From: Hydrogenophaga sp. SL48
GTDB lineage: Bacteria > Pseudomonadota > Gammaproteobacteria > Burkholderiales > Burkholderiaceae_C
DNA: 64,000 bases
Assembly (NCBI RefSeq): GCF_021729865.1
Contig: NZ_CP063400.1
Span: 620,001 to 684,000 of the forward strand
Reading direction: 5' to 3'
The position numbers were made by a program, and so were the translations under genes. This document shows, in pieces, positions 1 to 64,000 of this stretch. The notes beneath the pieces were generated by a model. The model did not search any database. It worked only from the letters and a program-made list of their open reading frames with translations, and was not told the origin of the DNA. How positions within the stretch are numbered: the first letter of the stretch is position 1; the number at the start of each line of letters is the position of its first letter.

Positions 1-151
1 TGCGGCGCAAGCGCATCTTGTTGAGCACGCGCGTCTTGAGCGGGTCGAGGTCGAAACTGAGATCGACGGTATCGATCCAGAAAGCCGGCGGCGCGTAGTC
101 TTCTCGGCGGACCACCGTGGTTGGGCCATTGGCCTCACGCAGAAGGTTCAT
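1..151 (-). CDS. pepN: Aminopeptidase N, N-terminal fragment (cut by window edge)
   Basis: Only the first 50 residues are inside the window; the gene runs off the left edge. The translation begins MNLLREANGP and contains YAPPAFWIDTVDLSFDLDP, which matches the start of M1-family (gluzincin) aminopeptidase N, where a short extended segment leads into the N-terminal beta domain. The zinc site (HEXXH) would lie outside the window. The ATG overlaps the stop of the upstream HAD phosphatase gene by four bases (ATGA), so prfB, the phosphatase and pepN probably form one leftward transcript. The family assignment comes from this N-terminal block alone. Confidence 0.8.
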   Translation of the reverse strand, partial: MNLLREANGPTTVVRREDYAPPAFWIDTVDLSFDLDPLKTRVLNKMRLRR

Positions 152-798
152 AGCTTCTCCAGGAAACGGGATGTGATCAGGGCATGAAAATCGGGAACCC
201 GGGCGAGCACGTGCGGCCCACCGAGTTCGTCGGCTGGGTGCGAGCTGCAGATGGCGACGGCGCGCATGCCGGCGCGCCGAGCGGCCTCGATGCCCAGCGG
301 AGCGTCTTCGAACACGATGCAGTGTTCGGGCGACACGCCGAGGCGGCGTGCCACCTCCAGAAAAATGGCGGGTTCGGGTTTGCCCGGCAGGCCCTCGTCG
401 CCGCCCACCGTGGGCAGCGTCTGTCCCAGCGCCAGGTGCTGGTACGCGAACGCCTGGTTGTGGCGGTCGCCCGCCGTGCCCACGCCGACCGCCAGGCCAC
501 GTTGTTGCGCGGCCCCGAGGAAGGTCTTGAAGCCTGCGACCTCGCTGAAAACGGGGGCAAACAGCTCGCGGTAGACGGCTTCCTTTTCATCGACGTGGGC
601 CTGGGCCTGTTCGTGCGAGATGTCGCCGAACAGCGCCTGCATGCACTCGACGCCGGTGCGACCGGTGGTGCGGCGCATCAGGTCGGCCACATCAATCTCC
701 AGGCCACGTCGTCGCGTGAACTCGACCCAGCTGCGCTGGTGCGACGGCATGGAATCGATCATGGTGCCGTCCATGTCGAAGATCAGGGCCTGGACCAT
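148..798 (-). CDS. HAD-superfamily phosphatase / beta-phosphoglucomutase-like hydrolase
   Basis: A 216-residue cytoplasmic protein with all four HAD motifs: motif I FDMDGTMID (nucleophile Asp8 and Asp10), motif II around VGTAGD, motif III Lys in GKPEP and motif IV FEDAPLGIEAARRAG. The helical cap between motifs I and II places it in subfamily IA with phosphoglycolate phosphatases and beta-phosphoglucomutases. The exact substrate cannot be read from the sequence; a small sugar phosphate is likely. Its ATG follows directly on the TAA of prfB with no spacer, and its TGA overlaps the ATG of pepN, which suggests translational coupling along the leftward transcript. Confidence 0.9.
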   Translation of the reverse strand: MVQALIFDMDGTMIDSMPSHQRSWVEFTRRRGLEIDVADLMRRTTGRTGVECMQALFGDISHEQAQAHVDEKEAVYRELFAPVFSEVAGFKTFLGAAQQRGLAVGVGTAGDRHNQAFAYQHLALGQTLPTVGGDEGLPGKPEPAIFLEVARRLGVSPEHCIVFEDAPLGIEAARRAGMRAVAICSSHPADELGGPHVLARVPDFHALITSRFLEKL

Positions 799-1903
799 TT
801 ACACGCCTTGCTTCAGCGAGGCTTCGATGAAGGCGTCGAGGTCGCCGTCCAGCACCTTCTGCGTGGCCGAGATCTCGACGTTGGTGCGCAGGTCCTTGAT
901 GCGGCTGTTGTCCAGCACGTAGCTGCGGATCTGATGACCCCAACCCACATCGGTCTTGGTGTCTTCGAGCTTCTGCTGCTCTTCCTGCTGCTTGCGCAGC
1001 TCGTGGTCGTACAGGCGCGAACGCAGTCGTTTCCACGCCACGTCGCGGTTGCTGTGCTGGCTGCGACCGTCCTGGCACTGCACCACGATGCCGGTGGGGA
1101 TGTGCGTCAGGCGCACGGCCGAGTCGGTCTTGTTGATGTGCTGGCCACCCGCGCCCGATGCGCGGAAGGTGTCGGTGCGCACGTCGGCCGGGTTGATGTT
1201 GATCTCGATCGAGTCGTCGATTTCGGGGTACACGAACACCGACGCAAACGAGGTGTGGCGCCCACCCGAGCTGTCGAACGGGCTCTTGCGCACCAGGCGG
1301 TGCACGCCGGTTTCGGTGCGCAACAGACCAAAGGCGTAGTCGCCCTCGATCTTGATCGTGGCGCCCTTGATGCCGGCGGTGTCGCCCGCGGTCTCGTCTT
1401 CGATCGTGGTCGTGAAGCCCTTGCGCTCGCAGTACTTCAGGTACTGGCGCAGCAGCATGCTGGCCCAGTCGCAGGCCTCGGTGCCGCCGGCGCCGGCCTG
1501 GATGTCCAGGAAGCAGTTCAGCGGATCGGCCGGGTTGTTGAACATGCGGCGGAATTCGAGCTTCTCCACCTCGACCGCGACCTTGGCGGCCTCGCCTTCG
1601 ATGGTGATCAGCCCGGCGTCGTCGCCGTCTTCGCTCGACATCTCGAACAGTTCGCTGTTGTCCGAAAGCTCACCGGTGAGGCGGTCGAGCACCAGCACCA
1701 CGTCTTCGAGCGATTTCTTTTCTCGCCCCAGGTCCTGGGCGCGCTTGGGGTCGTTCCAGACCGTCGGGTCTTCCAGCGCGGACTCGACTTCCTTCAGTTT
1801 CGATGCTTTGGCATCGTAGTCAAAGATACCTCCGTAACTCGACCACGCGGGTGGTCAGGTCGGCGAGTTGGCTACGGATGGTGTTGACGCGTTCTGCTTC
1901 CAT
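799..1903 (-). CDS. prfB: Peptide chain release factor 2, expressed by programmed +1 frameshift
   Basis: Release factor 2 hydrolyses peptidyl-tRNA at UGA and UAA stop codons. The reading frame is split. A 27-codon leader starts at the ATG at 1903 ([16 protein letters not shown]) and ends at an in-frame TGA at 1820-1822. The main frame continues one base further on with [19 protein letters not shown]. Joined, the protein has about 367 residues, the normal RF2 length. The main frame contains the SPF-type stop-recognition tripeptide (KSPFDSSGG) and the catalytic GGQ loop ([15 protein letters not shown]). Starting at the first ATG of the main frame would give only 300 residues and lose the N-terminal domain. 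The leftward neighbour, a HAD phosphatase, starts directly after the stop. Confidence 0.96.
1820..1834 (-). other. prfB: prfB programmed +1 frameshift site
   Basis: On the minus strand the order is CGG AGG TAT CTT TGA C. A Shine-Dalgarno-like GGAGG (1829-1833) lies three bases before the slippery CTT (1823-1825), which is followed by the in-frame TGA (1820-1822) and C. This is the classic autoregulatory signal: when RF2 is scarce the ribosome pauses at UGAC and slips +1 on CUU. The frames on both sides encode conserved RF2 sequence, so the shift is required and is not a sequencing error. Confidence 0.96.
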
Positions 1904-2040
1904 GATGGGACCTTGATTCGATTTGGGGGGAGGGCACGCCCTTGGACACCGTGGTGGCCATGGGTGGGTAAACCGCGATTTTCTCACGCGAACGGTGAGA
2001 AGCGGCCGGTGCCCGCCGATCCCGCCGGGAGGACGCGTGT

Positions 2041-2547
2041 TCAGAAGCGCAAAGCGGTGCCCAGCATGATGCCGGCGGTGCCCAGCAGTTGCAGCTCCAC
2101 ACTGACCGCTGGCGTCAACCGGTACCCCAGGGCGGGGATCAATCCCGGGGAAAAACCGTGGTTGTTGGCCGGGACTTTGCCCTCGTAGCGATCCACATAG
2201 CCGAACAGCACGCCCGCGCTGACCGAACCGTACAGCTTGGGCAGGCTCGGCACGAACGCGTTCCAGGTTTTCCCCAGATAGACATAGCCCGAAGGTTGAC
2301 CGAAGGAGTTGCGGAACAGGCTGAAGCCGCAGAACCGGTCGTCGGGCAGCCGCTGCGTGAAACCCAGCGCGTACACGGGCTTGTGTTCGTCAGACAGCGT
2401 CCAGTGCCGGGTGAAGGGCGAGATGAACAGCTCGTGGTGCCGGTCCTTGGCGTCTGGCGGGTTCCAGCCCGGGCACGGCGCGTAGTCCTGGGCGCCTGCG
2501 CGGGCGGCGAGCATGGAAACCAGGAGAAAAGCGAAAAAGGCTCGCAT
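2041..2547 (-). CDS. Small outer-membrane beta-barrel protein, PagP-like
   Basis: A 168-residue protein with a clear Sec signal peptide (MRAFFAFLLVSMLAARAGAQ). The rest is rich in alternating aromatic and polar segments and ends in TAGIMLGTALRF, a C-terminal beta-strand with terminal Phe as in outer-membrane barrels. Size and the strand pattern (YVYLGKTWNAF, SVSAGVLFGYVDRY, SPGLIPALGYRL) resemble lipid A palmitoyltransferase PagP, and related betaproteobacterial proteins carry uncertain names. I infer an eight-strand barrel; acyltransferase activity is not shown. The start at 2547 was chosen because it begins the signal peptide; the open frame extends upstream without a plausible alternative start. 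Confidence 0.6.
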   Translation of the reverse strand: MRAFFAFLLVSMLAARAGAQDYAPCPGWNPPDAKDRHHELFISPFTRHWTLSDEHKPVYALGFTQRLPDDRFCGFSLFRNSFGQPSGYVYLGKTWNAFVPSLPKLYGSVSAGVLFGYVDRYEGKVPANNHGFSPGLIPALGYRLTPAVSVELQLLGTAGIMLGTALRF

Positions 2548-2610
2548 GCAGTGCCAAGGAGGGGGTGAGGGGTGCTGCAAAATTGTGCCATTGATGCTTT
2601 GACTGACCCC

Positions 2611-3507
2611 ATGACCGTTTTCAGCGCCTCCGTGTCGCCCGCCCAGCGACGCATTCACCTGGCCCTGTGGGTCCTTGGACTGGTTCTTCTGCTCCCGGCT
2701 TGTGCCGGGGTGGACACCTGGCAGCGCGAAAAGATCTACCGTCCCACCGCGCTGCAGAACGACGCCGAGAAGCAGGTCCTTCAGGCGGCGAATCCCGACG
2801 TCAGCGTGTTGCGCGTCCCTTCCGGCTCGTCCGGGGAGTGGGTGGAGGTGCTGCAGGTGCCCGCCCTCGGCAGCCCGTCGCGGGACATCCGGGTGTTGTA
2901 CCTGCACGGCACCTTTCGCCATGCGTACCAGAACCTGCCCAAGACCCTGCCCATGCGGCGCGCGGGAATGGCTGTGTGGCTGCCCGACTACCGGGGCTGG
3001 GGCGGCTCCAGCCCGCGCTTGCCCGATGAGCCGGGCATCCACGACGACGCGTGGGTGGTGTGGCAGTTCCTGCAAGCTCAAGGGCCGCGGGACCCTTCGG
3101 TGCGTTGGGTGATTTACGGACACTCCATGGGCACGGCCGTCGCCACCCGGCTGGCGGCGCGCCTGAAGGGAACGAACGGCTATTGCGCCCTGGTGCTGGA
3201 GAGCGGATTCACCAGCTTCTCCGACCTGGCGCAGGCCAGCGTGGGCTGGGTGGGGCGCGCGCTGGTGGGCATGGGCTCGCAGCGCATGGCGGCCAGCGAG
3301 GACATCACCGGGGTCCACGGGCCGGTTTGGTTCCTGCACGGATCGCAGGACACCACGGTGCCGATGGCGCAGGGGCGGCGCCTGTACGACATGGCACCAC
3401 CGCCGAAGTTCTGGCGGGACTGGCCGCTGGGCCACAGCAACCTGCACACCGACACCACCGGCTCTTACGATCAGGCCTGGCGAGACATCGCTACGAGCTG
3501 CTTGTGA
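2611..3507 (+). CDS. Alpha/beta hydrolase lipoprotein
   Basis: A 298-residue protein starting MTVFSASVSPAQRRIHLALW, with a hydrophobic helix ending in a lipobox (LLPAC, Cys31), so it is probably lipid-anchored in the envelope. The hydrolase core has the oxyanion-side LYLHGT, the nucleophile elbow YGHSMG (Ser172), a late Asp in HGSQDTTVP and a final His in LGHSNLH, a complete Ser-Asp-His triad of the serine-peptidase-S9/lysophospholipase type. The substrate is unknown. It is divergent from the PagP-like gene, and a structured repeat follows its stop codon. Confidence 0.82.
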   Translation: MTVFSASVSPAQRRIHLALWVLGLVLLLPACAGVDTWQREKIYRPTALQNDAEKQVLQAANPDVSVLRVPSGSSGEWVEVLQVPALGSPSRDIRVLYLHGTFRHAYQNLPKTLPMRRAGMAVWLPDYRGWGGSSPRLPDEPGIHDDAWVVWQFLQAQGPRDPSVRWVIYGHSMGTAVATRLAARLKGTNGYCALVLESGFTSFSDLAQASVGWVGRALVGMGSQRMAASEDITGVHGPVWFLHGSQDTTVPMAQGRRLYDMAPPPKFWRDWPLGHSNLHTDTTGSYDQAWRDIATSCL

Positions 3508-3600
3508 CCCACCCCTGCGCCGCCTGCAGCGTCACCCCCTCAAGGAGGTGATGCGCGCGGCCCGGCGGAGCCGGTTCCACCGCATCCTGGGTCGGGCAGC
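3508..3600 (+). repeat. Structured intergenic repeat, copy R1
   Basis: It starts at the base after the hydrolase stop codon. It has the family order: CCCACCCCTGCGCCGC, an arm pair ACCCCCTC/GAGGTG, GATGCGCGCGGCCCGGCGGAGCCGG (with a CCGGC..GCCGG stem), then TTCCACCGCATCCTG. It points in the direction of the preceding gene. Five further copies lie at 7921, 9588, 37700, 48572 and 51106. Confidence 0.85.
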
Positions 3601-3603
3601 CGC

Positions 3604-4521
3604 TCAAGCTGTGTCGGCGAGGAAGCCTTCGATCAGTTGGGCCAGCCGCTCCGGCTGGTCGTGGTGCAGCATGTGAGCCGCGTCTTCGATCACGGCGTTG
3701 TGCAGGTTCGGCACGGCCTTCAGGCGCTCGTGGTACTGCTCCAGCGTGAAGCGGCCCTTCCACCACTGTGAGAGGCTGTCATCGCTGGCGGTGACACTGA
3801 GCACCGGCGCCGCGATGCGCTCGTAGATGGCCAGTGTCTCGGGCAGCTGGTAGAGATGGGCGTTCACCACCTTGTGTGCCGCGTCGCCGAGGATCGCCCA
3901 TCGGCCCTCTGCGTCGGGTGCGGCCCACTGGCGCGCCAGCCAGCCGGCCTTGTCGGCGCCCAGGCGGGGGTTGGTCTTCATCAGGCGACGCGCCACGCCC
4001 TCGACCGAGTCGTAGGTCTTGAGGTCCATCTCGCCGCGGCGCAGGGCCTTGAGCTCGTCCAGCCACTGCGCGTATCGCCCGGGCGCCTGCGCGGGTCGCG
4101 TTTCGGGCATGCCGAAGCCTTCGAGGTTGACCAGGCGTCGGATGCGCTCGGGCCGCACGCCCGCGTACATCATGGCCACGTTGCCACCCATGCTGTGGCC
4201 CACCAGGTTCACCGCCGCGCCGGGCGCGAAGTGGTCGAGCAGGGCGTCGAGGTCGGCCAGGTAGTCGGCGAACCAGTAGTTGTCGGGTTCAGGCCCGGAC
4301 CCTTTCGTCAGCCCATACCCCCGCCAGTCGGGCGCGATGATCCATTGGTCATCGGTCAGCGCGTCCACCATGAACTGCCAGGACGCAGCCACGTCCATCC
4401 AGCCGTGCACGAGCACCAGTGGTGCCTGACCGGCTTGGGGTTCACCCCACTGTCGCACGTGGTACTCGAGGTGGCGGATGGGCACAAACGTGCTGCGCGA
4501 GGCTTTGAGTGCTTGGTACAT
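3604..4521 (-). CDS. Alpha/beta hydrolase
   Basis: A roughly 305-residue alpha/beta hydrolase with LVLVHGWMD (oxyanion strand and HG motif), IIAPDWRGYGLT, nucleophile elbow LVGHSMGG, Asp in SVTASDDSLS and a C-terminal His in IEDAAHMLHHDQPERL. No signal peptide is seen, so it is probably cytoplasmic. The fold and motifs resemble haloalkane dehalogenase/epoxide hydrolase-type esterases, but the substrate is not evident. Of three clustered ATGs (4521, 4530, 4533) I chose 4521, just before the conserved block FVPIRHLEYHVRQWG. The gene is divergent from the acyl-CoA synthetase, with about 35 bases between starts. Confidence 0.85.
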   Translation of the reverse strand: MYQALKASRSTFVPIRHLEYHVRQWGEPQAGQAPLVLVHGWMDVAASWQFMVDALTDDQWIIAPDWRGYGLTKGSGPEPDNYWFADYLADLDALLDHFAPGAAVNLVGHSMGGNVAMMYAGVRPERIRRLVNLEGFGMPETRPAQAPGRYAQWLDELKALRRGEMDLKTYDSVEGVARRLMKTNPRLGADKAGWLARQWAAPDAEGRWAILGDAAHKVVNAHLYQLPETLAIYERIAAPVLSVTASDDSLSQWWKGRFTLEQYHERLKAVPNLHNAVIEDAAHMLHHDQPERLAQLIEGFLADTA

Positions 4522-4555
4522 TCGATTCATCATAAAGACGAGCAGGAGACACCGC

Positions 4556-6316
4556 ATGCCCCAGCGTCAAGGCCGTGACACCCCCGCGTCCGCCGTGGAC
4601 CATTACGACCAGCTGCACCGCCGCTTTGGCTGGCAGGTGCCCAGGCACTTCAACATGGCCGAGGTCTGCTCGCGCCGCTGGGCAACCGATCCCGAGGTCG
4701 CGGCCCGCACCGCCGTGATCGCCTGTGCCGCCGACCGCCCCGACCAGCGCCACAGCTACGCCGAACTGCAGCAGCAAGCCAACCGCCTGTCCAACGCGCT
4801 CTCCGCGCTCGGCGTGCGGCGCGGCGACCGCGTGGCCATCGTGATGCCGCAGCGTTTCGAGACCGCCGTGGCCTACATGGCGGTGCTGCAGATGGGCGCG
4901 GTCGGTGTGCCGCTCTCGCAACTCTTCGGCCCCGAGGCGCTGGAGTTCCGCCTGCGCGACAGCGAAGCCCTGGTGGCGATCTGCGACGCGAGCACGCTGG
5001 CGGCCGTGCAGTCCGTGAGCGCGCAATGTCCTCAACTGCACAGCGTGATCGCGGTGGATGCGCCAGAGAGCAGCGTGCTGCACTGGGCGCCGGTGCTGGC
5101 GCAGGAGCCGGCCGCGTTCGACGCGGTGAACACACTGGCCGACGAGGCGGCGGTGCTGATCTACACCAGCGGCACCACCGGCAACCCCAAGGGCGCGCTG
5201 ATTCCCCATCGCGCGCTGATCGGCAACCTCACCGGTTTCGTGTGCAGCCAGAACTGGTTCGGCTTCGACCCTTGGGACGCGTCGGTGCCGAGCGAGGCGG
5301 TGTTCTGGTCGCCGGCCGACTGGGCCTGGACCGGTGGCCTGATGGACGCGCTGCTGCCCACGCTTTACTTCGGCCGCACCATCGTCGGCTTCAACGGCCG
5401 CTTCACCCCGCAGACCGCGTTCGAGCTGATGCAGCGCCACGGCGTGACCCACACCTTCCTGTTCCCGACCGCGCTCAAGGCCATGATGAAAGCCTTCCCC
5501 GAGCCGCGCCAGCAATACCGGCTGAACCTGCAGGCCATCATGAGCGCGGGCGAGGCCGTGGGCGACGCGGTGTTCGCCTACTGCCGCGAGCAACTGGGCG
5601 TGACGGTCAACGAGATGTTCGGCCAGACCGAGATCAACTACATCGTGGGCAACTGCGCGCGGCTCTACCCCGCGCGAGCGGGTTCCATGGGCAAGGGCTA
5701 TCCGGGCCATCGCGTGGCGGTGATCGACGACGACGGCAACGAGTGCCCCGTCGGCGTGCCAGGCGATGTCGCGGTGCACCGGCTCGACGTGCACGGCGAC
5801 CCCGACCCGATCTTCTTCCTCGGCTACTGGAAAAACGAGGCCTCGACCCGCGCCAAGTTCACCGGCGACATGGCCGACAGCTGGTGCCGCACCGGCGACC
5901 TCGCCACCCGCGACGCCGACGGCTACCTCTGGTACCAGGGCCGCAGCGACGACGTGTTCAAGGCCGCGGGCTACCGCATCGGCCCGAGCGAGATCGAGAA
6001 CTGCCTGGTCAAGCACCCGGCGGTCGCCAACGCGGCCGTGGTGCCCAAGCCCGACGCCGAGCGTGGCGCGGTGGTCAAGGCCTATGTGGTGCTGGCCCAG
6101 GAGTACCTCGCGGCGCCGGGAAGGCGTGTGGGCGACGCGGATTTCGAAGCACGGCTGGTGAAGGAGTTGCAGGCGCATGTGAAGGGCAAACTCGCGCCGT
6201 ATGAATACCCCAAGGACATCGAGTTCGTCGAATCGCTGCCGATGACCACCACCGGCAAGGTGCAACGCCGCGTGTTGCGGCTGCAGGAAGAGTCGAGGGC
6301 GCGACCGAGCGCCTGA
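4556..6316 (+). CDS. Acyl-CoA synthetase (AMP-forming), medium-chain/acetyl-CoA synthetase type
   Basis: A 586-residue ANL-superfamily enzyme that activates a carboxylic acid to acyl-AMP and then acyl-CoA. Core motifs are the phosphate-binding loop LIYTSGTTGNPKGA, NEMFGQTEINYIVGN, the hinge region WCRTGDLATRDADGY and the C-terminal lysine motif TTTGKVQRRVLR. The adenylate-forming domain spans roughly residues 60-430 and the swivelling C-terminal domain 440-580. The WSPADWAWTGG block is typical of medium-chain (ACSM-like) enzymes. The start at 4556 was chosen because AGGAG stands nine bases upstream. Substrate chain length is inferred from family resemblance only. Confidence 0.88.
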   Translation: MPQRQGRDTPASAVDHYDQLHRRFGWQVPRHFNMAEVCSRRWATDPEVAARTAVIACAADRPDQRHSYAELQQQANRLSNALSALGVRRGDRVAIVMPQRFETAVAYMAVLQMGAVGVPLSQLFGPEALEFRLRDSEALVAICDASTLAAVQSVSAQCPQLHSVIAVDAPESSVLHWAPVLAQEPAAFDAVNTLADEAAVLIYTSGTTGNPKGALIPHRALIGNLTGFVCSQNWFGFDPWDASVPSEAVFWSPADWAWTGGLMDALLPTLYFGRTIVGFNGRFTPQTAFELMQRHGVTHTFLFPTALKAMMKAFPEPRQQYRLNLQAIMSAGEAVGDAVFAYCREQLGVTVNEMFGQTEINYIVGNCARLYPARAGSMGKGYPGHRVAVIDDDGNECPVGVPGDVAVHRLDVHGDPDPIFFLGYWKNEASTRAKFTGDMADSWCRTGDLATRDADGYLWYQGRSDDVFKAAGYRIGPSEIENCLVKHPAVANAAVVPKPDAERGAVVKAYVVLAQEYLAAPGRRVGDADFEARLVKELQAHVKGKLAPYEYPKDIEFVESLPMTTTGKVQRRVLRLQEESRARPSA

Positions 6317-6332
6317 TGCGCTGCGGGGGTTT

Positions 6333-6758
6333 TCACTTCCCTTCGCTGATGCGAAGTTCCAGCTGTCGGCCTCCGGCCTTGCCTTCGGTGGTGAGGCGGG
6401 TGACGTCGGCGCCGCGCGCGAGCAGGTAGTCGCGCACGCTCAGGGCGCGGTCCTGCGCGAGCAGGCGGTTGGCCGCGTCGCTGCGGCCTTCGTCGCCGTT
6501 GCCCACGATGTGCACGCGAAACGTGGGCCGGCTTTCGAGCCGTTTGCCGAGCTCGTTGAGCTGGCGTGCCAGACCAGGCTTGACCGCCGAACGGCCTTTG
6601 TCGAAGGCCGATGCGGCGGGCAGAACCATGGACGAGGGCGGGGCGGAGGCGCGTGGCGCGGCCGGTGCGCCGCTGCCACGCGGCGGGGTCGAACAGGCCG
6701 CCAGTGCCAGGAGCAACAAGGGCGGAATGGCGCGGAGGGCGGGCGACAAGCGGGGCAT
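6333..6758 (-). CDS. OmpA-family lipoprotein, short
   Basis: A 141-residue protein with an N-terminal hydrophobic helix ending LALAACSTPP (lipobox, Cys22), then a Pro/Ala/Ser linker. A C-terminal region (about 50-141) looks like a compact OmpA/MotB peptidoglycan-associating domain: FDKGRSAVKPGL, FRVHIVGNGDEG, NRLLAQDRALSVRDYLLARG. It probably sits in the periplasm, lipid-anchored, touching peptidoglycan. It lies tail to tail with the acyl-CoA synthetase, 16 bases between stops. Confidence 0.75.
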   Translation of the reverse strand: MPRLSPALRAIPPLLLLALAACSTPPRGSGAPAAPRASAPPSSMVLPAASAFDKGRSAVKPGLARQLNELGKRLESRPTFRVHIVGNGDEGRSDAANRLLAQDRALSVRDYLLARGADVTRLTTEGKAGGRQLELRISEGK

Positions 6759-6876
6759 ACCTGGACTCCTGGTGGGGGCGCCGCCGGTGGCGACAGGGCC
6801 GGCGCGGGCACGGCCCTAAACTTATAGATCGGTTTTTCCTCCGATTGTCCTTTCATACGCATTTGCACACCCCTCC

Positions 6877-7920
6877 ATGAACTCTGTTGCACTCGGCGCC
6901 AGCGGCCTGCAAGTCACCCCCATCTGCCTGGGCACCATGACCTTCGGTGAACAGGTCAACGAAGCCAGCGCCCACACCATCCTCGACCGTTCGCTGGAAC
7001 GCGGGGTCAACTTCATCGACGCCGCCGAGATGTACTCGGTGCCGGCCAAGGCCGAGACCTGCGGCGCCACCGAAACCATCATTGGCAACTGGTTCGCGAA
7101 ACACCCCGGCGCGCGCGAGAAGCTGGTGGTGGCGACCAAGGTCGCCGGTCCCGCGCGCGGCATGCCCTGGATGCGCCCCGAGGTCAGCAAGGCCGGCATC
7201 ATCGAAGCCTGCGAAGGCAGCCTCAGGCGCCTGCAGACCGATGTGATCGACCTGTACCAGATCCACTGGCCCGCGCGCAACGTGCCGGTCTTTGGTGCGG
7301 TCTATTTCGACCCCGCCAAGGACAAGCCCATGCCCTCGGTGCTGGAACAGCTGGAAGCGCTGTCCGGGCTGGTCCAGGCCGGCAAGGTGCGCGCCGTCGG
7401 CCTCTCGAACGAATCGCCCTACGGCGTGCACGAGTTCGTGCGCCTGGCCGAACAGCACGGCCTGCCTCGCGTGGCGACGGTGCAGAACCCTTACTGCCTG
7501 ATCAACCGGACCTACGAGAACGGGCTGGACGAAACCTGCCACCGCCTGGGCGTTTCGCTGCTCGCCTACTCGCCGCTGGGCTTCGGCCTGCTGAGCGGCA
7601 AGTACGACGAGACGGGTCTGGTCGGCGACCACGGCCGCATGGCGATCTACGACAGCATGAAGGCCCAGCGCTGGGGCCGGCCCGAGGCGCTGGCCGCGGC
7701 GAAGCGCTACAACACGCTGGCGCGCGACCACGGCATGACGCCCTCACAACTGGCGCTGGCCTTCTGCTACCGCAACCCCAAGGTCGCCAGCACCATCATC
7801 GGCGTGACCTCGCTGGCGCAGCTGGATGAATGCCTGGATGCGTGGGACACCCAGCTCTCCCCCGAACTGCTCAAGGCCATCGACGCCATCCGCTGGGAAC
7901 TGCGCGACCCCGCGCAGTGA
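6877..7920 (+). CDS. NADP(H)-dependent aldo/keto reductase, Tas family
   Basis: A 347-residue (alpha/beta)8-barrel oxidoreductase. LGTMTFGEQVNE at the N-terminus, the catalytic Asp/Tyr segment FIDAAEMYSVPAK, KVAGPARGMPWM, DLYQIHWP and the cofactor-binding tail AFCYRNPKVASTIIGVTSL are characteristic of the E. coli Tas-like branch. It reduces aldehydes or ketones; the natural substrate is unknown. The stop is followed at once by intergenic repeat R2. Confidence 0.92.
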   Translation: MNSVALGASGLQVTPICLGTMTFGEQVNEASAHTILDRSLERGVNFIDAAEMYSVPAKAETCGATETIIGNWFAKHPGAREKLVVATKVAGPARGMPWMRPEVSKAGIIEACEGSLRRLQTDVIDLYQIHWPARNVPVFGAVYFDPAKDKPMPSVLEQLEALSGLVQAGKVRAVGLSNESPYGVHEFVRLAEQHGLPRVATVQNPYCLINRTYENGLDETCHRLGVSLLAYSPLGFGLLSGKYDETGLVGDHGRMAIYDSMKAQRWGRPEALAAAKRYNTLARDHGMTPSQLALAFCYRNPKVASTIIGVTSLAQLDECLDAWDTQLSPELLKAIDAIRWELRDPAQ

Positions 7921-8012
7921 GGGCGCCACCCCCGTCGCGCTGCGCGCGACCCCCTCCAGGGGGCGATGCGCGTGGCCCGACGGAGCCGGTTCCACCGCAT
8001 CCTGAGTCAGAC
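7921..8012 (+). repeat. Structured intergenic repeat, copy R2
   Basis: It starts directly after the aldo/keto reductase TGA and has the same order as R1: GGGCGCCACCCCCG, a GCGCTGCGCGC hairpin, ACCCCCTCCAGGGGGC (self-complementary), GATGCGCGTGGCCCGACGGAGCCGG, TTCCACCGCATCCTGAGTC. It points in the direction of the preceding gene. Confidence 0.85.
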
Positions 8013-8034
8013 ACTGTCCTCGTTGCATCTGTTC

Positions 8035-8526
8035 ATGGCGAAAAAAACGCACATCTCCGAGACGCCTGCCACCGCCTGGCTCAAGGCGCATGGCGTGGCT
8101 TTCACCGAGCATCCCTACGAATATTTGGAGCATGGGGGCGCCCAGCACAGCGCGGCCGTGTTGGGCTTTGACCCCTTCGCCGTGATCAAGACCCTGATCA
8201 TGCAGGACGAGGCGGCCAAGCCGCTGGCCATCCTCATGCACGGCAACCGCACGGTGTCCACCAAGAATCTCGCGCGGCAGATCGGCGCCAAATCGGTCGA
8301 GCCCTGCAAGCCCGAGGTGGCCAACCGCCACAGCGGCTACCTGGTGGGTGGCACCTCGCCGTTCGGGCTGAAGCGCGAGATGCCGGTGTACGTGGAGTCC
8401 ACGGTGCTGGCGCTGCCGAAGATTTGGATCAACGGTGGACGCCGCGGTTTTCTCGTCGGCATCGATCCGGCGGTGCTGGCCGCCCCGCTGGGGGCGAAGC
8501 CGGTGCAGTGCGCGCTGGCAGAATAA
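8035..8526 (+). CDS. ybaK: Cys-tRNA(Pro)/Cys-tRNA(Cys) deacylase, YbaK family
   Basis: A 163-residue protein of the YbaK/ProX editing family that hydrolyses mischarged aminoacyl-tRNA, mainly Cys-tRNA(Pro). Evidence is the compact single domain with KTLIMQDEAAKPLAILMHG, VSTKNLARQIGAKSVEPC and the GYLVGGTSPFG loop typical of the family. The start MAKKTHISETPATAWLK was chosen at 8035; upstream in-frame sequence lies in repeat R2 and is not conserved. Length is normal for the family. Confidence 0.9.
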   Translation: MAKKTHISETPATAWLKAHGVAFTEHPYEYLEHGGAQHSAAVLGFDPFAVIKTLIMQDEAAKPLAILMHGNRTVSTKNLARQIGAKSVEPCKPEVANRHSGYLVGGTSPFGLKREMPVYVESTVLALPKIWINGGRRGFLVGIDPAVLAAPLGAKPVQCALAE

Positions 8527-8579
8527 GTGCCAGTGTCGCGCCGCGTGCGCGGCCTCAGAACCACAACGAGGGCATCGCC

Positions 8580-9209
8580 TTGGCATTCATCACCCCCATT
8601 CTCGCCACCGTCCTGGCCTACCTGATCGGCTCGCTCTCGTTCGCGGTGCTGGTCAGCAAGCTCATGGGCCTGAACGACCCGCGCACCTACGGCAGCAAAA
8701 ACCCCGGCGCCACCAACGTGCTGCGCTCGGGCAGCAAGAAGGCGGCCATCCTCACGCTGCTGCTCGACGCCCTCAAAGGCTGGGTGCCCGTGGTGGCGGT
8801 GAAGTGGTGGGGGGAGTCCTGGGGCCTGGGCGACGGCACGGTGGCGCTGGTCGGGCTGGCCGCGTTTCTCGGTCACCTCTGGCCGGTCTTCTTCCGCTTC
8901 CAGGGCGGCAAGGGCGTGGCCACGGCGGCGGGCGTGATCATCGGCTTCGAGCCCTGGCTCGGGCTGGCCGTGTTGCTGACCTGGGTGATCGTGGCCTACG
9001 CGTTCCGTTATTCGTCGCTGGCGTCCATCGTCACGGCGGTGTTTGCGCCGGTCTTCTTTCTGTTTGGCAACCACGTGGCCTGGCGCGCGCCTGGCATGCT
9101 GGTGCTGAGTCTGGCGGTCATGGGCCTGCTGCTGGTGTGGCGCCACGCCGAGAACATCAACCGCCTGGTGGCGGGCAAAGAGAGCAAGCTGGGAGCGAAA
9201 AAACCATGA
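8580..9209 (+). CDS. plsY: Glycerol-3-phosphate acyltransferase (acyl-phosphate dependent)
   Basis: PlsY transfers an acyl group from acyl-phosphate to glycerol-3-phosphate, the first step of phospholipid synthesis, in the inner membrane. The 209-residue protein has five or more hydrophobic segments and the conserved loops GSKNPGATNVLR and GHLWPVFFRFQGGKGVAT. No ATG fits the conserved start. I chose the TTG at 8580 (encoded AFITPILATVLAYLIGS follows) with CGAGG about eight bases upstream. The TGA overlaps the ATG of the next gene by four bases. Confidence 0.92.
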   Translation: MAFITPILATVLAYLIGSLSFAVLVSKLMGLNDPRTYGSKNPGATNVLRSGSKKAAILTLLLDALKGWVPVVAVKWWGESWGLGDGTVALVGLAAFLGHLWPVFFRFQGGKGVATAAGVIIGFEPWLGLAVLLTWVIVAYAFRYSSLASIVTAVFAPVFFLFGNHVAWRAPGMLVLSLAVMGLLLVWRHAENINRLVAGKESKLGAKKP

Positions 9210-9565
9210 ACCAAGAAATCCACCGCATCGGCATGGCCTCACGCTACAGCGAGGCCGCCGTGTTCAACGGCGTGGTGTACCTCGCCGGCATGGTGCCCGA
9301 GCGCGGCGACACGGACATCGCCGGTCAGACGGCCGATGTGCTGGCGCAGGTCGAGCAGCGGCTCAGGGAAGCGGGCAGCGACAAGTCGCGCATCCTGCGC
9401 GCGCAGATCTATCTGACGGACATCCGGGAGATCGGTTTGATGAATGCCGTGTGGGACGCGTGGGTGGTGCCGGGCACCGCACCACCCAGGGCCACGATGC
9501 AGGCCGCGCTGGCCGACCCGGCCTGGAAGATCGAGATCGTCGTCACCGCCGCGCAGGCGAACTGA
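9206..9565 (+). CDS. RidA/YjgF-family protein
   Basis: A 119-residue member of the RidA (YjgF/YER057c/UK114) family of small trimeric proteins; the type member deaminates reactive enamine/imine intermediates from PLP enzymes. VVYLAGMVPERG, DKSRILRAQIYLTDI and the C-terminal GTAPPRATMQAALADP match the family. The active-site Arg appears to be the one in PPRAT. Translationally coupled to plsY by a four-base overlap, though no functional link to lipid synthesis is known. Confidence 0.88.
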   Translation: MNQEIHRIGMASRYSEAAVFNGVVYLAGMVPERGDTDIAGQTADVLAQVEQRLREAGSDKSRILRAQIYLTDIREIGLMNAVWDAWVVPGTAPPRATMQAALADPAWKIEIVVTAAQAN

Positions 9566-9587
9566 CGGCAGCTTCCGGTGCGAATCT

Positions 9588-9692
9588 CCCCACCCAGGAG
9601 GCGGTGGAACCGCCCTTCGACAAGCTCAGGACGGGCCGCTCGCATCGCCCCCTTAAGGGGGTGACGCGCGCAGCGCGGCGCAGGGGTGGGCA
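9588..9692 (-). repeat. Structured intergenic repeat, copy R3, with a second repeat inside
   Basis: Read on the minus strand it begins three bases after the stop of the aspartic protease gene and has the family order: CTGCCCACCCCTGCGCCGCG, a GCGCTGCGCGC hairpin, the perfect arm pair CACCCCCTTAAGGGGG, GCGATGCGAGCGGCCCG, then CGGTTCCACCGCCTCCTGGG. In place of the usual GGCGGAGC stem loop it carries TCCTGAGCTTGTCGAAGGG (9615-9633), a sequence also seen as a dispersed repeat in other proteobacteria. Confidence 0.82.
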
Positions 9693-9695
9693 GTT

Positions 9696-10361
9696 TCAGA
9701 ACCGCTTCTCCAGCGTCAGCTGGTCGTTCGTCTTCTGCATCTGGAAGCGGTTGAGGAAGCTGTTGCCCAACAGCACAAAGGGCATGGGCTGGGGCGACAC
9801 CACGGCTTCCACGTCGTAGGCCACCACGTCACCGACGCGCACCGAATCCAGGCGGATCAGGTAACCCGTGGAGGTGCCGTTGGCGGTGTTCATGCGGACC
9901 TTCTGGCCGTGTTCGTACTTCAGGTTGATGCGTCTGGCATCGGCTGCACCGAGAGCGACCGTGGTGGCGCCCGTGTCGAGCAGGAACTGGACCGCCTTGC
10001 CGTTGATCTGCCCTTGCGGCACGAAGTGGCCACTGGGATCGGCGGTCAGCACGATGCGCTGCCCACCGCCACCAGAGCGCGCTTTGCCCACGCTCACCGG
10101 CGCGCCGCCCACCTGCAGCGTCTGGCGCTTGCCGTCCGTTTCAACGGTGGCGGTGTCACCCTCCACCGACAACAGCTTCACACCGCCCACGGCCTGCCCG
10201 ATGGACAGGAACTTGGGGGGCGCGCCATCGACGATGAGCAATGCCTTGCCTCCCGCCACACCCGAGAGCGCGACCTGGGGCCCGGTCTGCGCATGGGCGG
10301 CCAGACCGGCTGTCGTCAGACACAGGATCAGCGACAAGGTCGGCCAGCGGATTGGTTTCAA
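9696..10361 (-). CDS. Periplasmic retropepsin-like aspartic protease (TIGR02281 type)
   Basis: A 221-residue protein with a Sec signal peptide (MKPIRWPTLSLILCLTTAGLAAHAQ). The C-terminal half has one copy of the retroviral-protease motif FLLDTGATTVALG, with the downstream FVLLGNSFLNRF that forms the flap/closing strand in this family. One active-site Asp per chain implies a homodimer. The N-terminal half (residues 30-100) has repeated small beta segments and is unassigned. The function in the envelope is unknown. Repeat R3 follows its stop. Confidence 0.8.
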   Translation of the reverse strand: MKPIRWPTLSLILCLTTAGLAAHAQTGPQVALSGVAGGKALLIVDGAPPKFLSIGQAVGGVKLLSVEGDTATVETDGKRQTLQVGGAPVSVGKARSGGGGQRIVLTADPSGHFVPQGQINGKAVQFLLDTGATTVALGAADARRINLKYEHGQKVRMNTANGTSTGYLIRLDSVRVGDVVAYDVEAVVSPQPMPFVLLGNSFLNRFQMQKTNDQLTLEKRF

Positions 10362-10390
10362 GGGGTCTCCCCGTGTGTCGGATGGGACGG

Positions 10391-10993
10391 TCAGCGACCG
10401 CCGACGACCGTGGTGTAGTCACCGGCGTACCGCTTTTCCATGAACTGGCGCATCTTGAGCGCCGCGTTCTTGCAGTTGTTGGCGTTGACGGCGGGGTCGC
10501 TGTTGATGCTCATCTCGATGGGGCTGCTCAAGGCGCGGTCGAACTGGGCCAGGGCGTCGACCCGTTCTGTCGCGGTCAGGTACTTTTCCATCAGGCGCTC
10601 GCTGGCCGCGATGGCGGCAGCGCGTTCGCTGCGCCAGCCGTCGAGCAGGCTCTGCATCACCGGCACCTGTTCGGGCGCGTGTTTCTGGCAATGTTCGATG
10701 CGCTTGCGCAGCCCCGATTGCAGCCCGGTGATGTGGACGGCGGCGTCGAGGCGGCGCTTGTCGTGTGGGTTCTTGACGCGCTGATCCAGGGGCAGCGACA
10801 GGTTGACGTGAGGGCCGTCGTTCGCCGCAGCGGGGTGCAGCGCTTGGGTGCTGGGGCCACAGGCGCGGTCCTGGAGCACCAGGGTGCCGTCGGCGCCTTT
10901 GCATTTGAAGACCGCAGCATGGGCCGCGCCGGTCACCGCGACGGCCCCGACGGCGATCACCAGCCAGCGGCGCATGAAGAAACGCGATCGCAT
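10391..10993 (-). CDS. Secreted hypothetical protein, DUF4124-like N-terminus
   Basis: A 200-residue protein of unknown function. A signal peptide (MRRWLVIAVGAVAVTGAAHA from the second ATG) is followed by VFKCKGADGTLVLQDRAC, the short Cys-containing beta motif seen in DUF4124 envelope proteins. The remainder is helical with Lys/Arg-rich heptad-like stretches (LQSGLRKRIEHCQKHAPEQ). A start at the second ATG (MRRWL, 10975) is also possible. It lies 29 bases upstream of the aspartic protease and 17 bases after yajQ on the same strand. Confidence 0.6.
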   Translation of the reverse strand: MRSRFFMRRWLVIAVGAVAVTGAAHAAVFKCKGADGTLVLQDRACGPSTQALHPAAANDGPHVNLSLPLDQRVKNPHDKRRLDAAVHITGLQSGLRKRIEHCQKHAPEQVPVMQSLLDGWRSERAAAIAASERLMEKYLTATERVDALAQFDRALSSPIEMSINSDPAVNANNCKNAALKMRQFMEKRYAGDYTTVVGGR

Positions 10994-11010
10994 GGAAACG
11001 GCGCGCAGGG

Positions 11011-11502
11011 TCAGTCGCGGAAGTTGTTGAAGCTCAAAGGCAGGTCTTTCAGCTCGCTCTTGATCAGGGCCATGGCGGCCTGCAGATCGTCGCGTTTGCC
11101 GCCGGTCACGCGCACCGCGTCGCCCTGGATGGCGCCTTGCACCTTGAGCTTGCTGCCCTTGAGCACCTGCTGGATCTTTTTGCCATCTTCGGTGCTGACG
11201 CCGTTTTTCACCTTGACCACCTGCTTGACCTTGTCGCCGCCGATTTTCTCGACCTTGCCGGCGTCGAGGAAACGCACGTCCACGCCGCGCTTGACGAGTT
11301 TGCCCAGCAACACGTCGTTGACCTGGGTGAGCTGGAAATCGGCGTCACCGAACAGGGTGATTTCTTTTTCCTTGTCTTTGAGTTCGATGGCGGCGCTGGT
11401 GCCTTTGAAATCGAAGCGCGTGCCGATTTCGCGCGCCACCTGCTCGACGGCGTTTTTCACTTCCACGAGATCGGCTTCCAGAACGGTGTCAAAAGAGGGC
11501 AT
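11011..11502 (-). CDS. yajQ: YajQ-family nucleotide-binding protein
   Basis: A 163-residue protein, the standard YajQ length (about 160). [21 protein letters not shown], the glycine-poor core [21 protein letters not shown] and [19 protein letters not shown] are diagnostic. YajQ-like proteins have two ferredoxin-like domains and bind nucleic acid or nucleotides; in Xanthomonas a homologue binds cyclic di-GMP and controls transcription. Whether this copy does so is not evident. It is divergent from murB with 39 bases between starts. Confidence 0.93.
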
Positions 11503-11541
11503 GGTGCGGGCTCCACAGAGCGTGAATGAGACAATCGACAG

Positions 11542-12606
11542 ATGTTAGTCGAGAACAACGTGGCGCTACAGGCGCTCAACACCTTTGGCATTGCCGCGCG
11601 CGCACAACGTTTCGCGCGGCTGCGCTCTGAAGCCGATCTGGCCGATCTCATGGCCAATGCCGAGTGGAGCGTGCCGTCGCCCACGGCGCCGGTGTTCGTG
11701 CTGGGGGGCGGCAGCAACCTGGTGATCACCGGCGACATCAAGGCGCTGGTGCTGAAGGTGGACATTCCCGGCAAACGCCTGTTGGAAGAAACGCCCAAGG
11801 GCTGGCTGGTGGAGGCGGGCGCGGGCGAAAACTGGCACGATTTCGTGGCCTGGACGCTGGCGCAGGGCTGGCCGGGGCTGGAAAACATGGCGCTGATTCC
11901 CGGCTCGGTGGGCGCCTCGCCGGTGCAGAACATCGGGGCTTATGGGGTGGAATTGCAGGACCGTTTCCATTCGCTGGACGCCATCGACCTGCACACCGGG
12001 AAAGGCTTCACGCTGGACGCCGCGCAGTGCGGCTTTGGCTACCGCGACTCGGTGTTCAAGCACACGCCGTCGGACCAGCGCAGCTTCGGGCTGGCAGGCC
12101 GCGCGCTGATCACCCGCGTGCGCTTCTTGCTGCCCAAGCCCTGGAAGCCGGTGCTGGGTTACCTGGACCTGGAGCGCAAGATGGCCGAGACCGGCATCCA
12201 CTCGCCCGATGCGCAGCAGATCTTTGACTGGGTGGTGGCGATCCGCCGCGCCAAGCTGCCCGACCCGGCGGTCATCGGCAATGCCGGCAGCTTCTTCAAG
12301 AACCCGACCGTGACGCCCGATCAGTGCGCCGACATCATCGCGCGCGAACCGAAGGTGGTGCATTACCCGATGGCCGACGGCAGCATCAAGCTGGCCGCGG
12401 GTTGGCTGATCGACGCCTGCGGATGGAAGGGCAAAAGCGTGGGCAACGCCGCTGTGTACGAGAAGCAGGCGCTGGTGCTGGTGAACCGCGGCGGGCCCGC
12501 CCACCCCTGCACGGGGGGAGAGGTGATGACGCTCGCCAAGGCCATCCAGACCAGCGTGTACGAGCGCTTTGGCATCCGACTGGAGCCTGAGCCTGTGGTG
12601 GTCTGA
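11542..12606 (+). CDS. murB: UDP-N-acetylenolpyruvoylglucosamine reductase
   Basis: MurB reduces UDP-GlcNAc-enolpyruvate to UDP-MurNAc with NADPH and FAD in cytoplasmic peptidoglycan synthesis. The 354-residue protein is of the type I (E. coli-like) form. The FAD-binding segment has [14 protein letters not shown] and [22 protein letters not shown]; the catalytic Ser lies in [10 protein letters not shown], and the C-terminal acid region in [15 protein letters not shown]. Length matches the type I enzyme (about 340). A rho-independent terminator follows. Confidence 0.95.
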
Positions 12607-12634
12607 GGCAACACTGTCCCCTTCTTCGGACATG

Positions 12635-12664
12635 AAAAAGCCGCTCCAAGGAGCGGCTTTTTTG
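12635..12664. terminator. Bidirectional rho-independent terminator between murB and argG
   Basis: An A-run leads into AGCCGCTC, loop CAAG, GAGCGGCT and a T-run. With A-runs before and T-runs after the eight-pair stem, it can terminate both the rightward murB transcript and the leftward argG transcript, which converge here. Confidence 0.9.
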
Positions 12665-12683
12665 TGGGAGACCCGCGAGAGGC

Positions 12684-14361
<1,678 letters not shown>

Positions 14362-14436
14362 GGTGCGGTCGAGGAAGGGGATGCCCCGGTGGGGCGCTGG
14401 CAAATTCTCTATTTTAGGCCGCGGCTGTGACGGGTC

Positions 14437-16209
14437 TCATGGCGGGAGGTTGGTCCAGTAGATCCCGGACAGCGAGGAAATATAAAGACGGTCACCCCTG
14501 ATGGCTAGTGCATTTACGCTGCTTAGACCAGCGGGTAGTGCCCCAAAAAACACGCCGGCGTTGTAGCAGGTTCCCAAAACGGTGGTCACATCCCCAGTTG
14601 GGGTAATGCGCCTGACCGTATAGGAATTGAGATCCGACATATAAACATCGCCTGTCGGCCTGTGCACGGTGATCGCATATGGATTGTCGAATTTCGCACT
14701 CATCCCCGACCCATCAGCACAACCACGGGTTGCCTGTCCCGCAAGTGTCGTCACCAAGCCGCTTGGTGAAATTTTTCGCACTCTATGGTTGAACTGGTCC
14801 GTCACATACAGATGATCGCTTGCGTCAATAGCCAACTGCCCCGGACTATTGAACCGGGCTGTTGTGCCTTGACCATCTACAAACCCGGATGCTGCAGCAG
14901 ATGCACCGCCGGCAAATGTGCTTACAACTCCAGTAGGAGATATTTTGCGAATGGCATGATTGTGATATTCACTGACGTAGAGATTTCCAAAGCTGTCTTT
15001 GACTATTCCTCGAATTCGATTGAATCGGGCGGATTGAGGCTGGCCATTTGCGTTTCCAGCTTCTGTCATGCTGCCGGCGATTGTTGTAACCAATCCGTGT
15101 GGTGATACTTGTCGAACAGTTCTATAGTCACCTATGTGCATGACTCCAGTTGAGTCAATTGTCATAGACGTCAATGCGCCAAATTGAGCTTCGCTTCCCA
15201 CACCATCCTTGTATCCGCTGTTCTGTATGTTTCCTGCAAAGCTTGAGACGACTCCGCTCGGTGAAACAACGCGAATTTCAGATGGAACGGTTGCATCACC
15301 GCCATACCAGTTGAAGTACCGGTCGACCAAGTACAGGTTTCCTGAGGAGTCAAAATTCATTCCCGCCAGGTTGCCGAAACGTGCGCTTTCCCCTTGTGCA
15401 TTGACATATCCCGGTGAATTCGCTCTTCCAGCAAAAGAAGCCAGCGCTCTGTTGTAATTGCCAATGGAGCTCTTGACGTAGTAACCGATTCCCTCGTACT
15501 GATACACCGCCCCCAGGTTGGCAATGATCGAATCCCGTTCAGCGGCGCTGGCAGTGTAGAAGTGGAATCCCCGCTGCAGGTTGTAGAAGCGGAAGAGCGG
15601 TATCGTGCCGGTCAGTGCGGTTTTGCTCGCGTAATAGGCGGGGCCTTCGAGCTGAAAGTTTGGCTGTGTGGCGACGATGCTGTTTTTCTCGGCTTCGCTG
15701 ATGGTGAAGAAGTGGGTGCCTGTGGAAACGTTGTAGAAGCGGTAGACCGGTGAAAGCCCAGTGTCGGTGCTGCTCCAGGCCGAGAATACCGCGCCCTCGT
15801 AGCGGAATTGCGGCAGGGTGTTGAGGGTGCGGTCGCGCTCGGTGAGGTCGCGGGTAAACAGGTGCGCACCGGTCTGGATGTTGTAGAAGCGGTAGAGAGG
15901 GGCGCTCGGCGCGGTGATGGCTTTTGGGCTGATCCGAACTGCCGACGGAGTGGCATCTCCCTCGACCGGTTCCTGCTGCACTTCGGCGCGGTTGAGCGAG
16001 GCCGACTCGGCCCAGGCCTGAGACGTTGCCGCAGACACCGGTGGGGTTGCGCTGGCGCGAGACGCTGGAGGTATGGTTTCCTCAGTGACCGCTGTGGTGG
16101 CTGTGCGTTCGGTGGCAGTGGACGACGCGGGGTCCTGTCCGCCGCCGCAAGCGGCAAGGATGGCGCTCAGGCACAGCAGTGCCAGCGCCCGTGTGGTTTG
16201 ACGGGTCAT
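14437..16209 (-). CDS. Lipoprotein with three DUF5648 repeats and a six-bladed NHL propeller
   Basis: A 590-residue envelope protein. The signal ends in a lipobox (ILAACGGG, Cys21), then a Ser/Thr/Ala-rich linker to about residue 100. Three tandem 50-residue units follow (about 103-152, 153-202, 203-247), each starting with YRFYN or FRFYN and containing a GxHFFT or GxHFYT core and an ERD turn: DUF5648. From about 258 to the end there are six units ending in variants of VVSSFAG, with DGxGxxARF and NLYVxDxxNHxIRKISPxG segments, an NHL beta-propeller. The propeller half is noticeably poorer in GC than its neighbours. Role unknown; surface binding of carbohydrate or protein is an inference. The same DUF5648 triplet is found in the protease gene upstream on the same strand. 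Confidence 0.8.
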   Translation of the reverse strand: MTRQTTRALALLCLSAILAACGGGQDPASSTATERTATTAVTEETIPPASRASATPPVSAATSQAWAESASLNRAEVQQEPVEGDATPSAVRISPKAITAPSAPLYRFYNIQTGAHLFTRDLTERDRTLNTLPQFRYEGAVFSAWSSTDTGLSPVYRFYNVSTGTHFFTISEAEKNSIVATQPNFQLEGPAYYASKTALTGTIPLFRFYNLQRGFHFYTASAAERDSIIANLGAVYQYEGIGYYVKSSIGNYNRALASFAGRANSPGYVNAQGESARFGNLAGMNFDSSGNLYLVDRYFNWYGGDATVPSEIRVVSPSGVVSSFAGNIQNSGYKDGVGSEAQFGALTSMTIDSTGVMHIGDYRTVRQVSPHGLVTTIAGSMTEAGNANGQPQSARFNRIRGIVKDSFGNLYVSEYHNHAIRKISPTGVVSTFAGGASAAASGFVDGQGTTARFNSPGQLAIDASDHLYVTDQFNHRVRKISPSGLVTTLAGQATRGCADGSGMSAKFDNPYAITVHRPTGDVYMSDLNSYTVRRITPTGDVTTVLGTCYNAGVFFGALPAGLSSVNALAIRGDRLYISSLSGIYWTNLPP

Positions 16210-16368
16210 GTTTTCCCTCCCTGGGATTGGTTGAAATCAGGGGAGGATTTTATCGTTGATAAAACTTACGAATTAAACTGAAAGCGTTTTTCGCGGGAAA
16301 ATGAGGTCCAAATGGACGGCCTTCCCCAATGGGGGTGGCTGTTGCGTGTTCAAGCTTGCCTAAGCACC

Positions 16369-16400
16369 GAGGGGCTGACGTCTTTCAACGTCAGCCCCTC
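16369..16400. other. Perfect 13-bp hairpin behind the protease gene
   Basis: GAGGGGCTGACGT and its exact reverse complement are separated by a six-base loop. It lies 28 bases after the stop of the leftward protease gene and about 160 bases before the NHL lipoprotein gene. There is no T-run on either side, so it may be an atypical terminator or an mRNA-stabilising stem between two related genes. Confidence 0.6.
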
Positions 16401-16428
16401 AGGTGGGTGGTTCAATGACCGGTTGGCT

Positions 16429-18480
16429 TCAGTTCATTGGCCAAGCCAGGTAGGCCACGCCTTCATAGTTGTAGTACTGGCCCAGTGTGTTGATGATGTT
16501 GTCGCGCTCGGCCACGCTGGTGGTGTAGAGGTGGGTGCCGGCCGACTTTCTGAAGAATCGGTAGACCTCGACGGTCCCGGCGGCCGGTGCGTTGGCCTTG
16601 CGCGCGTACCAGCCAATGCCTTCGAAGTTGTAGGTGGCGGTGTTGGCCTGAACGACGGCTTTTTCACCCTCATCGATGGTGTAGAAGTGAACGCCGGTCC
16701 GCCTGTTGTAGAAGCGGTAGACCGGGCTCAGGCCTGCGCCCGTCGCAGGCGAAACCATGAACATCGGCGCTTCGTAGGTCAGGGCGGTGTTGGTGGCGCG
16801 CACACTGTCGCGTTCATCCACGCTGGCGCTGAAGAAGTGGGCCCCGCTACCGGTGTTGTAGAACCGGAACACCATGCGGTAGCCGGGGTTGAGCCAGTTG
16901 ATCAGGCCGTCTTCATAGGCGAGATCGAAACGGCCATAGAGGTCGGGGGCGGTGGGGGCGGAGCAACTGCTGGATCCTCCCCACAATTGACCGATGATTT
17001 TGGGGTTGGAGCTCAAGCCATCGGCAAAAAGAGCCGAGCCACTGCTGCCGCCTTCTGTGATGCCCGAGTTGAAAGTCACTTGGTACATGGGGTAGCTGGC
17101 GTTGGCTCCCGACGCACTGGTGAAGTAACCCTGTGAATCAATCGCGAGCAGGATCCCGTAGTTGGTCAAACGACCATCGCTTCGCCGCAAAGAGTCGCTG
17201 AGATCCGTGGCTTCATCAAAGGGATGATGCAAGCCGATGTAGTTGGTGCCGGTGTTGATGGCGTGCCGCTGAAAGCTCCAGCCCGCATACACCGCACCCG
17301 CCGGTGGCAGTGAGTTCAATTTCAAGAGCGTCGTGTCCGTGCCGATCGGTGTCCTGGCGGAACCGGACAGTTCCGGGCGGTTGAAAAGCAACGTGCTTCC
17401 ATTGGAGTCTGCGGTGTAGGAAGACGCGGCTGCGCCGCATGCGTTGCTGCGGTAAAACCACCAGGTGGTCAACGAACTCGCAGCCGCCTGGGTGTTGATG
17501 CAATGGTTGGCCGTCAGGAAGTAACCTTGTTGGGTCGCACCGCGGTTGGCGATGAGGGTGCCTGTGCACACATAGCTATATCCGCCTTCAACGATGTCCA
17601 TTGCCGCCACTGCATTGGCTGCGGGCGGCAATGGCGTCGTGCAGGTGGCTTGCGGAGTCAGGGCGCAGGTGGCCTTTTCCCTGATGGTTGAAAGCTCGGC
17701 TTCCACAGCGGTCTCAGCCAGATGGGTCAGTGTCGGAATGGAGAAGACCACTGCGGAGGTGTCGCCTCCTTTGGGAACTTCCACTTCGAGCACGGAGGTC
17801 TCGCCCAGCGTCGTTGGCGTCCAGTAGGTGCGCGCGGCCGGAGAGTCGCCGTCCGTTTTGATATTGGCCTGGATAATCGAATTGATGTGCTCGCCGGTGG
17901 TCTGAACGGCCTCTGAACTGCCGCTGGCATAGAAGCGCAATATGGCCTCGCTTGGAATCTGCTGAACCAGCAGCCCCAGGCGAATGCCCTTGGCGCCCTC
18001 GGACCGCAGACTCATTGAGGTTCTCTGAGCGCCCGTCTCGGTCGTGCTCCAGTTCAGCAGCGTTCGAAGGCTCTTGCTGGTACTTGCAGAGTGGACGGGC
18101 CGGGGAAACCCGGTCTGGTATGCCTTGGCAGAAAACTGGGCTCCGGTTCGTTGGTTTTTCCTGGCCCGCTGTTCTTGTTGGGCCGCAGAGGGTGCGCCCA
18201 GATCAATGCTGGCGCCGACCTTGCGGGCCGAGGTGGTGTCGAGTGTGACCGGCTTGACGGGACCCGCTTCTCCCTCAGCCGCAGCCTTTGCCGGCTGGGT
18301 CACTGCGTTCGCACTGTTGGAACCCACCGGTTCAGCAGCGGTTTCTGCGGCGGACTCCGCTACCGTGTTGCTGGAGGCTGACTTCGACTGGGCGGATTGC
18401 GCCGATTCACCGGCGCCCCCGCAAGCCGCAAGCCCCAGCACGGCTGTGAAAGCCAGCCATCGCATGTGTTTTCCTGACAT
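16429..18480 (-). CDS. Trypsin-like serine protease lipoprotein with three DUF5648 repeats
   Basis: A 683-residue envelope or exported protein. The start at 18480 gives a signal with lipobox GLAACGG (Cys20); longer in-frame starts would bury the signal. A low-complexity Ser/Ala linker (20-75) and a propeptide-like region (80-280) come first. The catalytic triad of the chymotrypsin fold (Lys-C/Achromobacter-protease-I branch) is His326 in LTANHC, Asp382 in TDTTLLKL and Ser480 in EGGSSGSALF. Several Cys residues (CTGTL, NACGA, SSSCSAP) could form disulfides. After about residue 535 come three DUF5648 units (VFRFYNTGSGAHFF, VYRFYNRRTGVHFY, VYRFFRKSAGTHLY). The same repeat triplet, placed N-terminally, occurs in the next gene downstream. 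Confidence 0.85.
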   Translation of the reverse strand: MSGKHMRWLAFTAVLGLAACGGAGESAQSAQSKSASSNTVAESAAETAAEPVGSNSANAVTQPAKAAAEGEAGPVKPVTLDTTSARKVGASIDLGAPSAAQQEQRARKNQRTGAQFSAKAYQTGFPRPVHSASTSKSLRTLLNWSTTETGAQRTSMSLRSEGAKGIRLGLLVQQIPSEAILRFYASGSSEAVQTTGEHINSIIQANIKTDGDSPAARTYWTPTTLGETSVLEVEVPKGGDTSAVVFSIPTLTHLAETAVEAELSTIREKATCALTPQATCTTPLPPAANAVAAMDIVEGGYSYVCTGTLIANRGATQQGYFLTANHCINTQAAASSLTTWWFYRSNACGAAASSYTADSNGSTLLFNRPELSGSARTPIGTDTTLLKLNSLPPAGAVYAGWSFQRHAINTGTNYIGLHHPFDEATDLSDSLRRSDGRLTNYGILLAIDSQGYFTSASGANASYPMYQVTFNSGITEGGSSGSALFADGLSSNPKIIGQLWGGSSSCSAPTAPDLYGRFDLAYEDGLINWLNPGYRMVFRFYNTGSGAHFFSASVDERDSVRATNTALTYEAPMFMVSPATGAGLSPVYRFYNRRTGVHFYTIDEGEKAVVQANTATYNFEGIGWYARKANAPAAGTVEVYRFFRKSAGTHLYTTSVAERDNIINTLGQYYNYEGVAYLAWPMN

Positions 18481-18621
18481 GGGTACCCCGGGATTGAACA
18501 AGCACGCTATTGTCACGCCCCGTGATCGTTCGATTCCCTGTCGCCGGCCTGATGAACACTTTGTATCGATTGTTTCCTTCGCATCCACCTCCCGGTTCTG
18601 GGTGGCCCTGTGGAGGTCTTT

Positions 18622-19973
<1,352 letters not shown>

Positions 19974-20012
19974 ACCTGCGGGCAGCGGGTGGTGCGAGAC
20001 AATCCGGGGTGT

Positions 20013-21362
20013 ATGAACACCCTTTCTGAATGGCTCGCCCACTGCGAGCGTCTGCACCCTCAAGGCATCAGCGGCATCGAACTCGGGTTAGACCGCGTGC
20101 AACGTGTCGCGCAGCGCATGCAGCTGAACCTGGCCTGCCCCGTGATCACGGTGGCCGGCACCAACGGCAAAGGCTCCACCTGCGCCATGCTGGAAGCGAT
20201 TTACGGTGAGGCGGGCTACCGCACCGGCGTGTACACCTCGCCGCACCTGGTGCGCTTCGAAGAGCGCTGCCGCGTCGCGGGCGAGGCGGTGGACGCGCAG
20301 GCCCTGGTGCCCGCCTTTGCCGAGGTCGAGGCCGCGCGGCTGGGGGTGGCGAGCGACGACGGTCTGGGCGAGGTGCAGCTCACTTACTTCGAATTCACCA
20401 CCCTGGCCATCCTGCGCACACTCGCGGCCAGCGGGATCGATGTGGCCATCCTGGAAGTGGGCCTGGGCGGGCGGCTGGATGCGGTGAACATCGTCGATTC
20501 CGATTGCGCCGTCATCACCTGCATCGCGCTGGACCACATGGCCCTGCTGGGGCCGGACCGCGAAGCGATTGGCTACGAGAAGGCCGGCGTCATGCGCACC
20601 GGCCGCCCGGTGGTGGTGAGCGACCCGGTGCCGCCGCAAAGCGTGCTCGACCGCGCGCTCGAAGTGGGTGCCAACCTGTGGCGCCTGGGCAGGGACTTTC
20701 ACTTCGCTGGGGACCAGCAGCAATGGGGCTGGGCCATGCACCCTTCGCACGGCGGGCGGCGCTACAGTGGGCTGGCCTACCCGGCGCTGCGGGGCGCCAA
20801 CCAGCTGGTCAACGCGTCGGGGGTGCTCGCGGCCATCGAGGCCCTGCGCCCGCGTCTGCCGGTGACCGCGCAGGCGGTGCGCAACGGGCTGGCCATGGTG
20901 GAGCTGCCCGGGCGCTTCCAGATCGTGCCCGGCACGCCCACCCTGGTGCTGGACGTGGCGCACAACCCGCACTCGGTGGCCGCGCTGGCGGAAAACCTCG
21001 ATGCCATGGGCTATTACCCCACCACCCATGCGGTGTTCGGTGCCATGGCCGACAAGGACCTGGGCGCCATGCTGGAGCGCATCGGTCCCCTGATCGACCG
21101 CTGGCACCTCACCGATCTGCCGCTCCCGCGCGCGAGCACGGCCGAGGCGCTGGCCGAGCAGCTGGACGCCCACGCAGCCACCGCGCCCGGCGGCAAGAGC
21201 CGGGTGGCCGGCCGCCATGCCACGCCCATGGAGGCGCTGCGCGCGGCGGTGTCGCTGGCGGACCCCGCTGATAGAATCGTGGTCTTTGGTTCCTTCTTCA
21301 CCGTGGGTGGTGTTTTGCAGAACGGGGTGCCCCGTCTGTCGGCCAAACACCTCGCTGCCTGA
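20013..21362 (+). CDS. folC: Bifunctional folylpolyglutamate/dihydrofolate synthase
   Basis: A 449-residue Mur-ligase-family enzyme that adds glutamate to dihydropteroate and to reduced folates. The ATP loop is TVAGTNGKGSTCAMLEAIY, with the folate loop YTSPHLVRFEERCR, EVGLGGRLDAVNIVD and the C-terminal LVLDVAHNPHSVAALAENL. It opens the folC-SPOR-cvpA-purF run, an order found in many proteobacteria. The start MNTLSEWLAHCERLHP is the conserved one. Confidence 0.95.
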   Translation: MNTLSEWLAHCERLHPQGISGIELGLDRVQRVAQRMQLNLACPVITVAGTNGKGSTCAMLEAIYGEAGYRTGVYTSPHLVRFEERCRVAGEAVDAQALVPAFAEVEAARLGVASDDGLGEVQLTYFEFTTLAILRTLAASGIDVAILEVGLGGRLDAVNIVDSDCAVITCIALDHMALLGPDREAIGYEKAGVMRTGRPVVVSDPVPPQSVLDRALEVGANLWRLGRDFHFAGDQQQWGWAMHPSHGGRRYSGLAYPALRGANQLVNASGVLAAIEALRPRLPVTAQAVRNGLAMVELPGRFQIVPGTPTLVLDVAHNPHSVAALAENLDAMGYYPTTHAVFGAMADKDLGAMLERIGPLIDRWHLTDLPLPRASTAEALAEQLDAHAATAPGGKSRVAGRHATPMEALRAAVSLADPADRIVVFGSFFTVGGVLQNGVPRLSAKHLAA

Positions 21363-21398
21363 CCGCTCCCGCAGCCCTTTGCCAGGGTCCGACCCCGA

Positions 21399-22097
21399 AT
21401 GCTCACATCCCGCTCCGGTACCCAGGGCCACCCGGCCCCTCAGCCGCCCCAAAGCATTGAGGCTGTGCGCCGCAGGGCGCGCCACCGCCTGATCGGGGCG
21501 GCGGTGCTGGTGCTGGTGGGCGTGCTCGGTTTCCCTTTGCTGTTCGACACGCAGCCTCGCCCGATCGCGGTGGACATTCCGATCGAAATCCCCTCGCGCA
21601 ACCCGGCGTCTTCCGCTTCGTCTGCCAAACCTGCCGCCTCAGCCGCCTCTGACAGCGCCAAGGCGTCCGTAGGTGGCGTGTCCACCGGCGACAGCCTCAG
21701 CGCGCGCGAGGAGGAGGTGGAGACCAGACCCACGCTCGTGGCCAAGGCAGACAAGGTGGAAACGGCCAAACCAGACGCGACGGATACCGCCGTCCCTGCT
21801 GCCAAACCTGCGCCGAAAGCCAGCGACAAGGTCGCGGGCGATGCCGACGACAAGCCCGCCACAGGCAATGAACGCATCGTGGTGCAGGTGGGGGCCTTTG
21901 CCGAAGCCGAGCGTGCTCGCGAGGCACGTCTCAAGCTGGAGCGCGCCGGGCTCAAGACTTACACCCACGTGGCCGAAACCTCTCAGGGCAAGCGCATCCG
22001 GGTGCGCATGGGGCCGTTTGCCACCCGCGCCGAGGCCGACAAGGCAGCGGCCCGCGCCAAGGCGCTGGGCCTGCCGGCGGCCTTGTTGTGGCTGTGA
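21399..22097 (+). CDS. SPOR-domain membrane protein (DedD-like)
   Basis: A 232-residue inner-membrane protein. A basic N-terminus (RRRARHRL) precedes one transmembrane helix (about 30-48, LIGAAVLVLVGVLGFPLLF). A long Ala/Ser/Lys/Asp-rich periplasmic linker follows, then a C-terminal SPOR domain (about 155-232) with IVVQVGAFAEAERAREARLKLE and RVRMGPFATRAEADKAAARA. SPOR domains bind glycan strands lacking stem peptides at the division septum. The place between folC and cvpA matches E. coli dedD, but sequence identity in the linker cannot be judged. Confidence 0.88.
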   Translation: MLTSRSGTQGHPAPQPPQSIEAVRRRARHRLIGAAVLVLVGVLGFPLLFDTQPRPIAVDIPIEIPSRNPASSASSAKPAASAASDSAKASVGGVSTGDSLSAREEEVETRPTLVAKADKVETAKPDATDTAVPAAKPAPKASDKVAGDADDKPATGNERIVVQVGAFAEAERAREARLKLERAGLKTYTHVAETSQGKRIRVRMGPFATRAEADKAAARAKALGLPAALLWL

Positions 22098-22128
22098 TGC
22101 CTGACCGCGTGACCCGGATCGGCTGGGC

Positions 22129-22614
22129 ATGAACGGGGTCGACGGCGTTCTGCTGGCGGTCCTGTTGCTGTCGGCCGTGGTGGGCCTGTGGCGTGGACTG
22201 GTCTACGAGGTGCTGTCGGTCGCTGCCTGGGTGGCTGCGTTTGTGGTGGCCCAGGCGTACGCGGGCGTGGTGGCCGGGCTGCTGCCCATGGGGGATGCAT
22301 CGCCCGCCCTGCGACTGGCGGCGGGGTTTGCGCTGGTCTTCATTGCCACGGTCTTTGCCGGAGGGCTGGCGGCTTGGGTGGTGAAGCGCATGGTGTCGGC
22401 CGTGGGCTTGCGACCGATCGATCGGGTACTGGGTGGCGCGTTTGGTCTCTTGCGGGGCGTGGTGATTTTGCTGGCCCTGGCGGTGGTGGTGGGCATGACG
22501 CCGCTGAAGTCCAACCAGCAGTGGGAGGCGTCGATGGTGGCGCAGGTGTTGGCCGACGGGCTGCACACACTCAAGCCGTTGCTGCCGCCGTCGGTGGCGG
22601 GATATCTGTCCTGA
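22129..22614 (+). CDS. cvpA: CvpA family inner-membrane protein
   Basis: A 161-residue protein with four predicted transmembrane segments (GVDGVLLAVLLLSAVVGLWRG, VLSVAAWVAAFVVAQAYAG, LRLAAGFALVFIATVFAGG, GVVILLALAVVVGMT). It is the CvpA (colicin V production) family, in its usual place directly before purF. The exact biochemical role is unsettled; in E. coli it affects envelope integrity. There is a 31-base gap after the SPOR gene and 33 bases before purF. Confidence 0.9.
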   Translation: MNGVDGVLLAVLLLSAVVGLWRGLVYEVLSVAAWVAAFVVAQAYAGVVAGLLPMGDASPALRLAAGFALVFIATVFAGGLAAWVVKRMVSAVGLRPIDRVLGGAFGLLRGVVILLALAVVVGMTPLKSNQQWEASMVAQVLADGLHTLKPLLPPSVAGYLS

Positions 22615-22647
22615 AATTTTTGTCAATGTTTCGCTGAGGATCCAATC

Positions 22648-24150
22648 ATGTGTGGAATTGTGGGCGTGGTGAGCCAGACGCCGGTCAACCAGTTGATCTA
22701 TGACGCGCTGCTGCTGTTGCAGCACCGCGGCCAGGATGCGGCCGGTATCGTGACCGAGCAAGGTCGCAAGTTCTTCATGCACAAGGCCAAGGGCATGGTG
22801 CGGGACGTGTTTCGCACCCGCAACATGCGAGCCCTGCCGGGGAACAGCGGCCTCGGGCAGGTGCGTTACCCGACCGCCGGCAACGCCTTCAGCGAGGAAG
22901 AGGCGCAGCCGTTCTACGTGAACGCCCCGTTCGGCCTGGTTCTGGTGCACAACGGCAACCTGACCAACGCCCAGGCGCTGAAGCAGGAGCTGTTTCAGAC
23001 GGACCACCGCCACATCAACACCGACAGCGACTCCGAGGTCTTGCTCAACGTGCTGGCGCACGAGCTGGAGAAGGTGTCGCGCGGCATCAAGCTCAAGCCC
23101 GCCGACGTGTTTGCCGCCGTGCGCGGCGTGCACCAGCGGGTGCGCGGCTCTTACGCCGTGGTGGCTCTGATCGCAGGGCACGGGTTGCTCGCGTTCCGTG
23201 ATCCCTATGGCATCCGCCCGCTGTGCGTCGGCCGCCATGGCGACAGTGTGATGGTGGCCAGCGAGTCGGTGACGCTCGAGGGCAACGGCTTCGAGCTGGA
23301 CCGCGACATCCAGCCCGGCGAGGCGCTGTTTGTGGACCTGGCCGGCAACATGCAGTTCCAGCAGTGCGCTGAGAAGACCAGCCACAACCCCTGCATCTTC
23401 GAGTTTGTCTACCTGGCGCGGCCCGACTCGGTGCTCGATGGCATCTCGGTGTACCAGGCGCGCCTGAACCTGGGCAAGACGCTGGCCAAGCGGCTGGTGT
23501 CCACCGTGCCGCCGAACGAGATCGACGTGGTGATCCCAATCCCCGAGTCGTCGCGCCCCAGCGCCATGGAGCTGGCCCAGTTGCTGGGCTTGCCGTACCG
23601 CGAGGGCTTCGTGAAGAACCGCTACGTTGGCCGCACCTTCATCATGCCGGGGCAGGGGGTGCGCAAGAAGTCGGTGCGCCAGAAGCTCAACGTGATCGCC
23701 AGCGAGTTCAAGGGCCGCAACGTGCTGCTGGTGGACGACTCCATCGTGCGTGGCACCACCAGCCGCGAGATCGTGCAGATGGCGCGCGACGCCGGTGCCC
23801 GCAAGGTGTACCTGGCCAGCGCTGCGCCGCCGGTGCGTTTTCCCAACGTCTACGGCATCGACATGCCCACGCCCGACGAGCTCGTGGCGCACGACCGCAC
23901 GGTCGAGCAGGTGCGCGAGAGCATCGGTTGTGATGCCCTGATCTACCAGGACGTGGACGCGATGAAGCAGGCCATCGGCTCGCTCAATCCGTCGCTGGCC
24001 GGTTTTGACGCTTCGTGTTTCGACGGCGTGTACGTCACTGGCGACATCACGCTGGAAACCATTGCGCGCATGAACGCCGGACGTGGCTCGGCCGAAGAGG
24101 GCGAGGAAGACAGCTCCCGCCTGGCCTTGCCCAATGCGCAGACCGCCTGA
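22648..24150 (+). CDS. purF: Amidophosphoribosyltransferase
   Basis: A 500-residue class II glutamine amidotransferase that makes phosphoribosylamine, the first step of purine synthesis. The nucleophile is Cys2 (MCGIVGVVS), exposed after removal of Met1. Glutaminase blocks GLGQVRYPTAGN and NGNLTNAQALKQEL come first. The type I phosphoribosyltransferase domain contains the PRPP loop VLLVDDSIVRGTTSREI and SAAPPVRFPNVYGID. Length fits the E. coli type, which lacks an iron-sulfur cluster and propeptide. Confidence 0.97.
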   Translation: MCGIVGVVSQTPVNQLIYDALLLLQHRGQDAAGIVTEQGRKFFMHKAKGMVRDVFRTRNMRALPGNSGLGQVRYPTAGNAFSEEEAQPFYVNAPFGLVLVHNGNLTNAQALKQELFQTDHRHINTDSDSEVLLNVLAHELEKVSRGIKLKPADVFAAVRGVHQRVRGSYAVVALIAGHGLLAFRDPYGIRPLCVGRHGDSVMVASESVTLEGNGFELDRDIQPGEALFVDLAGNMQFQQCAEKTSHNPCIFEFVYLARPDSVLDGISVYQARLNLGKTLAKRLVSTVPPNEIDVVIPIPESSRPSAMELAQLLGLPYREGFVKNRYVGRTFIMPGQGVRKKSVRQKLNVIASEFKGRNVLLVDDSIVRGTTSREIVQMARDAGARKVYLASAAPPVRFPNVYGIDMPTPDELVAHDRTVEQVRESIGCDALIYQDVDAMKQAIGSLNPSLAGFDASCFDGVYVTGDITLETIARMNAGRGSAEEGEEDSSRLALPNAQTA

Positions 24151-24164
24151 TCGAGGAGTGCGCG

Positions 24165-25382
24165 ATGAGCCATGACAACGTCTCCCCCGGGACCCGCCTG
24201 CATCGCGAAACGCTGGCGGTGCGCCAGGCCGTCGAGCGCAGCCAATACGGCGAAAACTCGGAGGCCCTGTACCTGAGCACCGGTTTCGTGCAGCCTTCGG
24301 CCGAGGCCTCGGCGCGCCGCTTTGCCGGCGACGAAGACGGCTACACCTACGGCCGTTCCGGCAACCCCACGGTCACCAGCTTCGAGCAGCGCCTGGCGGC
24401 GATGGAAGGCGCCGAGGCCTGCATGGCCACCGCCTCGGGCATGGCGGCCGTGATGCTGATGTGCTTCAGCCTGCTGAAGTCGGGCGACCACGTGATCATT
24501 TCTCAGTCGATGTTTGGCTCGACCCTGAAACTCATCGGATCCGAATTCGGGCGCTTCGGAGTTGAGACCTCCGTGGTGCCGCAGACCGATCTGGCGGCGT
24601 GGCAAGCGGCCATGCGGCCCACCACCCGGCTGCTGTTCGCCGAAACGCCGACCAACCCGCTGGGCGAGGTGTGCGACATCCGGGCCCTGGCCGAGCTCGC
24701 CCACCAGGCCGGCGCGCTGCTGGCGGTGGACAACTGTTTTGCCACGCCCGCGCTGCAACGCCCCATCGAACTGGGGGCCGACATCGTCATGCACTCCGGC
24801 ACCAAGTACCTCGACGGACAGGGGCGCGTGATGGCCGGCGCCCTGTGCGGCACCGAAGCCATGGTGCGTGAGAAGTTCCTGCCGGTGCAGAAAAACTCGG
24901 GCATGGTGCTTTCGCCCTTCAACGCCTGGGTGGTGCTCAAGGGCCTGGAAACGCTGGACCTGCGCATGAAGGCGCAAAGCGCGCAGACGCTGAAGCTGGC
25001 GCAGTGGCTGGAATCGCACCGCGCCGTGGGACGCGTGTATTACCCCGGTCTGCCCAGCCATCCTCAGCACGAACTCGCCATGCGGCAGATGGGCGGCATC
25101 GGTGGGGCGGTGGTGTCCTTCGACGTGCGCGCCGACAACGCGGAACAGGCACGCCAGCGCGCTTTTCATGTGCTTGACCAGCTCCAGGTGCTGTCCCTGT
25201 GCACGAACCTGGGCGACACCAAGACCTTGTGCACCCATCCAGCGAGCACCTCGCACGGCAAGCTCTCCGAAGCGCAGCGCCAAGCGGCCGGCATCGGGCA
25301 GGGCCTGATCCGCGTGGCGGTGGGGCTCGAACACCTGGACGACATCTGCAAGGACCTCGACCGCGGTCTGTCCAGCCTCTGA
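24165..25382 (+). CDS. metZ: O-succinylhomoserine sulfhydrylase
   Basis: A 405-residue PLP enzyme of the Cys/Met-metabolism family that forms homocysteine from O-succinylhomoserine and sulfide. [45 protein letters not shown] and the PLP-lysine segment [16 protein letters not shown] mark the MetZ branch. The start ATG at 24165 has GAGGAG upstream. Fourteen bases after purF and on the same strand, an order common in Burkholderiales; it is probably co-transcribed. Confidence 0.9.
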
Positions 25383-25399
25383 CTTTTCTGAACCCTTCC

Positions 25400-26782
25400 A
25401 TGACCGTCCGCACCCGCTTCGCTCCATCGCCCACCGGCTTTATCCACCTGGGCAACATCCGCTCGGCGCTGTATCCCTGGGCTTTCGCCCGCGCCACCGG
25501 CGGCACCTTCATCCTGCGCATCGAAGACACCGACCTGGAGCGCTCGTCGCAGGCGGCGGTGGATGTGATCATCGAAGGCATGAAGTGGCTGGGCCTGGAT
25601 CACGATGAAGGCCCGTTCTACCAGATGCAGCGCATGGACCGATACAAGGCGGTGCTGGCCGAGATGGTCGCCGGGGGCCATGTGTACCCGTGCTACATGA
25701 GCATGGCCGAACTCGACGCGCTGCGCGAGCGCCAGATGGCCAACAAGGAAAAGCCGCGTTACGACGGCACCTGGCGTCCTGAACCCGGCAAGGTGCTGCC
25801 GCCCGTGCCCGAAGGCGTCAAGCCCGTTCTGCGTTTCAAGAATCCGCAGGGCGGTGTCGTGGCCTGGGACGACAAGGTCAAGGGCCTGATCGAGATCCGC
25901 AACGACGAACTCGATGACCTCGTGATCGCGCGCCCCGACGGCACACCCACCTACAACTTCTGCGTCGTGGTGGACGACATCGACATGGCCATCACGCACG
26001 TGATCCGCGGCGATGACCACGTGAACAACACGCCGCGCCAGATCAATATCTTCCGTGCCCTCGGCAAAGAGCCGCCGGTCTATGCCCACCTGCCTACCGT
26101 GCTCAACGAGCAGGGCGAGAAGATGAGCAAACGCAACGGCGCCAAGCCCGTCACGCAGTACCGCGACGAAGGCTACCTGCCCGATGCGATGGTGAACTAC
26201 CTCGCGCGCCTGGGCTGGAGCCATGGCGATGACGAGATATTCAGCCGTGCGCAGTTCCTGGAGTGGTTCAACCTCGACCACCTGGGCCGCAGCGCCGCGC
26301 AGTTTGACGAAGCCAAGCTGCGCTGGGTCAACGCCCAGCACCTGAAGGCCATGGACGACGCCGCGCTCGCCCCCCTCGTGGCGGAGCAGCTGCAAAAGCG
26401 AGGCATCACCGCCGATGAGCGCTTGCCGCGCATCTGCGGTCTGTTCAAGGACCGCTGCGACACGACGGTGGCGCTGGCCGGTTGGGCCGCGGCGTTTTAC
26501 GCTGATGTGACCCCTGGTGCCGAAGAGCTCGCACAACATGTCACGGACGCGATCAAGCCTGCGCTGGCGACCCTGGCGCAGAAGCTGGCCGCGTGTGCCT
26601 GGGACAAGCCCGGCATTTCGGGTGCCATCAAGGAAACCATTGCCGCCCATGGCATCAAGATGCCGCAACTGGCCATGCCGGTGCGTGTGCTGGTGATGGG
26701 AACGGCCCAGACGCCGTCGCTCGATGCGGTGCTCGAACTGCAAAATCAACAAACAGTTTTGGCGAGACTTCAAAACGCCTGA
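25400..26782 (+). CDS. gltX: Glutamyl-tRNA synthetase
   Basis: A 460-residue class I aminoacyl-tRNA synthetase that charges tRNA-Glu. It starts [21 protein letters not shown], which has the HIGH-like signature, and the KMSKS-like loop is [19 protein letters not shown]. The C-terminal anticodon-binding domain is all-helical. It is followed by three tRNA genes, including tRNA-Glu, its own substrate, 211 bases after the stop. Confidence 0.97.
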
Positions 26783-26797
26783 AAAATGTCCTATAAT
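26769..26797 (+). promoter_or_regulatory. Sigma-70-type promoter for tRNA-Ala
   Basis: TTCAAA (26769-26774), a 17-base spacer and a perfect TATAAT (26792-26797) precede tRNA-Ala by about 60 bases. The -35 overlaps the end of gltX. A GC-containing stretch (GAGGCTTGC) follows the -10, reminiscent of the discriminators of stringently controlled stable-RNA promoters. Confidence 0.7.
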
Positions 26798-26857
26798 TTG
26801 AGGCTTGCTGATTCGCACCAAGCAGTGACATGCAAAGCGTGAATCGACAAACCCTGT

Positions 26858-26933
<76 letters not shown>

Positions 26934-26959
26934 AATTGAAGAATTGGGCATTGTGGTTT

Positions 26960-26968
26960 TGCTATAAT
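26960..26968 (+). promoter_or_regulatory. Extended -10 promoter for tRNA-Glu
   Basis: TGCTATAAT is a full extended -10 element (TGN plus the TATAAT consensus). It stands 24 bases before tRNA-Glu, in the spacer after tRNA-Ala. No good -35 hexamer sits at the usual distance, which is normal for extended -10 promoters. tRNA-Glu and tRNA-Asp may therefore have their own start site in addition to read-through from tRNA-Ala. Confidence 0.65.
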
Positions 26969-26992
26969 GCACAGTTCGGTTCCAAAGGCTAC

Positions 26993-27068
26993 GACCCTAT
27001 CGTCTAGAGGCCTAGGACATCACCCTTTCACGGTGAGTACCGGGGTTCGAATCCCCGTAGGGTCGCCA
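26993..27068 (+). tRNA. tRNA-Glu (anticodon TTC)
   Basis: A 76-base tRNA: acceptor GACCCTA pairs with TAGGGTC, discriminator G and encoded CCA. The D-arm is CGTCTAGAGGCCTAGGACA, typical of tRNA-Glu; the anticodon loop in CACCCTTTCACGGTG gives TTC; the T-arm is CGGGGTTCGAATCCCCG. Its cognate synthetase gene gltX lies just upstream. Confidence 0.96.
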
Positions 27069-27124
27069 AGTTTGTGGCACTTGGCCTGAAGCTTCAGAGC
27101 ATCAGGCAAAAGCTGCACCACTGC

Positions 27125-27201
27125 GGAGTGGTAGTTCAGTTGGTTAGAATACCGGCCTGTCACGCCGGGGGTCGCGGGTTCGAGCCCCGTCCACTCCGCC
27201 A
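27125..27201 (+). tRNA. tRNA-Asp (anticodon GTC)
   Basis: A 77-base tRNA: acceptor GGAGTGG pairs with CCACTCC, discriminator G and encoded CCA. The anticodon arm CGGCCTGTCACGCCG carries GTC; the T-arm is GCGGGTTCGAGCCCCGT. It is the last tRNA in the cluster, and a terminator follows after 11 bases. Confidence 0.96.
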
Positions 27202-27212
27202 CAAAATGAAAC

Positions 27213-27246
27213 ACCGCCCCGGTCGCAAGGCTTGGGCGGTTTTTTC
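27213..27246 (+). terminator. Rho-independent terminator of the tRNA cluster
   Basis: The stem ACCGCCC/GGGCGGT (27213-27219 with 27234-27240) is followed by a run of seven T. It lies 11 bases after tRNA-Asp and ends the rightward transcript before the convergent exporter gene. Confidence 0.88.
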
Positions 27247-27325
27247 ATGTCTGCGTCGCGTGCGACGCCCGCTGGATGCGCGAACGCTGTGTCGCAAGCG
27301 ACAGACAAGACGGACAGCCGCCGGT

Positions 27326-28231
27326 TCAGGTTGTGCGTTCCAGTCTGGCCCAACGCACCAGTCCGGTGGACAGCGCGGTCCCGCACATGATCACCAGTCC
27401 ACAGAACACCATCCAGGGTGTGATGGTTTCGTTCAGGAACAGGGCTCCGTACATCAGCGCAAAGACGGGCACCAGAAAGGTGACGGTGAGGGCCTTGCTT
27501 GGACCGGCTTTTTCGATGATGCGGAAGAACAGGATGTAGGCCAGCGCGGTGCACAAGAGGGCGACGGCCGCCATGGCACCCCAGGCGCCGGTGCTGACCG
27601 CGTGATCGGGCCAGAGCCACAGCGTGGGCAGGGCCAGTCCGAGCGTGGCGCCCATCTGGCTGCCCGCCGCGGTGGCGAGCGGGTGTGCGCCGGTGAGGTG
27701 GCGTTTGGTGAAACTGGCGGCGATGCCGTAGCACATCGTCGCGAGCAGGCAGGCACCCATGGCCAGCAGCGTCATGCCCGTTGACGAGGCGCCGGGCATC
27801 GGGCTGAACCCCGACTTGCCGATCACCAGCAGCGTCACCCCGATGAATCCGATCGCGAGACCCAGCATGCGGGAGCCGCCCGGGCGGTCATGGAGCCAAA
27901 CCCAGGCGACCAATGCCCCAGTCAGCGGCACCGTGGCGTTGAGGATCGAGGTGAGGCCTGTCGTGATGTGCGCCACCGCGAACGCGAACAACACAAACGG
28001 GATGCCGGAATTGAGCAGGCCGACGAACAGGATCGGTCGCGCGCGCTGCTTGAAATCAGCCCACACCCCTTTGACCAGGAACACCGGCATGAGGAACAGG
28101 GCGGCCAGCGCGACGCGCACGCCTGCAGTGGGGAGTGCACCGAGCTCGGCGACGCCCAGGCGCATGAACAGGAAGGACGCACCCCAGAGGGCAGCCAGCA
28201 ACAGGAATTCGGCGATCAGCGAAGGAGGCAT
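27326..28231 (-). CDS. DMT-family (EamA) transporter
   Basis: A 301-residue inner-membrane protein with ten predicted hydrophobic helices in two five-helix EamA halves (LIAEFLLLAALWGASFLF at the start; VTFLVPVFALMYGALFL near the end). Such carriers export metabolites or amino acids; the substrate cannot be assigned. It is followed upstream on the same strand by ogt, eight bases from the start, which suggests co-transcription with the alkylation-repair genes. Confidence 0.88.
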   Translation of the reverse strand: MPPSLIAEFLLLAALWGASFLFMRLGVAELGALPTAGVRVALAALFLMPVFLVKGVWADFKQRARPILFVGLLNSGIPFVLFAFAVAHITTGLTSILNATVPLTGALVAWVWLHDRPGGSRMLGLAIGFIGVTLLVIGKSGFSPMPGASSTGMTLLAMGACLLATMCYGIAASFTKRHLTGAHPLATAAGSQMGATLGLALPTLWLWPDHAVSTGAWGAMAAVALLCTALAYILFFRIIEKAGPSKALTVTFLVPVFALMYGALFLNETITPWMVFCGLVIMCGTALSTGLVRWARLERTT

Positions 28232-28239
28232 GGGGTGAC

Positions 28240-28758
28240 TCAGAATGGCTGTGGGATGACACCTTCGAGCCGCAACAACGCCGCCTTGCGGTCAAGCCCA
28301 CCAGCATAGCCGGTCAACGCGCCGCTCGCACCGACCACGCGGTGGCAAGGGACGATGACGCTCAAGGGGTTGCGTCCGATGGCCGTGCCGACGGCGCGGA
28401 CGGCGGCGGGGCGGTCCATGCGGCGCGCCAGTTCGCCATAACTCAGCGTGTGACCCGAAGAAATGCCCAGCAAGGCGTTCCACACCGACTGCTGGAAGGG
28501 TGTACCACCCGTGAGATCCAGTGGCAGGTCGAATGCTTGACGCTCTGACCGGAAGTACATGGACAGTTGCTCGATGGCAGCGAGCAACAGTGGGTGCTCG
28601 GGCACGAGCGGCCAGCTGGCCATGTGATCGTCTGGGGGCAGGTGGCGCTGCCCCGTGACGAACCAGGCGCCGGTGAGGCCAGCGGCGCTGGCCGCCAGTC
28701 GCATGTCGCCCAGCGGCGTGGGCAGGGTGGTCTGGACCCATTGTGTGTGGTTTTTCAT
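28240..28758 (-). CDS. ogt: Methylated-DNA-[protein]-cysteine S-methyltransferase
   Basis: A 172-residue suicide repair protein that moves the methyl group from O6-methylguanine (or O4-methylthymine) to its own cysteine. The active site is IVPCHRVVGASGALTGYAGG; the helix-turn-helix block is TPFQQSVWNALLGISSGHTLSYGELARRM. Length fits Ogt. The ATG overlaps the stop of the Ada-AlkA gene by four bases, so the two are translationally coupled. Confidence 0.95.
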   Translation of the reverse strand: MKNHTQWVQTTLPTPLGDMRLAASAAGLTGAWFVTGQRHLPPDDHMASWPLVPEHPLLLAAIEQLSMYFRSERQAFDLPLDLTGGTPFQQSVWNALLGISSGHTLSYGELARRMDRPAAVRAVGTAIGRNPLSVIVPCHRVVGASGALTGYAGGLDRKAALLRLEGVIPQPF

Positions 28759-30296
28759 ATAGGAGCTTTTGGTGATGTGGGATGGTGGGTGCCCGCCCAG
28801 GCACGAACCACGGCGTAGCTGCGCCAGGGTTGCCAGTGGCTCGCTTGAAGGGCGGCCTCGCGCACGGCGGCGTTCCCTTTGAGGTGACCCAGCCCCAGCG
28901 CATGGTGCAGCGCCACGTCGCCGGTGGGCCAGGCGTCAGGCCAGCGCAGGGCGCGCATGGCGATGTACTGCGCGGTCCAGGGACCGATGCCGGGGAGGGC
29001 CTGCAGCGTTTGCACGGTCTTCTCCACAGGGGCGCGGCCATCCAGCTCCAGGCCATCGACCACCGCGCGGGACAGCGCCTGCAGAGCGGCCTGGCGCTGG
29101 CGCACGATGCCAAGCTCGCCCAGGCTGGCCGGGTCGGCTGTGGCCAAGGTGTGGGGGTCGGGAAACAGGCGGCTCAGCGCGCCCGCAGGCGTCACCAGAG
29201 GGGTGCCAAAGCGGTCCAGCAGGCGGGTGGCCAGGGTGCGGGCGGCGGCCACGGTGATCTGCTGTCCCAGCACGGCGCGCACGGCCAGCTCGAACCCGTC
29301 GAAACACCCCGGAACCCGCAAACCATCGCCTTCGGGGAAGTCGGTGTGCAGGGTCGCATTGATGGTCGCGGGATCGGCGTCCAGATCGAACACCTCGCGC
29401 ACCCGCCAGATCACGCTCGGCAACACCGGGAGCAGCCCGTCGCTCACACGCAGGATGAGGTGGTGGGCGTCGGGCACCAGCCGCACCGACAGCCATCCCG
29501 TGTGCACCCGCTGGGCGACCGTCAGTTGAAGGGTTCGCTGAAGACTGAGCGCATCGGGGTTCACCTGCTCCACGCCCGGCAATTGCCGGGTGGCCAGGAA
29601 GTTCAGCATGGCCTTGGCATCGAAGGGTGGGCGCCACGCGAGCCGCACGTCGCCGGTGCAACCATCGGCGCCTCCGGGGGGCGTGGTGGTTTGACCGCGC
29701 CGCATCTGCGTGGGGTTGAGGCCGTAGTGCTCAAGGAACGCCGCGTTGAACCGGCGCAGGCTGGCGAAGCCGCTGGCCAGGGCGATCTGGGACACCGGCA
29801 TCGCGGTGTCCGTCAGCAACTGTTTGGCGGCGAGCAGCTTGCGCGTCAGCAGGTACTGCAGCGGCGACACGCCGAGCTGGCTGCCAAAGACCCGGCGCAG
29901 GTGGCGGTCGCTCACGCCGAGCCGGGCCGCCAGCATGCCCATGGCGGCACCTTCGGTCGCCGGGTCGAGCCAGGAGGGCGGTGCGTCGAGCAGGCGGCTG
30001 GCCTGCTGCACCAGGATGGCGCTGGCGTCTTCGTTGGACCAGTGGCGGTCCAGCGGCGCCAGCTCCGGCCGGCAGCGCAGGCAGGGCCGGAAGCCGGCCT
30101 GCTCCGCCTGCGTCGCGTGCTCAAAAAACCGGCAGTTCTCCCGTCGCGGCGTGCGCACGCGGCAGATCGGCCGGCAGTAGATGCCGGTGGAAGTGACCGC
30201 GGTGAAGAAGCGTCCGTCGAACCGCGCGTCGTGGGCGCACAAGGCCCGGTAGCGGGCTTCGTCGTCCATGAGGGCTGTGCTGTTCATGGCCGTCAT
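28755..30296 (-). CDS. Ada-type methyl sensor and regulator fused to AlkA-type DNA glycosylase
   Basis: A protein of about 513 residues with three modules. (1) An Ada N-terminal zinc domain (about 10-80) with the four-Cys pattern YCRPICR...NCRFF...CLRCRPE, which accepts methyl from phosphotriesters. (2) An AraC-type helix-turn-helix (about 85-185, LGVSDRHLRRVFGSQLGVSP and IALASGFASLRRFNAAFLEHYG). (3) An AlkA N-domain and HhH-GPD glycosylase (about 210-510) with LPGIGPWTAQYIAMRAL and the catalytic Asp in WPTGD. It probably senses alkylation, induces its own operon and excises 3-methylpurines. Here the methyltransferase half of E. coli Ada is a separate overlapping gene (ogt). The start among 30296, 30287 and 30269 is uncertain. 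Confidence 0.9.
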   Translation of the reverse strand: MTAMNSTALMDDEARYRALCAHDARFDGRFFTAVTSTGIYCRPICRVRTPRRENCRFFEHATQAEQAGFRPCLRCRPELAPLDRHWSNEDASAILVQQASRLLDAPPSWLDPATEGAAMGMLAARLGVSDRHLRRVFGSQLGVSPLQYLLTRKLLAAKQLLTDTAMPVSQIALASGFASLRRFNAAFLEHYGLNPTQMRRGQTTTPPGGADGCTGDVRLAWRPPFDAKAMLNFLATRQLPGVEQVNPDALSLQRTLQLTVAQRVHTGWLSVRLVPDAHHLILRVSDGLLPVLPSVIWRVREVFDLDADPATINATLHTDFPEGDGLRVPGCFDGFELAVRAVLGQQITVAAARTLATRLLDRFGTPLVTPAGALSRLFPDPHTLATADPASLGELGIVRQRQAALQALSRAVVDGLELDGRAPVEKTVQTLQALPGIGPWTAQYIAMRALRWPDAWPTGDVALHHALGLGHLKGNAAVREAALQASHWQPWRSYAVVRAWAGTHHPTSPKAPI

Positions 30297-30403
30297 GGTA
30301 GGCCTTCGGGAGGGTGCCGGCTGGCCGTTTCCGGACATGTGCAGCTTCGGGGCTGCCCGCCCCGCCACCTACAATGCAGGGTTTGCGTCCACAGAGAGCC
30401 CCC

Positions 30404-31786
30404 ATGCAGTTGACCGCGTCCATCTTCAAGGCCTATGACATCCGCGGCATCGTGCCCGGCGCCCTCAATGAATCCGTCGCGGAAGCACTGGGACTGGCCT
30501 TTGGCACCGTGGCGCGGCAGCAGGGCGAGCAGACGGTGGCCGTCGGGCGCGACGGGCGTCTGAGCGGGCCGGGCCTGTCGGCGGCGCTGATTCGCGGGCT
30601 GGTGGCGGCGGGGATCGACGTGATCGACATCGGCCTGGCCACCACGCCCATGTTGTATTTCGCGGCCCACACGCTGTGCCACAGCGGCATCCAGGTCACC
30701 GGCAGCCACAACCCCAGGGACTACAACGGTTTCAAGATGGTGCTCGGGGGCCGGGCGATCTACGGCGAGGACATCCAGGCCCTGCGACGCATGATGGAGA
30801 CCGAAAGCCACCAGACATCGGACGGTGGCCGCGTGCGCCACGTGAACGTGCTGGAGCCCTACACCGACCGCATCGTCGGTGATGTGAAGCTGGCGCGCCC
30901 GATGAAGGTGGTGGTGGACTGCGGCAATGGTGTGGCCGGGGCTTCGGCGCCCGCGTTGTTCCGGGCACTGGGTTGCGAGGTGATCGAGCTCTTCAGCGAG
31001 GTGGACGGCAACTTTCCGAACCACCACCCGGACCCGAGCAAGCCGGAAAACCTGCAGGACGTGATGCGAGCCCTGCGCGAGACCGATGCCGAACTGGGCC
31101 TGGCCTTCGACGGCGACGGTGACCGCCTGGGCATCGTCACCAAGGACGGCCACAACATCTTCCCCGACCGCCAGATGATCCTGTTCTCGCAGGACGTGCT
31201 GTCGCGCGTGCCGGGCGGCAACATCATCTTCGACGTGAAATGCTCGCAGCGCCTGGCCCCGGCCATCGAGGACGCGGGTGGCGTGGCGCACATTTACAAA
31301 ACCGGTCACTCGCTGATCAAGGCCCGAATGAAGGAGCTGGACAGCCCGCTGGGCGGCGAGATGAGCGGCCACATCTTCTTCAAGGAACGCTGGTTCGGCT
31401 TCGACGACGGCAGCTACGCAGGCGCCCGCCTGCTGGAGATCCTCAGCCGCAGCCCCGACGCGAACGCCGTGCTCCATGCCTTGCCCACCAGCCACAGCAC
31501 GCCGGAGCTCAACGTGGCTTGCGCCGAGGGTGAGCCCCACGCGGTGGTGGACCGCCTGATGGCGCTCGCGCGTTTTGACGCCCCCGCCAAAACCTCGACC
31601 ATCGATGGCGTGCGGGTGGACTGGCCCGATGGCTTCGGTCTGATCCGGGCATCGAACACCACGCCGGTGCTGGTGCTGCGCTTCGAAGGCCACACGGCCG
31701 AGGCCCTGCACCGCATCGAAACCGCCATGCTGGCGCTGCTGCGGCAGGCCAAGCCCGACGCCGTGGTGGGCGCGAGCGCGCACTGA
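30404..31786 (+). CDS. Phosphomannomutase/phosphoglucomutase
   Basis: A 460-residue alpha-D-phosphohexomutase. The phosphoserine loop TGSHNPRDYNGFKM, the metal loop AFDGDGDRLGI, the sugar-binding GGEMSGHIFF and the phosphate-binding RASNTTPVLVLRFEG define the four domains in order. It makes mannose-1-phosphate or glucose-1-phosphate for surface glycans. The start MQLTASIFKAYDIRG is conserved (compare AlgC and ManB). It directly precedes lipopolysaccharide glycosyltransferase genes, consistent with supplying their sugar donors. Confidence 0.93.
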   Translation: MQLTASIFKAYDIRGIVPGALNESVAEALGLAFGTVARQQGEQTVAVGRDGRLSGPGLSAALIRGLVAAGIDVIDIGLATTPMLYFAAHTLCHSGIQVTGSHNPRDYNGFKMVLGGRAIYGEDIQALRRMMETESHQTSDGGRVRHVNVLEPYTDRIVGDVKLARPMKVVVDCGNGVAGASAPALFRALGCEVIELFSEVDGNFPNHHPDPSKPENLQDVMRALRETDAELGLAFDGDGDRLGIVTKDGHNIFPDRQMILFSQDVLSRVPGGNIIFDVKCSQRLAPAIEDAGGVAHIYKTGHSLIKARMKELDSPLGGEMSGHIFFKERWFGFDDGSYAGARLLEILSRSPDANAVLHALPTSHSTPELNVACAEGEPHAVVDRLMALARFDAPAKTSTIDGVRVDWPDGFGLIRASNTTPVLVLRFEGHTAEALHRIETAMLALLRQAKPDAVVGASAH

Positions 31787-31802
31787 GGCGCCGGTTTTGC
31801 CC

Positions 31803-32699
31803 ATGAGCATTCCCGTTCCAGAGGAAGCCGATCGCCTGTGCGGCGGCGCCATGGACACCGTCACCGTGGTGGTGGTCACCCACGAGAGCGCGCACTGCCT
31901 GCGCGCCCTGGACACCTTGTTGTCCCGTTGCCCCAACGTGATCATTTCCGACAACGGCAGCGGCGACGGCACGTCGGCGATGGCGCGCCAGTTCTGGGCG
32001 CACGCGATCGTGCTGGACCATGGCCGCAACCTGGGTTTTGGCGCGGCCAACAACCGGGCCCTCGCGCGCGTCCAGACACCCTTTGCCTTCCTGCTCAACC
32101 CCGACTGCGAAATCAGCGTCGAAGGCTTGCGGGGGCTGCTGCAGGCCGCCGAGACTTTTCCGCAGGCCGCCGTGCTCGCGCCGCAACTGGTCAGCCCGTC
32201 CGGCAAACCTGAGGTGAACTACCGCTGGCCTCAGAACGTGTGGGCCTCCCGCGGGCCAGCGGCCGAAGGCCCGCTGTGCGTGGGCTTCGTCTGTGGTGCC
32301 GCGATGTTGTTTCGCATGGCCGCGTTCCGGGACGTCGGGTTCTTCGACGAGCAGTTTTTCCTGTACTACGAGGACGACGACCTGTGCCTGCGGCTGTTCA
32401 GGGCCGGTCAGAACATCGTGGTCGTGCCGTCGGTGCAGGCCGTGCACCACTCGCGCGGCTCGGTGCGGGGGGCGAACCCCTGGCGCCATGAATACGGTCG
32501 GGGTTACCACCACGCACAGTCGAAACTGCTGTTTGCGAGCAAGTACCGCTCGCGCGAAGAAGCGATGCGGCTGCGCCGCTGGCTGGTGCTGACGACCACC
32601 CTCGGGTTGCCATTGCGGGCCATTGTGTTTTCACCCAAGCTGCTGGCCCGGATGTTCGGACGCTGGCGCGGGCTCATCAACTGGAGGGCGCGTGGCTGA
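31803..32699 (+). CDS. Glycosyltransferase family 2, rhamnosyltransferase-like
   Basis: A 298-residue GT-A enzyme. VTVVVVTHESAHCLRALDTL, SDNGSGDGTSAMA and the metal-binding region FAFLLNPDCEIS (NPD in place of DXD) resemble WbbL/RfbN-type rhamnosyltransferases. YYEDDDLCLRLFRAG holds the probable catalytic base. It works on the cytoplasmic face in lipopolysaccharide synthesis. The donor sugar is not proven. The start could also be the later ATG at 31851 (MDTVTVVV). The next gene starts inside its last eight bases. Confidence 0.85.
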   Translation: MSIPVPEEADRLCGGAMDTVTVVVVTHESAHCLRALDTLLSRCPNVIISDNGSGDGTSAMARQFWAHAIVLDHGRNLGFGAANNRALARVQTPFAFLLNPDCEISVEGLRGLLQAAETFPQAAVLAPQLVSPSGKPEVNYRWPQNVWASRGPAAEGPLCVGFVCGAAMLFRMAAFRDVGFFDEQFFLYYEDDDLCLRLFRAGQNIVVVPSVQAVHHSRGSVRGANPWRHEYGRGYHHAQSKLLFASKYRSREEAMRLRRWLVLTTTLGLPLRAIVFSPKLLARMFGRWRGLINWRARG

Positions 32700-33492
32700 A
32701 ACCCGAACCCCTTTGCCGACGCTGTGCATCGGCATTCTCACGCTCAACGAGGCGCACCGGATCGCACAGTGCATCCAGAGCGCTTCGTTCGCCGACCAGG
32801 TGCTGGTGATCGACAGCGGCAGCAGCGACCGCACCCGCGAGATCGCCGAAGAGCTGGGCGCGCAGGTGCATGCCTACCCCGCTTGGCAAGGGTTTGCCGA
32901 ACAGCGCAACCGCCTGTTGTCCCACGTGAAGACCGACTACGTGTTCTTTCTCGATGCGGACGAGGTCATTCCCGAGGGGCTGCAGAAAGAGATCCGGGCG
33001 GCGGTGGGCACGGGCGACAACGCGGTCTGGAAGATTTACTGGGACCAGGTGGCCTTTGGGCGCACTCTGCACCTGATGGCCAAGACCGAGGGCGGCGTGT
33101 GGCGCCTGTTCCGCACCGACCAGCTGCTGCGGTACGAAGGCGTCGTGCACGAGCACGCCGTGTTGCGCGATCCGCTGACGCCGGTCAGGACCTTCCAGAC
33201 CCGCCTGCTGCACCATTCCCGGGAGACGGTGTATGGCGGCTTGCTCAAGATGGCGCAGTACGCGCAGCTGGGTGCCGTGCGGCGGGTGCAGATGGGGCGT
33301 CGCGGGGGTGTGTGGCGTGGGCTCGCGTCGGCCCTGAGCAACTTCATTCGCCTGTATGTGTTCCGCAGGGGTTTTCTCTGTGGCGCCCAGGGGTTCCTGT
33401 TTTGCCTGCTGGTGGCGATGGAGTGCTTTTTCCGCTACGTGATCATCAAGTACGACCGGCCGGTGCCCGGTCCAACCATGGTGAAGCGGTGA
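32692..33492 (+). CDS. Glycosyltransferase family 2, WaaE/KdtX-like core glycosyltransferase
   Basis: A 266-residue GT-A enzyme. CIGILTLNEAHRIAQCI, VLVIDSGSSDRTREIAEE, YVFFLDADEVIP (DXD) and WRLFRTDQLLRYEGVVHEHA match the WaaE/LgtF group, which adds a beta-linked glucose to the inner-core heptose. A GTG start at 32692 with GGAGGG five bases upstream was chosen; it overlaps the previous gene by eight bases. The C-terminal helix (AQGFLFCLLVAMECFFRYVI) probably binds the membrane. Confidence 0.87.
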   Translation: MAETRTPLPTLCIGILTLNEAHRIAQCIQSASFADQVLVIDSGSSDRTREIAEELGAQVHAYPAWQGFAEQRNRLLSHVKTDYVFFLDADEVIPEGLQKEIRAAVGTGDNAVWKIYWDQVAFGRTLHLMAKTEGGVWRLFRTDQLLRYEGVVHEHAVLRDPLTPVRTFQTRLLHHSRETVYGGLLKMAQYAQLGAVRRVQMGRRGGVWRGLASALSNFIRLYVFRRGFLCGAQGFLFCLLVAMECFFRYVIIKYDRPVPGPTMVKR

Positions 33493-33555
33493 ATGCAAGG
33501 TATGGCGTTGCTCGGAAGACCGACCGATGAAGTCGGCACAGAACACAAGGCACAG

Positions 33556-34806
33556 ATGAGTTTCCGTCAATTGACCCGCAGGGCCGCGATCTACAGCCTG
33601 GCGCTGATGTTTGGCGCCTTTCCGATCTCGGTGGCGCTGGCCAACAGCCTGATGTTCCTCTCGGTCGTGCTCGGGTTGCTCAGCTTCACTGGTGCGGATG
33701 TGCGGGAGTTTGTCGCCCGCTCCTGGAGCAACCCGGTGGTCAGGCCCGCGTTGGCGCTGGTGGCCCTGATCGTGGTCGCTTCGTTCTGGTCGCCGGCCTC
33801 GTGGGCGGAGATCGCCGGCTACTACAAGAAATACGCGAAGTTTCTCGCGCTGCCGGTGTTCATCTACCTGCTCGCGCGTCGCGAGGACCGTGTCCACTGC
33901 TGGCGAGCTTTTGGCCTGGCCATGTTGTTCACGCTGATTTCCACCTGGCTCAACGTCTGGTTGAAGCTGCCCTGGTCGCGCACCATGAACCAGGGTTTTG
34001 GCGTGGACCACACCGTGTTCAAGGACCACATCTCGCAGGGCATCATGATGGCCTTCTTTGTGTGCCTGTGCGCGCACTGGGCCTCCAAGTCGGCGTCGCG
34101 CCTGCAGGCCTTGCTCTGCTGGAGCGTGGCCACGCTGGGCGCGATCAGCATCCTGTTTCTGTCGCAAGGGCGGACCGGCTACCTCAGCCTGTTGTTCTCG
34201 GCCCTGGTGTTTGCGCTGGTGGCCCTGGGCGGGCGGCTCAAGGCCCTGCTGGGCACGGTCACCGTCACGGCCATGTTGCTGGTGATGGTGTACGCCTTGT
34301 CGCCGCAGTTCCAGCAGCGCACCGACCTGGCCCTGAAGGAGGCGCGCACCAGCAGCCTGAAGTCGGTGACCTCGGTCGGCGCGCGGGTGGAGGTCTGGCG
34401 TTTCATGGCCAGCAAATCGACCCGGACGACGGTGTTCGGGGAGGGCACGGCCTCGTACCCGGTGCTGGCGCAGTCGTACTTCAAGGACCCGGAGTTCTGT
34501 TCGGTGGTGTGTCCGCACCCCCACAACCAGTTCCTGCTGTTCTACTTTGAACTGGGCCTGGCCGGGCTCGCGCTGATGTTCTGGTTCATGTTGTCCATCG
34601 TGCGCCAGGCGTTTGAGCACCGTGCGACCCACCGCGCGTTGATGCTGGCCTTCGTGGTGATCATGGTGATCTCGAACATGACCCACAGCTCGTTGTGGCT
34701 GTCCACCGAGAGCCACTTCTTCATCATGGTCACCGCGCTGCTGATGGCCTCGGCCAGCCGGGCGGTGCCCAGGCCGCCGCCGGCACCGGCTCCCACACCG
34801 GCGTGA
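33556..34806 (+). CDS. O-antigen ligase-like polytopic membrane protein
   Basis: A protein of about 416 residues with 10-12 hydrophobic helices. The central loops SQGRTGYLSLLFSAL and CPHPHNQFLLFYFELGLAG (conserved His and the R-G-Y motif) are features of the Wzy_C/WaaL family that joins O-antigen to lipid A-core in the periplasm. The C-terminal Pro-rich tail (PRPPPAPAPTPA) is variable. An upstream start at 33493 is possible; I chose 33556 as the start of the hydrophobic N-terminus. Its place beside core glycosyltransferases and waaA supports the call, although O-antigen polymerase cannot be excluded. Confidence 0.8.
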   Translation: MSFRQLTRRAAIYSLALMFGAFPISVALANSLMFLSVVLGLLSFTGADVREFVARSWSNPVVRPALALVALIVVASFWSPASWAEIAGYYKKYAKFLALPVFIYLLARREDRVHCWRAFGLAMLFTLISTWLNVWLKLPWSRTMNQGFGVDHTVFKDHISQGIMMAFFVCLCAHWASKSASRLQALLCWSVATLGAISILFLSQGRTGYLSLLFSALVFALVALGGRLKALLGTVTVTAMLLVMVYALSPQFQQRTDLALKEARTSSLKSVTSVGARVEVWRFMASKSTRTTVFGEGTASYPVLAQSYFKDPEFCSVVCPHPHNQFLLFYFELGLAGLALMFWFMLSIVRQAFEHRATHRALMLAFVVIMVISNMTHSSLWLSTESHFFIMVTALLMASASRAVPRPPPAPAPTPA

Positions 34807-34831
34807 CACCGCCGCCGCGGCGGCCCGGCTG

Positions 34832-36847
34832 TCAGGCCGTGCCGGGTCCGTCCAGGCGGTAGCCTTCCAGCAGCACCGCCCAGTGGGCTTCGTCCCACTG
34901 GAACCCTGGGCGCCGTGCCTGTTCCTTGCGCAGCGAACGCTGCAGGCGTGCCAGGTTCTGCGCTTTCCAGCTGTCACCCGCACGCCGTTCGCATTTGTCG
35001 AAATCGACGATCCAGGCCTGCCCCTGTGCATCGAGCAGCAGGTTGTGGCAGTTCAGGTCGGCGTGGAACACCTGGCGTTCGTGCATGGCGCGGATCGCCG
35101 CCCCCAGGGCCTTCCAGGCGTCGCTGGGCAAGGGGGCTTCGGAGAGCCGTTGGGCCACGTTGCGCGTCTGCGGAATCATCGCGACCACGATGTCGGCCTT
35201 GTAGCTCCAGCCGGCGCGCTGCTGGCGCGCCGCCACCGGTGCCGGCACCGGCAGGCCCCAGGCGCGCAGGCGCCTGAGCAGCGTGAACTCGGCCATGGCG
35301 CGGCTGTCCCGTGGGCTGCGGCCCAGGTAGCGGTCCGGGCTGAGCCGGGCCATCAGGCCACCGCGCCGGTAGTGGCGCAGCACGCCTTCCCCGCTGTCGA
35401 GCGCGATGCGGTGTGCCTGGCCGCGACCGCTGCCCGTGGCCAGCGCCGAACCTGCGATCGACGGGGCCTGGAACACGGTCGCATCGCAAATGGCCAGCTG
35501 TTGCGGGTCGTGCCACACGGTCTGGGTGCCCGCATCCCGCGCCAGGACCGGCGTCAGGAGCGGGGGACAAATCGGTGCCCAGACCTTGCGCAGCGCCTCC
35601 AGGCTGCGCTGGCTGCTGCCTTGCTGGCGCAGCACGAAGTCGCGGGCCAGCTGGCCCTTTCGCTGCAGCAGGGCCTTGTCGCGCATCCACTGTGCGGCGG
35701 TGCGCATGAGCAGGCGGGCCGAGTCGACGCGTTCGCCTGCGCCGCTGGTTTCCACGTCCTGGTACAGCTCCTGGAAATGCTGGGTGTGTGGGCCGAAGAG
35801 CACGGGCTTGGCGCAGGCCATCGCCTCCAGCGCGTTGTGTCCGCCGATCGGCACCAGGCTGCCACCGATGAAACAGACGCTGGCGTGCAGGTACCACAGC
35901 GTCAGCTCGCCCATGGTGTCGGCCAGCAGCACGCTGGTGTTGTCGGCGGGCGTCTCACCACGGCTGCGCCGGACGAAGCTCAAACCACCTTCTTCCAGCT
36001 GTTGCGCGACCGCATCGAAGCGCTCGGGGTGGCGCGGCACCAGGATCAGCAGCGCGCCCGGAATCTGGCGCGCCAGTTCGTGCCACGACGTGATCAGCGC
36101 ACTTTCTTCACCCTCGTGCGTGCTGCCCGCCACCACGATGGCACGGCGCGTGAGCCAGGGCAGCCGGCTGGCGTCATCGGGCGTGTCGCGCTGGTCGAAT
36201 TTCAGGTTGCCGGTGTGCAGCAGGCGTTCGGGCGGCACGCCCAGGGCCGCGTAGTGCGCCTCGCTGGGTGCGTCGGCCGCGGCCACCACCGCCAGCTGCG
36301 ACCACACCGGGCGCATCAATGCACGCCAGCGCTCGTAGGACGCGGCCGAGTCCGCCGACAGGCGGGCGTTCACCAGCGCCACGGGGATCAGGCGCTCGCG
36401 GCATTGCCTCAGCCACTCGGGCCAGATTTCCCGCTCGATCAGCACCAGCATCGACGGCTGCAGCCGGTCCAGGAAGCGGCCGGCCGTCCCTGGCGTGTCG
36501 ATGGGGGCGTACACGTGCTGGATGGCGTCACCCCAGTGGTTGTGCAAGGTGCGAGCGCCGTTGGGCGATTGCGTGCTGACGGTGATCGCGTGGTCGGGCC
36601 ACTCGGCACGCAGGGCCGCGATCAGCGGCCGGGCCGCCTGGACTTCGCCGACGGAGGCCGCGTGGATCCAGAGGCCGCCGGCCGAGGCGGGTGTGGGGTC
36701 GATGAAGCCGAGACGTTCACCCATGCGCTCCCGGTAGCCCGCGTCCTTGTGGCCGCGCAGCCAGAGCCAGCCCAGCACCGGCAGCGTCAGGGTGCGCATC
36801 AGCACCCGGTAGCCGCGGTGCGCGAGGGCGGCGCGACTCAGCGCCAA
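34832..36847 (-). CDS. waaA: Kdo transferase fused to Kdo kinase (WaaA-KdkA fusion)
   Basis: A single frame of about 671 residues. The N-terminal two-thirds is WaaA: a membrane helix (about 14-31), WIHAASVGEVQAARPLIAAL with the catalytic Glu, SPNGARTLHNHWG, VLIEREIWPEWL, VAGSTHEGEE and FIGGSLVPIGGHNALE. It adds Kdo to lipid IVA. From about residue 450 it is a small protein-kinase-fold domain with VFHADLNCHNLLLD (HADLN at 595-599) and IVDFDKC (DFD at 615-617), matching KdkA/lipopolysaccharide kinases that phosphorylate Kdo. No stop or frame break lies between the halves. I chose the TTG at 36847 because it restores the N-terminal helix and overlaps the upstream gene; the frame stays open further, but that translation is only the shadow of the neighbouring gene. 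Confidence 0.85.
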   Translation of the reverse strand: MALSRAALAHRGYRVLMRTLTLPVLGWLWLRGHKDAGYRERMGERLGFIDPTPASAGGLWIHAASVGEVQAARPLIAALRAEWPDHAITVSTQSPNGARTLHNHWGDAIQHVYAPIDTPGTAGRFLDRLQPSMLVLIEREIWPEWLRQCRERLIPVALVNARLSADSAASYERWRALMRPVWSQLAVVAAADAPSEAHYAALGVPPERLLHTGNLKFDQRDTPDDASRLPWLTRRAIVVAGSTHEGEESALITSWHELARQIPGALLILVPRHPERFDAVAQQLEEGGLSFVRRSRGETPADNTSVLLADTMGELTLWYLHASVCFIGGSLVPIGGHNALEAMACAKPVLFGPHTQHFQELYQDVETSGAGERVDSARLLMRTAAQWMRDKALLQRKGQLARDFVLRQQGSSQRSLEALRKVWAPICPPLLTPVLARDAGTQTVWHDPQQLAICDATVFQAPSIAGSALATGSGRGQAHRIALDSGEGVLRHYRRGGLMARLSPDRYLGRSPRDSRAMAEFTLLRRLRAWGLPVPAPVAARQQRAGWSYKADIVVAMIPQTRNVAQRLSEAPLPSDAWKALGAAIRAMHERQVFHADLNCHNLLLDAQGQAWIVDFDKCERRAGDSWKAQNLARLQRSLRKEQARRPGFQWDEAHWAVLLEGYRLDGPGTA

Positions 36848-37578
36848 TGGTCGGCGACCCATTGGGTCGGCATGACACGCCGGTACCACTTGCCGCTCAC
36901 GCCGGCGATCGCGTCGGGCGGGTTGGGCTTGCCGTGGAAGGCGATGATGCGCGCTCCTTCGGGGATCGTGGGCGGCTTGAACCACCCCATGAGTCCGCGC
37001 TGGAGGCAGTGGCGCTTGAAGCTGCGGCACCACGCGTCGGGCCAGTAGCTGAGCTTGCCCTGGCGCGCGAGGTACAGGGTGATGAACTCCTGTTCGTTGC
37101 GCACGGTGCTGATCGATGCCGGGTAGTCGTTTTTCAGGTGGTCCAGCGCGTCGGTGTGGGCGCCGATGGTGTAGACGTAGCACGAGGTGTTGCCCGTGCC
37201 GTCCTTCTTGTCCCACTCCTTGATCACGACGAACTCGCCAGGCTGTTCAAAGAAGGGGTCCAGGCTGTCCACGATCACGATGTCCAGATCAAGGAACAGC
37301 GTGCGGCCTTCCAAGTCGTACAGCGGATTGGCGAAGCTGGTGAGCTTGAGCCAGCCGTGGCCGAAGGTCCAGGGCTTGCGCTGGTCGAATTCGTCGAATC
37401 CGACCATGGGAATGGGCTTGACCTCAATCGCCGGGTCGATGCCCACGGCGTCGTCGGTCAGGCAGACAAACCGGAACGGCCGGTGCAGGTGACGGCGGAC
37501 CATGCTGTGCAGCTTGTTGACGTACTCAGGGCCATACTTTTTGCCCCATTTGATGCACAGCACATTGACCGCTTGCAT
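36838..37578 (-). CDS. Glycosyltransferase with GT-A-like DXD motif
   Basis: A 246-residue cytoplasmic protein starting MQAVNVLCIKWGKKYGPEYVN. RTLFLDLDIVIVDSLDPFFEQ has the DXD-type metal motif found in GT8-like enzymes, and GARIIAFHGKPNPPDA lies near the C-terminus. The exact family is uncertain. It lies directly upstream of the waaA fusion and overlaps it by about ten bases, so it is probably co-expressed and works on lipopolysaccharide core. The acceptor and donor are unknown. Confidence 0.75.
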   Translation of the reverse strand: MQAVNVLCIKWGKKYGPEYVNKLHSMVRRHLHRPFRFVCLTDDAVGIDPAIEVKPIPMVGFDEFDQRKPWTFGHGWLKLTSFANPLYDLEGRTLFLDLDIVIVDSLDPFFEQPGEFVVIKEWDKKDGTGNTSCYVYTIGAHTDALDHLKNDYPASISTVRNEQEFITLYLARQGKLSYWPDAWCRSFKRHCLQRGLMGWFKPPTIPEGARIIAFHGKPNPPDAIAGVSGKWYRRVMPTQWVADHWR

Positions 37579-37699
37579 GAATCACCTTTGTCTGTTGCCC
37601 TCTGTGGTCGGACGACATGTCCGCCGCAGTGCACCCGGCAGTTTATCCCAGCACACATCCGGCCCAGCCCGTCCAACCCCTCTCCGGAGCACGTGCCTT

Positions 37700-37783
37700 T
37701 GCCAGCGCACGCCGAAGATCCGGCTTTGCCGGTCCAAGGGCGTGGTCCCCCTGGGGGGGAAGCCGCGCAGCGGCGCAGGGGGG
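37700..37783 (-). repeat. Structured intergenic repeat, copy R4
   Basis: Read on the minus strand it begins at the stop of tolC: CCCCCCTGCGCCGCTGCGCGGC, TTCCCCCCCAGGGGGACCACG, then CCGGCAAAGCCGG (a stem) and a divergent tail. It has the same order as the other copies and again points with the preceding gene. It fills about half of the 205-base gap before the glycosyltransferase gene; I see nothing else in that gap. Confidence 0.78.
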
Positions 37784-39124
37784 TTACTTGAACAACGCGT
37801 TGACAGGCTGCAGGTCTTCGGCCTTCAGCACGCCGCCCGCCTGCTTCAGCCGCAGCTGGCCCACCAGCACGTTGTAGCGCGCCACGGCGAGGTCGCGCTT
37901 GGTCTGGAACAGCTGGCTCTGGGCGTTGAGCACGTCGATGTTGATGCGCACACCGACCTGGTAACCCAGCTTGTTGGCGTCGAGCGCGCTCTGGCTGGAG
38001 GCTTCGGCCGCTTCGAGCGCCTTGACCTGGCCCATGCCGGAGAGCACACCGAAGTAGGCGCTGCGGGTGGCCTGGCTGATGGTGCGCAGCGCGGTTTCCC
38101 GGTCGGCGCGCGATTTTTCCACGAGGGCCAGCGCCTCTTTCACCCGGTTCTGGATCGCGCCGCCCGCGTACAGCGGCAGGTTGAACTGCAGGCCCACGCT
38201 GGCGGTGTTGCTGCGCACGTTGCCGGCGGTGGGGAAACTGGAGCTCGGTCCGCGGGCGACCTGGTACTGCCCCACGAGGTCGAGCGTCGGCTTGTGGCCG
38301 GCCTGGGCCTTCTGTGCCTCGATCTCGGCGATCTCGAAGGCCTTGTCGGTCTGCCGGACCACGGGGTGCTGGCGCAGGGCGTCCTGCACCCAGGCTTCGG
38401 GGTCGGCGGGCAGCACGGTCGGCAGGGTGACCGGCGCGGCCAGCGCGCGGGGGGTGGCGCCGCTGCGACCCACCAGCTGGTCGAGGGCCAGCTTCTTGAC
38501 CAGCAGGTCGTTGCTCGCGGCGATTTCCTGGGCGACCACGAGGTCGAAGCGCGCCTGGGCCTCACGGGAGTCGGTGACGGTCGAGGTGCCGACCTCGAAG
38601 TTGCGCTTGGCAGAAGCCAGTTGCTCAGACACAGCGGATTTCTGCGCCTGCACGAAGGTCAGGGTGTCCTGGGCCGCCGCCACGTCGAAATACGCCTGCG
38701 CGGTGCGAACGATCAGGTCCTGTTCGGCGGCGTCGAGTTGGGCCTTGGCGATGTCGATCGACAGTTGGCCTTGCTCGTTGTTGAATTGGTTGACCGGCCG
38801 GTACAGGGGCTGGCTCGCCGAGAGGGCGACGTTCTGCGAGTTGCTGGTCTTGCTGGTGTCGGTGACGCTGTTGCTGCTGTTGGCCCAGCTGGCCCCGGCG
38901 CCCAGGCCCGCCTGGGGGCGCAGCCCGGCCTTGGCCTGCTCGGCCTTGGCGAGCGCAGCGTCGTGCTGGGCGCGCGCCGATTGCAGCGTGGAGTCGAAGC
39001 CCCGCGCCGCTTCGTAGAGATCGACCAGGCTCTGCGCTTGCGCGCTCGCAGCGCCGCCCAGCGTCAGTGCGATGGCCAGCGCCAGGTGGCTGAGCACGGG
39101 GTGAGGGAAGGGCAGGGCTGTCAT
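37784..39124 (-). CDS. tolC: TolC-family outer-membrane efflux protein
   Basis: A 446-residue outer-membrane channel. After the signal peptide (LALAIALTLGGAASAQA) come two OEP repeats with the expected long helices (LVDLYEAARGFDSTLQSARAQ in the first; LALVEKSRADRETALRTIS in the second) and a C-terminal NVLVGQLRLKQAGG. It forms trimers that connect inner-membrane pumps to the outside. The start ATG at 39124 follows AAGGA by about five bases. An RND pump and adaptor are encoded 1.1 kb upstream on the same strand, so this may be their exit duct. Confidence 0.92.
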   Translation of the reverse strand: MTALPFPHPVLSHLALAIALTLGGAASAQAQSLVDLYEAARGFDSTLQSARAQHDAALAKAEQAKAGLRPQAGLGAGASWANSSNSVTDTSKTSNSQNVALSASQPLYRPVNQFNNEQGQLSIDIAKAQLDAAEQDLIVRTAQAYFDVAAAQDTLTFVQAQKSAVSEQLASAKRNFEVGTSTVTDSREAQARFDLVVAQEIAASNDLLVKKLALDQLVGRSGATPRALAAPVTLPTVLPADPEAWVQDALRQHPVVRQTDKAFEIAEIEAQKAQAGHKPTLDLVGQYQVARGPSSSFPTAGNVRSNTASVGLQFNLPLYAGGAIQNRVKEALALVEKSRADRETALRTISQATRSAYFGVLSGMGQVKALEAAEASSQSALDANKLGYQVGVRINIDVLNAQSQLFQTKRDLAVARYNVLVGQLRLKQAGGVLKAEDLQPVNALFK

Positions 39125-39161
39125 GGTCGTTCCTTGGGACTTCGGAGTGGCGCGGTGGTGG

Positions 39162-39509
39162 TCAGTACAAGGGCACGCCGGGGTCGCGCTGCTGCGACCA
39201 GGCGTTGATGCCACCGTGGATGTTGACGACGGCGCTGAAGCCGTTCTGCATCAGGAAATGCGCCACCTGCGCGCTGCGGGCGCCGTGGTGGCACAGGCAG
39301 GCGATGGGGCGGTCGCGGTCGAGTTCGAGGTAGCGCGCGGGCACGCTGCGCATGGGCATGGCCACGAGGTCAAACCCCTCGGCCTTGACCGACGCCGTCT
39401 GCATTTCCCAGGGTTCGCGCACGTCCAGCACCACCGGTGTGACACCGGGTGTCTGGCCGCTGGCGCTTTGCAGCCATTCGTCGATCTGTGCGGGGTGGAT
39501 GGATTGCAT
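39162..39509 (-). CDS. Rhodanese-domain protein
   Basis: A 115-residue single rhodanese domain. PVVLDVREPWEMQ is the CH2A-like motif, and the active-site loop is CLCHHGARSAQ with the persulfide Cys73 opening CHHGAR. A six-residue loop indicates sulfurtransferase rather than phosphatase activity. It lies between pcm and tolC on the same strand, an arrangement seen in other Comamonadaceae (from memory). Confidence 0.88.
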   Translation of the reverse strand: MQSIHPAQIDEWLQSASGQTPGVTPVVLDVREPWEMQTASVKAEGFDLVAMPMRSVPARYLELDRDRPIACLCHHGARSAQVAHFLMQNGFSAVVNIHGGINAWSQQRDPGVPLY

Positions 39510-39532
39510 GGTGGGCTCGCGCGGTGTGACGC

Positions 39533-40222
39533 TCAGAACTGGAAACGCGAGGGCTCGGAGAAGTTCCGCAAGCGGGGCGCCACGGTGTCCCAGGGCTGCG
39601 TGGTGCCGAAGGCAGCGTCGCCGGTGCGGGTGATGAACGAGGCGCGCATCACCGGCTCGTGGCCCACGATGGCGGCGAGGCGTCCGCCGGGGGCCAGCAG
39701 GTTCAACAGGGCGGCGGGCACCTCGGCCACCGAACCGGCGATCAGGATCACGTCCCACGGGCCTTCGAGCGCGCAGGCTGCGAAGCCGTTGGCGGTGGCG
39801 TCGGCCACGCGCACCTCGGCGTTGGTGATGCCGGCCTGCTGCAGGTGGGTGCGGGCGGTGCGGGCGGTGGCGTCGTCAATCTCCAGCGACACCACGCGCT
39901 GCGCCAGGCTGGCGAGCAGGGCCGTGGTGAAGCCGCTGCCGGTGCCGATCTCCAGCACCTTGTCGGTCGGCCTGACGGCCAGGTCCTGCACCAGGCGGGC
40001 CTGCACGCGCGGCGCCAGCATCACCTGGTCGGCCCCCTGGCCGAGCGGCAGCTCCATGTCCACATAGGCCAGCGCCTTCTGTGCGGCGGGCACGAAATGC
40101 TCGCGCTTGACGCTGTCGAGCAGCGCCAGCACGGCCGGGTCCAGCACTTCCCAGGGGCGGACTTGCTGTTCGATCATGTTGAAGCGCGCCTGGTCAAGGT
40201 TCATGGGGGCGATAGAGGTCAT
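39533..40222 (-). CDS. pcm: Protein-L-isoaspartate O-methyltransferase
   Basis: A 229-residue SAM-dependent methyltransferase. MIEQQVRPWEVLDPAVL and REHFVPAAQKALAYVDMELPLG are the substrate-side blocks, VLEIGTGSGFTTALLASLA is SAM motif I, and EGPWDVILIAGSVAEVP is the post-II region. It starts repair of isoaspartyl residues in aged proteins. The annotation Pcm-like is safer than Pcm, since the usual C-terminal region is somewhat divergent. The rhodanese gene follows 23 bases downstream. Confidence 0.88.
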   Translation of the reverse strand: MTSIAPMNLDQARFNMIEQQVRPWEVLDPAVLALLDSVKREHFVPAAQKALAYVDMELPLGQGADQVMLAPRVQARLVQDLAVRPTDKVLEIGTGSGFTTALLASLAQRVVSLEIDDATARTARTHLQQAGITNAEVRVADATANGFAACALEGPWDVILIAGSVAEVPAALLNLLAPGGRLAAIVGHEPVMRASFITRTGDAAFGTTQPWDTVAPRLRNFSEPSRFQF

Positions 40223-40264
40223 TTTTGATACTCCGGTGGGTATGTTAGCCGAACTGTGTCCATT

Positions 40265-43200
40265 TTACCGAGCGGGGGTTTCTGCCCCGCTGACGCCGCG
40301 CCCCATCAGGCGCCGTGCCCAGTTCGCCAGATCGTCCATGTAGCAATAGACCACGGGCACCACCACCAGCGTCAGGATCGACGAGGTGATGACGCCGCCG
40401 ATCACGGCCTGGCCCATGGGCGCGCGCTGCTCCGAGCCTTCGGTGAGCGCAAAAGCCAGCGGCACCATGCCGAACACCATGGCCAGCGTGGTCATGAGAA
40501 TGGGGCGCAACCGCACCTTGGCCGCCAGCAGCAGGGCGTTTTCGCGGTCCAGTGGCGGCTGACCTTCGAAGCCCTCGCGGGCGCGGATGGCGAAGTCCAC
40601 CAGCAGGATCGCGTTTTTCGTCACCAGGCCCATCAGCAGCACCACGCCGATCACCGAGAACATGCTCATGGTCGAGCCGAACATCAGCAGCGCCAGCACC
40701 ACGCCGATCAGCGTGAGCGGCAGCGCGGTCATGAGCGCCAGCGGCTGCAGGAAGCTCTGGAACTGGCTGGCCAGGATCATGTAGATGAAGATGATGGCCA
40801 GCGCCAGCGCCGACACGGCGTAGCCGAACGACTCCTGCATGTTCTTGGTCGAACCGCCGAACTCGTAGCGGTAGCCCGGCGGCATGGCGATGGTGTCGAG
40901 CACCTGGCGGATCTCGGTGGACACATCGCCCGCCGAACGGCCGAACACGTTGGCGTTGATGGCGACCTCGCGGTTCAGGTTGCGGCGGTTGATCTGGTTC
41001 GGGCCGGTCGATTCCAGCACCTGCGCCACCTGGCCCAGGCGCACCACGCGCGCCGTGCCGTCGGCGGCGGTGCCGACCACGAAGGGCAGTTGCTCCAGGT
41101 CGCTGGTGCGCGCGCGTTGCTCGGGCGCCAGGCGCACGTTCACGTCGTAGCTCTCGCCGTCGGCCGCGCGCCAGTTGCCCACGGTCTGGCCCGCCACCAG
41201 GGTGCGCAGGCTGCCCGCCACCGACGCCGCGCTCAGGCCCGCGTCCGACGCGATCTCGCGCCGCATCACCACGTCCACCGTCGGCTTGTTGGGCTTGACG
41301 CTGGCGTCCAGGTCGACGAGCCCGACGATGGGGCGGATGCGCTCCATCACGGTCGCCGTCAGGCGCTCCAGCTCGGCCAGGTCGTCGCCCTGCAGCGAGA
41401 ACTCGACCTGCTTGTTGCCGCCCACCGGGTCGAGCAGGCCCGCGTGCGTCACGTTGATGCCCGGCACCGTGCGCAGCCGGTCGCGCAGCCTCGCGGCCAT
41501 GGTGTCGGCGTTGAGGCTGCGGTCCTGGCGGTCCACCAGGCGCACATAGACGCTGGCGTACATGGTGCCCTGCGCGTTGCCGGTGTTGATGGTCGAGAGC
41601 GTGTACTTCACCTCGGGAAACTCGCGCAGGATGGCCTCGACCTGTTTCGTCTTGGCCTCGGTGGCCTCCAGCGACGAGCCGACCGGCGTGTGGAACGAGA
41701 GCGAGGTTTCGGAGAAGTCGGCCTTGGGCACGAACTCGGTGCCGAGCAGCGGCACCATGAAAACGCTGCTGACGAACACCACCAGCGCCAGCGCCAGCGT
41801 GGCCAGCTTGTGGGTCAGCGACCAGCGCAGGGCGCCCTGGTAGGTCTCGGTCATGCTGTCCTGCAGGCGGTCGAACCAGCCGGTCACGCGGCCGATGGTC
41901 TTGTCGTACAGCGTGACGGGCGCGGCGTGCCGGCCGTGTTTCTCGATCTCCGGGTCGTGCCAGATCGAGGACAGCATCGGGTCGAGCGTGAAGCTCACGA
42001 ACATCGAGATCAGCACCGCCGCCACCATGGTGATGCCGAACTCGTGGAAGAACTTGCCGATGATGCCGCCCATGAAGCCGATGGGCAGGAACACCGCCAC
42101 GATGGACAGCGTGGTCGCGAGCACCGCGAGGCCGATTTCCTGCGTGCCGTCCATGGCGGCGTCGAAGGGCTTCTTGCCCATCTGCACGTGGCGCACGATG
42201 TTTTCGCGCACCACGATGGCGTCGTCGATCAGCAGGCCCACCGAGAGCGTGAGCGCCATCAGCGTGATCATGTTGATGGTGAAGCCGAACAGGTTCATGA
42301 AGAAGAAGGTGCCGATCACCGAGATCGGCAGCGTGAGGCCGGTGATCACGGTCGAGCGCCACGAGTTCAGGAACAGGAACACGATCAGCACGGTCAGCAG
42401 CGCGCCTTCGATCAGCGTGCGCCGCACGTTGTCCACCGAGACGCGGATCGGCCGCGAGCCGTCGGCGATCGGCTCCAGGCGCACGCCCGGTGGCAGCTCG
42501 GCCTTGAGCGACTCGATGGTGGCCTTCAGACCGTCGGTCACGGCGATGGTGTTTTCGTCCTGCGCCTTCTGCACCTGCAGCAGCAGCGTGCGCTGGCCGT
42601 TGTACAGCGCGAGGCTGGACACCTCCTGCGTGCCGTCGCTCACCTTGGCCACCTGCGAGAGCCGCACCGGGCTGCCGCCCCGGCGCGCGACGATGATGTC
42701 TTCAAAGTCTTTCGGGTTCTGCAGGCGCGAGAGCACCTGCACCACGCGGTCGCGCTCGGTGGTCTTGAGCGTGCCGACCGGGAGGTCCTGGTTGTCGTTG
42801 CGCACCGCCGTGGCGATCTGGTCGGCGGTGATGCCCAGGGCCTCCATGGCCGAGGGATCGAGGTCGATGTTGACCGCGCGGCGCGTGCCGCCGACCAGCG
42901 TCACCGAGCCCACGCCGCGCACGTTTTCCATGCGCTTCTTCAAGGTCTGTTCGGCCCAGGTGGTCAGCTCCACAGCAGAAGGCGCTTTGCCGTTCACGGC
43001 CTCCGGGAGGACCGCGACCGACCAGATCGAGCGGGCCGACGGGTCGAAGCGCAGCACGCGCGGTTCTTTCACGTCGGTGCGGAAGGTCGGGCGCAGGATG
43101 GCGATTTTCTCGCGCACGTCGTCGGCCGCCTTGCGCCCGTCGATGTGCAGCTGGAACTCGATGATGACGACCGACTGGCCTTCGTAGCTGCGCGAGGTGA

Positions 43201-43438
43201 GGGCGTTGACGCCGGCGATGGCGTTGACCGCTTCTTCCACCTTCTTCGTGACCTCGCTCTCCACGATCTCGGGCGAGGCGCCGGGGTACTCGGTGGTGAC
43301 CACCACCACGGGGAAGTCGATGTTGGGGAACTGATCCACCTTGAGGCGCTGGAACGAAAACAGCCCCAGCACCGTCAAGGCAAGCATCACCATGGTCGCG
43401 AAGACCGGGTTGCGCAGCGAAACCTGGGTGAACCACAT
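40265..43438 (-). CDS. RND-family efflux permease (HAE1/AcrB type)
   Basis: A 1057-residue inner-membrane proton-driven pump subunit with the usual two sets of six helices and two large periplasmic loops. It begins MWFTQVSLRNPVFATMVML. The first half carries GLLIDDAIVVRENIVRHVQ, with the Asp pair used for proton relay; the second half has GLVTKNAILLVDFAIRAREG. The trio TetR-adaptor-permease is leftward and closely packed. Substrates are probably hydrophobic drugs or lipids, not readable from sequence. Confidence 0.95.
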   Translation of the reverse strand: MWFTQVSLRNPVFATMVMLALTVLGLFSFQRLKVDQFPNIDFPVVVVTTEYPGASPEIVESEVTKKVEEAVNAIAGVNALTSRSYEGQSVVIIEFQLHIDGRKAADDVREKIAILRPTFRTDVKEPRVLRFDPSARSIWSVAVLPEAVNGKAPSAVELTTWAEQTLKKRMENVRGVGSVTLVGGTRRAVNIDLDPSAMEALGITADQIATAVRNDNQDLPVGTLKTTERDRVVQVLSRLQNPKDFEDIIVARRGGSPVRLSQVAKVSDGTQEVSSLALYNGQRTLLLQVQKAQDENTIAVTDGLKATIESLKAELPPGVRLEPIADGSRPIRVSVDNVRRTLIEGALLTVLIVFLFLNSWRSTVITGLTLPISVIGTFFFMNLFGFTINMITLMALTLSVGLLIDDAIVVRENIVRHVQMGKKPFDAAMDGTQEIGLAVLATTLSIVAVFLPIGFMGGIIGKFFHEFGITMVAAVLISMFVSFTLDPMLSSIWHDPEIEKHGRHAAPVTLYDKTIGRVTGWFDRLQDSMTETYQGALRWSLTHKLATLALALVVFVSSVFMVPLLGTEFVPKADFSETSLSFHTPVGSSLEATEAKTKQVEAILREFPEVKYTLSTINTGNAQGTMYASVYVRLVDRQDRSLNADTMAARLRDRLRTVPGINVTHAGLLDPVGGNKQVEFSLQGDDLAELERLTATVMERIRPIVGLVDLDASVKPNKPTVDVVMRREIASDAGLSAASVAGSLRTLVAGQTVGNWRAADGESYDVNVRLAPEQRARTSDLEQLPFVVGTAADGTARVVRLGQVAQVLESTGPNQINRRNLNREVAINANVFGRSAGDVSTEIRQVLDTIAMPPGYRYEFGGSTKNMQESFGYAVSALALAIIFIYMILASQFQSFLQPLALMTALPLTLIGVVLALLMFGSTMSMFSVIGVVLLMGLVTKNAILLVDFAIRAREGFEGQPPLDRENALLLAAKVRLRPILMTTLAMVFGMVPLAFALTEGSEQRAPMGQAVIGGVITSSILTLVVVPVVYCYMDDLANWARRLMGRGVSGAETPAR

Positions 43439-43448
43439 GGCGCGGCGC

Positions 43449-44633
43449 TCAGTTCGACGCAGCCGGGGGAGCGGAGCCAGCGGCCGGGGTCGCGAGCTGG
43501 ACCTCGGTGCCCTCGCGGATCAGCCCGGCCTGTGCGCGCAGCAGTTGCGTGCCCACCGGTGCCGCCTTCACGCCGTCCACGATCAGCATGGGCTCGCCGT
43601 TCAGCACACCCTGGCGTTCCACCGTCACCGGCACATGGGCGACCTTGCCGTTCTGAACCACCTGCAGGTAGGGCTGCGGCTTGTCGTTGCGCACGGCCGA
43701 GAGCGGCACCGCCGGTGCGTTCAGTCGGCCGGTGACGATTTCGCCCTGTGCGAACAGGCCCTGGCGCATGCCGGCCGCGGCGGGCACGCGCAGGTAGATC
43801 AGCACGCTGCGGCTGCCCGCCTGCACGCTGGGGTTGATGCGTGCCACGGCCGCGTCCACCGGCGCGGCCAGACCCTCGACCGTGAGCCGCGCCTTCTGCC
43901 CCGCGATCACGCCCGCGGCGTCGGCCGGGGCCAGCGCGGCCTCCAGCTCGAAGCCGGAGAGATCAACCACCTCCAGCACGCGCGCGTCCAGCGCCACCCG
44001 CTCGCCGTTCTGCGCCAGCCGCGCCGATACCTGGCCACTCAGCGGCGAGCGCAGCGTGGTGTCGCCCAGTGTCTTGCGCGCGATGTCCAGCGCCGCCATG
44101 GCGGCCATGTGGTTGGCCTCGGCCGCCGCCAGGCTGGACGACGAGGTCTCCAGCGCGGTGGCCGAGATGAAACCCTGCTTCACCAGCGACTGGTTGTTGT
44201 CCTGCGTGCGGCGGGCGATGGTCACCTGGGCCTGTGCCGATTTGGCCTGCTGCTCGGCCTGGCGCACCCGCGCCTGCGCCTCGGTGCTGTCGATGCGCGC
44301 GACCACTTCGCCCGCCCGCACCGTCTCGCCTTCGCGCTTGCTCAGGCCCTGCAGCTCGCCCGCGACCCTGGCCTTGATGGCGGCCGTCTGCAGCGCCCTG
44401 AGCGAGCCCGAGACCGCCACCGACTGCGCCAGGTCCAGCTGCTGCACCACCGCCACGTCCTGAGGCGAGAGCTGGTAGACCGGGGCCTGCTGCGCGGCCA
44501 CCGCCGCCGCGCTGGCCGCGTCGTTGCGTGCCTGGCGCTGCTTCAGCGCGCGCCCGACGCCCAGGGCGATGGCCAGCACCAGCAGGCCCAGCAACAACCA
44601 CTTGATCCAGGCGGAACGCGACGAGGGGCTCAT
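43449..44633 (-). CDS. RND efflux periplasmic adaptor
   Basis: A 394-residue membrane-fusion protein. One N-terminal helix (about 10-28, WIKWLLLGLLVLAIALGVG) anchors it in the inner membrane. A lipoyl-like half-site pair (AAIKARVAGELQGLSKREGETVRAGEVVARID and the later GQVSARLAQNGERVA) flanks a coiled-coil hairpin with QAEQQAKSAQAQVTIARR. It starts in the last four bases of the tetR gene, and the permease gene begins ten bases after its stop. Confidence 0.93.
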   Translation of the reverse strand: MSPSSRSAWIKWLLLGLLVLAIALGVGRALKQRQARNDAASAAAVAAQQAPVYQLSPQDVAVVQQLDLAQSVAVSGSLRALQTAAIKARVAGELQGLSKREGETVRAGEVVARIDSTEAQARVRQAEQQAKSAQAQVTIARRTQDNNQSLVKQGFISATALETSSSSLAAAEANHMAAMAALDIARKTLGDTTLRSPLSGQVSARLAQNGERVALDARVLEVVDLSGFELEAALAPADAAGVIAGQKARLTVEGLAAPVDAAVARINPSVQAGSRSVLIYLRVPAAAGMRQGLFAQGEIVTGRLNAPAVPLSAVRNDKPQPYLQVVQNGKVAHVPVTVERQGVLNGEPMLIVDGVKAAPVGTQLLRAQAGLIREGTEVQLATPAAGSAPPAASN

Positions 44634-45298
44634 GGGGGGGACGTTTCAGGTGAAGAAGGGGGGCGGAGCAGCATGCCGTTGAGCAGCAAGCCCACTTGGG
44701 TGTCGATGAAGCTGACCGGGTCGATCTGCTGGCTGGAGGGGCAGCAGGGCGCCATCGAGTGTTTCCACATCAGCAGAAAGATCATGGGGGCGATCAGGCT
44801 GTAGATCGCGTACTCGAGTTCCATGGTTCGGAACTCGCCGCGGTCCATGCCCCGTTGCAGCACCCGCTTGAGCAGGTCGTGGCCCGGACCGATCACTTCC
44901 TGCTGGTAGAAGGCGGCGATCTCGGGGAACGTGCCCGACTCGCTCATCACCAGCTTGGTGATGCCCGAGGCCGTGGTCATGCCGATGCGCTCCCACCACG
45001 ATTGCATGGTGTAGCGCAGCAGCTCGGCGCTGTCGCCCTGGAACTGGTCCAGCTCCTGGTTCCATTCGCTGAACCGGCCCGCGATGCTTTCGCGCACCAC
45101 CGCCTTGAACAGCTCTTCCTTGCTCGGGAAATAGAGGAACAGCGTGCCCTTGGAAACGCCCGCGCGCGCGGCGACTTCTTCGACGCGGGTGGCGGCAAAG
45201 CCTTTTTCAACGAACAGGGCGAGGGCGGCGTCCAGCAGTTCGCCGGGGCGCGCTTCTTTGCGGCGCTCCCGTTTGCCGGTGGGTGAGGAGGTGTCCAT
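44630..45298 (-). CDS. TetR-family transcriptional regulator of the RND operon
   Basis: A 222-residue regulator. The N-terminal DNA-binding domain (about 17-65) contains LLDAALALFVEKGFAATRVEEV and AGVSKGTLFLYFPSKEELF, the TetR helix-turn-helix. The C-terminal helical domain would sense a ligand. It is the first gene of the leftward RND operon; a palindrome 10 bases upstream is the probable autoregulatory operator. The ligand is unknown. Confidence 0.93.
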   Translation of the reverse strand: MDTSSPTGKRERRKEARPGELLDAALALFVEKGFAATRVEEVAARAGVSKGTLFLYFPSKEELFKAVVRESIAGRFSEWNQELDQFQGDSAELLRYTMQSWWERIGMTTASGITKLVMSESGTFPEIAAFYQQEVIGPGHDLLKRVLQRGMDRGEFRTMELEYAIYSLIAPMIFLLMWKHSMAPCCPSSQQIDPVSFIDTQVGLLLNGMLLRPPSSPETSPP

Positions 45299-45307
45299 TT
45301 TTTAGTG

Positions 45308-45321
45308 ACTGACTGGTCAGT
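45308..45321. promoter_or_regulatory. Candidate TetR operator
   Basis: ACTGAC-TG-GTCAGT, a perfect six-base inverted repeat, stands 10 bases upstream of the tetR start. Such spacing and symmetry match operators of TetR repressors that control RND operons, where the repressor blocks its own promoter. A second partial half-site (AACCAGTCGG) follows at about 45327-45336. Confidence 0.65.
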
Positions 45322-45347
45322 AATGTAACCAGTCGGCCCGGGCGGTG

Positions 45348-46292
45348 TCAACGCGAGGCCGGCACCACGATGCCCTCGCAGGCGGCAATGCGCGCGCCCT
45401 CGTCGAACACAAACTGCTTGAAGGCCAGGTTGACGCCGCTCAGGCCGGTGTCGCGGCGGTGGATGAAGCACCAGTCGATGAACTTGGGCATGTCCACCAC
45501 GTCGAGCATCGCGATGCGGCCCGCCGCCAGCTCCACCTGGACCACGTGGGCCGAAAGAAAGCTGATGCCCAGGCCGCACATCACCGCGTGTTTGATGGTT
45601 TCGTTGCCGGCCAGCTCCATGCCCAGCCGCACCTGGATCGACTGCGCCTGCAGCAGCTGCTCAAGGAACGAACGGGTGGACGAGCCCTGCTCGCGGAAGA
45701 TGAAGTCCTCGTGCTGCAGCTCGGCCCACGGGATGCCCTGCCTGCCGACGAGAGGGTGGTCGGGGGCCGCCACGATGCAGTGCGGGTGGCGCGCGAAGCT
45801 TGATGCGTCGAGGTCGGCCTCGGACGGCGGGTAGCCGGTGATCGCGATGTCGAGCTGGTGCTCGACCAGCATGGCCAGGATCTCCGGGCGCTTGGCCACG
45901 GTCAGCTTGAGCCGCACGTCGGGGAAGCGCTGGTGGAATTCGTGCAGCAGCCGGGGCGCGAAGTAGTGCGCGGGCGAGACCACGCCCAGGTGCAGCAGGC
46001 CGCGCGGGCCGCGCGCCCCGTCGCCGGCGGCGCCTTCTTCGTGGAAGGCCATGGCGTTTTCGGCGTCCTTCACCTGCGCGAGGATGCGCCGCGCGTGCAG
46101 CACGAGCTCGCGCCCGGCCTCGCTCAGGCGCTTGCGGTCGTTCGGGTCGAAGAGGGCGATGCGCAGCTCTTTTTCGAGCTGGCGCACGAGCATGGACACG
46201 GCGGGCTGCGTCATGCCCAGCTGTTCGGCCGCGCGGGAAAAGCCGCCGAGCCGCGCCACGGCCTCAAACACCTTGAGCTGGCGGATGTTCAT
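45348..46292 (-). CDS. LysR-family regulator, CbbR-like, divergent from the rhamnose operon
   Basis: A 314-residue LysR regulator. The N-terminal winged helix is MNIRQLKVFEAVARLGGFSRAAEQLGMTQPAVSMLV; the C-terminal periplasmic-binding-like effector domain includes NETIKHAVMCGLGISFLSAHVV, a block close to CbbR and related regulators. A GTG start four codons upstream (46304) is less likely. It is divergent from rhaD with about 170 bases between the starts, where repeated TTTTCATAA elements lie. By position it is the best candidate regulator of rhamnose catabolism, but this role is inferred. Confidence 0.85.
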   Translation of the reverse strand: MNIRQLKVFEAVARLGGFSRAAEQLGMTQPAVSMLVRQLEKELRIALFDPNDRKRLSEAGRELVLHARRILAQVKDAENAMAFHEEGAAGDGARGPRGLLHLGVVSPAHYFAPRLLHEFHQRFPDVRLKLTVAKRPEILAMLVEHQLDIAITGYPPSEADLDASSFARHPHCIVAAPDHPLVGRQGIPWAELQHEDFIFREQGSSTRSFLEQLLQAQSIQVRLGMELAGNETIKHAVMCGLGISFLSAHVVQVELAAGRIAMLDVVDMPKFIDWCFIHRRDTGLSGVNLAFKQFVFDEGARIAACEGIVVPASR

Positions 46293-46383
46293 CGAAGCCG
46301 TCACGGAAGTTTTTCCCTATGGGTTACCCGAATGGATGGGCGGGTTTGGCTGTCTGGCGGCCATGGAAACGCCGCAGTGGCGA

Positions 46384-46425
46384 ATTTTATAAGTGATCAT
46401 GATGGTTTTCATAAGTTTTCATAAA
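46384..46425. promoter_or_regulatory. Candidate LysR/activator site between LysR gene and rhaD
   Basis: This AT-rich 42-base stretch in a GC-rich region has TTTTATAAG, the palindrome ATCATGAT (46396-46403) and a tandem direct repeat TTTTCATAAG-TTTTCATAAA (46406-46425). It lies 38 bases before the rhaD start, where a LysR activation site would be expected. The assignment rests on symmetry and position only. Confidence 0.45.
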
Positions 46426-46462
46426 TTGCTCGTATGGGTTTGCGTGCCTACCATCGCGCCCC

Positions 46463-48571
46463 ATGAACACACCGACCCCTGCCCACGCCTTCCCGAGCTG
46501 GAACGACGCCGCCACCGCCGGCATGGACGAACCCCAGCTGCTGCTCTACCGCTCCAACCTGCTGGGCTCCGACCTGCGCATCACCAACTACGGGGGCGGC
46601 AACACCTCCGCCAAGATCTGGCAACAAGACCCACTGACCGGCGAGCAGGCCGAGGTGCTGTGGGTCAAGGGCTCGGGCGGCGACGTGGGCTCGATGAAGC
46701 TCGACGGCTTCTCCACGCTCTACATGGACAAGCTGCGCGCCTTGAAGGGCCTGTACCGGGGTCTCGAGAACGAAGACGAAATGGTGGGCTACCTGCCGCA
46801 CTGCACCTTCAACCTCAACACCCGCGCCGCCTCCATCGACACCCCGCTGCACTCCAGCCTGCCCTACGTGCACGTGGACCACATGCACCCCGACGCGGTG
46901 ATCGCCATCGCCGCCATGGCGAACTCCGAGGCCATCACGAAGCAGGTGTTCGGCGGCACCGTGGGCTGGATGCCCTGGTTGCGCCCCGGCTACGAGCTGG
47001 GCCAGCAACTGGCCGCCTGCAACGCCGCGAACCCGGGCCTGCGCGGCATCGTGCTGGGCGGCCACGGCCTGTTCAGCTGGGGTGACAGCTCGAAGGCCTG
47101 CTACGAGAACACGGTGGACCTGATCCAGCGCGCCCAGACCTGGCTGAACCAGGAGCGCACCGCGCGCAACGTGCCCGTGTTCGGCGGCGCGGCCGTGGCC
47201 CCGCTGGCCGACGCCGAGCGCGACGCGGCCCTGGCCCGCGTGTTGCCGGTGCTGCGTGGCCTGTCGGCCGAAGGCGCGCCGAAGCTGCTGCACCTGAACA
47301 CCTCGGCCGAGGTGATGGAGTTTGTGAACTCCAAAGACCTGGAGCCGCTGGCCGCGCTCGGCACCTCGTGCCCCGACCACTTCCTGCGCACCAAGATCCG
47401 CCCGCTGATCGTGCCAGAAGCCGTTTACCAGCTGCAGGGCGCCGAGCTGAAGGCGCGCCTGAGCGAGCTGCTCGCGGGCTACCGCGCCGACTACGCCGCC
47501 TATTACGAGCGCTGCAAGCGCGCCAACAGCCCGGCGCTGCGCGACCCGAACCCGGTGGTGATCCTGTTGCCGCGCATCGGCATGGTGACGATCGCCAAAG
47601 ACAAGGCCACGGCCCGCATCGCCGGCGAGTTCTACGTCAACGCCATCAACGTGATGCGCGAGGCCAACGCGGTGGACCGCTACGTGGGCCTGCCCGAGCA
47701 GGAGGCGTTTGACATCGAGTACTGGCTGCTCGAAGAAGCCAAGCTGCAGCGCATGCCCAAGCCGAAGCCGATGGTGGGCAAGGTGGCGCTGGTCACCGGT
47801 GGCGCCGGTGGCATCGGCCAGGCGATCGCGAAACGCATCCTCGCCGACGGCGGCTGCGTGGTGCTGGCCGACATCGACCAGGACGCCCTGAACACGGTGG
47901 GCGCCGAGCTGGCCAAGGCCCACGGCAAGGACCATGTGCGCGGCGTGCGCTGCGACGTGACCGACGAAGCCAGCGTGATCGCTGCCTTCGACCGCGCCGC
48001 CATCGAATTCGGCGGCGTCGACATCCTGGTGAGCAACGCCGGCATCGCCTCGGCCGCGCCCATCGAAGACACCAGCCTCGCGCTGTGGAACAAGAACCAG
48101 AGCATCCTGGCCACGGGCTACTTCCTCGTGGGCCGCGAGGCCTTCAAGCAGATGAAGGCGCAGGGCACGGGCGGCGCCATCATCATGATCGCCAGCAAGA
48201 ACGGCATGGTCGCGAGCAACCAGGCCACCGCCTACTGCGCGGCCAAGGCCGCCGAGATCCAGCTCAGCCGCAGCTTCGCGCTGGAAGGCGCGCCGCTGGG
48301 CATCCGCTCCAACGTGGTGAACCCTGACGCGGTGATCCGCGGCTCCAAGATCTGGACCGGGAAATGGAGCGAAGAGCGCGCCGCCGCCAACAAGATCGAA
48401 GAGGGCGACCTCGAAGCCTTCTACCGCGACCGCAGCATGCTCAAGCGCAGCGTGTTCCCGGAAGACATCGCCGAAGCCACCTATTTCTTCGCCGCCGAGC
48501 ACCTGAGCGCCAAGAGCACCGGCAACATCCTCAACGTGGACGCCGGCAACCTGGCCGCTTTCACCAGATAA
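46463..48571 (+). CDS. rhaD: Bifunctional rhamnulose-1-phosphate aldolase/lactaldehyde dehydrogenase
   Basis: A 702-residue fusion. Residues about 25-420 form a class II (zinc) aldolase with LRITNYGGGNTSAKIW and, further on, YVHVDHMHPDAVIAIA and VLGGHGLFSWG; the metal ligands are the His residues of HVDHMHP and GGHG. Residues about 435-702 are a short-chain dehydrogenase with NAD motif KVALVTGGAGGIGQAIAKR and catalytic AYCAAKAA (Tyr-Lys). It cleaves rhamnulose-1-phosphate to dihydroxyacetone phosphate and L-lactaldehyde and oxidises the latter. It opens the rhamnose operon. Repeat R5 follows its stop. Confidence 0.94.
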   Translation: MNTPTPAHAFPSWNDAATAGMDEPQLLLYRSNLLGSDLRITNYGGGNTSAKIWQQDPLTGEQAEVLWVKGSGGDVGSMKLDGFSTLYMDKLRALKGLYRGLENEDEMVGYLPHCTFNLNTRAASIDTPLHSSLPYVHVDHMHPDAVIAIAAMANSEAITKQVFGGTVGWMPWLRPGYELGQQLAACNAANPGLRGIVLGGHGLFSWGDSSKACYENTVDLIQRAQTWLNQERTARNVPVFGGAAVAPLADAERDAALARVLPVLRGLSAEGAPKLLHLNTSAEVMEFVNSKDLEPLAALGTSCPDHFLRTKIRPLIVPEAVYQLQGAELKARLSELLAGYRADYAAYYERCKRANSPALRDPNPVVILLPRIGMVTIAKDKATARIAGEFYVNAINVMREANAVDRYVGLPEQEAFDIEYWLLEEAKLQRMPKPKPMVGKVALVTGGAGGIGQAIAKRILADGGCVVLADIDQDALNTVGAELAKAHGKDHVRGVRCDVTDEASVIAAFDRAAIEFGGVDILVSNAGIASAAPIEDTSLALWNKNQSILATGYFLVGREAFKQMKAQGTGGAIIMIASKNGMVASNQATAYCAAKAAEIQLSRSFALEGAPLGIRSNVVNPDAVIRGSKIWTGKWSEERAAANKIEEGDLEAFYRDRSMLKRSVFPEDIAEATYFFAAEHLSAKSTGNILNVDAGNLAAFTR

Positions 48572-48654
48572 CCCCCTGCGCCGCGCTGCGCGCGTCACCC
48601 CCCAGGGGGCGACGCCAGCGGCCCGGCCAAGCCGGTTCCGCGGCGTCCACGGAC
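48572..48654 (+). repeat. Structured intergenic repeat, copy R5
   Basis: It begins at the base after the rhaD TAA: CCCCCTGCGCCGCGCTGCGCGC, the arm pair CACCCCCC/GGGGGC, GACGCCAGCGGCCCGGCCAAGCCGG (a CCGG..CCGG stem), TTCCGCGGCGTCC. It lies inside the rhamnose operon, between rhaD and rhaI. Confidence 0.85.
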
Positions 48655-48693
48655 GAGATGGGCGCGCAGGCACCCGCACAACAAGGAAGAGAC

Positions 48694-49980
48694 ATGAAGA
48701 CCATCGACAACGGATTGCTGGAATCGCACAACGAGCAGCTGCTGCGCCACGTGCGCAACGACTACGAACACCTCGGCGAGCAGCTGGCCCGCCGCAACAT
48801 CGACATCGACGTGGTGCGCCAACAAACGGCCACCTTCGGCGTCGCCATCCCCAGCTGGGGCGTGGGCACCGGCGGCACGCGCTTTGCCCGCTTTCCCGGT
48901 CAGGGCGAGCCGCGCAATGTGTTCGACAAGCTGCAGGACTGCGGCGTGATCCAGCAGCTCACGCGCATCACGCCCACGGTGTCGCTGCACATCCCCTGGG
49001 ACAAATGCAGCGACTGGAGCGAGCTGCGGGGCGCCGCCGCCGCGCAGGGCCTGGCCTTCGACGCCATGAACTCCAACACCTTCTCCGACCAGGCCGGCCA
49101 GGCGCACAGCTACAAGTACGGCAGCCTGAGCCACACCGACGCCGCGACCCGCGCGCAGGCCGTGGCGCACAACCTGGAGTGCATCGAGATCGGCCAGGCC
49201 CTGGGCTCCAAGGCCCTGACGGTGTGGGTCGGCGACGGCAGCAACTTTCCCGGTCAGCAGCACTTCCGCCGTGCCTTCGACCGCTACCTGGACAGTGCCC
49301 GCCAGATCTACGCCGCGCTGCCCGGCGACTGGCGCATGTTCCTCGAACACAAGATCTGCGAGCCGGCGTTCTACAGCACGGTGATCCAGGACTGGGGCTC
49401 GAGCTTCCTCGCCGCCAGCACGCTGGGCCCGAAGGCGCAGTGCCTGGTGGACCTCGGCCACCACGCGCCCAACGTCAACATCGAGCTGATCGTGGCGCGC
49501 CTGATCGCGGCCGGCAAGCTCGCCGGCTTCCACTTCAACGACAGCAAGTACGGCGACGACGACCTGGACGCCGGCAGCGTCAGCCCCTACCGCCTGTTCC
49601 TGGTGTTCAACGAGCTGGTGGCCGCAGCCAGCGAAGGGGTGGCGTTCGACCCGGCCTACATGCTGGACCAGAGCCACAACGTGACCGACCCGATCGAGAG
49701 CCTGATGACCAGCGCCGTGCAGTGCCAGCGCAGCCACGCGCAGGCCCTGCTGGTGGACCGCGCTGCGCTCGACGCCGCCCAAGAGGCCAACGACGCGCTG
49801 ACCGCGACCCACCTGCTCAAGACCGCGTTCCAGACCGACGTGACCCCGTTGCTGCAACAGGTGCGCCTGGACGCGGGCGCCGCCATCGACCCGGTGGCCG
49901 TGTACCGCGCCAGCGGCTACCGCGCGCGCATGGCCGCGGCCCGGCCCGCCGTGGCCGGCGGTGGGGGCGGCATCGTCTGA
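48694..49980 (+). CDS. rhaI: L-rhamnose isomerase
   Basis: A 428-residue TIM-barrel enzyme that converts L-rhamnose to L-rhamnulose. The translation starts MKTIDNGLLESHNEQLLRHV with AAGGAAGAGAC just upstream. GVAIPSWGVGTGGTRFARFPG, SVSLHIPWDKC-like metal/substrate blocks and GFHFNDSKYGDDDLDAGS resemble the Pseudomonas stutzeri/RhaI type, not E. coli RhaA. The order rhaD-rhaI followed by an ABC transporter is typical of alpha- and betaproteobacterial rhamnose loci. Confidence 0.93.
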   Translation: MKTIDNGLLESHNEQLLRHVRNDYEHLGEQLARRNIDIDVVRQQTATFGVAIPSWGVGTGGTRFARFPGQGEPRNVFDKLQDCGVIQQLTRITPTVSLHIPWDKCSDWSELRGAAAAQGLAFDAMNSNTFSDQAGQAHSYKYGSLSHTDAATRAQAVAHNLECIEIGQALGSKALTVWVGDGSNFPGQQHFRRAFDRYLDSARQIYAALPGDWRMFLEHKICEPAFYSTVIQDWGSSFLAASTLGPKAQCLVDLGHHAPNVNIELIVARLIAAGKLAGFHFNDSKYGDDDLDAGSVSPYRLFLVFNELVAAASEGVAFDPAYMLDQSHNVTDPIESLMTSAVQCQRSHAQALLVDRAALDAAQEANDALTATHLLKTAFQTDVTPLLQQVRLDAGAAIDPVAVYRASGYRARMAAARPAVAGGGGGIV

Positions 49981-49996
49981 CCGGCTTCTGTGTCCT

Positions 49997-50028
49997 GGTC
50001 GCTGGTGCCGAAGGGGAGGCCAGCGACC
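49997..50028 (+). other. Intercistronic stem-loop between rhaI and rhaS
   Basis: GGTCGCTGG (49997-50005) pairs perfectly with CCAGCGACC (50020-50028), and flanking CCT/AGG can extend the stem past one bulged base. No T-run follows. It lies 85 bases before the rhaS start and may stabilise or process the rhaS mRNA segment. Confidence 0.6.
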
Positions 50029-50112
50029 CAGGCAGGACCACCGGCCGTGTCGGGGCCGCACCTGCCGAGACGCTTTTCCCCGTGCTTCGTTTCAACAACC
50101 CTGGAGACATTG

Positions 50113-51105
50113 ATGAACAAAAAACTTTCCCTGCTGGCCGCTGCGGCCCTCGCCCTGTCGCTCGCCCAGCCCGCGCTGGCCGCCGACAAGATCGCGCTCG
50201 TGGTCAAGAGCCTGGGCAACGGTTTCTTTGACGCCGCCCACCAGGGTGCGCTCGAAGCCGCCAAGGAGCTCAAGGACGTCGAGATCATCTACACCGGCCC
50301 GGCCAAAGCCACGGCCGAAGGCCAGATCGAGATCGTCAACGCCCTGATCGCGCAGAACGTGAAGGCCATCGTGATCTCCGCCAACGACCCCGACGCGCTG
50401 GTGCCCTCGCTCAAGAAGGCCATGGCCCGTGGCATCAAGGTGATTTCGTTCGACTCGGGTGTCAAGAAAGAAGGCCGCCTGATGCAGCTGAACCCGTCGA
50501 ACAGCGCGCTGATCGGCGAGAAGCTGGTGAAGATGAGCGAGCAGGTGGTGGGCAAGACCGGCGAGATCGCCGTGCTGTCGGCCACCGCACAGGCCACCAA
50601 CCAGAACATCTGGATCGCCGAGATGAAGAAGGTGCTGGCCCAGCCCGCCTTTGCCGGCCTGAAGCTGGTCAATGTGGTCTACGGTGACGACCAGACCGAC
50701 AAGAGCTACCGCGAAGCGCAGGGCCTGTTCAAGAGCTACCCCAACCTGAAAGCCATCGTGGCCCCGACCACGGTGGGCATCGCCGCCGCGGCCAAGGCCG
50801 TGCAGGACGAGAAGAAGGTCGGCCAGATCTTCGTGACCGGCCTGGGCCTGCCGTCTGAAATGGCCGGCCACGTGAAGAGTGGCGCGGTGAAGTCGTTCGC
50901 GATCTGGAACCCCATCGACCTCGGCTACTCGTCCATCATGGCCGCCAGCGCCTTCATCAAGGGCACGGCCAAGGGCGTGGCCGGCGAGAAGATTTCGCTG
51001 GGTCGTGTCGGCAGCACCACGCTGGACAAGGACCTCGAAGGCGCGATGGCCGAGCCGTTCACCTACGACGCGGGCAACGTGGACAAGTTCGCAAAAATCT
51101 TTTGA
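50113..51105 (+). CDS. rhaS: Rhamnose ABC transporter substrate-binding protein
   Basis: A 330-residue periplasmic binding protein of the ribose/sugar family. The start at 50113 opens the signal peptide (LSLLAAAALALSLAQPALA). Mature blocks KIALVVKSLGNGFFDAAHQGAL, AIVISANDPDALVPSLKKA, KVISFDSGVKKEGR and VGIAAAAKAVQDE are typical of RhaS. It delivers rhamnose to RhaPQ. Stem-loops lie on both sides of the gene (49997 and R6 at 51106), consistent with higher steady-state mRNA for this cistron than for its neighbours. Confidence 0.93.
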   Translation: MNKKLSLLAAAALALSLAQPALAADKIALVVKSLGNGFFDAAHQGALEAAKELKDVEIIYTGPAKATAEGQIEIVNALIAQNVKAIVISANDPDALVPSLKKAMARGIKVISFDSGVKKEGRLMQLNPSNSALIGEKLVKMSEQVVGKTGEIAVLSATAQATNQNIWIAEMKKVLAQPAFAGLKLVNVVYGDDQTDKSYREAQGLFKSYPNLKAIVAPTTVGIAAAAKAVQDEKKVGQIFVTGLGLPSEMAGHVKSGAVKSFAIWNPIDLGYSSIMAASAFIKGTAKGVAGEKISLGRVGSTTLDKDLEGAMAEPFTYDAGNVDKFAKIF

Positions 51106-51215
51106 AACACCCCCCGCGCCGCTTCGCGTCACCCCCCTCAAGGGGGGCGGCACCAGAGGCCCGGCGAAGCCGGTTCCTCGGTGCCCCCGGTGGGCGCTGC
51201 TTCATGCGGTGCGGG
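51106..51215 (+). repeat. Structured intergenic repeat, copy R6
   Basis: It begins at the base after the rhaS TGA: CACCCCCCGCGCCGCTTCGCG, ACCCCCCTCAAGGGGGGC (a strong stem), GGCACCAGAGGCCCGGCGAAGCCGG (a CCGGC..GCCGG stem) and a tail with GTGCCCCCGGTGGGCGC. It is the longest copy and sits between rhaS and rhaT. Confidence 0.85.
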
Positions 51216-51326
51216 TGGCGCTCCGGCGCCGTGGAAACCGCTTACCCCGACTCCTGACGGCCGTTGATGGTGCTGCGGGGGAACCCGTCGTACCCTTGCC
51301 CAGTCTCTTGCCCCCAACGCGCTGCC

Positions 51327-52922
51327 ATGAACCCTGATTCCCCTCCCGCGTGGCTCTCGCTGCGTGGCATCCACAAACGCTTCGGCCCGACCCATGCCCT
51401 CAAAGGCGTGGACCTGGAGCTGGTGCCGGGCCAGGTGCTGGCCCTGATCGGTGAAAACGGTGCCGGCAAATCCACGCTGGTGAAAACGCTCACCGGCGTG
51501 CATCAGCCCGAAGAGGGCGAGATCCGCATCGAAGGCCGGCCGGTGCGTTTTGCCAAGGCGCAGGACGCGCAGGCCGCCGGCATCGTGGCGGTGCACCAGG
51601 AAACGGTGATGTTCGAGGAGCTGAGCGCGGCCGAGAACATCTTCATCGGCCGCCAGCCCACGCGCGGCGCGGGCCTGTTCAAGGTGATCGACTGGGCGCG
51701 CATGAACGCCGAGGCCCAGGTGGTGCTCGACCGCGTGGGCGCGGGCTTCGCCGCCACCACGCTGGTGAAGCAGCTGAGCCTGGCGCAGCGCCACCTGATC
51801 GAGATCGCGCGCGCCCTGTCGCAGAACGCCCGCGTGGTGATCCTCGACGAACCCACCGCCGCCCTGTCGCAGGCCGAGATCCGCGACTTCTTCGGCCTCG
51901 TGCGCGGCCTGAAGAACGAGGGCGTGGCGGTGCTCTTCATCACCCACAAGTTCGACGAGATTTTTGCCGTCTGCGACCGCTACGTGGTCTTGCGCGACGG
52001 CGCGTCGGTGGGTTCGGGCGCCATCGCCGACGCCGACGAACCCGCGCTGGTGGGCCTGATGGCCGGCCGCGCCATCGAACAGATCTACCCGCCCATCCAC
52101 AGCCAGCCGGGCGAGGTGGTGTTGCAGGTCAAGGGCCTGAGCCACCCGACCGAATTCGCCGACCTCGGCTTCGAGCTGCGGCGCGGCGAGATCCTGGGCT
52201 TCTACGGCCTGATCGGCGCCGGCCGCAGCGAGGCCATGCTCGCGCTGATGGGCCTGAACCCGGCGGCCACCGGCGAGGTGGTGGTGGAGGGCCGCCGCAT
52301 CGAGATCCGCCGGCCCGGCGACGCCATTGCCGCCGGCCTGGCCTACGTGCCCGAAGAGCGGCAGCGCCAGGGCGCGGTGCTGGGTTTTTCGGTGCGGCAC
52401 AACATCAGCCTGGCCGGTCTGGCCAGCGGCGTGTCGGCGCTGTCGCGCGGGCCCTGGTTGTCGGCCGCGCGCGAGTCCGATCTCGCGGCCCGCATGATTC
52501 AACGCCTGCGCATCAAGACCGCGAGCCAGGACACGCCGCTGTCGGGGCTGTCGGGCGGCAACCAGCAGAAGGTGGTGATCGCCAAGTGGCTGGGGCTGAA
52601 CCCGCGCATCGTGATCCTGGACGAGCCCACCAAGGGCATCGACGTGGGCGCCAAACAGGCCGTCTACCACCTGATCGCCGAGATGGTGGAGCAGGGCCTG
52701 GCGGTGATCCTGGTGTCGTCCGAACTGCCCGAGGTGATGCACCTCGCGCACCGCGTCATCGTCATGCGGCGCGGCCGCATGGTGAGCGAGTTCGCCATGG
52801 GCTCGGTGGACGCCGAGACCATCGTGTCCGCCGCGTCGGGCCTGGGGCTGGGACACGCCGCCGTGCCGCCGACCGCTGCCGCGGTGCCCCCCGTCCGTCT
52901 GCCCACCGAGGTGCACCCATGA
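51327..52922 (+). CDS. rhaT: Rhamnose ABC transporter ATP-binding protein
   Basis: A 531-residue protein with two ABC domains. The first has Walker A GENGAGKSTLVKT, signature LSLAQRHLIEIARAL and Walker B VVILDEPTAALSQ. The second has a degenerate Walker A (YGLIGAGRSEAM) and signature LSGGNQQKVVIAKWL with Walker B IVILDEPTKGIDV, the normal pattern for sugar importers of the RbsA/XylG type. The start MNPDSPPAWLSLRGIHKRFG at 51327 is best supported. The TGA overlaps the next start by four bases. Confidence 0.93.
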   Translation: MNPDSPPAWLSLRGIHKRFGPTHALKGVDLELVPGQVLALIGENGAGKSTLVKTLTGVHQPEEGEIRIEGRPVRFAKAQDAQAAGIVAVHQETVMFEELSAAENIFIGRQPTRGAGLFKVIDWARMNAEAQVVLDRVGAGFAATTLVKQLSLAQRHLIEIARALSQNARVVILDEPTAALSQAEIRDFFGLVRGLKNEGVAVLFITHKFDEIFAVCDRYVVLRDGASVGSGAIADADEPALVGLMAGRAIEQIYPPIHSQPGEVVLQVKGLSHPTEFADLGFELRRGEILGFYGLIGAGRSEAMLALMGLNPAATGEVVVEGRRIEIRRPGDAIAAGLAYVPEERQRQGAVLGFSVRHNISLAGLASGVSALSRGPWLSAARESDLAARMIQRLRIKTASQDTPLSGLSGGNQQKVVIAKWLGLNPRIVILDEPTKGIDVGAKQAVYHLIAEMVEQGLAVILVSSELPEVMHLAHRVIVMRRGRMVSEFAMGSVDAETIVSAASGLGLGHAAVPPTAAAVPPVRLPTEVHP

Positions 52923-53929
52923 CAACCAACCCCCTGACCGCGCTGGCGCAGGTGCGGCGCGAGTGGCTGCTGCTGGCCATCATCGCCGTCATCGTGCTCG
53001 CGGTGGGCGCGCGCGCGCCCGTGTTCCTGACCCTGCGCAACGCGCTGGACATCGGCAACGACTCGGCCATCCTCGCCATCCTGGTGATGGGCCAGATGCT
53101 GGTGCTGCTGACGCGCGGCGTTGACCTCTCGGTGGCGTCCAACCTGGCGCTCACCGGCATGTTGTGCGCACTGGCCGGGCGGGCCTGGCCCGGCATTCCG
53201 CTGGTGGCGCTGATCGCCATGGCCTGCGCCATCGGCGCGGCGCTGGGCTTCGTCAACGGCTGGTTGATCATGCGGTTTTCGCTGCCCTCCATCGTGGTCA
53301 CGCTGGGCACGCTGTCGCTCTACCGGGGCGCGGTGTTCGTGGCCAGCGGCGGCGCCTGGGTGTCGGACCACGAGATCCACCCGCTCATCAAAGGCCTGCC
53401 GCGCGAGACCCTGCTCGGCCTGCCCATGCTGATCTGGTTCGCCGCCGTGGTGGTGGCGCTGACCTTCTGGCTGCTGCACTGGCGGCGCGAAGGGCGCGAG
53501 CTCTACGCCTACGGCGGCAACCCCTCGGCCGCGCTGTACGCCGGCATCCCGGTGCAGCGCCGGCTGGTGATGGCCTACACCGTGTCGGGCCTGCTGGCCG
53601 GGCTGGCGGGCCTGCTCTGGGTGGGGCGGTATTCGATTGCGTTTTCCGAGCTGGCCTCGGGCTACGAGCTGACGGTGATCGCGGCCTGCGTGATCGGTGG
53701 CGTGAGCATCGGCGGCGGTGTCGGCACCATTGGCGGCGCGGTGCTCGGCGTGTTGTTCATCGGCGTGGTCAACGGCGCGCTGCCGGTGATACAGGTTTCG
53801 CCGTTCTGGCAGCAGGCGATTGCGGGCGCGGTGATTTTGGTTTCGGTGGTGCTCAACGCCACGGCCGACCGCAAAAAAGGGCGGCAGATTCTGGACCGCT
53901 CGGCGGTCCCACAAGGAGGAATGGCATGA
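52919..53929 (+). CDS. rhaP: Rhamnose ABC transporter permease 1
   Basis: A 336-residue inner-membrane permease with eight or more hydrophobic helices. [38 protein letters not shown] and the coupling-helix region are the RbsC/RhaP signature. It pairs with RhaQ as the translocation path for L-rhamnose. It overlaps both rhaT and rhaQ by four bases, which supports coordinated translation. The relative naming RhaP/RhaQ follows gene order only. Confidence 0.9.
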
Positions 53930-54909
53930 GGGCACTCGACACCTGGGAGCGCGTGCTGATCGCGCTGATCGTGCTGGTCTACCTGGGCTTCGGCTTGGGG
54001 CTAGAGGGCTTCTTCTCGCCCTACGCGCTGGCCGACAGCACCTACAACTTTTCAGAGAAGGCCCTGATCGCGCTGGCGATGGCGCTGCTGGTGGTGTCGG
54101 GCGAGATCGACCTCTCGATTGCCGCCACCATGGCGCTGGCCTCGCTGGCCATGGGCCTGGCGATGCAGGCAGGCGCCAGCCTGCCGCTGATGCTGTGCGC
54201 CGCGTTGGCCACGGGCGCGCTCTGCGGCGGACTCAACGGCTGGCTCGTGACGCGCTGGAAGCTGCCGTCCATCGTGGTCACCATCGGCACGCTCTCGCTC
54301 TACCGGGGCCTGGCGCAGGTGGTGCTGGGCGACCAGGCGATCACCGGTTACCCCGAGACGCTGAGCACCTGGGGCAACGGCAGCATCGGCGACCTGATCG
54401 GCCAGCCGGGGTTCATCGTGCCCATCGAGTTCGGCGTGATGTTGCTGATGGCAATCCTGGTGGGCCTGTTCCTGCACGCCACGGTGCACGGCCGGCGGGT
54501 TTACGCCATCGGCGCCAACCCGATTGCGTCGCGTTTTTCGGGCATCTCGGTGGACCGCTACCGCCTGATGCTGTTTGTGTTCGCCGGCATCATGGCGGCG
54601 CTCGCGGCCATCCTGCTCACCGGGCGCATCGGCAGCACGCGGCCCAACCTGGCCATGGGCTGGGAACTGGACGCGGTGACCATCGTGATCCTCGGCGGCG
54701 TGGCCATCGAGGGCGGGCGCGGCAGCATCGTGGGCGTGATCCTCGCGGCCGTGCTGCTGGGCAGCTTCAACTTCGCGCTGGGCATGCTCAACGTGTCGGG
54801 CATCGTGATGTCGATGATCGTGGGCGCGCTGCTGATCGTGGCGATGGTGCTGCCGCGCTGGCTCAGGGTGTTGCGCCGGCCGTCCGCCGCCGTGCTCAAA
54901 CCAGCCTGA
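53926..54909 (+). CDS. rhaQ: Rhamnose ABC transporter permease 2
   Basis: A 327-residue inner-membrane permease, paralogous to the one before it. [44 protein letters not shown] and [20 protein letters not shown] are the conserved permease blocks. The ATG overlaps the rhaP stop; GGAGGA lies at about 53915-53920, within rhaP. Confidence 0.9.
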
Positions 54910-54923
54910 ACACGGAGTCCACC

Positions 54924-55244
54924 ATGACCCCCGAAAAGATCGCTTTCCGCATGTTCCTGAACCCCGGCTGCGAGGCCGAGTACCAGCGGCGCCACGATGC
55001 CATCTGGCCCGAGCTGTCGGCGCTGTTGAAAGAGCGCGGCGTGTCCGACTACAGCATCTTTCTCGACGCGCCGCGCGGCGTGCTGTTCGCCGTCTTGCGC
55101 CGCAGCGCCGGCCACGGCATGGACAGCCTGCCGCAGCACCCGGTGATGCAGCGCTGGTGGCAGCACATGAAAGACCTGATGCGGACGAACCCCGACGGCT
55201 CGCCCGTGGCCGAGCCGCTGCCCTGCGTGTTCCATCTCGAATGA
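54924..55244 (+). CDS. rhaM: L-rhamnose mutarotase
   Basis: A 106-residue protein of the RhaM (RhaU/YiiL) family that interconverts alpha- and beta-L-rhamnose. [28 protein letters not shown] carries the catalytic His, with the Tyr in VSDYSIFLD and the C-terminal [14 protein letters not shown]. Length is typical (about 104). It sits between the importer and kinase and hands the enzyme-preferred anomer to RhaI. Confidence 0.95.
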
Positions 55245-56650
55245 CCCACACCCTCATCCTCGACATCGGCAAGACCAACGCCAAGCTGCTGCTCATCAGC
55301 GAGGCCGGTGAGGTGCTGGCCCGCGAGGTGCAGGCCAACAAGGCGGTGCAGGGTGCCGATTACCTGGAGCTCGGCGTGGGCGCGCTCGAAGCTTGGTTGC
55401 TGCGAACCATCCCCGCCTTGCCACAGCGCGAGCACATCGCGCACCTCCACGTCAGCACCCACGGCGCGGCCTTTTGCGCCATCGACGGCGAGCGCCTCGT
55501 GCTGCCGCCCATGGACTACGAATGGGACGGCTACGGTGCGCACCGCGAGGCCTTTCAACGCCTCGCCGACGGCTTCGAGACCACCGGTTCGCCCGACCTG
55601 CCACTGGGCCTGAACGCCGGCCTGCAGCTGTACTGGCTGCAGCAGACGCAGCCTGCCGCGTGGCAGCGCATCCGCCACTGGCTGCCGTACCCGCAGTACT
55701 GGGCCTGGTGGTTCAGCGGCGTGGCCGCGAGCGAGGTGTCCTCGCTCGGTTGCCACACCCACCTGTGGTCACCCGCAGAGCAGCGGCCGGCCGCGTGGAC
55801 GCAGCGCGCCGGCATCGCCGCGCTGTTCGCGCCGCTGAAAAAAGCCTGGGAGGTGCTGGGCCAGGTGAAGCCCGCCCTGGCCGCGCGCCTGCAGCTGCCC
55901 GCCACCTGCCAGGTGCACGTGGGCGTGCACGACAGCAACGCCTGCCTCGCCCGCCACCTGCACGCCGTGCCCCACGGCACGGTGGTCTCCACCGGCACCT
56001 GGTGCGTGGTCATGGCGCCCGGCGGCTCGGCGACGGCGCTCGCGCCCGAGCGCGATGAACTGGTCAACGTGTCGGTGGAAGGCGGGGCCGTGCCCACCGC
56101 GCGTTTCATGGGCGGGCGTGAGTTCGCCGCCCTGTGCGACGGCGCCGACCCCGCGCTCGCCACGCTGGTCGCGCTCGACGAGCTGCTGGCGCAAGGCTGG
56201 GCGGCCACGCCGTCGTTCGCGGAAGCCGGGCCGTATCAGGGCCAGCAGGGCCGCGTGTGGCAAGACGGGTGGGCACAGGCCGGTGGCACACAGGCGGTGC
56301 CCGCGCACCTGCGGCCGGCGCTCGCGGCGCTCTACTGCGCCGACATCACGGCCGAGCTGGTGGCGTCGCTGGCCACCGGCGACGCCTCGGCGCCCGCGGT
56401 GGTGGAAGGGCCGCTCGCGGGTAACGTGGTCTACACCACGGCGCTCTCGGCGTGGCTGGCCGGCCGCCGTGTGCTGCGCTCGACCGATGCGCTCGAAGGC
56501 ACGGCCCGCGGTGCCTGGATGCTGGCCGACTGGCCCGCGCGCGCACGGCTCTCGGGCTGGTACGAGCCCTTGCCGGTGGTCGGGCCGGATCTGCGGCAGC
56601 GGCTGCAACGCTACCGGGACCAACGCACGGCCTTGCTCCAGGCCGCGTGA
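55241..56650 (+). CDS. rhaK: Rhamnulokinase (FGGY carbohydrate kinase)
   Basis: A 469-residue kinase of the FGGY family, presumably phosphorylating L-rhamnulose at O1. The first ATPase motif is [15 protein letters not shown] and [14 protein letters not shown] follows. [18 protein letters not shown] contains the second-domain phosphate loop and [12 protein letters not shown] the catalytic acid region. It belongs to the alphaproteobacterial RhaK-like group rather than E. coli RhaB, judged by length and operon context. The ATG overlaps rhaM by four bases; the gene ends one base before the convergent antiporter stop. Confidence 0.87.
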
Positions 56651-56651
56651 A

Positions 56652-58145
56652 TCACCCCAGCCGGATGCCCACCCGCGTGATGCGGTTGCCGTCCATCTTG
56701 CGCACGCTCAGCTCGGCGGCGCCCAGCAGCGCGCCGTCGCCCACCACCGGCGGGCGGTTGATCTGTTGGTTCAGCCAGGCGGCCACGTCGGTGGTGGATT
56801 CCGCCGGCATCGGCAGCCCGTAGAACCCGCACAGCGTGTCCATCGGCGTGGTGGCGTCGATCACGAAATCGCCGAACACCAGGCGGTTGCCCAGTTCGTC
56901 CTTCGGGTCCGGCAAGGCCACGCCCAGGCGCCGCGCGCTCCAGGCGATCGTCCCGCCCTGCAGCAACAGCGAGGTGAGCACCACCACGAAGGCCACGTTG
57001 AAAAACGTGCGGGCCCCGACCACCCCCGCCAGCAGCGGGTACACCGCCAGCACGATGGGCACCGCGCCGCGCAGCCCCACCCAGCTGATGAAACCGATCT
57101 CGCGCCCGCTGAAGCGGAACGGCACCAGGCACAGCCACACCGAGACCGGCCGGGCCACCAGCATCAGCACCGCCGACACGCCCAGCGCCGGCCACAGCGA
57201 GCGCAGCATGTCGCTCGGCGTCACCAGCAGGCCCAGCAGCAGGAACATGCCCGCCTGCGCCAGCCAGGCGTAGCCGTCCATGGCCGAGAGCGCCCGCCGC
57301 ACCGGGTGCCGCGCCCGGTTGCCCACCACCACGCCCATGGCGTACACCGCCAGAAAGCCCGAGCCGCCCAGCCAGGTGGTGGCGGCGAACACCGCCAGCC
57401 CGCCCGACACCACCAGCAGCGCGCGCACGCCGCCGCCGCCGTCCGACCCGCGGCCCAGGCCGTTGAGCAAGGCCGCCAGGGCCCAGCCGCTGCCCAGGCC
57501 CATGGCCGTGCCCCAGCCCAGGTGCAGCAACAGCGCCCACACCGCGTGCAGCACCTGCTGCGCGTCCCACGGCGTTGCGACGGCGTTGACCGCCTGACCC
57601 GCCGTGGCCAGGCCGATGAAGGTGAGCGTCAGGTACACCGCCATCGGGTCGTTCAGGCCCGACTCGATCTCCAGCGTCGCGGCCACCCGCTCGTTGAGCG
57701 TCACGCCCGAGGACTTCAGCAGCGAAAACACCGCCGCCGCGTCGGTCGAACCCACGATGGCGCCCACCAGCAGCGCCAGCGGCCAGCTCAGGTCCAGCAG
57801 CCAGCGCGCCGCCAGGCCGGTGATGACCGCACACACCAGCACGCCCAGCGTGGCCAGCAGCAGCGAGGGCTTCAAGCCGGTGCGGAAGGTGGCGTAGTCG
57901 GTGCGCAGGCCGCCGTCCAGCAGGATCACGGCGAGCGCCACGTTGCCCACCCAGAAACTCAGGCCGAAGTCCTCGAACACCAGGCCACCGGGCCCGTCCA
58001 CCCCAGCCAGGATGCCCACCAGCAGGAACACCAGCAGGAACGAGAACCCCACCCGCGCCGACAACACCCCGGCCAGCACGCTCACGAACACCAGCGACGC
58101 GGCCACGAGCAGCGGCAGGGCGAGGAAGTCGAGCGAAAGGGTCAT
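56652..58145 (-). CDS. K+(or Na+)/H+ antiporter, CPA1/NhaP2 type
   Basis: A 497-residue inner-membrane antiporter with about 12-13 helices and a cytoplasmic C-terminal domain. AAVFSLLKSSGVTLNERVAATLEIESGLNDPMAVYL contains the paired Asn-Asp of CPA1 exchangers, and GAIVGSTDAAAVFSLL precedes it. The C-terminal part (about 400-497) resembles NhaP2/CvrA. It exports K+ or Na+ in exchange for protons. The start ATG at 58145 (MTLSLDFLALPLLV) is preferred to an upstream one. Confidence 0.88.
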   Translation of the reverse strand: MTLSLDFLALPLLVAASLVFVSVLAGVLSARVGFSFLLVFLLVGILAGVDGPGGLVFEDFGLSFWVGNVALAVILLDGGLRTDYATFRTGLKPSLLLATLGVLVCAVITGLAARWLLDLSWPLALLVGAIVGSTDAAAVFSLLKSSGVTLNERVAATLEIESGLNDPMAVYLTLTFIGLATAGQAVNAVATPWDAQQVLHAVWALLLHLGWGTAMGLGSGWALAALLNGLGRGSDGGGGVRALLVVSGGLAVFAATTWLGGSGFLAVYAMGVVVGNRARHPVRRALSAMDGYAWLAQAGMFLLLGLLVTPSDMLRSLWPALGVSAVLMLVARPVSVWLCLVPFRFSGREIGFISWVGLRGAVPIVLAVYPLLAGVVGARTFFNVAFVVVLTSLLLQGGTIAWSARRLGVALPDPKDELGNRLVFGDFVIDATTPMDTLCGFYGLPMPAESTTDVAAWLNQQINRPPVVGDGALLGAAELSVRKMDGNRITRVGIRLG

Positions 58146-58221
58146 GGCGCAAGCTAACAGATTGCGTGCCAATGCAGAACCCGAGGGCTACCATGGCGGT
58201 CAGTCTTGAAAGGAGAACACC

Positions 58222-59319
58222 ATGGTTGCCCATGCTCTTTTGACGGTTCGTGACCTGCGCGTGCGGGCGGTCCATGTGCCCTTGCGCATTCCTTTGCAGA
58301 CCAGCAGCGGCACCATCCACATCGCGCCGCTGGCCCTCATCGACCTGCTCACCGACGAGGGCGTCACCGGCTCCACCTACCTGTTCTGCTACACGCCGCT
58401 GGTGCTCAAACCGGTGGTGCAGCTGCTGAACGAGCTGGTTCCCGTGATCCGGGGCGACGCGGTCGCGCCGCTGGAACTGGACCGCAAGCTGCGCGCGCGG
58501 TTCCGGCTGCTCGGGGTCAAGGGCGTGGTGGGCATGGCGCTGGCGGGCATCGACATGGCCGCCTGGGACGCCCTCGCCACCGCGCAGGGCCTGCCGCTGG
58601 CGCGGCTGCTGGGCGGCGAGCTGCGGCGCATCCCGGCCTACAACAGCTGCGGGCTGGGCATGATCGGCGCCGAGCGCGCCGCGGCCGAGGCCCAGCAGCT
58701 CGCGGCGCCCGGCTTCCCCGCCATCAAGGTCCGGCTCGGCTACGCCGACCTGGCCACCGACCTCGCGGTGGTGCGCGCCGTGAAGCGGGCCATCGGCGAC
58801 GGCGTGCACCTGATGTCGGACTACAACCAGGCGCTGTCCGTGGCCGAGGCCAGCTCGCGCATCCAGGCGCTGGACGGCGAAGGCCTTTACTGGGTGGAAG
58901 AGCCCACCTCGGCCGACGACCACGCCGGCCACGCCCAGATCCGCACCCGCACGCGCTCGCGCATCCAGATGGGCGAGAACTGGTGGGGCCCGCACGAGAT
59001 GGCCGTCTGCGTGGCCGCCGGCGCCTCGGACTTCGGCATGCCCGACGCCATGAAGATCGGCGGCGTGACCGGCTGGCAACGCGCCGCCGCCATCGGCGAG
59101 ACTGCCGGCCTGCCGCTGTCCAGCCACCTGTTTCCGGAAGTCAGCGCCCACCTGCTCGCCGTCACGCCCACCGCCCACTGGCTGGAATACGTCGACTGGG
59201 CCGACCCGGTGCTGCAGGAGCCGCTGCGGGTGGAGGCAGGCCACGTCACCCCGCCCGATGTGCCCGGCACCGGCATCCGCTGGAACGAGGACAGCATCCA
59301 GCGCTGCCTGGTGCCCTGA
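58222..59319 (+). CDS. Mandelate-racemase homologue (enolase superfamily), KxR variant
   Basis: A 365-residue protein that aligns along its length with Pseudomonas mandelate racemase at a constant offset of +5 in the active-site region. Metal ligands Asp200, Glu226 and Glu252 (mandelate racemase D195, E221, E247) and the His-Asp dyad His302/Asp275 (H297, D270) are present: SDYNQ, WVEEP, MGENW, PDAMKIGG and SSHLFPEVSAHLLA. The K-T-K motif of mandelate racemase (K164, K166) is here KVR (Lys169, Arg171), so the (S)-side acid/base lysine is replaced. Substrate unknown. The start ATG at 58222 has AAAGGAG upstream; the gene is divergent from the antiporter. Confidence 0.85.
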   Translation: MVAHALLTVRDLRVRAVHVPLRIPLQTSSGTIHIAPLALIDLLTDEGVTGSTYLFCYTPLVLKPVVQLLNELVPVIRGDAVAPLELDRKLRARFRLLGVKGVVGMALAGIDMAAWDALATAQGLPLARLLGGELRRIPAYNSCGLGMIGAERAAAEAQQLAAPGFPAIKVRLGYADLATDLAVVRAVKRAIGDGVHLMSDYNQALSVAEASSRIQALDGEGLYWVEEPTSADDHAGHAQIRTRTRSRIQMGENWWGPHEMAVCVAAGASDFGMPDAMKIGGVTGWQRAAAIGETAGLPLSSHLFPEVSAHLLAVTPTAHWLEYVDWADPVLQEPLRVEAGHVTPPDVPGTGIRWNEDSIQRCLVP

Positions 59320-59329
59320 GCCCCGAGTT

Positions 59330-59713
59330 CTACGCCGGTAGGTCCTCGTGGAGGCAGAGGTAGTTGCCCTCGGTGTCCTTGAACCAGGCGGCCTTCTCGG
59401 CGCCGAGCACGCAGACGTGGTTCACCGTTTTCAGGCCGGGGAAGTCGTAGTCCTCGAACACCACGCCCGAGCGTTTCAGCTGCTCGATGCTGGCGGTGAT
59501 GTCGTTCACCTGGAAGCTGATCGCGGTGTGGTCGGCCTTGGTGCCTTCGGGTTTGGGGAACAGGGCCAGCGTGCTGCCGCCGACCGAATAGACGAACTTG
59601 CCGTCGGGCTTGAACCCGCCCGGCGACAGTCCCAGACAACCCTCGTAGAACGCCCGTGCGCGGTCGATGTCTTTCACGGGCAGCATGGTGGTGACAGAAG
59701 CAGTGGACAACAT
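59330..59713 (-). CDS. VOC-family (glyoxalase/dioxygenase fold) protein
   Basis: A 127-residue vicinal-oxygen-chelate protein. TTMLPVKDIDRARAFYEGCLGL opens the first beta-alpha-beta-beta-beta unit, and DHTAISFQVNDITASIEQLK with AAWFKDTEGNYLCLHEDLP forms the second. Metal-ligand positions (His/Glu) are consistent with VOC enzymes but do not define a substrate. The start at 59713 was chosen as the first before the conserved domain. It converges with the racemase-like gene, ten bases between stops. Confidence 0.8.
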   Translation of the reverse strand: MLSTASVTTMLPVKDIDRARAFYEGCLGLSPGGFKPDGKFVYSVGGSTLALFPKPEGTKADHTAISFQVNDITASIEQLKRSGVVFEDYDFPGLKTVNHVCVLGAEKAAWFKDTEGNYLCLHEDLPA

Positions 59714-59864
59714 ACCCAGTCCTTTCGCTCGATCCGGCCACGTTCGCGCCGCCTGGCGCCCGCCAGGCCACCGGGCCGGCACATCAGCATAGGCTTCCCG
59801 GTGCGCGGGCGCCAGTGGCCCTCATCGGGTGGTGCGGGCATGGCTCGAACTACCATGCCCACCC

Positions 59865-60296
59865 ATGACGCTGCCCTTCGAATACCAGAACCCCACGCTC
59901 CAGTTCGAGCGCTTCATGGTCGACGCCCGCGACTGCGCCGGGCTGCCCACCACCAACATGGCGTGGAACATGGTGGTGGGTGTGCTGCACGCGTTCCGCC
60001 AGCGACTGACCGTGCCGCAGGCCCTCGCTTTTGCGGCCGTGCTGCCGCCCGTGACCCGCGCGCTCTTCATCGAAGACTGGCCCATCGACCAGGCGCCTGT
60101 GCCTTTTGGCGGGCCGGCCGAGTGGCTGGCGGACGTGCGCTCCGTTCGCACGGAGCACAACTTCTCGCCGGCCGATGCGGTGGTGTCCGTCGCCACCGCC
60201 CTTCGCCGGCATGTGGACGCCGCCGCCTTCGAACGGGTGCTGGCGCAGCTGCCGCCCGAGGCCAGCCGGTACTGGCAGGCGAGGCCCGCCCCATGA
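59865..60296 (+). CDS. Hypothetical protein, DUF2267-like
   Basis: A 143-residue soluble protein with helix-rich sequence. The pattern VLHAFRQRLTVPQALAFAAVLPPVTRALFIEDW, followed by a second repeat-like half (VATALRRHVDAAAFERVLAQLPPEA), fits DUF2267. Known family members are uncharacterised. The gene overlaps the next by four bases (ATGA), so the two are likely co-translated. Confidence 0.65.
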   Translation: MTLPFEYQNPTLQFERFMVDARDCAGLPTTNMAWNMVVGVLHAFRQRLTVPQALAFAAVLPPVTRALFIEDWPIDQAPVPFGGPAEWLADVRSVRTEHNFSPADAVVSVATALRRHVDAAAFERVLAQLPPEASRYWQARPAP

Positions 60297-60805
60297 CACC
60301 CACTCGGCTTCAACTCCAGCGCTGGCAAGCGCTCACCAGCGAACAGCAGCAATCCGTGCTGGCCCTGCACATCCCGCCCGAGCAGATTGAATTCGCCGGG
60401 ACGATGGCGCAGGCGGTCGCGGTGGGCGAGGGCGCCAGCCCCGACGAAGTGGCCGGCCTGGCCGTGCTTCAAGCCGATGTGCCGGTCGGCTTCGTGGTGC
60501 TCTGCCGGGGCTCCCGGCTGCCGGAGTGGGCGCCCACCGGCGCCGTCGCCCTCAGGGCCATGCGCATTGACAGCCGCGAACAGGGCAAAGGCCACGGCAA
60601 ACACGCGCTGGCCCTGGTGGAAACCTGGCTGGGGGAGCACTGGCCGGTTTGCCCGTTGCTCGCGTTGTGTGTGGACGACCAGAACCTGGCTGCTCGGCGC
60701 GCCTACGAAGTGGCGGGGTTCACCGAGTACACCGAGCCCAAGGCTGGGCGCATCGGGCTGGTGCGTTATCTGGCCAAGCCTTTGAAGGTGGCTGCGCGCT
60801 CATAG
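60293..60805 (+). CDS. GNAT-family N-acetyltransferase
   Basis: A 170-residue acetyltransferase. The acetyl-CoA loop is DSREQGKGHGKHALALVETWL (R/Q-x-x-G-x-G/A) and motif B is LCVDDQNLAARRAYEVAGFTEY. The N-terminal part is variable and the substrate unknown. It is translationally coupled to the DUF2267-like gene. Confidence 0.83.
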   Translation: MTPTRLQLQRWQALTSEQQQSVLALHIPPEQIEFAGTMAQAVAVGEGASPDEVAGLAVLQADVPVGFVVLCRGSRLPEWAPTGAVALRAMRIDSREQGKGHGKHALALVETWLGEHWPVCPLLALCVDDQNLAARRAYEVAGFTEYTEPKAGRIGLVRYLAKPLKVAARS

Positions 60806-60843
60806 CACCCGACGGCCGGTTCAACACCACCGGCCGCAGGCGC

Positions 60844-61095
60844 TCAGCTCTCGTCGTCCAGCAGGCGCTGCAGCGCTTCTTCTGTCAGGCCCTGCGCGGC
60901 AGCACTGGAGGCGTTCTGCGCCAGCGAGCCCTACAGGCGGTTCGCGCAGAAGTTGCGCATGGCCTCGTGGTCCTGCGCGCTGACCATCACGCCCACCACG
61001 CGGCCGTGCTTGAGCACCTGGACGGGCCTGTGCTGAACTTGATCAAGCAACTTCCCGAAGTGGGTCTTGGCTTCGGTGGCAGTGCAGGAGCGCAT
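60844..61095 (-). pseudogene. Phd/YefM-like antitoxin interrupted by an in-frame TAG
   Basis: The frame from ATG 61095 encodes MRSCTATEAKTHFGKLLDQV, then VQVLKHGRVVGVMVSAQDHE, a Phd/YefM N-terminal DNA-binding domain. It stops at TAG (60931-60933) after 54 residues. The same frame continues GSLAQNASSAAAQGLTEEAL to a TGA at 60844-60846, giving 83 codons, the normal antitoxin length. A single CAG-to-TAG change explains it. GAGGAGG stands before the ATG, so the 54-residue piece may still be made: DNA-binding half without the toxin-binding half. It is the third gene behind vapB and vapC, 15 bases after vapC, with no partner toxin downstream. Confidence 0.8.
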
Positions 61096-61110
61096 GGTCT
61101 GTTGGCCTCC

Positions 61111-61491
61111 TCAATGAGTGGCCGCGGTGTGCGCCACGCCCAACCGCTCGGCCAGCCCGACCAGCCGCCGGTCCAGCGTCCACAACCGCGCGCCCGGTGT
61201 GATGAGCGCCGACGCCAGCAGGCCCAGATCCACCAAACCGCATCCTTGGCCGTACAAGCGTTCGCGCTCCACAAACGCCATCACCTCGTCCACCGTGGCC
61301 ACCTTGGCCGGTTGCAGCGCCGCCAGATCGGCCAGCGTCTGCACTCGGGCCGGGGGCGTGCCGCAGGCCAGTTCCGCCCGCACCCAGGGGTGGGTCAGCA
61401 CGGCGTCCTGCACCAGCAGGTTGGCCAGCTCTTCGTTGCGGCTGCGAAAGTGGTCCACCCACACCGAGGTGTCCACCAGCACCGCCGTCAT
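61111..61491 (-). CDS. vapC: VapC-type PIN-domain toxin
   Basis: A 126-residue PIN-domain ribonuclease. The acidic active site is [12 protein letters not shown] (first Asp), the Glu in VRAELACG, and the later Asp in [13 protein letters not shown] and LWTLDRR. VapC toxins cleave tRNA or rRNA and are neutralised by VapB. Its start overlaps the vapB stop by four bases, the usual vapBC layout. Confidence 0.93.
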
Positions 61492-61691
61492 TCGGCAGGT
61501 TCCTCGCGCCGACGTGGGATCTCGGCCATTTCGGGCGCGGCCGCACCCAGCGCCGCCAGCCGCTTGGCCGACTGCACCCGCACAAAGGTGCGGAACACCT
61601 CGCGGAACAGGTCGGCCTTGTCCATGGACGGGTCGGCGACTTGCAAGGCCCGCTCGTACAAGGCGTCGTCGATGGTGACGGTGGTTCGCAT
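61488..61691 (-). CDS. vapB: VapB-type antitoxin
   Basis: A 67-residue antitoxin of the ribbon-helix-helix type ([17 protein letters not shown]), with a C-terminal region ([19 protein letters not shown]) that would bind VapC. It is the first gene of the leftward operon vapB-vapC-broken Phd. The palindrome at 61721-61738 is the likely autoregulatory operator, 30 bases before the start. Confidence 0.9.
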
Positions 61692-61720
61692 TGGGGCGCT
61701 CCGGTTTGTAGATTCAAAGA

Positions 61721-61738
61721 CGCATCAGTTTTGATGCG
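61721..61738. promoter_or_regulatory. Candidate VapBC operator
   Basis: CGCATCA-GTTT-TGATGCG, a perfect seven-base inverted repeat in the 142-base space between vapB and the divergent phd gene. Further GCATCA/TGATG half-sites (AAGCATCATA at 61743) follow. Ribbon-helix-helix antitoxins bind such inverted repeats. The location suggests control of vapBC and perhaps of both operons. Confidence 0.65.
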
Positions 61739-61782
61739 ATAAAGCATCATATAGAAGACACATCAAAGCCTCAATGCATGGC

Positions 61783-61811
61783 TTGACCCAGACCAAATAC
61801 GGGCATAAATT
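61783..61811 (+). promoter_or_regulatory. Sigma-70 promoter for the phd/parE pair
   Basis: TTGACC (61783-61788), a spacer of 17 bases and TAAATT (61806-61811) lie 22 bases before the antitoxin start at 61834, whose AAGGAGG ribosome-binding site is also strong. Spacing is optimal; five of six -35 bases and four of six -10 bases match consensus. Confidence 0.65.
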
Positions 61812-61833
61812 CAGTCCACCCCAAGGAGGCGCC

Positions 61834-62109
61834 ATGCAAGCCCGCGAACACATCCGATCCATTTCCTACCTCAAGAGCCACGCCGCCCAGATCTCTGAAG
61901 AGGTGGCCGCCACCGGTGCGCCGGTCATCATCACCCAGAACGGCGAAGCCGCCATGGTGATCGAGGGCGTGCAGCAGTACCAGGACAAGGAAGACCTGAT
62001 CGCCCTGCTCAAGCTGCTGGCCCTGGGTGAAAAAGACCGGCAGGCGGGCCTGGGCCTTTCGGTGGAAGAATCCCGCGCACAACTGGCACAACGGCGCCAG
62101 CAGCGCTGA
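61834..62109 (+). CDS. Phd/YefM-family antitoxin
   Basis: A 91-residue antitoxin starting MQAREHIRSISYLKSHAAQI, with VIITQNGEAAMVIEGVQQYQ (the Phd dimer core) and a helical C-terminal tail that binds the toxin. AAGGAGG lies five bases before the ATG. The toxin gene starts five bases after its stop. It is unlike the truncated Phd-like frame at 60844-61095, so the two belong to different modules. Confidence 0.92.
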   Translation: MQAREHIRSISYLKSHAAQISEEVAATGAPVIITQNGEAAMVIEGVQQYQDKEDLIALLKLLALGEKDRQAGLGLSVEESRAQLAQRRQQR

Positions 62110-62114
62110 ACGCC

Positions 62115-62435
62115 ATGGCCATCGTCATCCTGCCGGACGCGCAGGCCGACCTGCTGGACCTGCAGGACTACATGCTGGAGCGATGGACGCCGGAGCTGTG
62201 GGTGGCCGCCGAACAAGACATCTTTGACCAGCTCGCCCAGGTGGACTCGGGTTTCATCACCGGCCCGGTGATTCCTTTGCTCGCCAGCGTGGGCATGACG
62301 GACTACCGGACCATCCTCAGCTCACACCACCGCATCCTGTACCGCCAGATCGACGGGAATACTTTTGTGTATGCGGTGGCTGGGCAGACGCAGGATTTTC
62401 AGACGCTGTTGCTCAGGCGGTTGTTCAGGCGGTGA
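62115..62435 (+). CDS. RelE/ParE-family toxin
   Basis: A 106-residue toxin. VILPDAQADLLDLQDYMLERW, GMTDYRTILSSHHRILYRQID and FVYAVAGQTQDFQTLLLRRLF match the ParE/RelE fold with its C-terminal strand. Whether it targets mRNA on the ribosome (RelE) or DNA gyrase (ParE) cannot be told from sequence. It is in the same transcript as its antitoxin, five bases downstream. Confidence 0.9.
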   Translation: MAIVILPDAQADLLDLQDYMLERWTPELWVAAEQDIFDQLAQVDSGFITGPVIPLLASVGMTDYRTILSSHHRILYRQIDGNTFVYAVAGQTQDFQTLLLRRLFRR

Positions 62436-62537
62436 GAGTGGGGAAAAGGCAAGACCTCACCTTAATCCGTCTCTGTAGGTTCGAAAGTCTATGCGCATTA
62501 ACATTTCTCGATTGCATCACCTGAGGTTTATGTTCGT

Positions 62538-63074
62538 ATGAATAATTCATTGTTCTTTTCTCGGTCCATTGTTGCTTTTGTTGCGTCTTTTTTCTGTGCT
62601 CATCTGCATGCATCCCCGGTTGATTTGATTGCATTGATGGATGCGTTTTGTATTGGGGCTGATGGTGATGTTAAATCGGCAGAAAAAATGGCAATTGCTT
62701 CGGGTGGGAAGCGGTTGTCCAAAGATATGTTGCATCTCGACCCGGCTGTAGCTAGGGATGGCGGTAGTGGATTCACTGTTGTTCGAGGGAAAAAGAAGTA
62801 TGTCGTTATGATTACAAATAAAGGCGCCTGTTCCATTCTTTCTGTTAGCACGTTGCCGCAGGATCTGAAGCTTCTTCTTGAAAAAACCTACCCTTTGCGT
62901 AAAGTTTTGGATGATGGAAGCGGTCCCCAATTTTTAACTATGTGGAAAGTTCTTCAGCCTTCGATGTATGCTGGATCTGTTATTTCAATGAATGCTGCAA
63001 GATCCGGTTTCGGAGCGGATGGGGCGGTTTCTCTGGGTTATTTATCATCTAAGCTTGTTCAAGCTGAAAAATAG
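62538..63074 (+). CDS. Exported protein of unknown function in AT-rich island
   Basis: A 178-residue protein I do not recognise. Its N-terminus MNNSLFFSRSIVAFVASFFCAHLHA is a Sec signal peptide, probably cut after HA. The mature part has a Cys (AFCIGADG) and a second Cys (NKGACSIL), which could form a disulfide, and mixed beta/alpha sequence (GFTVVRGKKKYVVMITNKG). GC content is about 40-45%, far below the neighbours, with AT-ending codons. It lies 52 bases before the next gene on the same strand, so the two may be co-transcribed. Confidence 0.7.
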   Translation: MNNSLFFSRSIVAFVASFFCAHLHASPVDLIALMDAFCIGADGDVKSAEKMAIASGGKRLSKDMLHLDPAVARDGGSGFTVVRGKKKYVVMITNKGACSILSVSTLPQDLKLLLEKTYPLRKVLDDGSGPQFLTMWKVLQPSMYAGSVISMNAARSGFGADGAVSLGYLSSKLVQAEK

Positions 63075-63126
63075 ATAATTTTTTTGGAGAGTCTTCTTTG
63101 GAAGTACATTTTTATGAAGTGCAGCA

Positions 63127-63792
63127 ATGACCGCTCAAGCAGCTGATTTGATTTTTTTTGAAGGTAAAGAGTACGTTACGTTCGATGAGCCGCTTTCATT
63201 TCTTGAAGGGCTACCGGAGTTTTTGGATTTGAATACTGGAAATATTAAAGGGTATGTTGCATTGTGGGTGGTTGTCGCTAATCGTTTGTTTATCGCTTCG
63301 CTAAATGGTTATGTGCCTGGAAGGACTGATAAGGGGCTTGGACTTGTTTTTTCCAATGTTCAGGCACCTATTTTTGCGAGTTGGTATTCTGGAAGGCTTC
63401 GACTTTTAGGTGGTCAACTACTCAGGCGTAGCGAAATAAATCCAATCTATCAGCATGAGGTTTTACTGGTTGTGAAGAATGGGGAGATCCAGGAGTGTTC
63501 GTTGCTTGATAGAACTGGCGAAGCCGTCTGTCATGAATTCGATCCAATGTTGTCTGTGTCGATTGAGTTGCTTGAAGGATTTTCTCCTGGGGTGATTGAT
63601 TTGGTTCGAAATTTGGGTGTTTCTAGTTTGGGTGATCTTGTTGAGTTTGATGGATTGGAGTTCGCCAAGGCGACGGGGCTGGGTATCGATGCGGTAATTG
63701 ACATAAAGAATGCACTTTCAACTTATGGGCTTTCATTTGGTATGCATTTGCAGGGCTGGCCACCGAAGCAAAGTCCGGTGAGGCCGCTTTGA
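63127..63792 (+). CDS. Protein with unknown N-terminal domain fused to an RNA polymerase alpha C-terminal-like domain
   Basis: A 221-residue, AT-rich-coded protein. Residues 1-130 form an unassigned mixed alpha/beta domain (KGYVALWVVVANRLFIASLNG, ASWYSGRLRLLGGQLL). From residue 137 the sequence follows the linker and C-terminal domain of RNA polymerase alpha: EFDPML (alpha: EFDPIL), then LGDLVEFDGLEF, ATGLGIDAVIDIKNAL and YGLSFGMHLQGWPP (alpha: RGLSLGMRLENWPP). This match is from memory of E. coli alpha. DNA-contact positions differ: alpha R265, N268, K298 and S299 correspond to non-basic or different residues here, so promoter UP-element binding is doubtful. No strong ribosome-binding site precedes the ATG, the first in frame. 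The role is unknown. Confidence 0.75.
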   Translation: MTAQAADLIFFEGKEYVTFDEPLSFLEGLPEFLDLNTGNIKGYVALWVVVANRLFIASLNGYVPGRTDKGLGLVFSNVQAPIFASWYSGRLRLLGGQLLRRSEINPIYQHEVLLVVKNGEIQECSLLDRTGEAVCHEFDPMLSVSIELLEGFSPGVIDLVRNLGVSSLGDLVEFDGLEFAKATGLGIDAVIDIKNALSTYGLSFGMHLQGWPPKQSPVRPL

Positions 63793-63823
63793 TCTGATGT
63801 GCTTCTTATAGCTAATGGAGCAG

Positions 63824-63855
63824 AAAAAAAGGGCTGCCAGTGGCAGCCCTTCTTG
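63824..63855. terminator. Bidirectional terminator at the end of the AT-rich island
   Basis: A-run, then GGGCTGCC, loop AGT, GGCAGCCC and TTCTTGTT. The eight-pair stem with A-run before and T-rich stretch after can end the rightward island transcript and the leftward dehydrogenase gene that converges here. Confidence 0.8.
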
Positions 63856-63873
63856 TTGGGAAGCGCGAAACGA

Positions 63874-64000
63874 TCAATTCGCAAACGCCGCAATCCCGGT
63901 TATCGCCCGGCCCAGAATCAGCGCATGCACATCGTGCGTGCCTTCGTAGGTGTTCACCACCTCCAGGTTCACCAGGTGGCGGGCCACGCCGAACTCGTCG
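63874..64000 (-). CDS. Glutaryl-CoA/acyl-CoA dehydrogenase, C-terminal fragment (cut by window edge)
   Basis: The last 41 residues of a leftward gene that enters from the right edge: [20 protein letters not shown], then [19 protein letters not shown]. This is the C-terminal arm of glutaryl-CoA dehydrogenase (GcdH), including the catalytic-base region [10 protein letters not shown], where the Glu lies. The full enzyme (about 395 residues) decarboxylates glutaryl-CoA to crotonyl-CoA in lysine and aromatic degradation. Assignment to GcdH rather than another acyl-CoA dehydrogenase rests on this tail only. Confidence 0.85.

What the first reader, a model, noticed from the sequence alone, without database searches (positions are those of the whole stretch)
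63127..63792. An RNA polymerase alpha C-terminal domain fused to an unrelated N-terminal domain
Residues 137-213 follow the alpha subunit linker and C-terminal domain almost end to end (EFDPML; LGDLV; GLGIDAVIDIKNAL; GLSFGMHLQGWPP). The N-terminal 130 residues are not alpha NTD. The alpha residues that contact DNA appear changed, while the fold-forming and tail residues are kept, which points to a protein-binding role, such as competing for sigma or activators, rather than UP-element binding. It sits in an AT-rich island beside toxin-antitoxin genes. I know of no characterised system with this architecture. The function is inference.
Basis: partly seen in the sequence, partly recalled or inferred. 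Interest (0 to 1): 0.8.

Follow-up and report, generated by a model that had tools for sequence, protein, structure and literature searches.

The report
RNA-polymerase tail fused to defence-island protein
A rare bacterial gene joins a small protein domain often found among anti-phage defence genes to a copy of the tail of RNA polymerase that has lost most of its DNA-gripping residues, so it probably binds proteins, perhaps as a bait or a regulator, though no function has been shown.

The parts
63127..63792 (+). Fusion gene, 221 aa: N-domain (res 1-130) + RpoA-like aCTD (res 137-214)
   Evidence: ORF; for the aCTD; for the N-domain
63127..63516 (+). N-domain, mostly beta in the model (strands 7-11, 14-18, 43-50, 53-62, 89-100, 107-117, 120-127); member of an uncharacterised family
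63535..63768 (+). aCTD with the end of the linker (EFDP) and the tail (GLSFGMHLQGWPP); R265->G155, N268->D158, N294->G184, K298->D188, S299->A189; K291 kept (K181), E261 kept (E150); E. coli numbering recalled and anchored on the chain ranges
62538..63074 (+). 178-aa protein with a signal peptide (by eye), 52 bp upstream, same strand and same low GC; possible operon partner
   Evidence: GC; weak NMCC_0638 (lipo)protein match E 0.067; matches in 2 of 299 family genomes, own included
61774..62109 (+). Phd/YefM-type antitoxin of the island
   Evidence: Pfam PF02604 5.3e-15
62115..62435 (+). ParE-type toxin of the island
   Evidence: Pfam PF05016 4.6e-6
63826..64000 (-). Start of a partial duplicate of the 3' end of the glutaryl-CoA dehydrogenase (GCDH, named from recall of its sequence) gene; runs on to window-equivalent 64477. 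Septu ptuA/ptuB follow at window-equivalent 64584-66415, outside the window
   Evidence: Septu (PtuA 1.2e-166, PtuB 3.2e-64)
60806..64000 (.). Window part of the 5.7-kb acquired segment (to about window-equivalent 66498) between a GNAT-like gene (by eye) and GCDH
   Evidence: empty site in relative L052

Best explanation
Shown: the gene encodes a two-domain protein made of an N-domain whose relatives are often found in defence islands and a diverged copy of the RNA polymerase aCTD that has lost R265, N294 and K298 and become acidic while keeping the aCTD fold, the linker end, the glutamate at 261 and the GLxFGMxLxxWPP tail. Inferred: the aCTD copy no longer grips UP-element DNA but still presents protein-binding faces of the aCTD, so the protein works by binding something that normally docks on RNA polymerase alpha. 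The most likely use, given the company of its N-domain relatives (Zorya, BREX, WYL) and its own place beside Septu and toxin-antitoxin genes, is in defence: a soluble bait or competitor for a phage- or host-encoded aCTD ligand, with the N-domain passing the signal or holding the protein in its complex, in place of the membrane partner that often follows stand-alone N-domain proteins.
For: aCTD identity. R265, N294 and K298 are replaced in 5 of 5 fusion proteins and kept in the 8 rpoA rows that cover them (a ninth row, L092, was cut before them in that alignment); R265 and N294 enter the minor groove and K291/K298 bind phosphates in the rrnBP1 complex (PMC7822876, passage). K298->D is also present in the distant broken relative L010. 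Net charge -4 to -7 over 80 residues against -1 over 74 in 11 of 11 rpoA CTDs. Both domains are kept together at 60-91% identity between the window protein and four relatives. N-domain loci: 104 neighbours hit 61 PADLOC families at E <= 1e-30, 104 control proteins hit 9. Zorya neighbours, BREX genes. Own island: Septu 0.8 kb downstream, toxin-antitoxin genes upstream, empty site in a relative. aCTD is a known phage target: Rac leads to cleavage of the alpha linker (PMC7552054, passages). A BREX protein, PglW, already carries an aCTD-like domain (PMC12839542, passage).
Against: No ligand is identified and no defence activity is shown. K291 is kept in 5 of 5, so some DNA contact is not excluded. 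The residues at 285, 286, 287 (activator face, recalled) and D259 are changed in 5 of 5, so not all known protein-binding faces survive. The fusion N-domain has lost many residues that stand-alone relatives keep: of 60 columns conserved at 95% or more, 25 are identical in all five fusions, so its role may not be that of the family. The membrane partner was not found by phmmer in 8 of 16 loci. The PADLOC control is small, shares 9 of 12 genomes with the target set, and counts families, several of which can hit one protein. PADLOC itself has no model that matches the fusion.
Confidence: 0.4

Rival explanations
1. A transcription regulator rather than a bait: the aCTD copy docks on sigma region 4 or a host activator and tunes transcription of the island's own genes (178-aa gene, toxin-antitoxin genes, Septu).
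For: E261, part of the sigma-facing 261 determinant (name recalled), and an acidic residue at 258 are kept in 5 of 5. It sits beside genes that would need tight control.
Against: D259 is lost in 5 of 5 and residues 285-287 are changed in 5 of 5. The scan of 62300-63900 gave one promoter-like site against 2.1 expected. The upstream gene encodes an apparently exported protein (by eye), an odd operon partner for a regulator.
Confidence: 0.25
2. A gene with little or no present function: a mosaic caught in a turnover-prone island.
For: Found in 1 of 67 genus genomes; the only other two-domain relative seen in whole genomes is broken by a frame change and an internal loss (L010); the island carries a partial GCDH duplicate.
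Against: The window protein and four relatives at 64-84% identity keep both domains and the tail; the shared K298->D change suggests a retained, altered role.
Confidence: 0.15
3. The CTD still binds nucleic acid, by a changed HhH contact, and serves as a plain DNA-targeting adaptor for the N-domain, as suggested for the aCTD-like module of PglW.
For: K291 equivalent kept in 5 of 5; PglW's aCTD-like domain is placed in a nucleic-acid-binding segment (PMC12839542, passage).
Against: R265, N268, N294 and K298 replaced in 5 of 5, K298 by Asp; net charge -4 to -7. The fusion CTD profile matches RpoA but not L126, a kinase-like protein that looks like PglW by eye.
Confidence: 0.12
4. The 178-aa exported protein and the fusion form a two-gene conflict pair (for example effector-related and immunity-type), and the aCTD is incidental.
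For: Same strand, 52 bp apart, same low GC; both rare; weak match of the 178-aa protein to an (lipo)protein family.
Against: G187 has a 178-aa relative but its best match to the fusion profile is in the range of rpoA; the family match is weak.
Confidence: 0.08

Closest known systems
RNA polymerase alpha subunit C-terminal domain (RpoA aCTD; PF03118)
   Different: No alpha NTD; R265, N268, N294, K298, S299 replaced in the window protein; strongly acidic; not reached by PF03118
BREX type 2 PglW (kinase with an aCTD-like helical domain; PMC12839542, passages)
   Same: An aCTD-like domain used inside a defence protein
   Different: PglW is 1400-1600 aa with nuclease, kinase, wHTH and iSTAND parts (same passages); the fusion is 221 aa and matched none of these
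Small phage proteins annotated 'RNA polymerase, alpha subunit, C-terminal' (BFVD, e.g. A0A6J5QDR9)
   Same: aCTD fold outside RNA polymerase (A0A6J5QDR9: 79 columns, 22% identity)
   Different: 111-240 aa among the rows so named; matches are weak (E 8.5e-3 and up); whether they carry this N-domain was not tested
Stand-alone N-domain family (about 166 aa, 'hypothetical protein', e.g. P0006) with its membrane partner
   Same: N-domain, MTAQ start
   Different: No aCTD in the members looked at; in 8 of 16 loci followed by a membrane protein that does not follow the fusion

Membership tests
RpoA aCTD domain | aCTD fold over the whole domain, above generic HhH | tested here: met
RpoA aCTD domain | Sequence match to RpoA | tested here: met
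   phmmer 4.6e-8, NCBIfam rpoA 5.2e-6 on 136-215
RpoA aCTD domain | Score over the PF03118 curated cut-off | tested here: not met
   No Pfam family at E <= 10; the claim is therefore 'RpoA-derived, divergent', not 'member by Pfam rule'
RpoA aCTD domain | DNA-contact residues R265, N294, K298 (and K291) | tested here: not met
   R265, N294, K298 replaced in 5 of 5; K291 kept in 5 of 5; roles from PMC7822876 and PMC5101437 passages
RNA polymerase alpha subunit | Alpha NTD | tested here: not met
   Residues 1-130 have no alpha NTD match and belong to another family
N-domain family (uncharacterised) | Homology over the whole domain and MTAQ start | tested here: met
   22-31% identity to 96 stand-alone proteins, invariant T2 A3 Q4 P22 L23 G42 Y43 W47 F83 A84 W86 G96 G119; genome matches down to E 4.1e-18
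N-domain family (uncharacterised) | Following membrane partner (present in 8 of 16 loci) | tested here: not met
   The GCDH fragment follows the fusion, no such gene; none in own genome at E <= 1, though the tool warns that an empty answer without a positive genome shows little
Septu | PtuA and PtuB genes | tested here: met
   Neighbours at window-equivalent 64584-66415; that the fusion belongs to Septu is not tested
PglW (BREX type 2) | Kinase and nuclease domains with the aCTD-like domain | tested here: not met
   221 aa, no match to such domains

The most novel reading that the evidence does not exclude
An integrated decoy of RNA polymerase: bacteria copied the polymerase's aCTD, lost its DNA-gripping residues, and fused it to a defence-island signalling domain so that phage factors that dock on or modify aCTD are caught on the bait and trigger a defence response. 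The N-domain and its membrane partner would then be a recurring, undescribed accessory module of Zorya and BREX islands in which the sensor part can be swapped (membrane protein, ankyrin repeats, aCTD).
Probability: 0.15. Interest if true: 0.85.

Novelty: new variant of a known kind. Interest (0 to 1): 0.5.

Why it matters
If the bait reading is right, it would show a bacterium using a part of its own RNA polymerase as a decoy, a strategy not found in the paper searches here. Even if it is wrong, the work links a large uncharacterised protein family (at least 1985 proteins) to anti-phage defence islands in the loci sampled, and gives a natural aCTD without its main DNA contacts that could be used to separate protein-binding from DNA-binding roles of the domain.

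Tried and rejected
Rejected: generic HhH repair domain; chance similarity. Not found: the fusion on plasmids or phages (of 18 and 5 records matched, 17 and 5 match only the CTD, and one plasmid only the N-domain) or in viral contigs (two N-terminal peptide patterns). Derivation of the CTD from PglW is unlikely but weakly tested: the true frame of L126 did not appear at E <= 100.

Not settled: the fold of the N-domain. The first structure job, on five sequences, gave a poor model (mean pLDDT 46) and was not used. The genome-contig scan used only two N-terminal peptides and found nothing, so it says little. Promoter scan: one site against 2.1 expected; no terminator listed, although a hairpin before the GCDH fragment looks like one by eye. 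No dN/dS: DNA of P0002-P0005 was not available. Origin of the CTD: its profile scores 39.5-43.2 bits against three gammaproteobacterial rpoA, 35.1-38.9 against eight from the window's family and 25.3 against one alphaproteobacterial; too little at 80 residues for a claim.

PADLOC comparison: 4 of 16 N-domain loci (L035, L038, L039, L041) gave no neighbours because the script did not select the N-domain ORF; 104 of 107 neighbours were scanned (three partner-like proteins left out), and 104 of 169 control ORFs; 9 of 12 genomes are shared by the two sets; only 25 of the 61 families are listed. In one search a label clash printed the charge of one fusion CTD only; one search gives all five.

Full report
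What is there. The ORF at 63127-63792 (+) encodes 221 residues from an ATG. [quoted passage not shown] coli aCTD, NCBIfam rpoA 5.2e-6, own rpoA 4.3e-7. Pfam reports nothing at E <= 10, so the copy is divergent. A profile of five fusion CTDs finds in the whole own genome only itself and rpoA (4.4e-9) at E <= 10.

Changed residues. In the alignment, with E. coli numbering recalled and anchored on the model-to-chain ranges, R265 becomes G, G, E, D, D (window, P0002-P0005); N268 D, D, D, G, G; N294 G in 5 of 5; K298 D in 5 of 5; S299 A, A, S, V, A. K291 stays K and E261 stays E in 5 of 5. The 8 rpoA rows that cover the domain keep R265, N268, N294, K298 and S299; a ninth, L092, was cut in that alignment. 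In the rrnBP1 complex R265 and N294 enter the minor groove and K291 and K298 bind phosphates (PMC7822876, passage; PMC5101437, passage). Net charge over the CTD is -7, -4, -6, -4, -7 in the five fusions and -1 in 11 of 11 rpoA CTDs. Against a purely protein-binding reading stand K291 and, for the known activator and sigma faces (recalled), the changes at 285-287 and at D259 in 5 of 5.

Rarity. A search of 5.8 billion clustered proteins finds five full-length clusters (64-99% identity; longest contigs 914-3074 bases), one of which, P0001 at 99%, may hold the window's own protein. In whole genomes the full fusion is only in the own genome: 1 of 399 of the family, 1 of 67 of the genus, 1 of 399 of the order, 1 of 398 of the phylum; these sets overlap. 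One more fusion, in another genus (G139, L010), is broken: the N-part runs to about residue 81, and the CTD part (150-214) follows in another frame with the stretch between missing. It was not mended. It shares the Asp at 298.

The N-domain. Aligned relatives led to 1985 proteins at E <= 1e-5, of which 120 were listed; those with a name are 'hypothetical protein', and none listed has a Pfam domain. The listed ones are 142-193 aa, mostly 166. In 16 loci from whole genomes, 8 have the same small membrane protein by phmmer, the query coming from one of them, and three more (L082-L084) a similar 201-204-aa protein at the same place, by eye; L034, L035, L039, L040 and L041 gave none. One locus has the N-domain in a 530-aa open frame with ankyrin repeats (L005).

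Company of the N-domain. L033 lies among BrxC, BrxHI and DrmD genes, and L032 near PglZ. On a Nitrosospira plasmid an unannotated ORF with the N-domain follows genes annotated as ZorA, MotB, EH signature and SNF2. Scanned against PADLOC at E <= 1e-30, 104 neighbours from 12 of the 16 loci hit 61 families, 25 of them listed (WYL 4 proteins; ZorA, ZorB, ZorC and IetA 2 each; BrxL, BrxD, BrxHI, PglZ, DrmD 1 each); 104 control proteins hit 9 families. The control is small, shares 9 of 12 genomes, and several models can hit one protein.

The island of the window. In relative G341 a GNAT-like gene (match to window 60308-60784) ends about 30 bp before the GCDH 3' end (L052). In the own genome 5.7 kb lie between: toxin-antitoxin genes, the 178-aa gene, the fusion, a 650-bp duplicate of the GCDH 3' end, and a Septu system (PtuA 1.2e-166, PtuB 3.2e-64). 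Of the 24 GCDH loci aligned (own included) only L052 shows this GNAT neighbour; many of the others match window stretches near 43.9-45.3 or 56.7-58.2 kb there, and some match nothing, so the site is variable and the empty site rests on one relative. The fusion and the 178-aa gene have GC 0.44 and 0.43 against 0.66 for the window.

How it probably works. The company of the N-domain's relatives and the Septu and toxin-antitoxin neighbours point to conflict with phages or other elements; the CTD has lost its main DNA contacts but kept its fold. I infer a protein-binding aCTD mimic, most likely a bait or competitor for a factor that docks on RNA polymerase alpha. aCTD is a known phage target (Rac, PMC7552054, passages), and PglW of BREX carries an aCTD-like domain (PMC12839542, passage), so both halves of the idea have precedent; for the combination I found none. 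No ligand, trigger or effect is shown. The share given to this reading is 0.4; regulation of the island 0.25; no function 0.15; changed nucleic-acid binding 0.12; a pair with the 178-aa protein 0.08.

How common aCTD outside rpoA is. PF03118 in 200 family genomes gave one match in most; two (G114, G185) had a second. These are a 337-aa open frame with two aCTD-like repeats (L125; the second repeat by eye) and a kinase-like open frame of 1407 aa that looks like PglW by eye (L126). PF03118 missed the window's fusion, so it undercounts such divergent copies.

Print. Searches for aCTD fusions, decoys and aCTD-like proteins listed no paper on this architecture in the held library, judged from titles, abstract starts and the passages read; subscription journals are mostly absent from it.

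Noticed in passing
L032, L033, L036-L038, L079-L084: Two-gene cassette (N-domain protein + small membrane protein), from a large family without annotation, in several loci beside BREX, Zorya or WYL genes; a candidate undescribed defence accessory module.
   Followed up: partly
L042:8585-10416 (window-equivalent 64584-66415): Septu ptuA/ptuB between a partial GCDH duplicate and the intact GCDH gene.
   Followed up: yes
window 60931-61691: Further toxin-antitoxin-like genes on the - strand (a Phd-like antitoxin and a VapBC-like pair, by eye).
   Followed up: no
L010: Broken relative of the fusion in another genus: N-part and CTD part in different frames with an internal loss.
   Followed up: partly
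L125 (G114, same genus): 337-aa open frame with two aCTD-like repeats (the second by eye), PF03118 over cut-off at 25.8 bits: aCTD-like domains outside rpoA occur in the genus in another architecture.
   Followed up: partly
L089 (G187): A 33% relative of the 178-aa upstream protein near genes that look like a Wadjet-type system, by eye.
   Followed up: partly
L005/L034 (G245): N-domain in a 530-aa open frame with ankyrin repeats.
   Followed up: no
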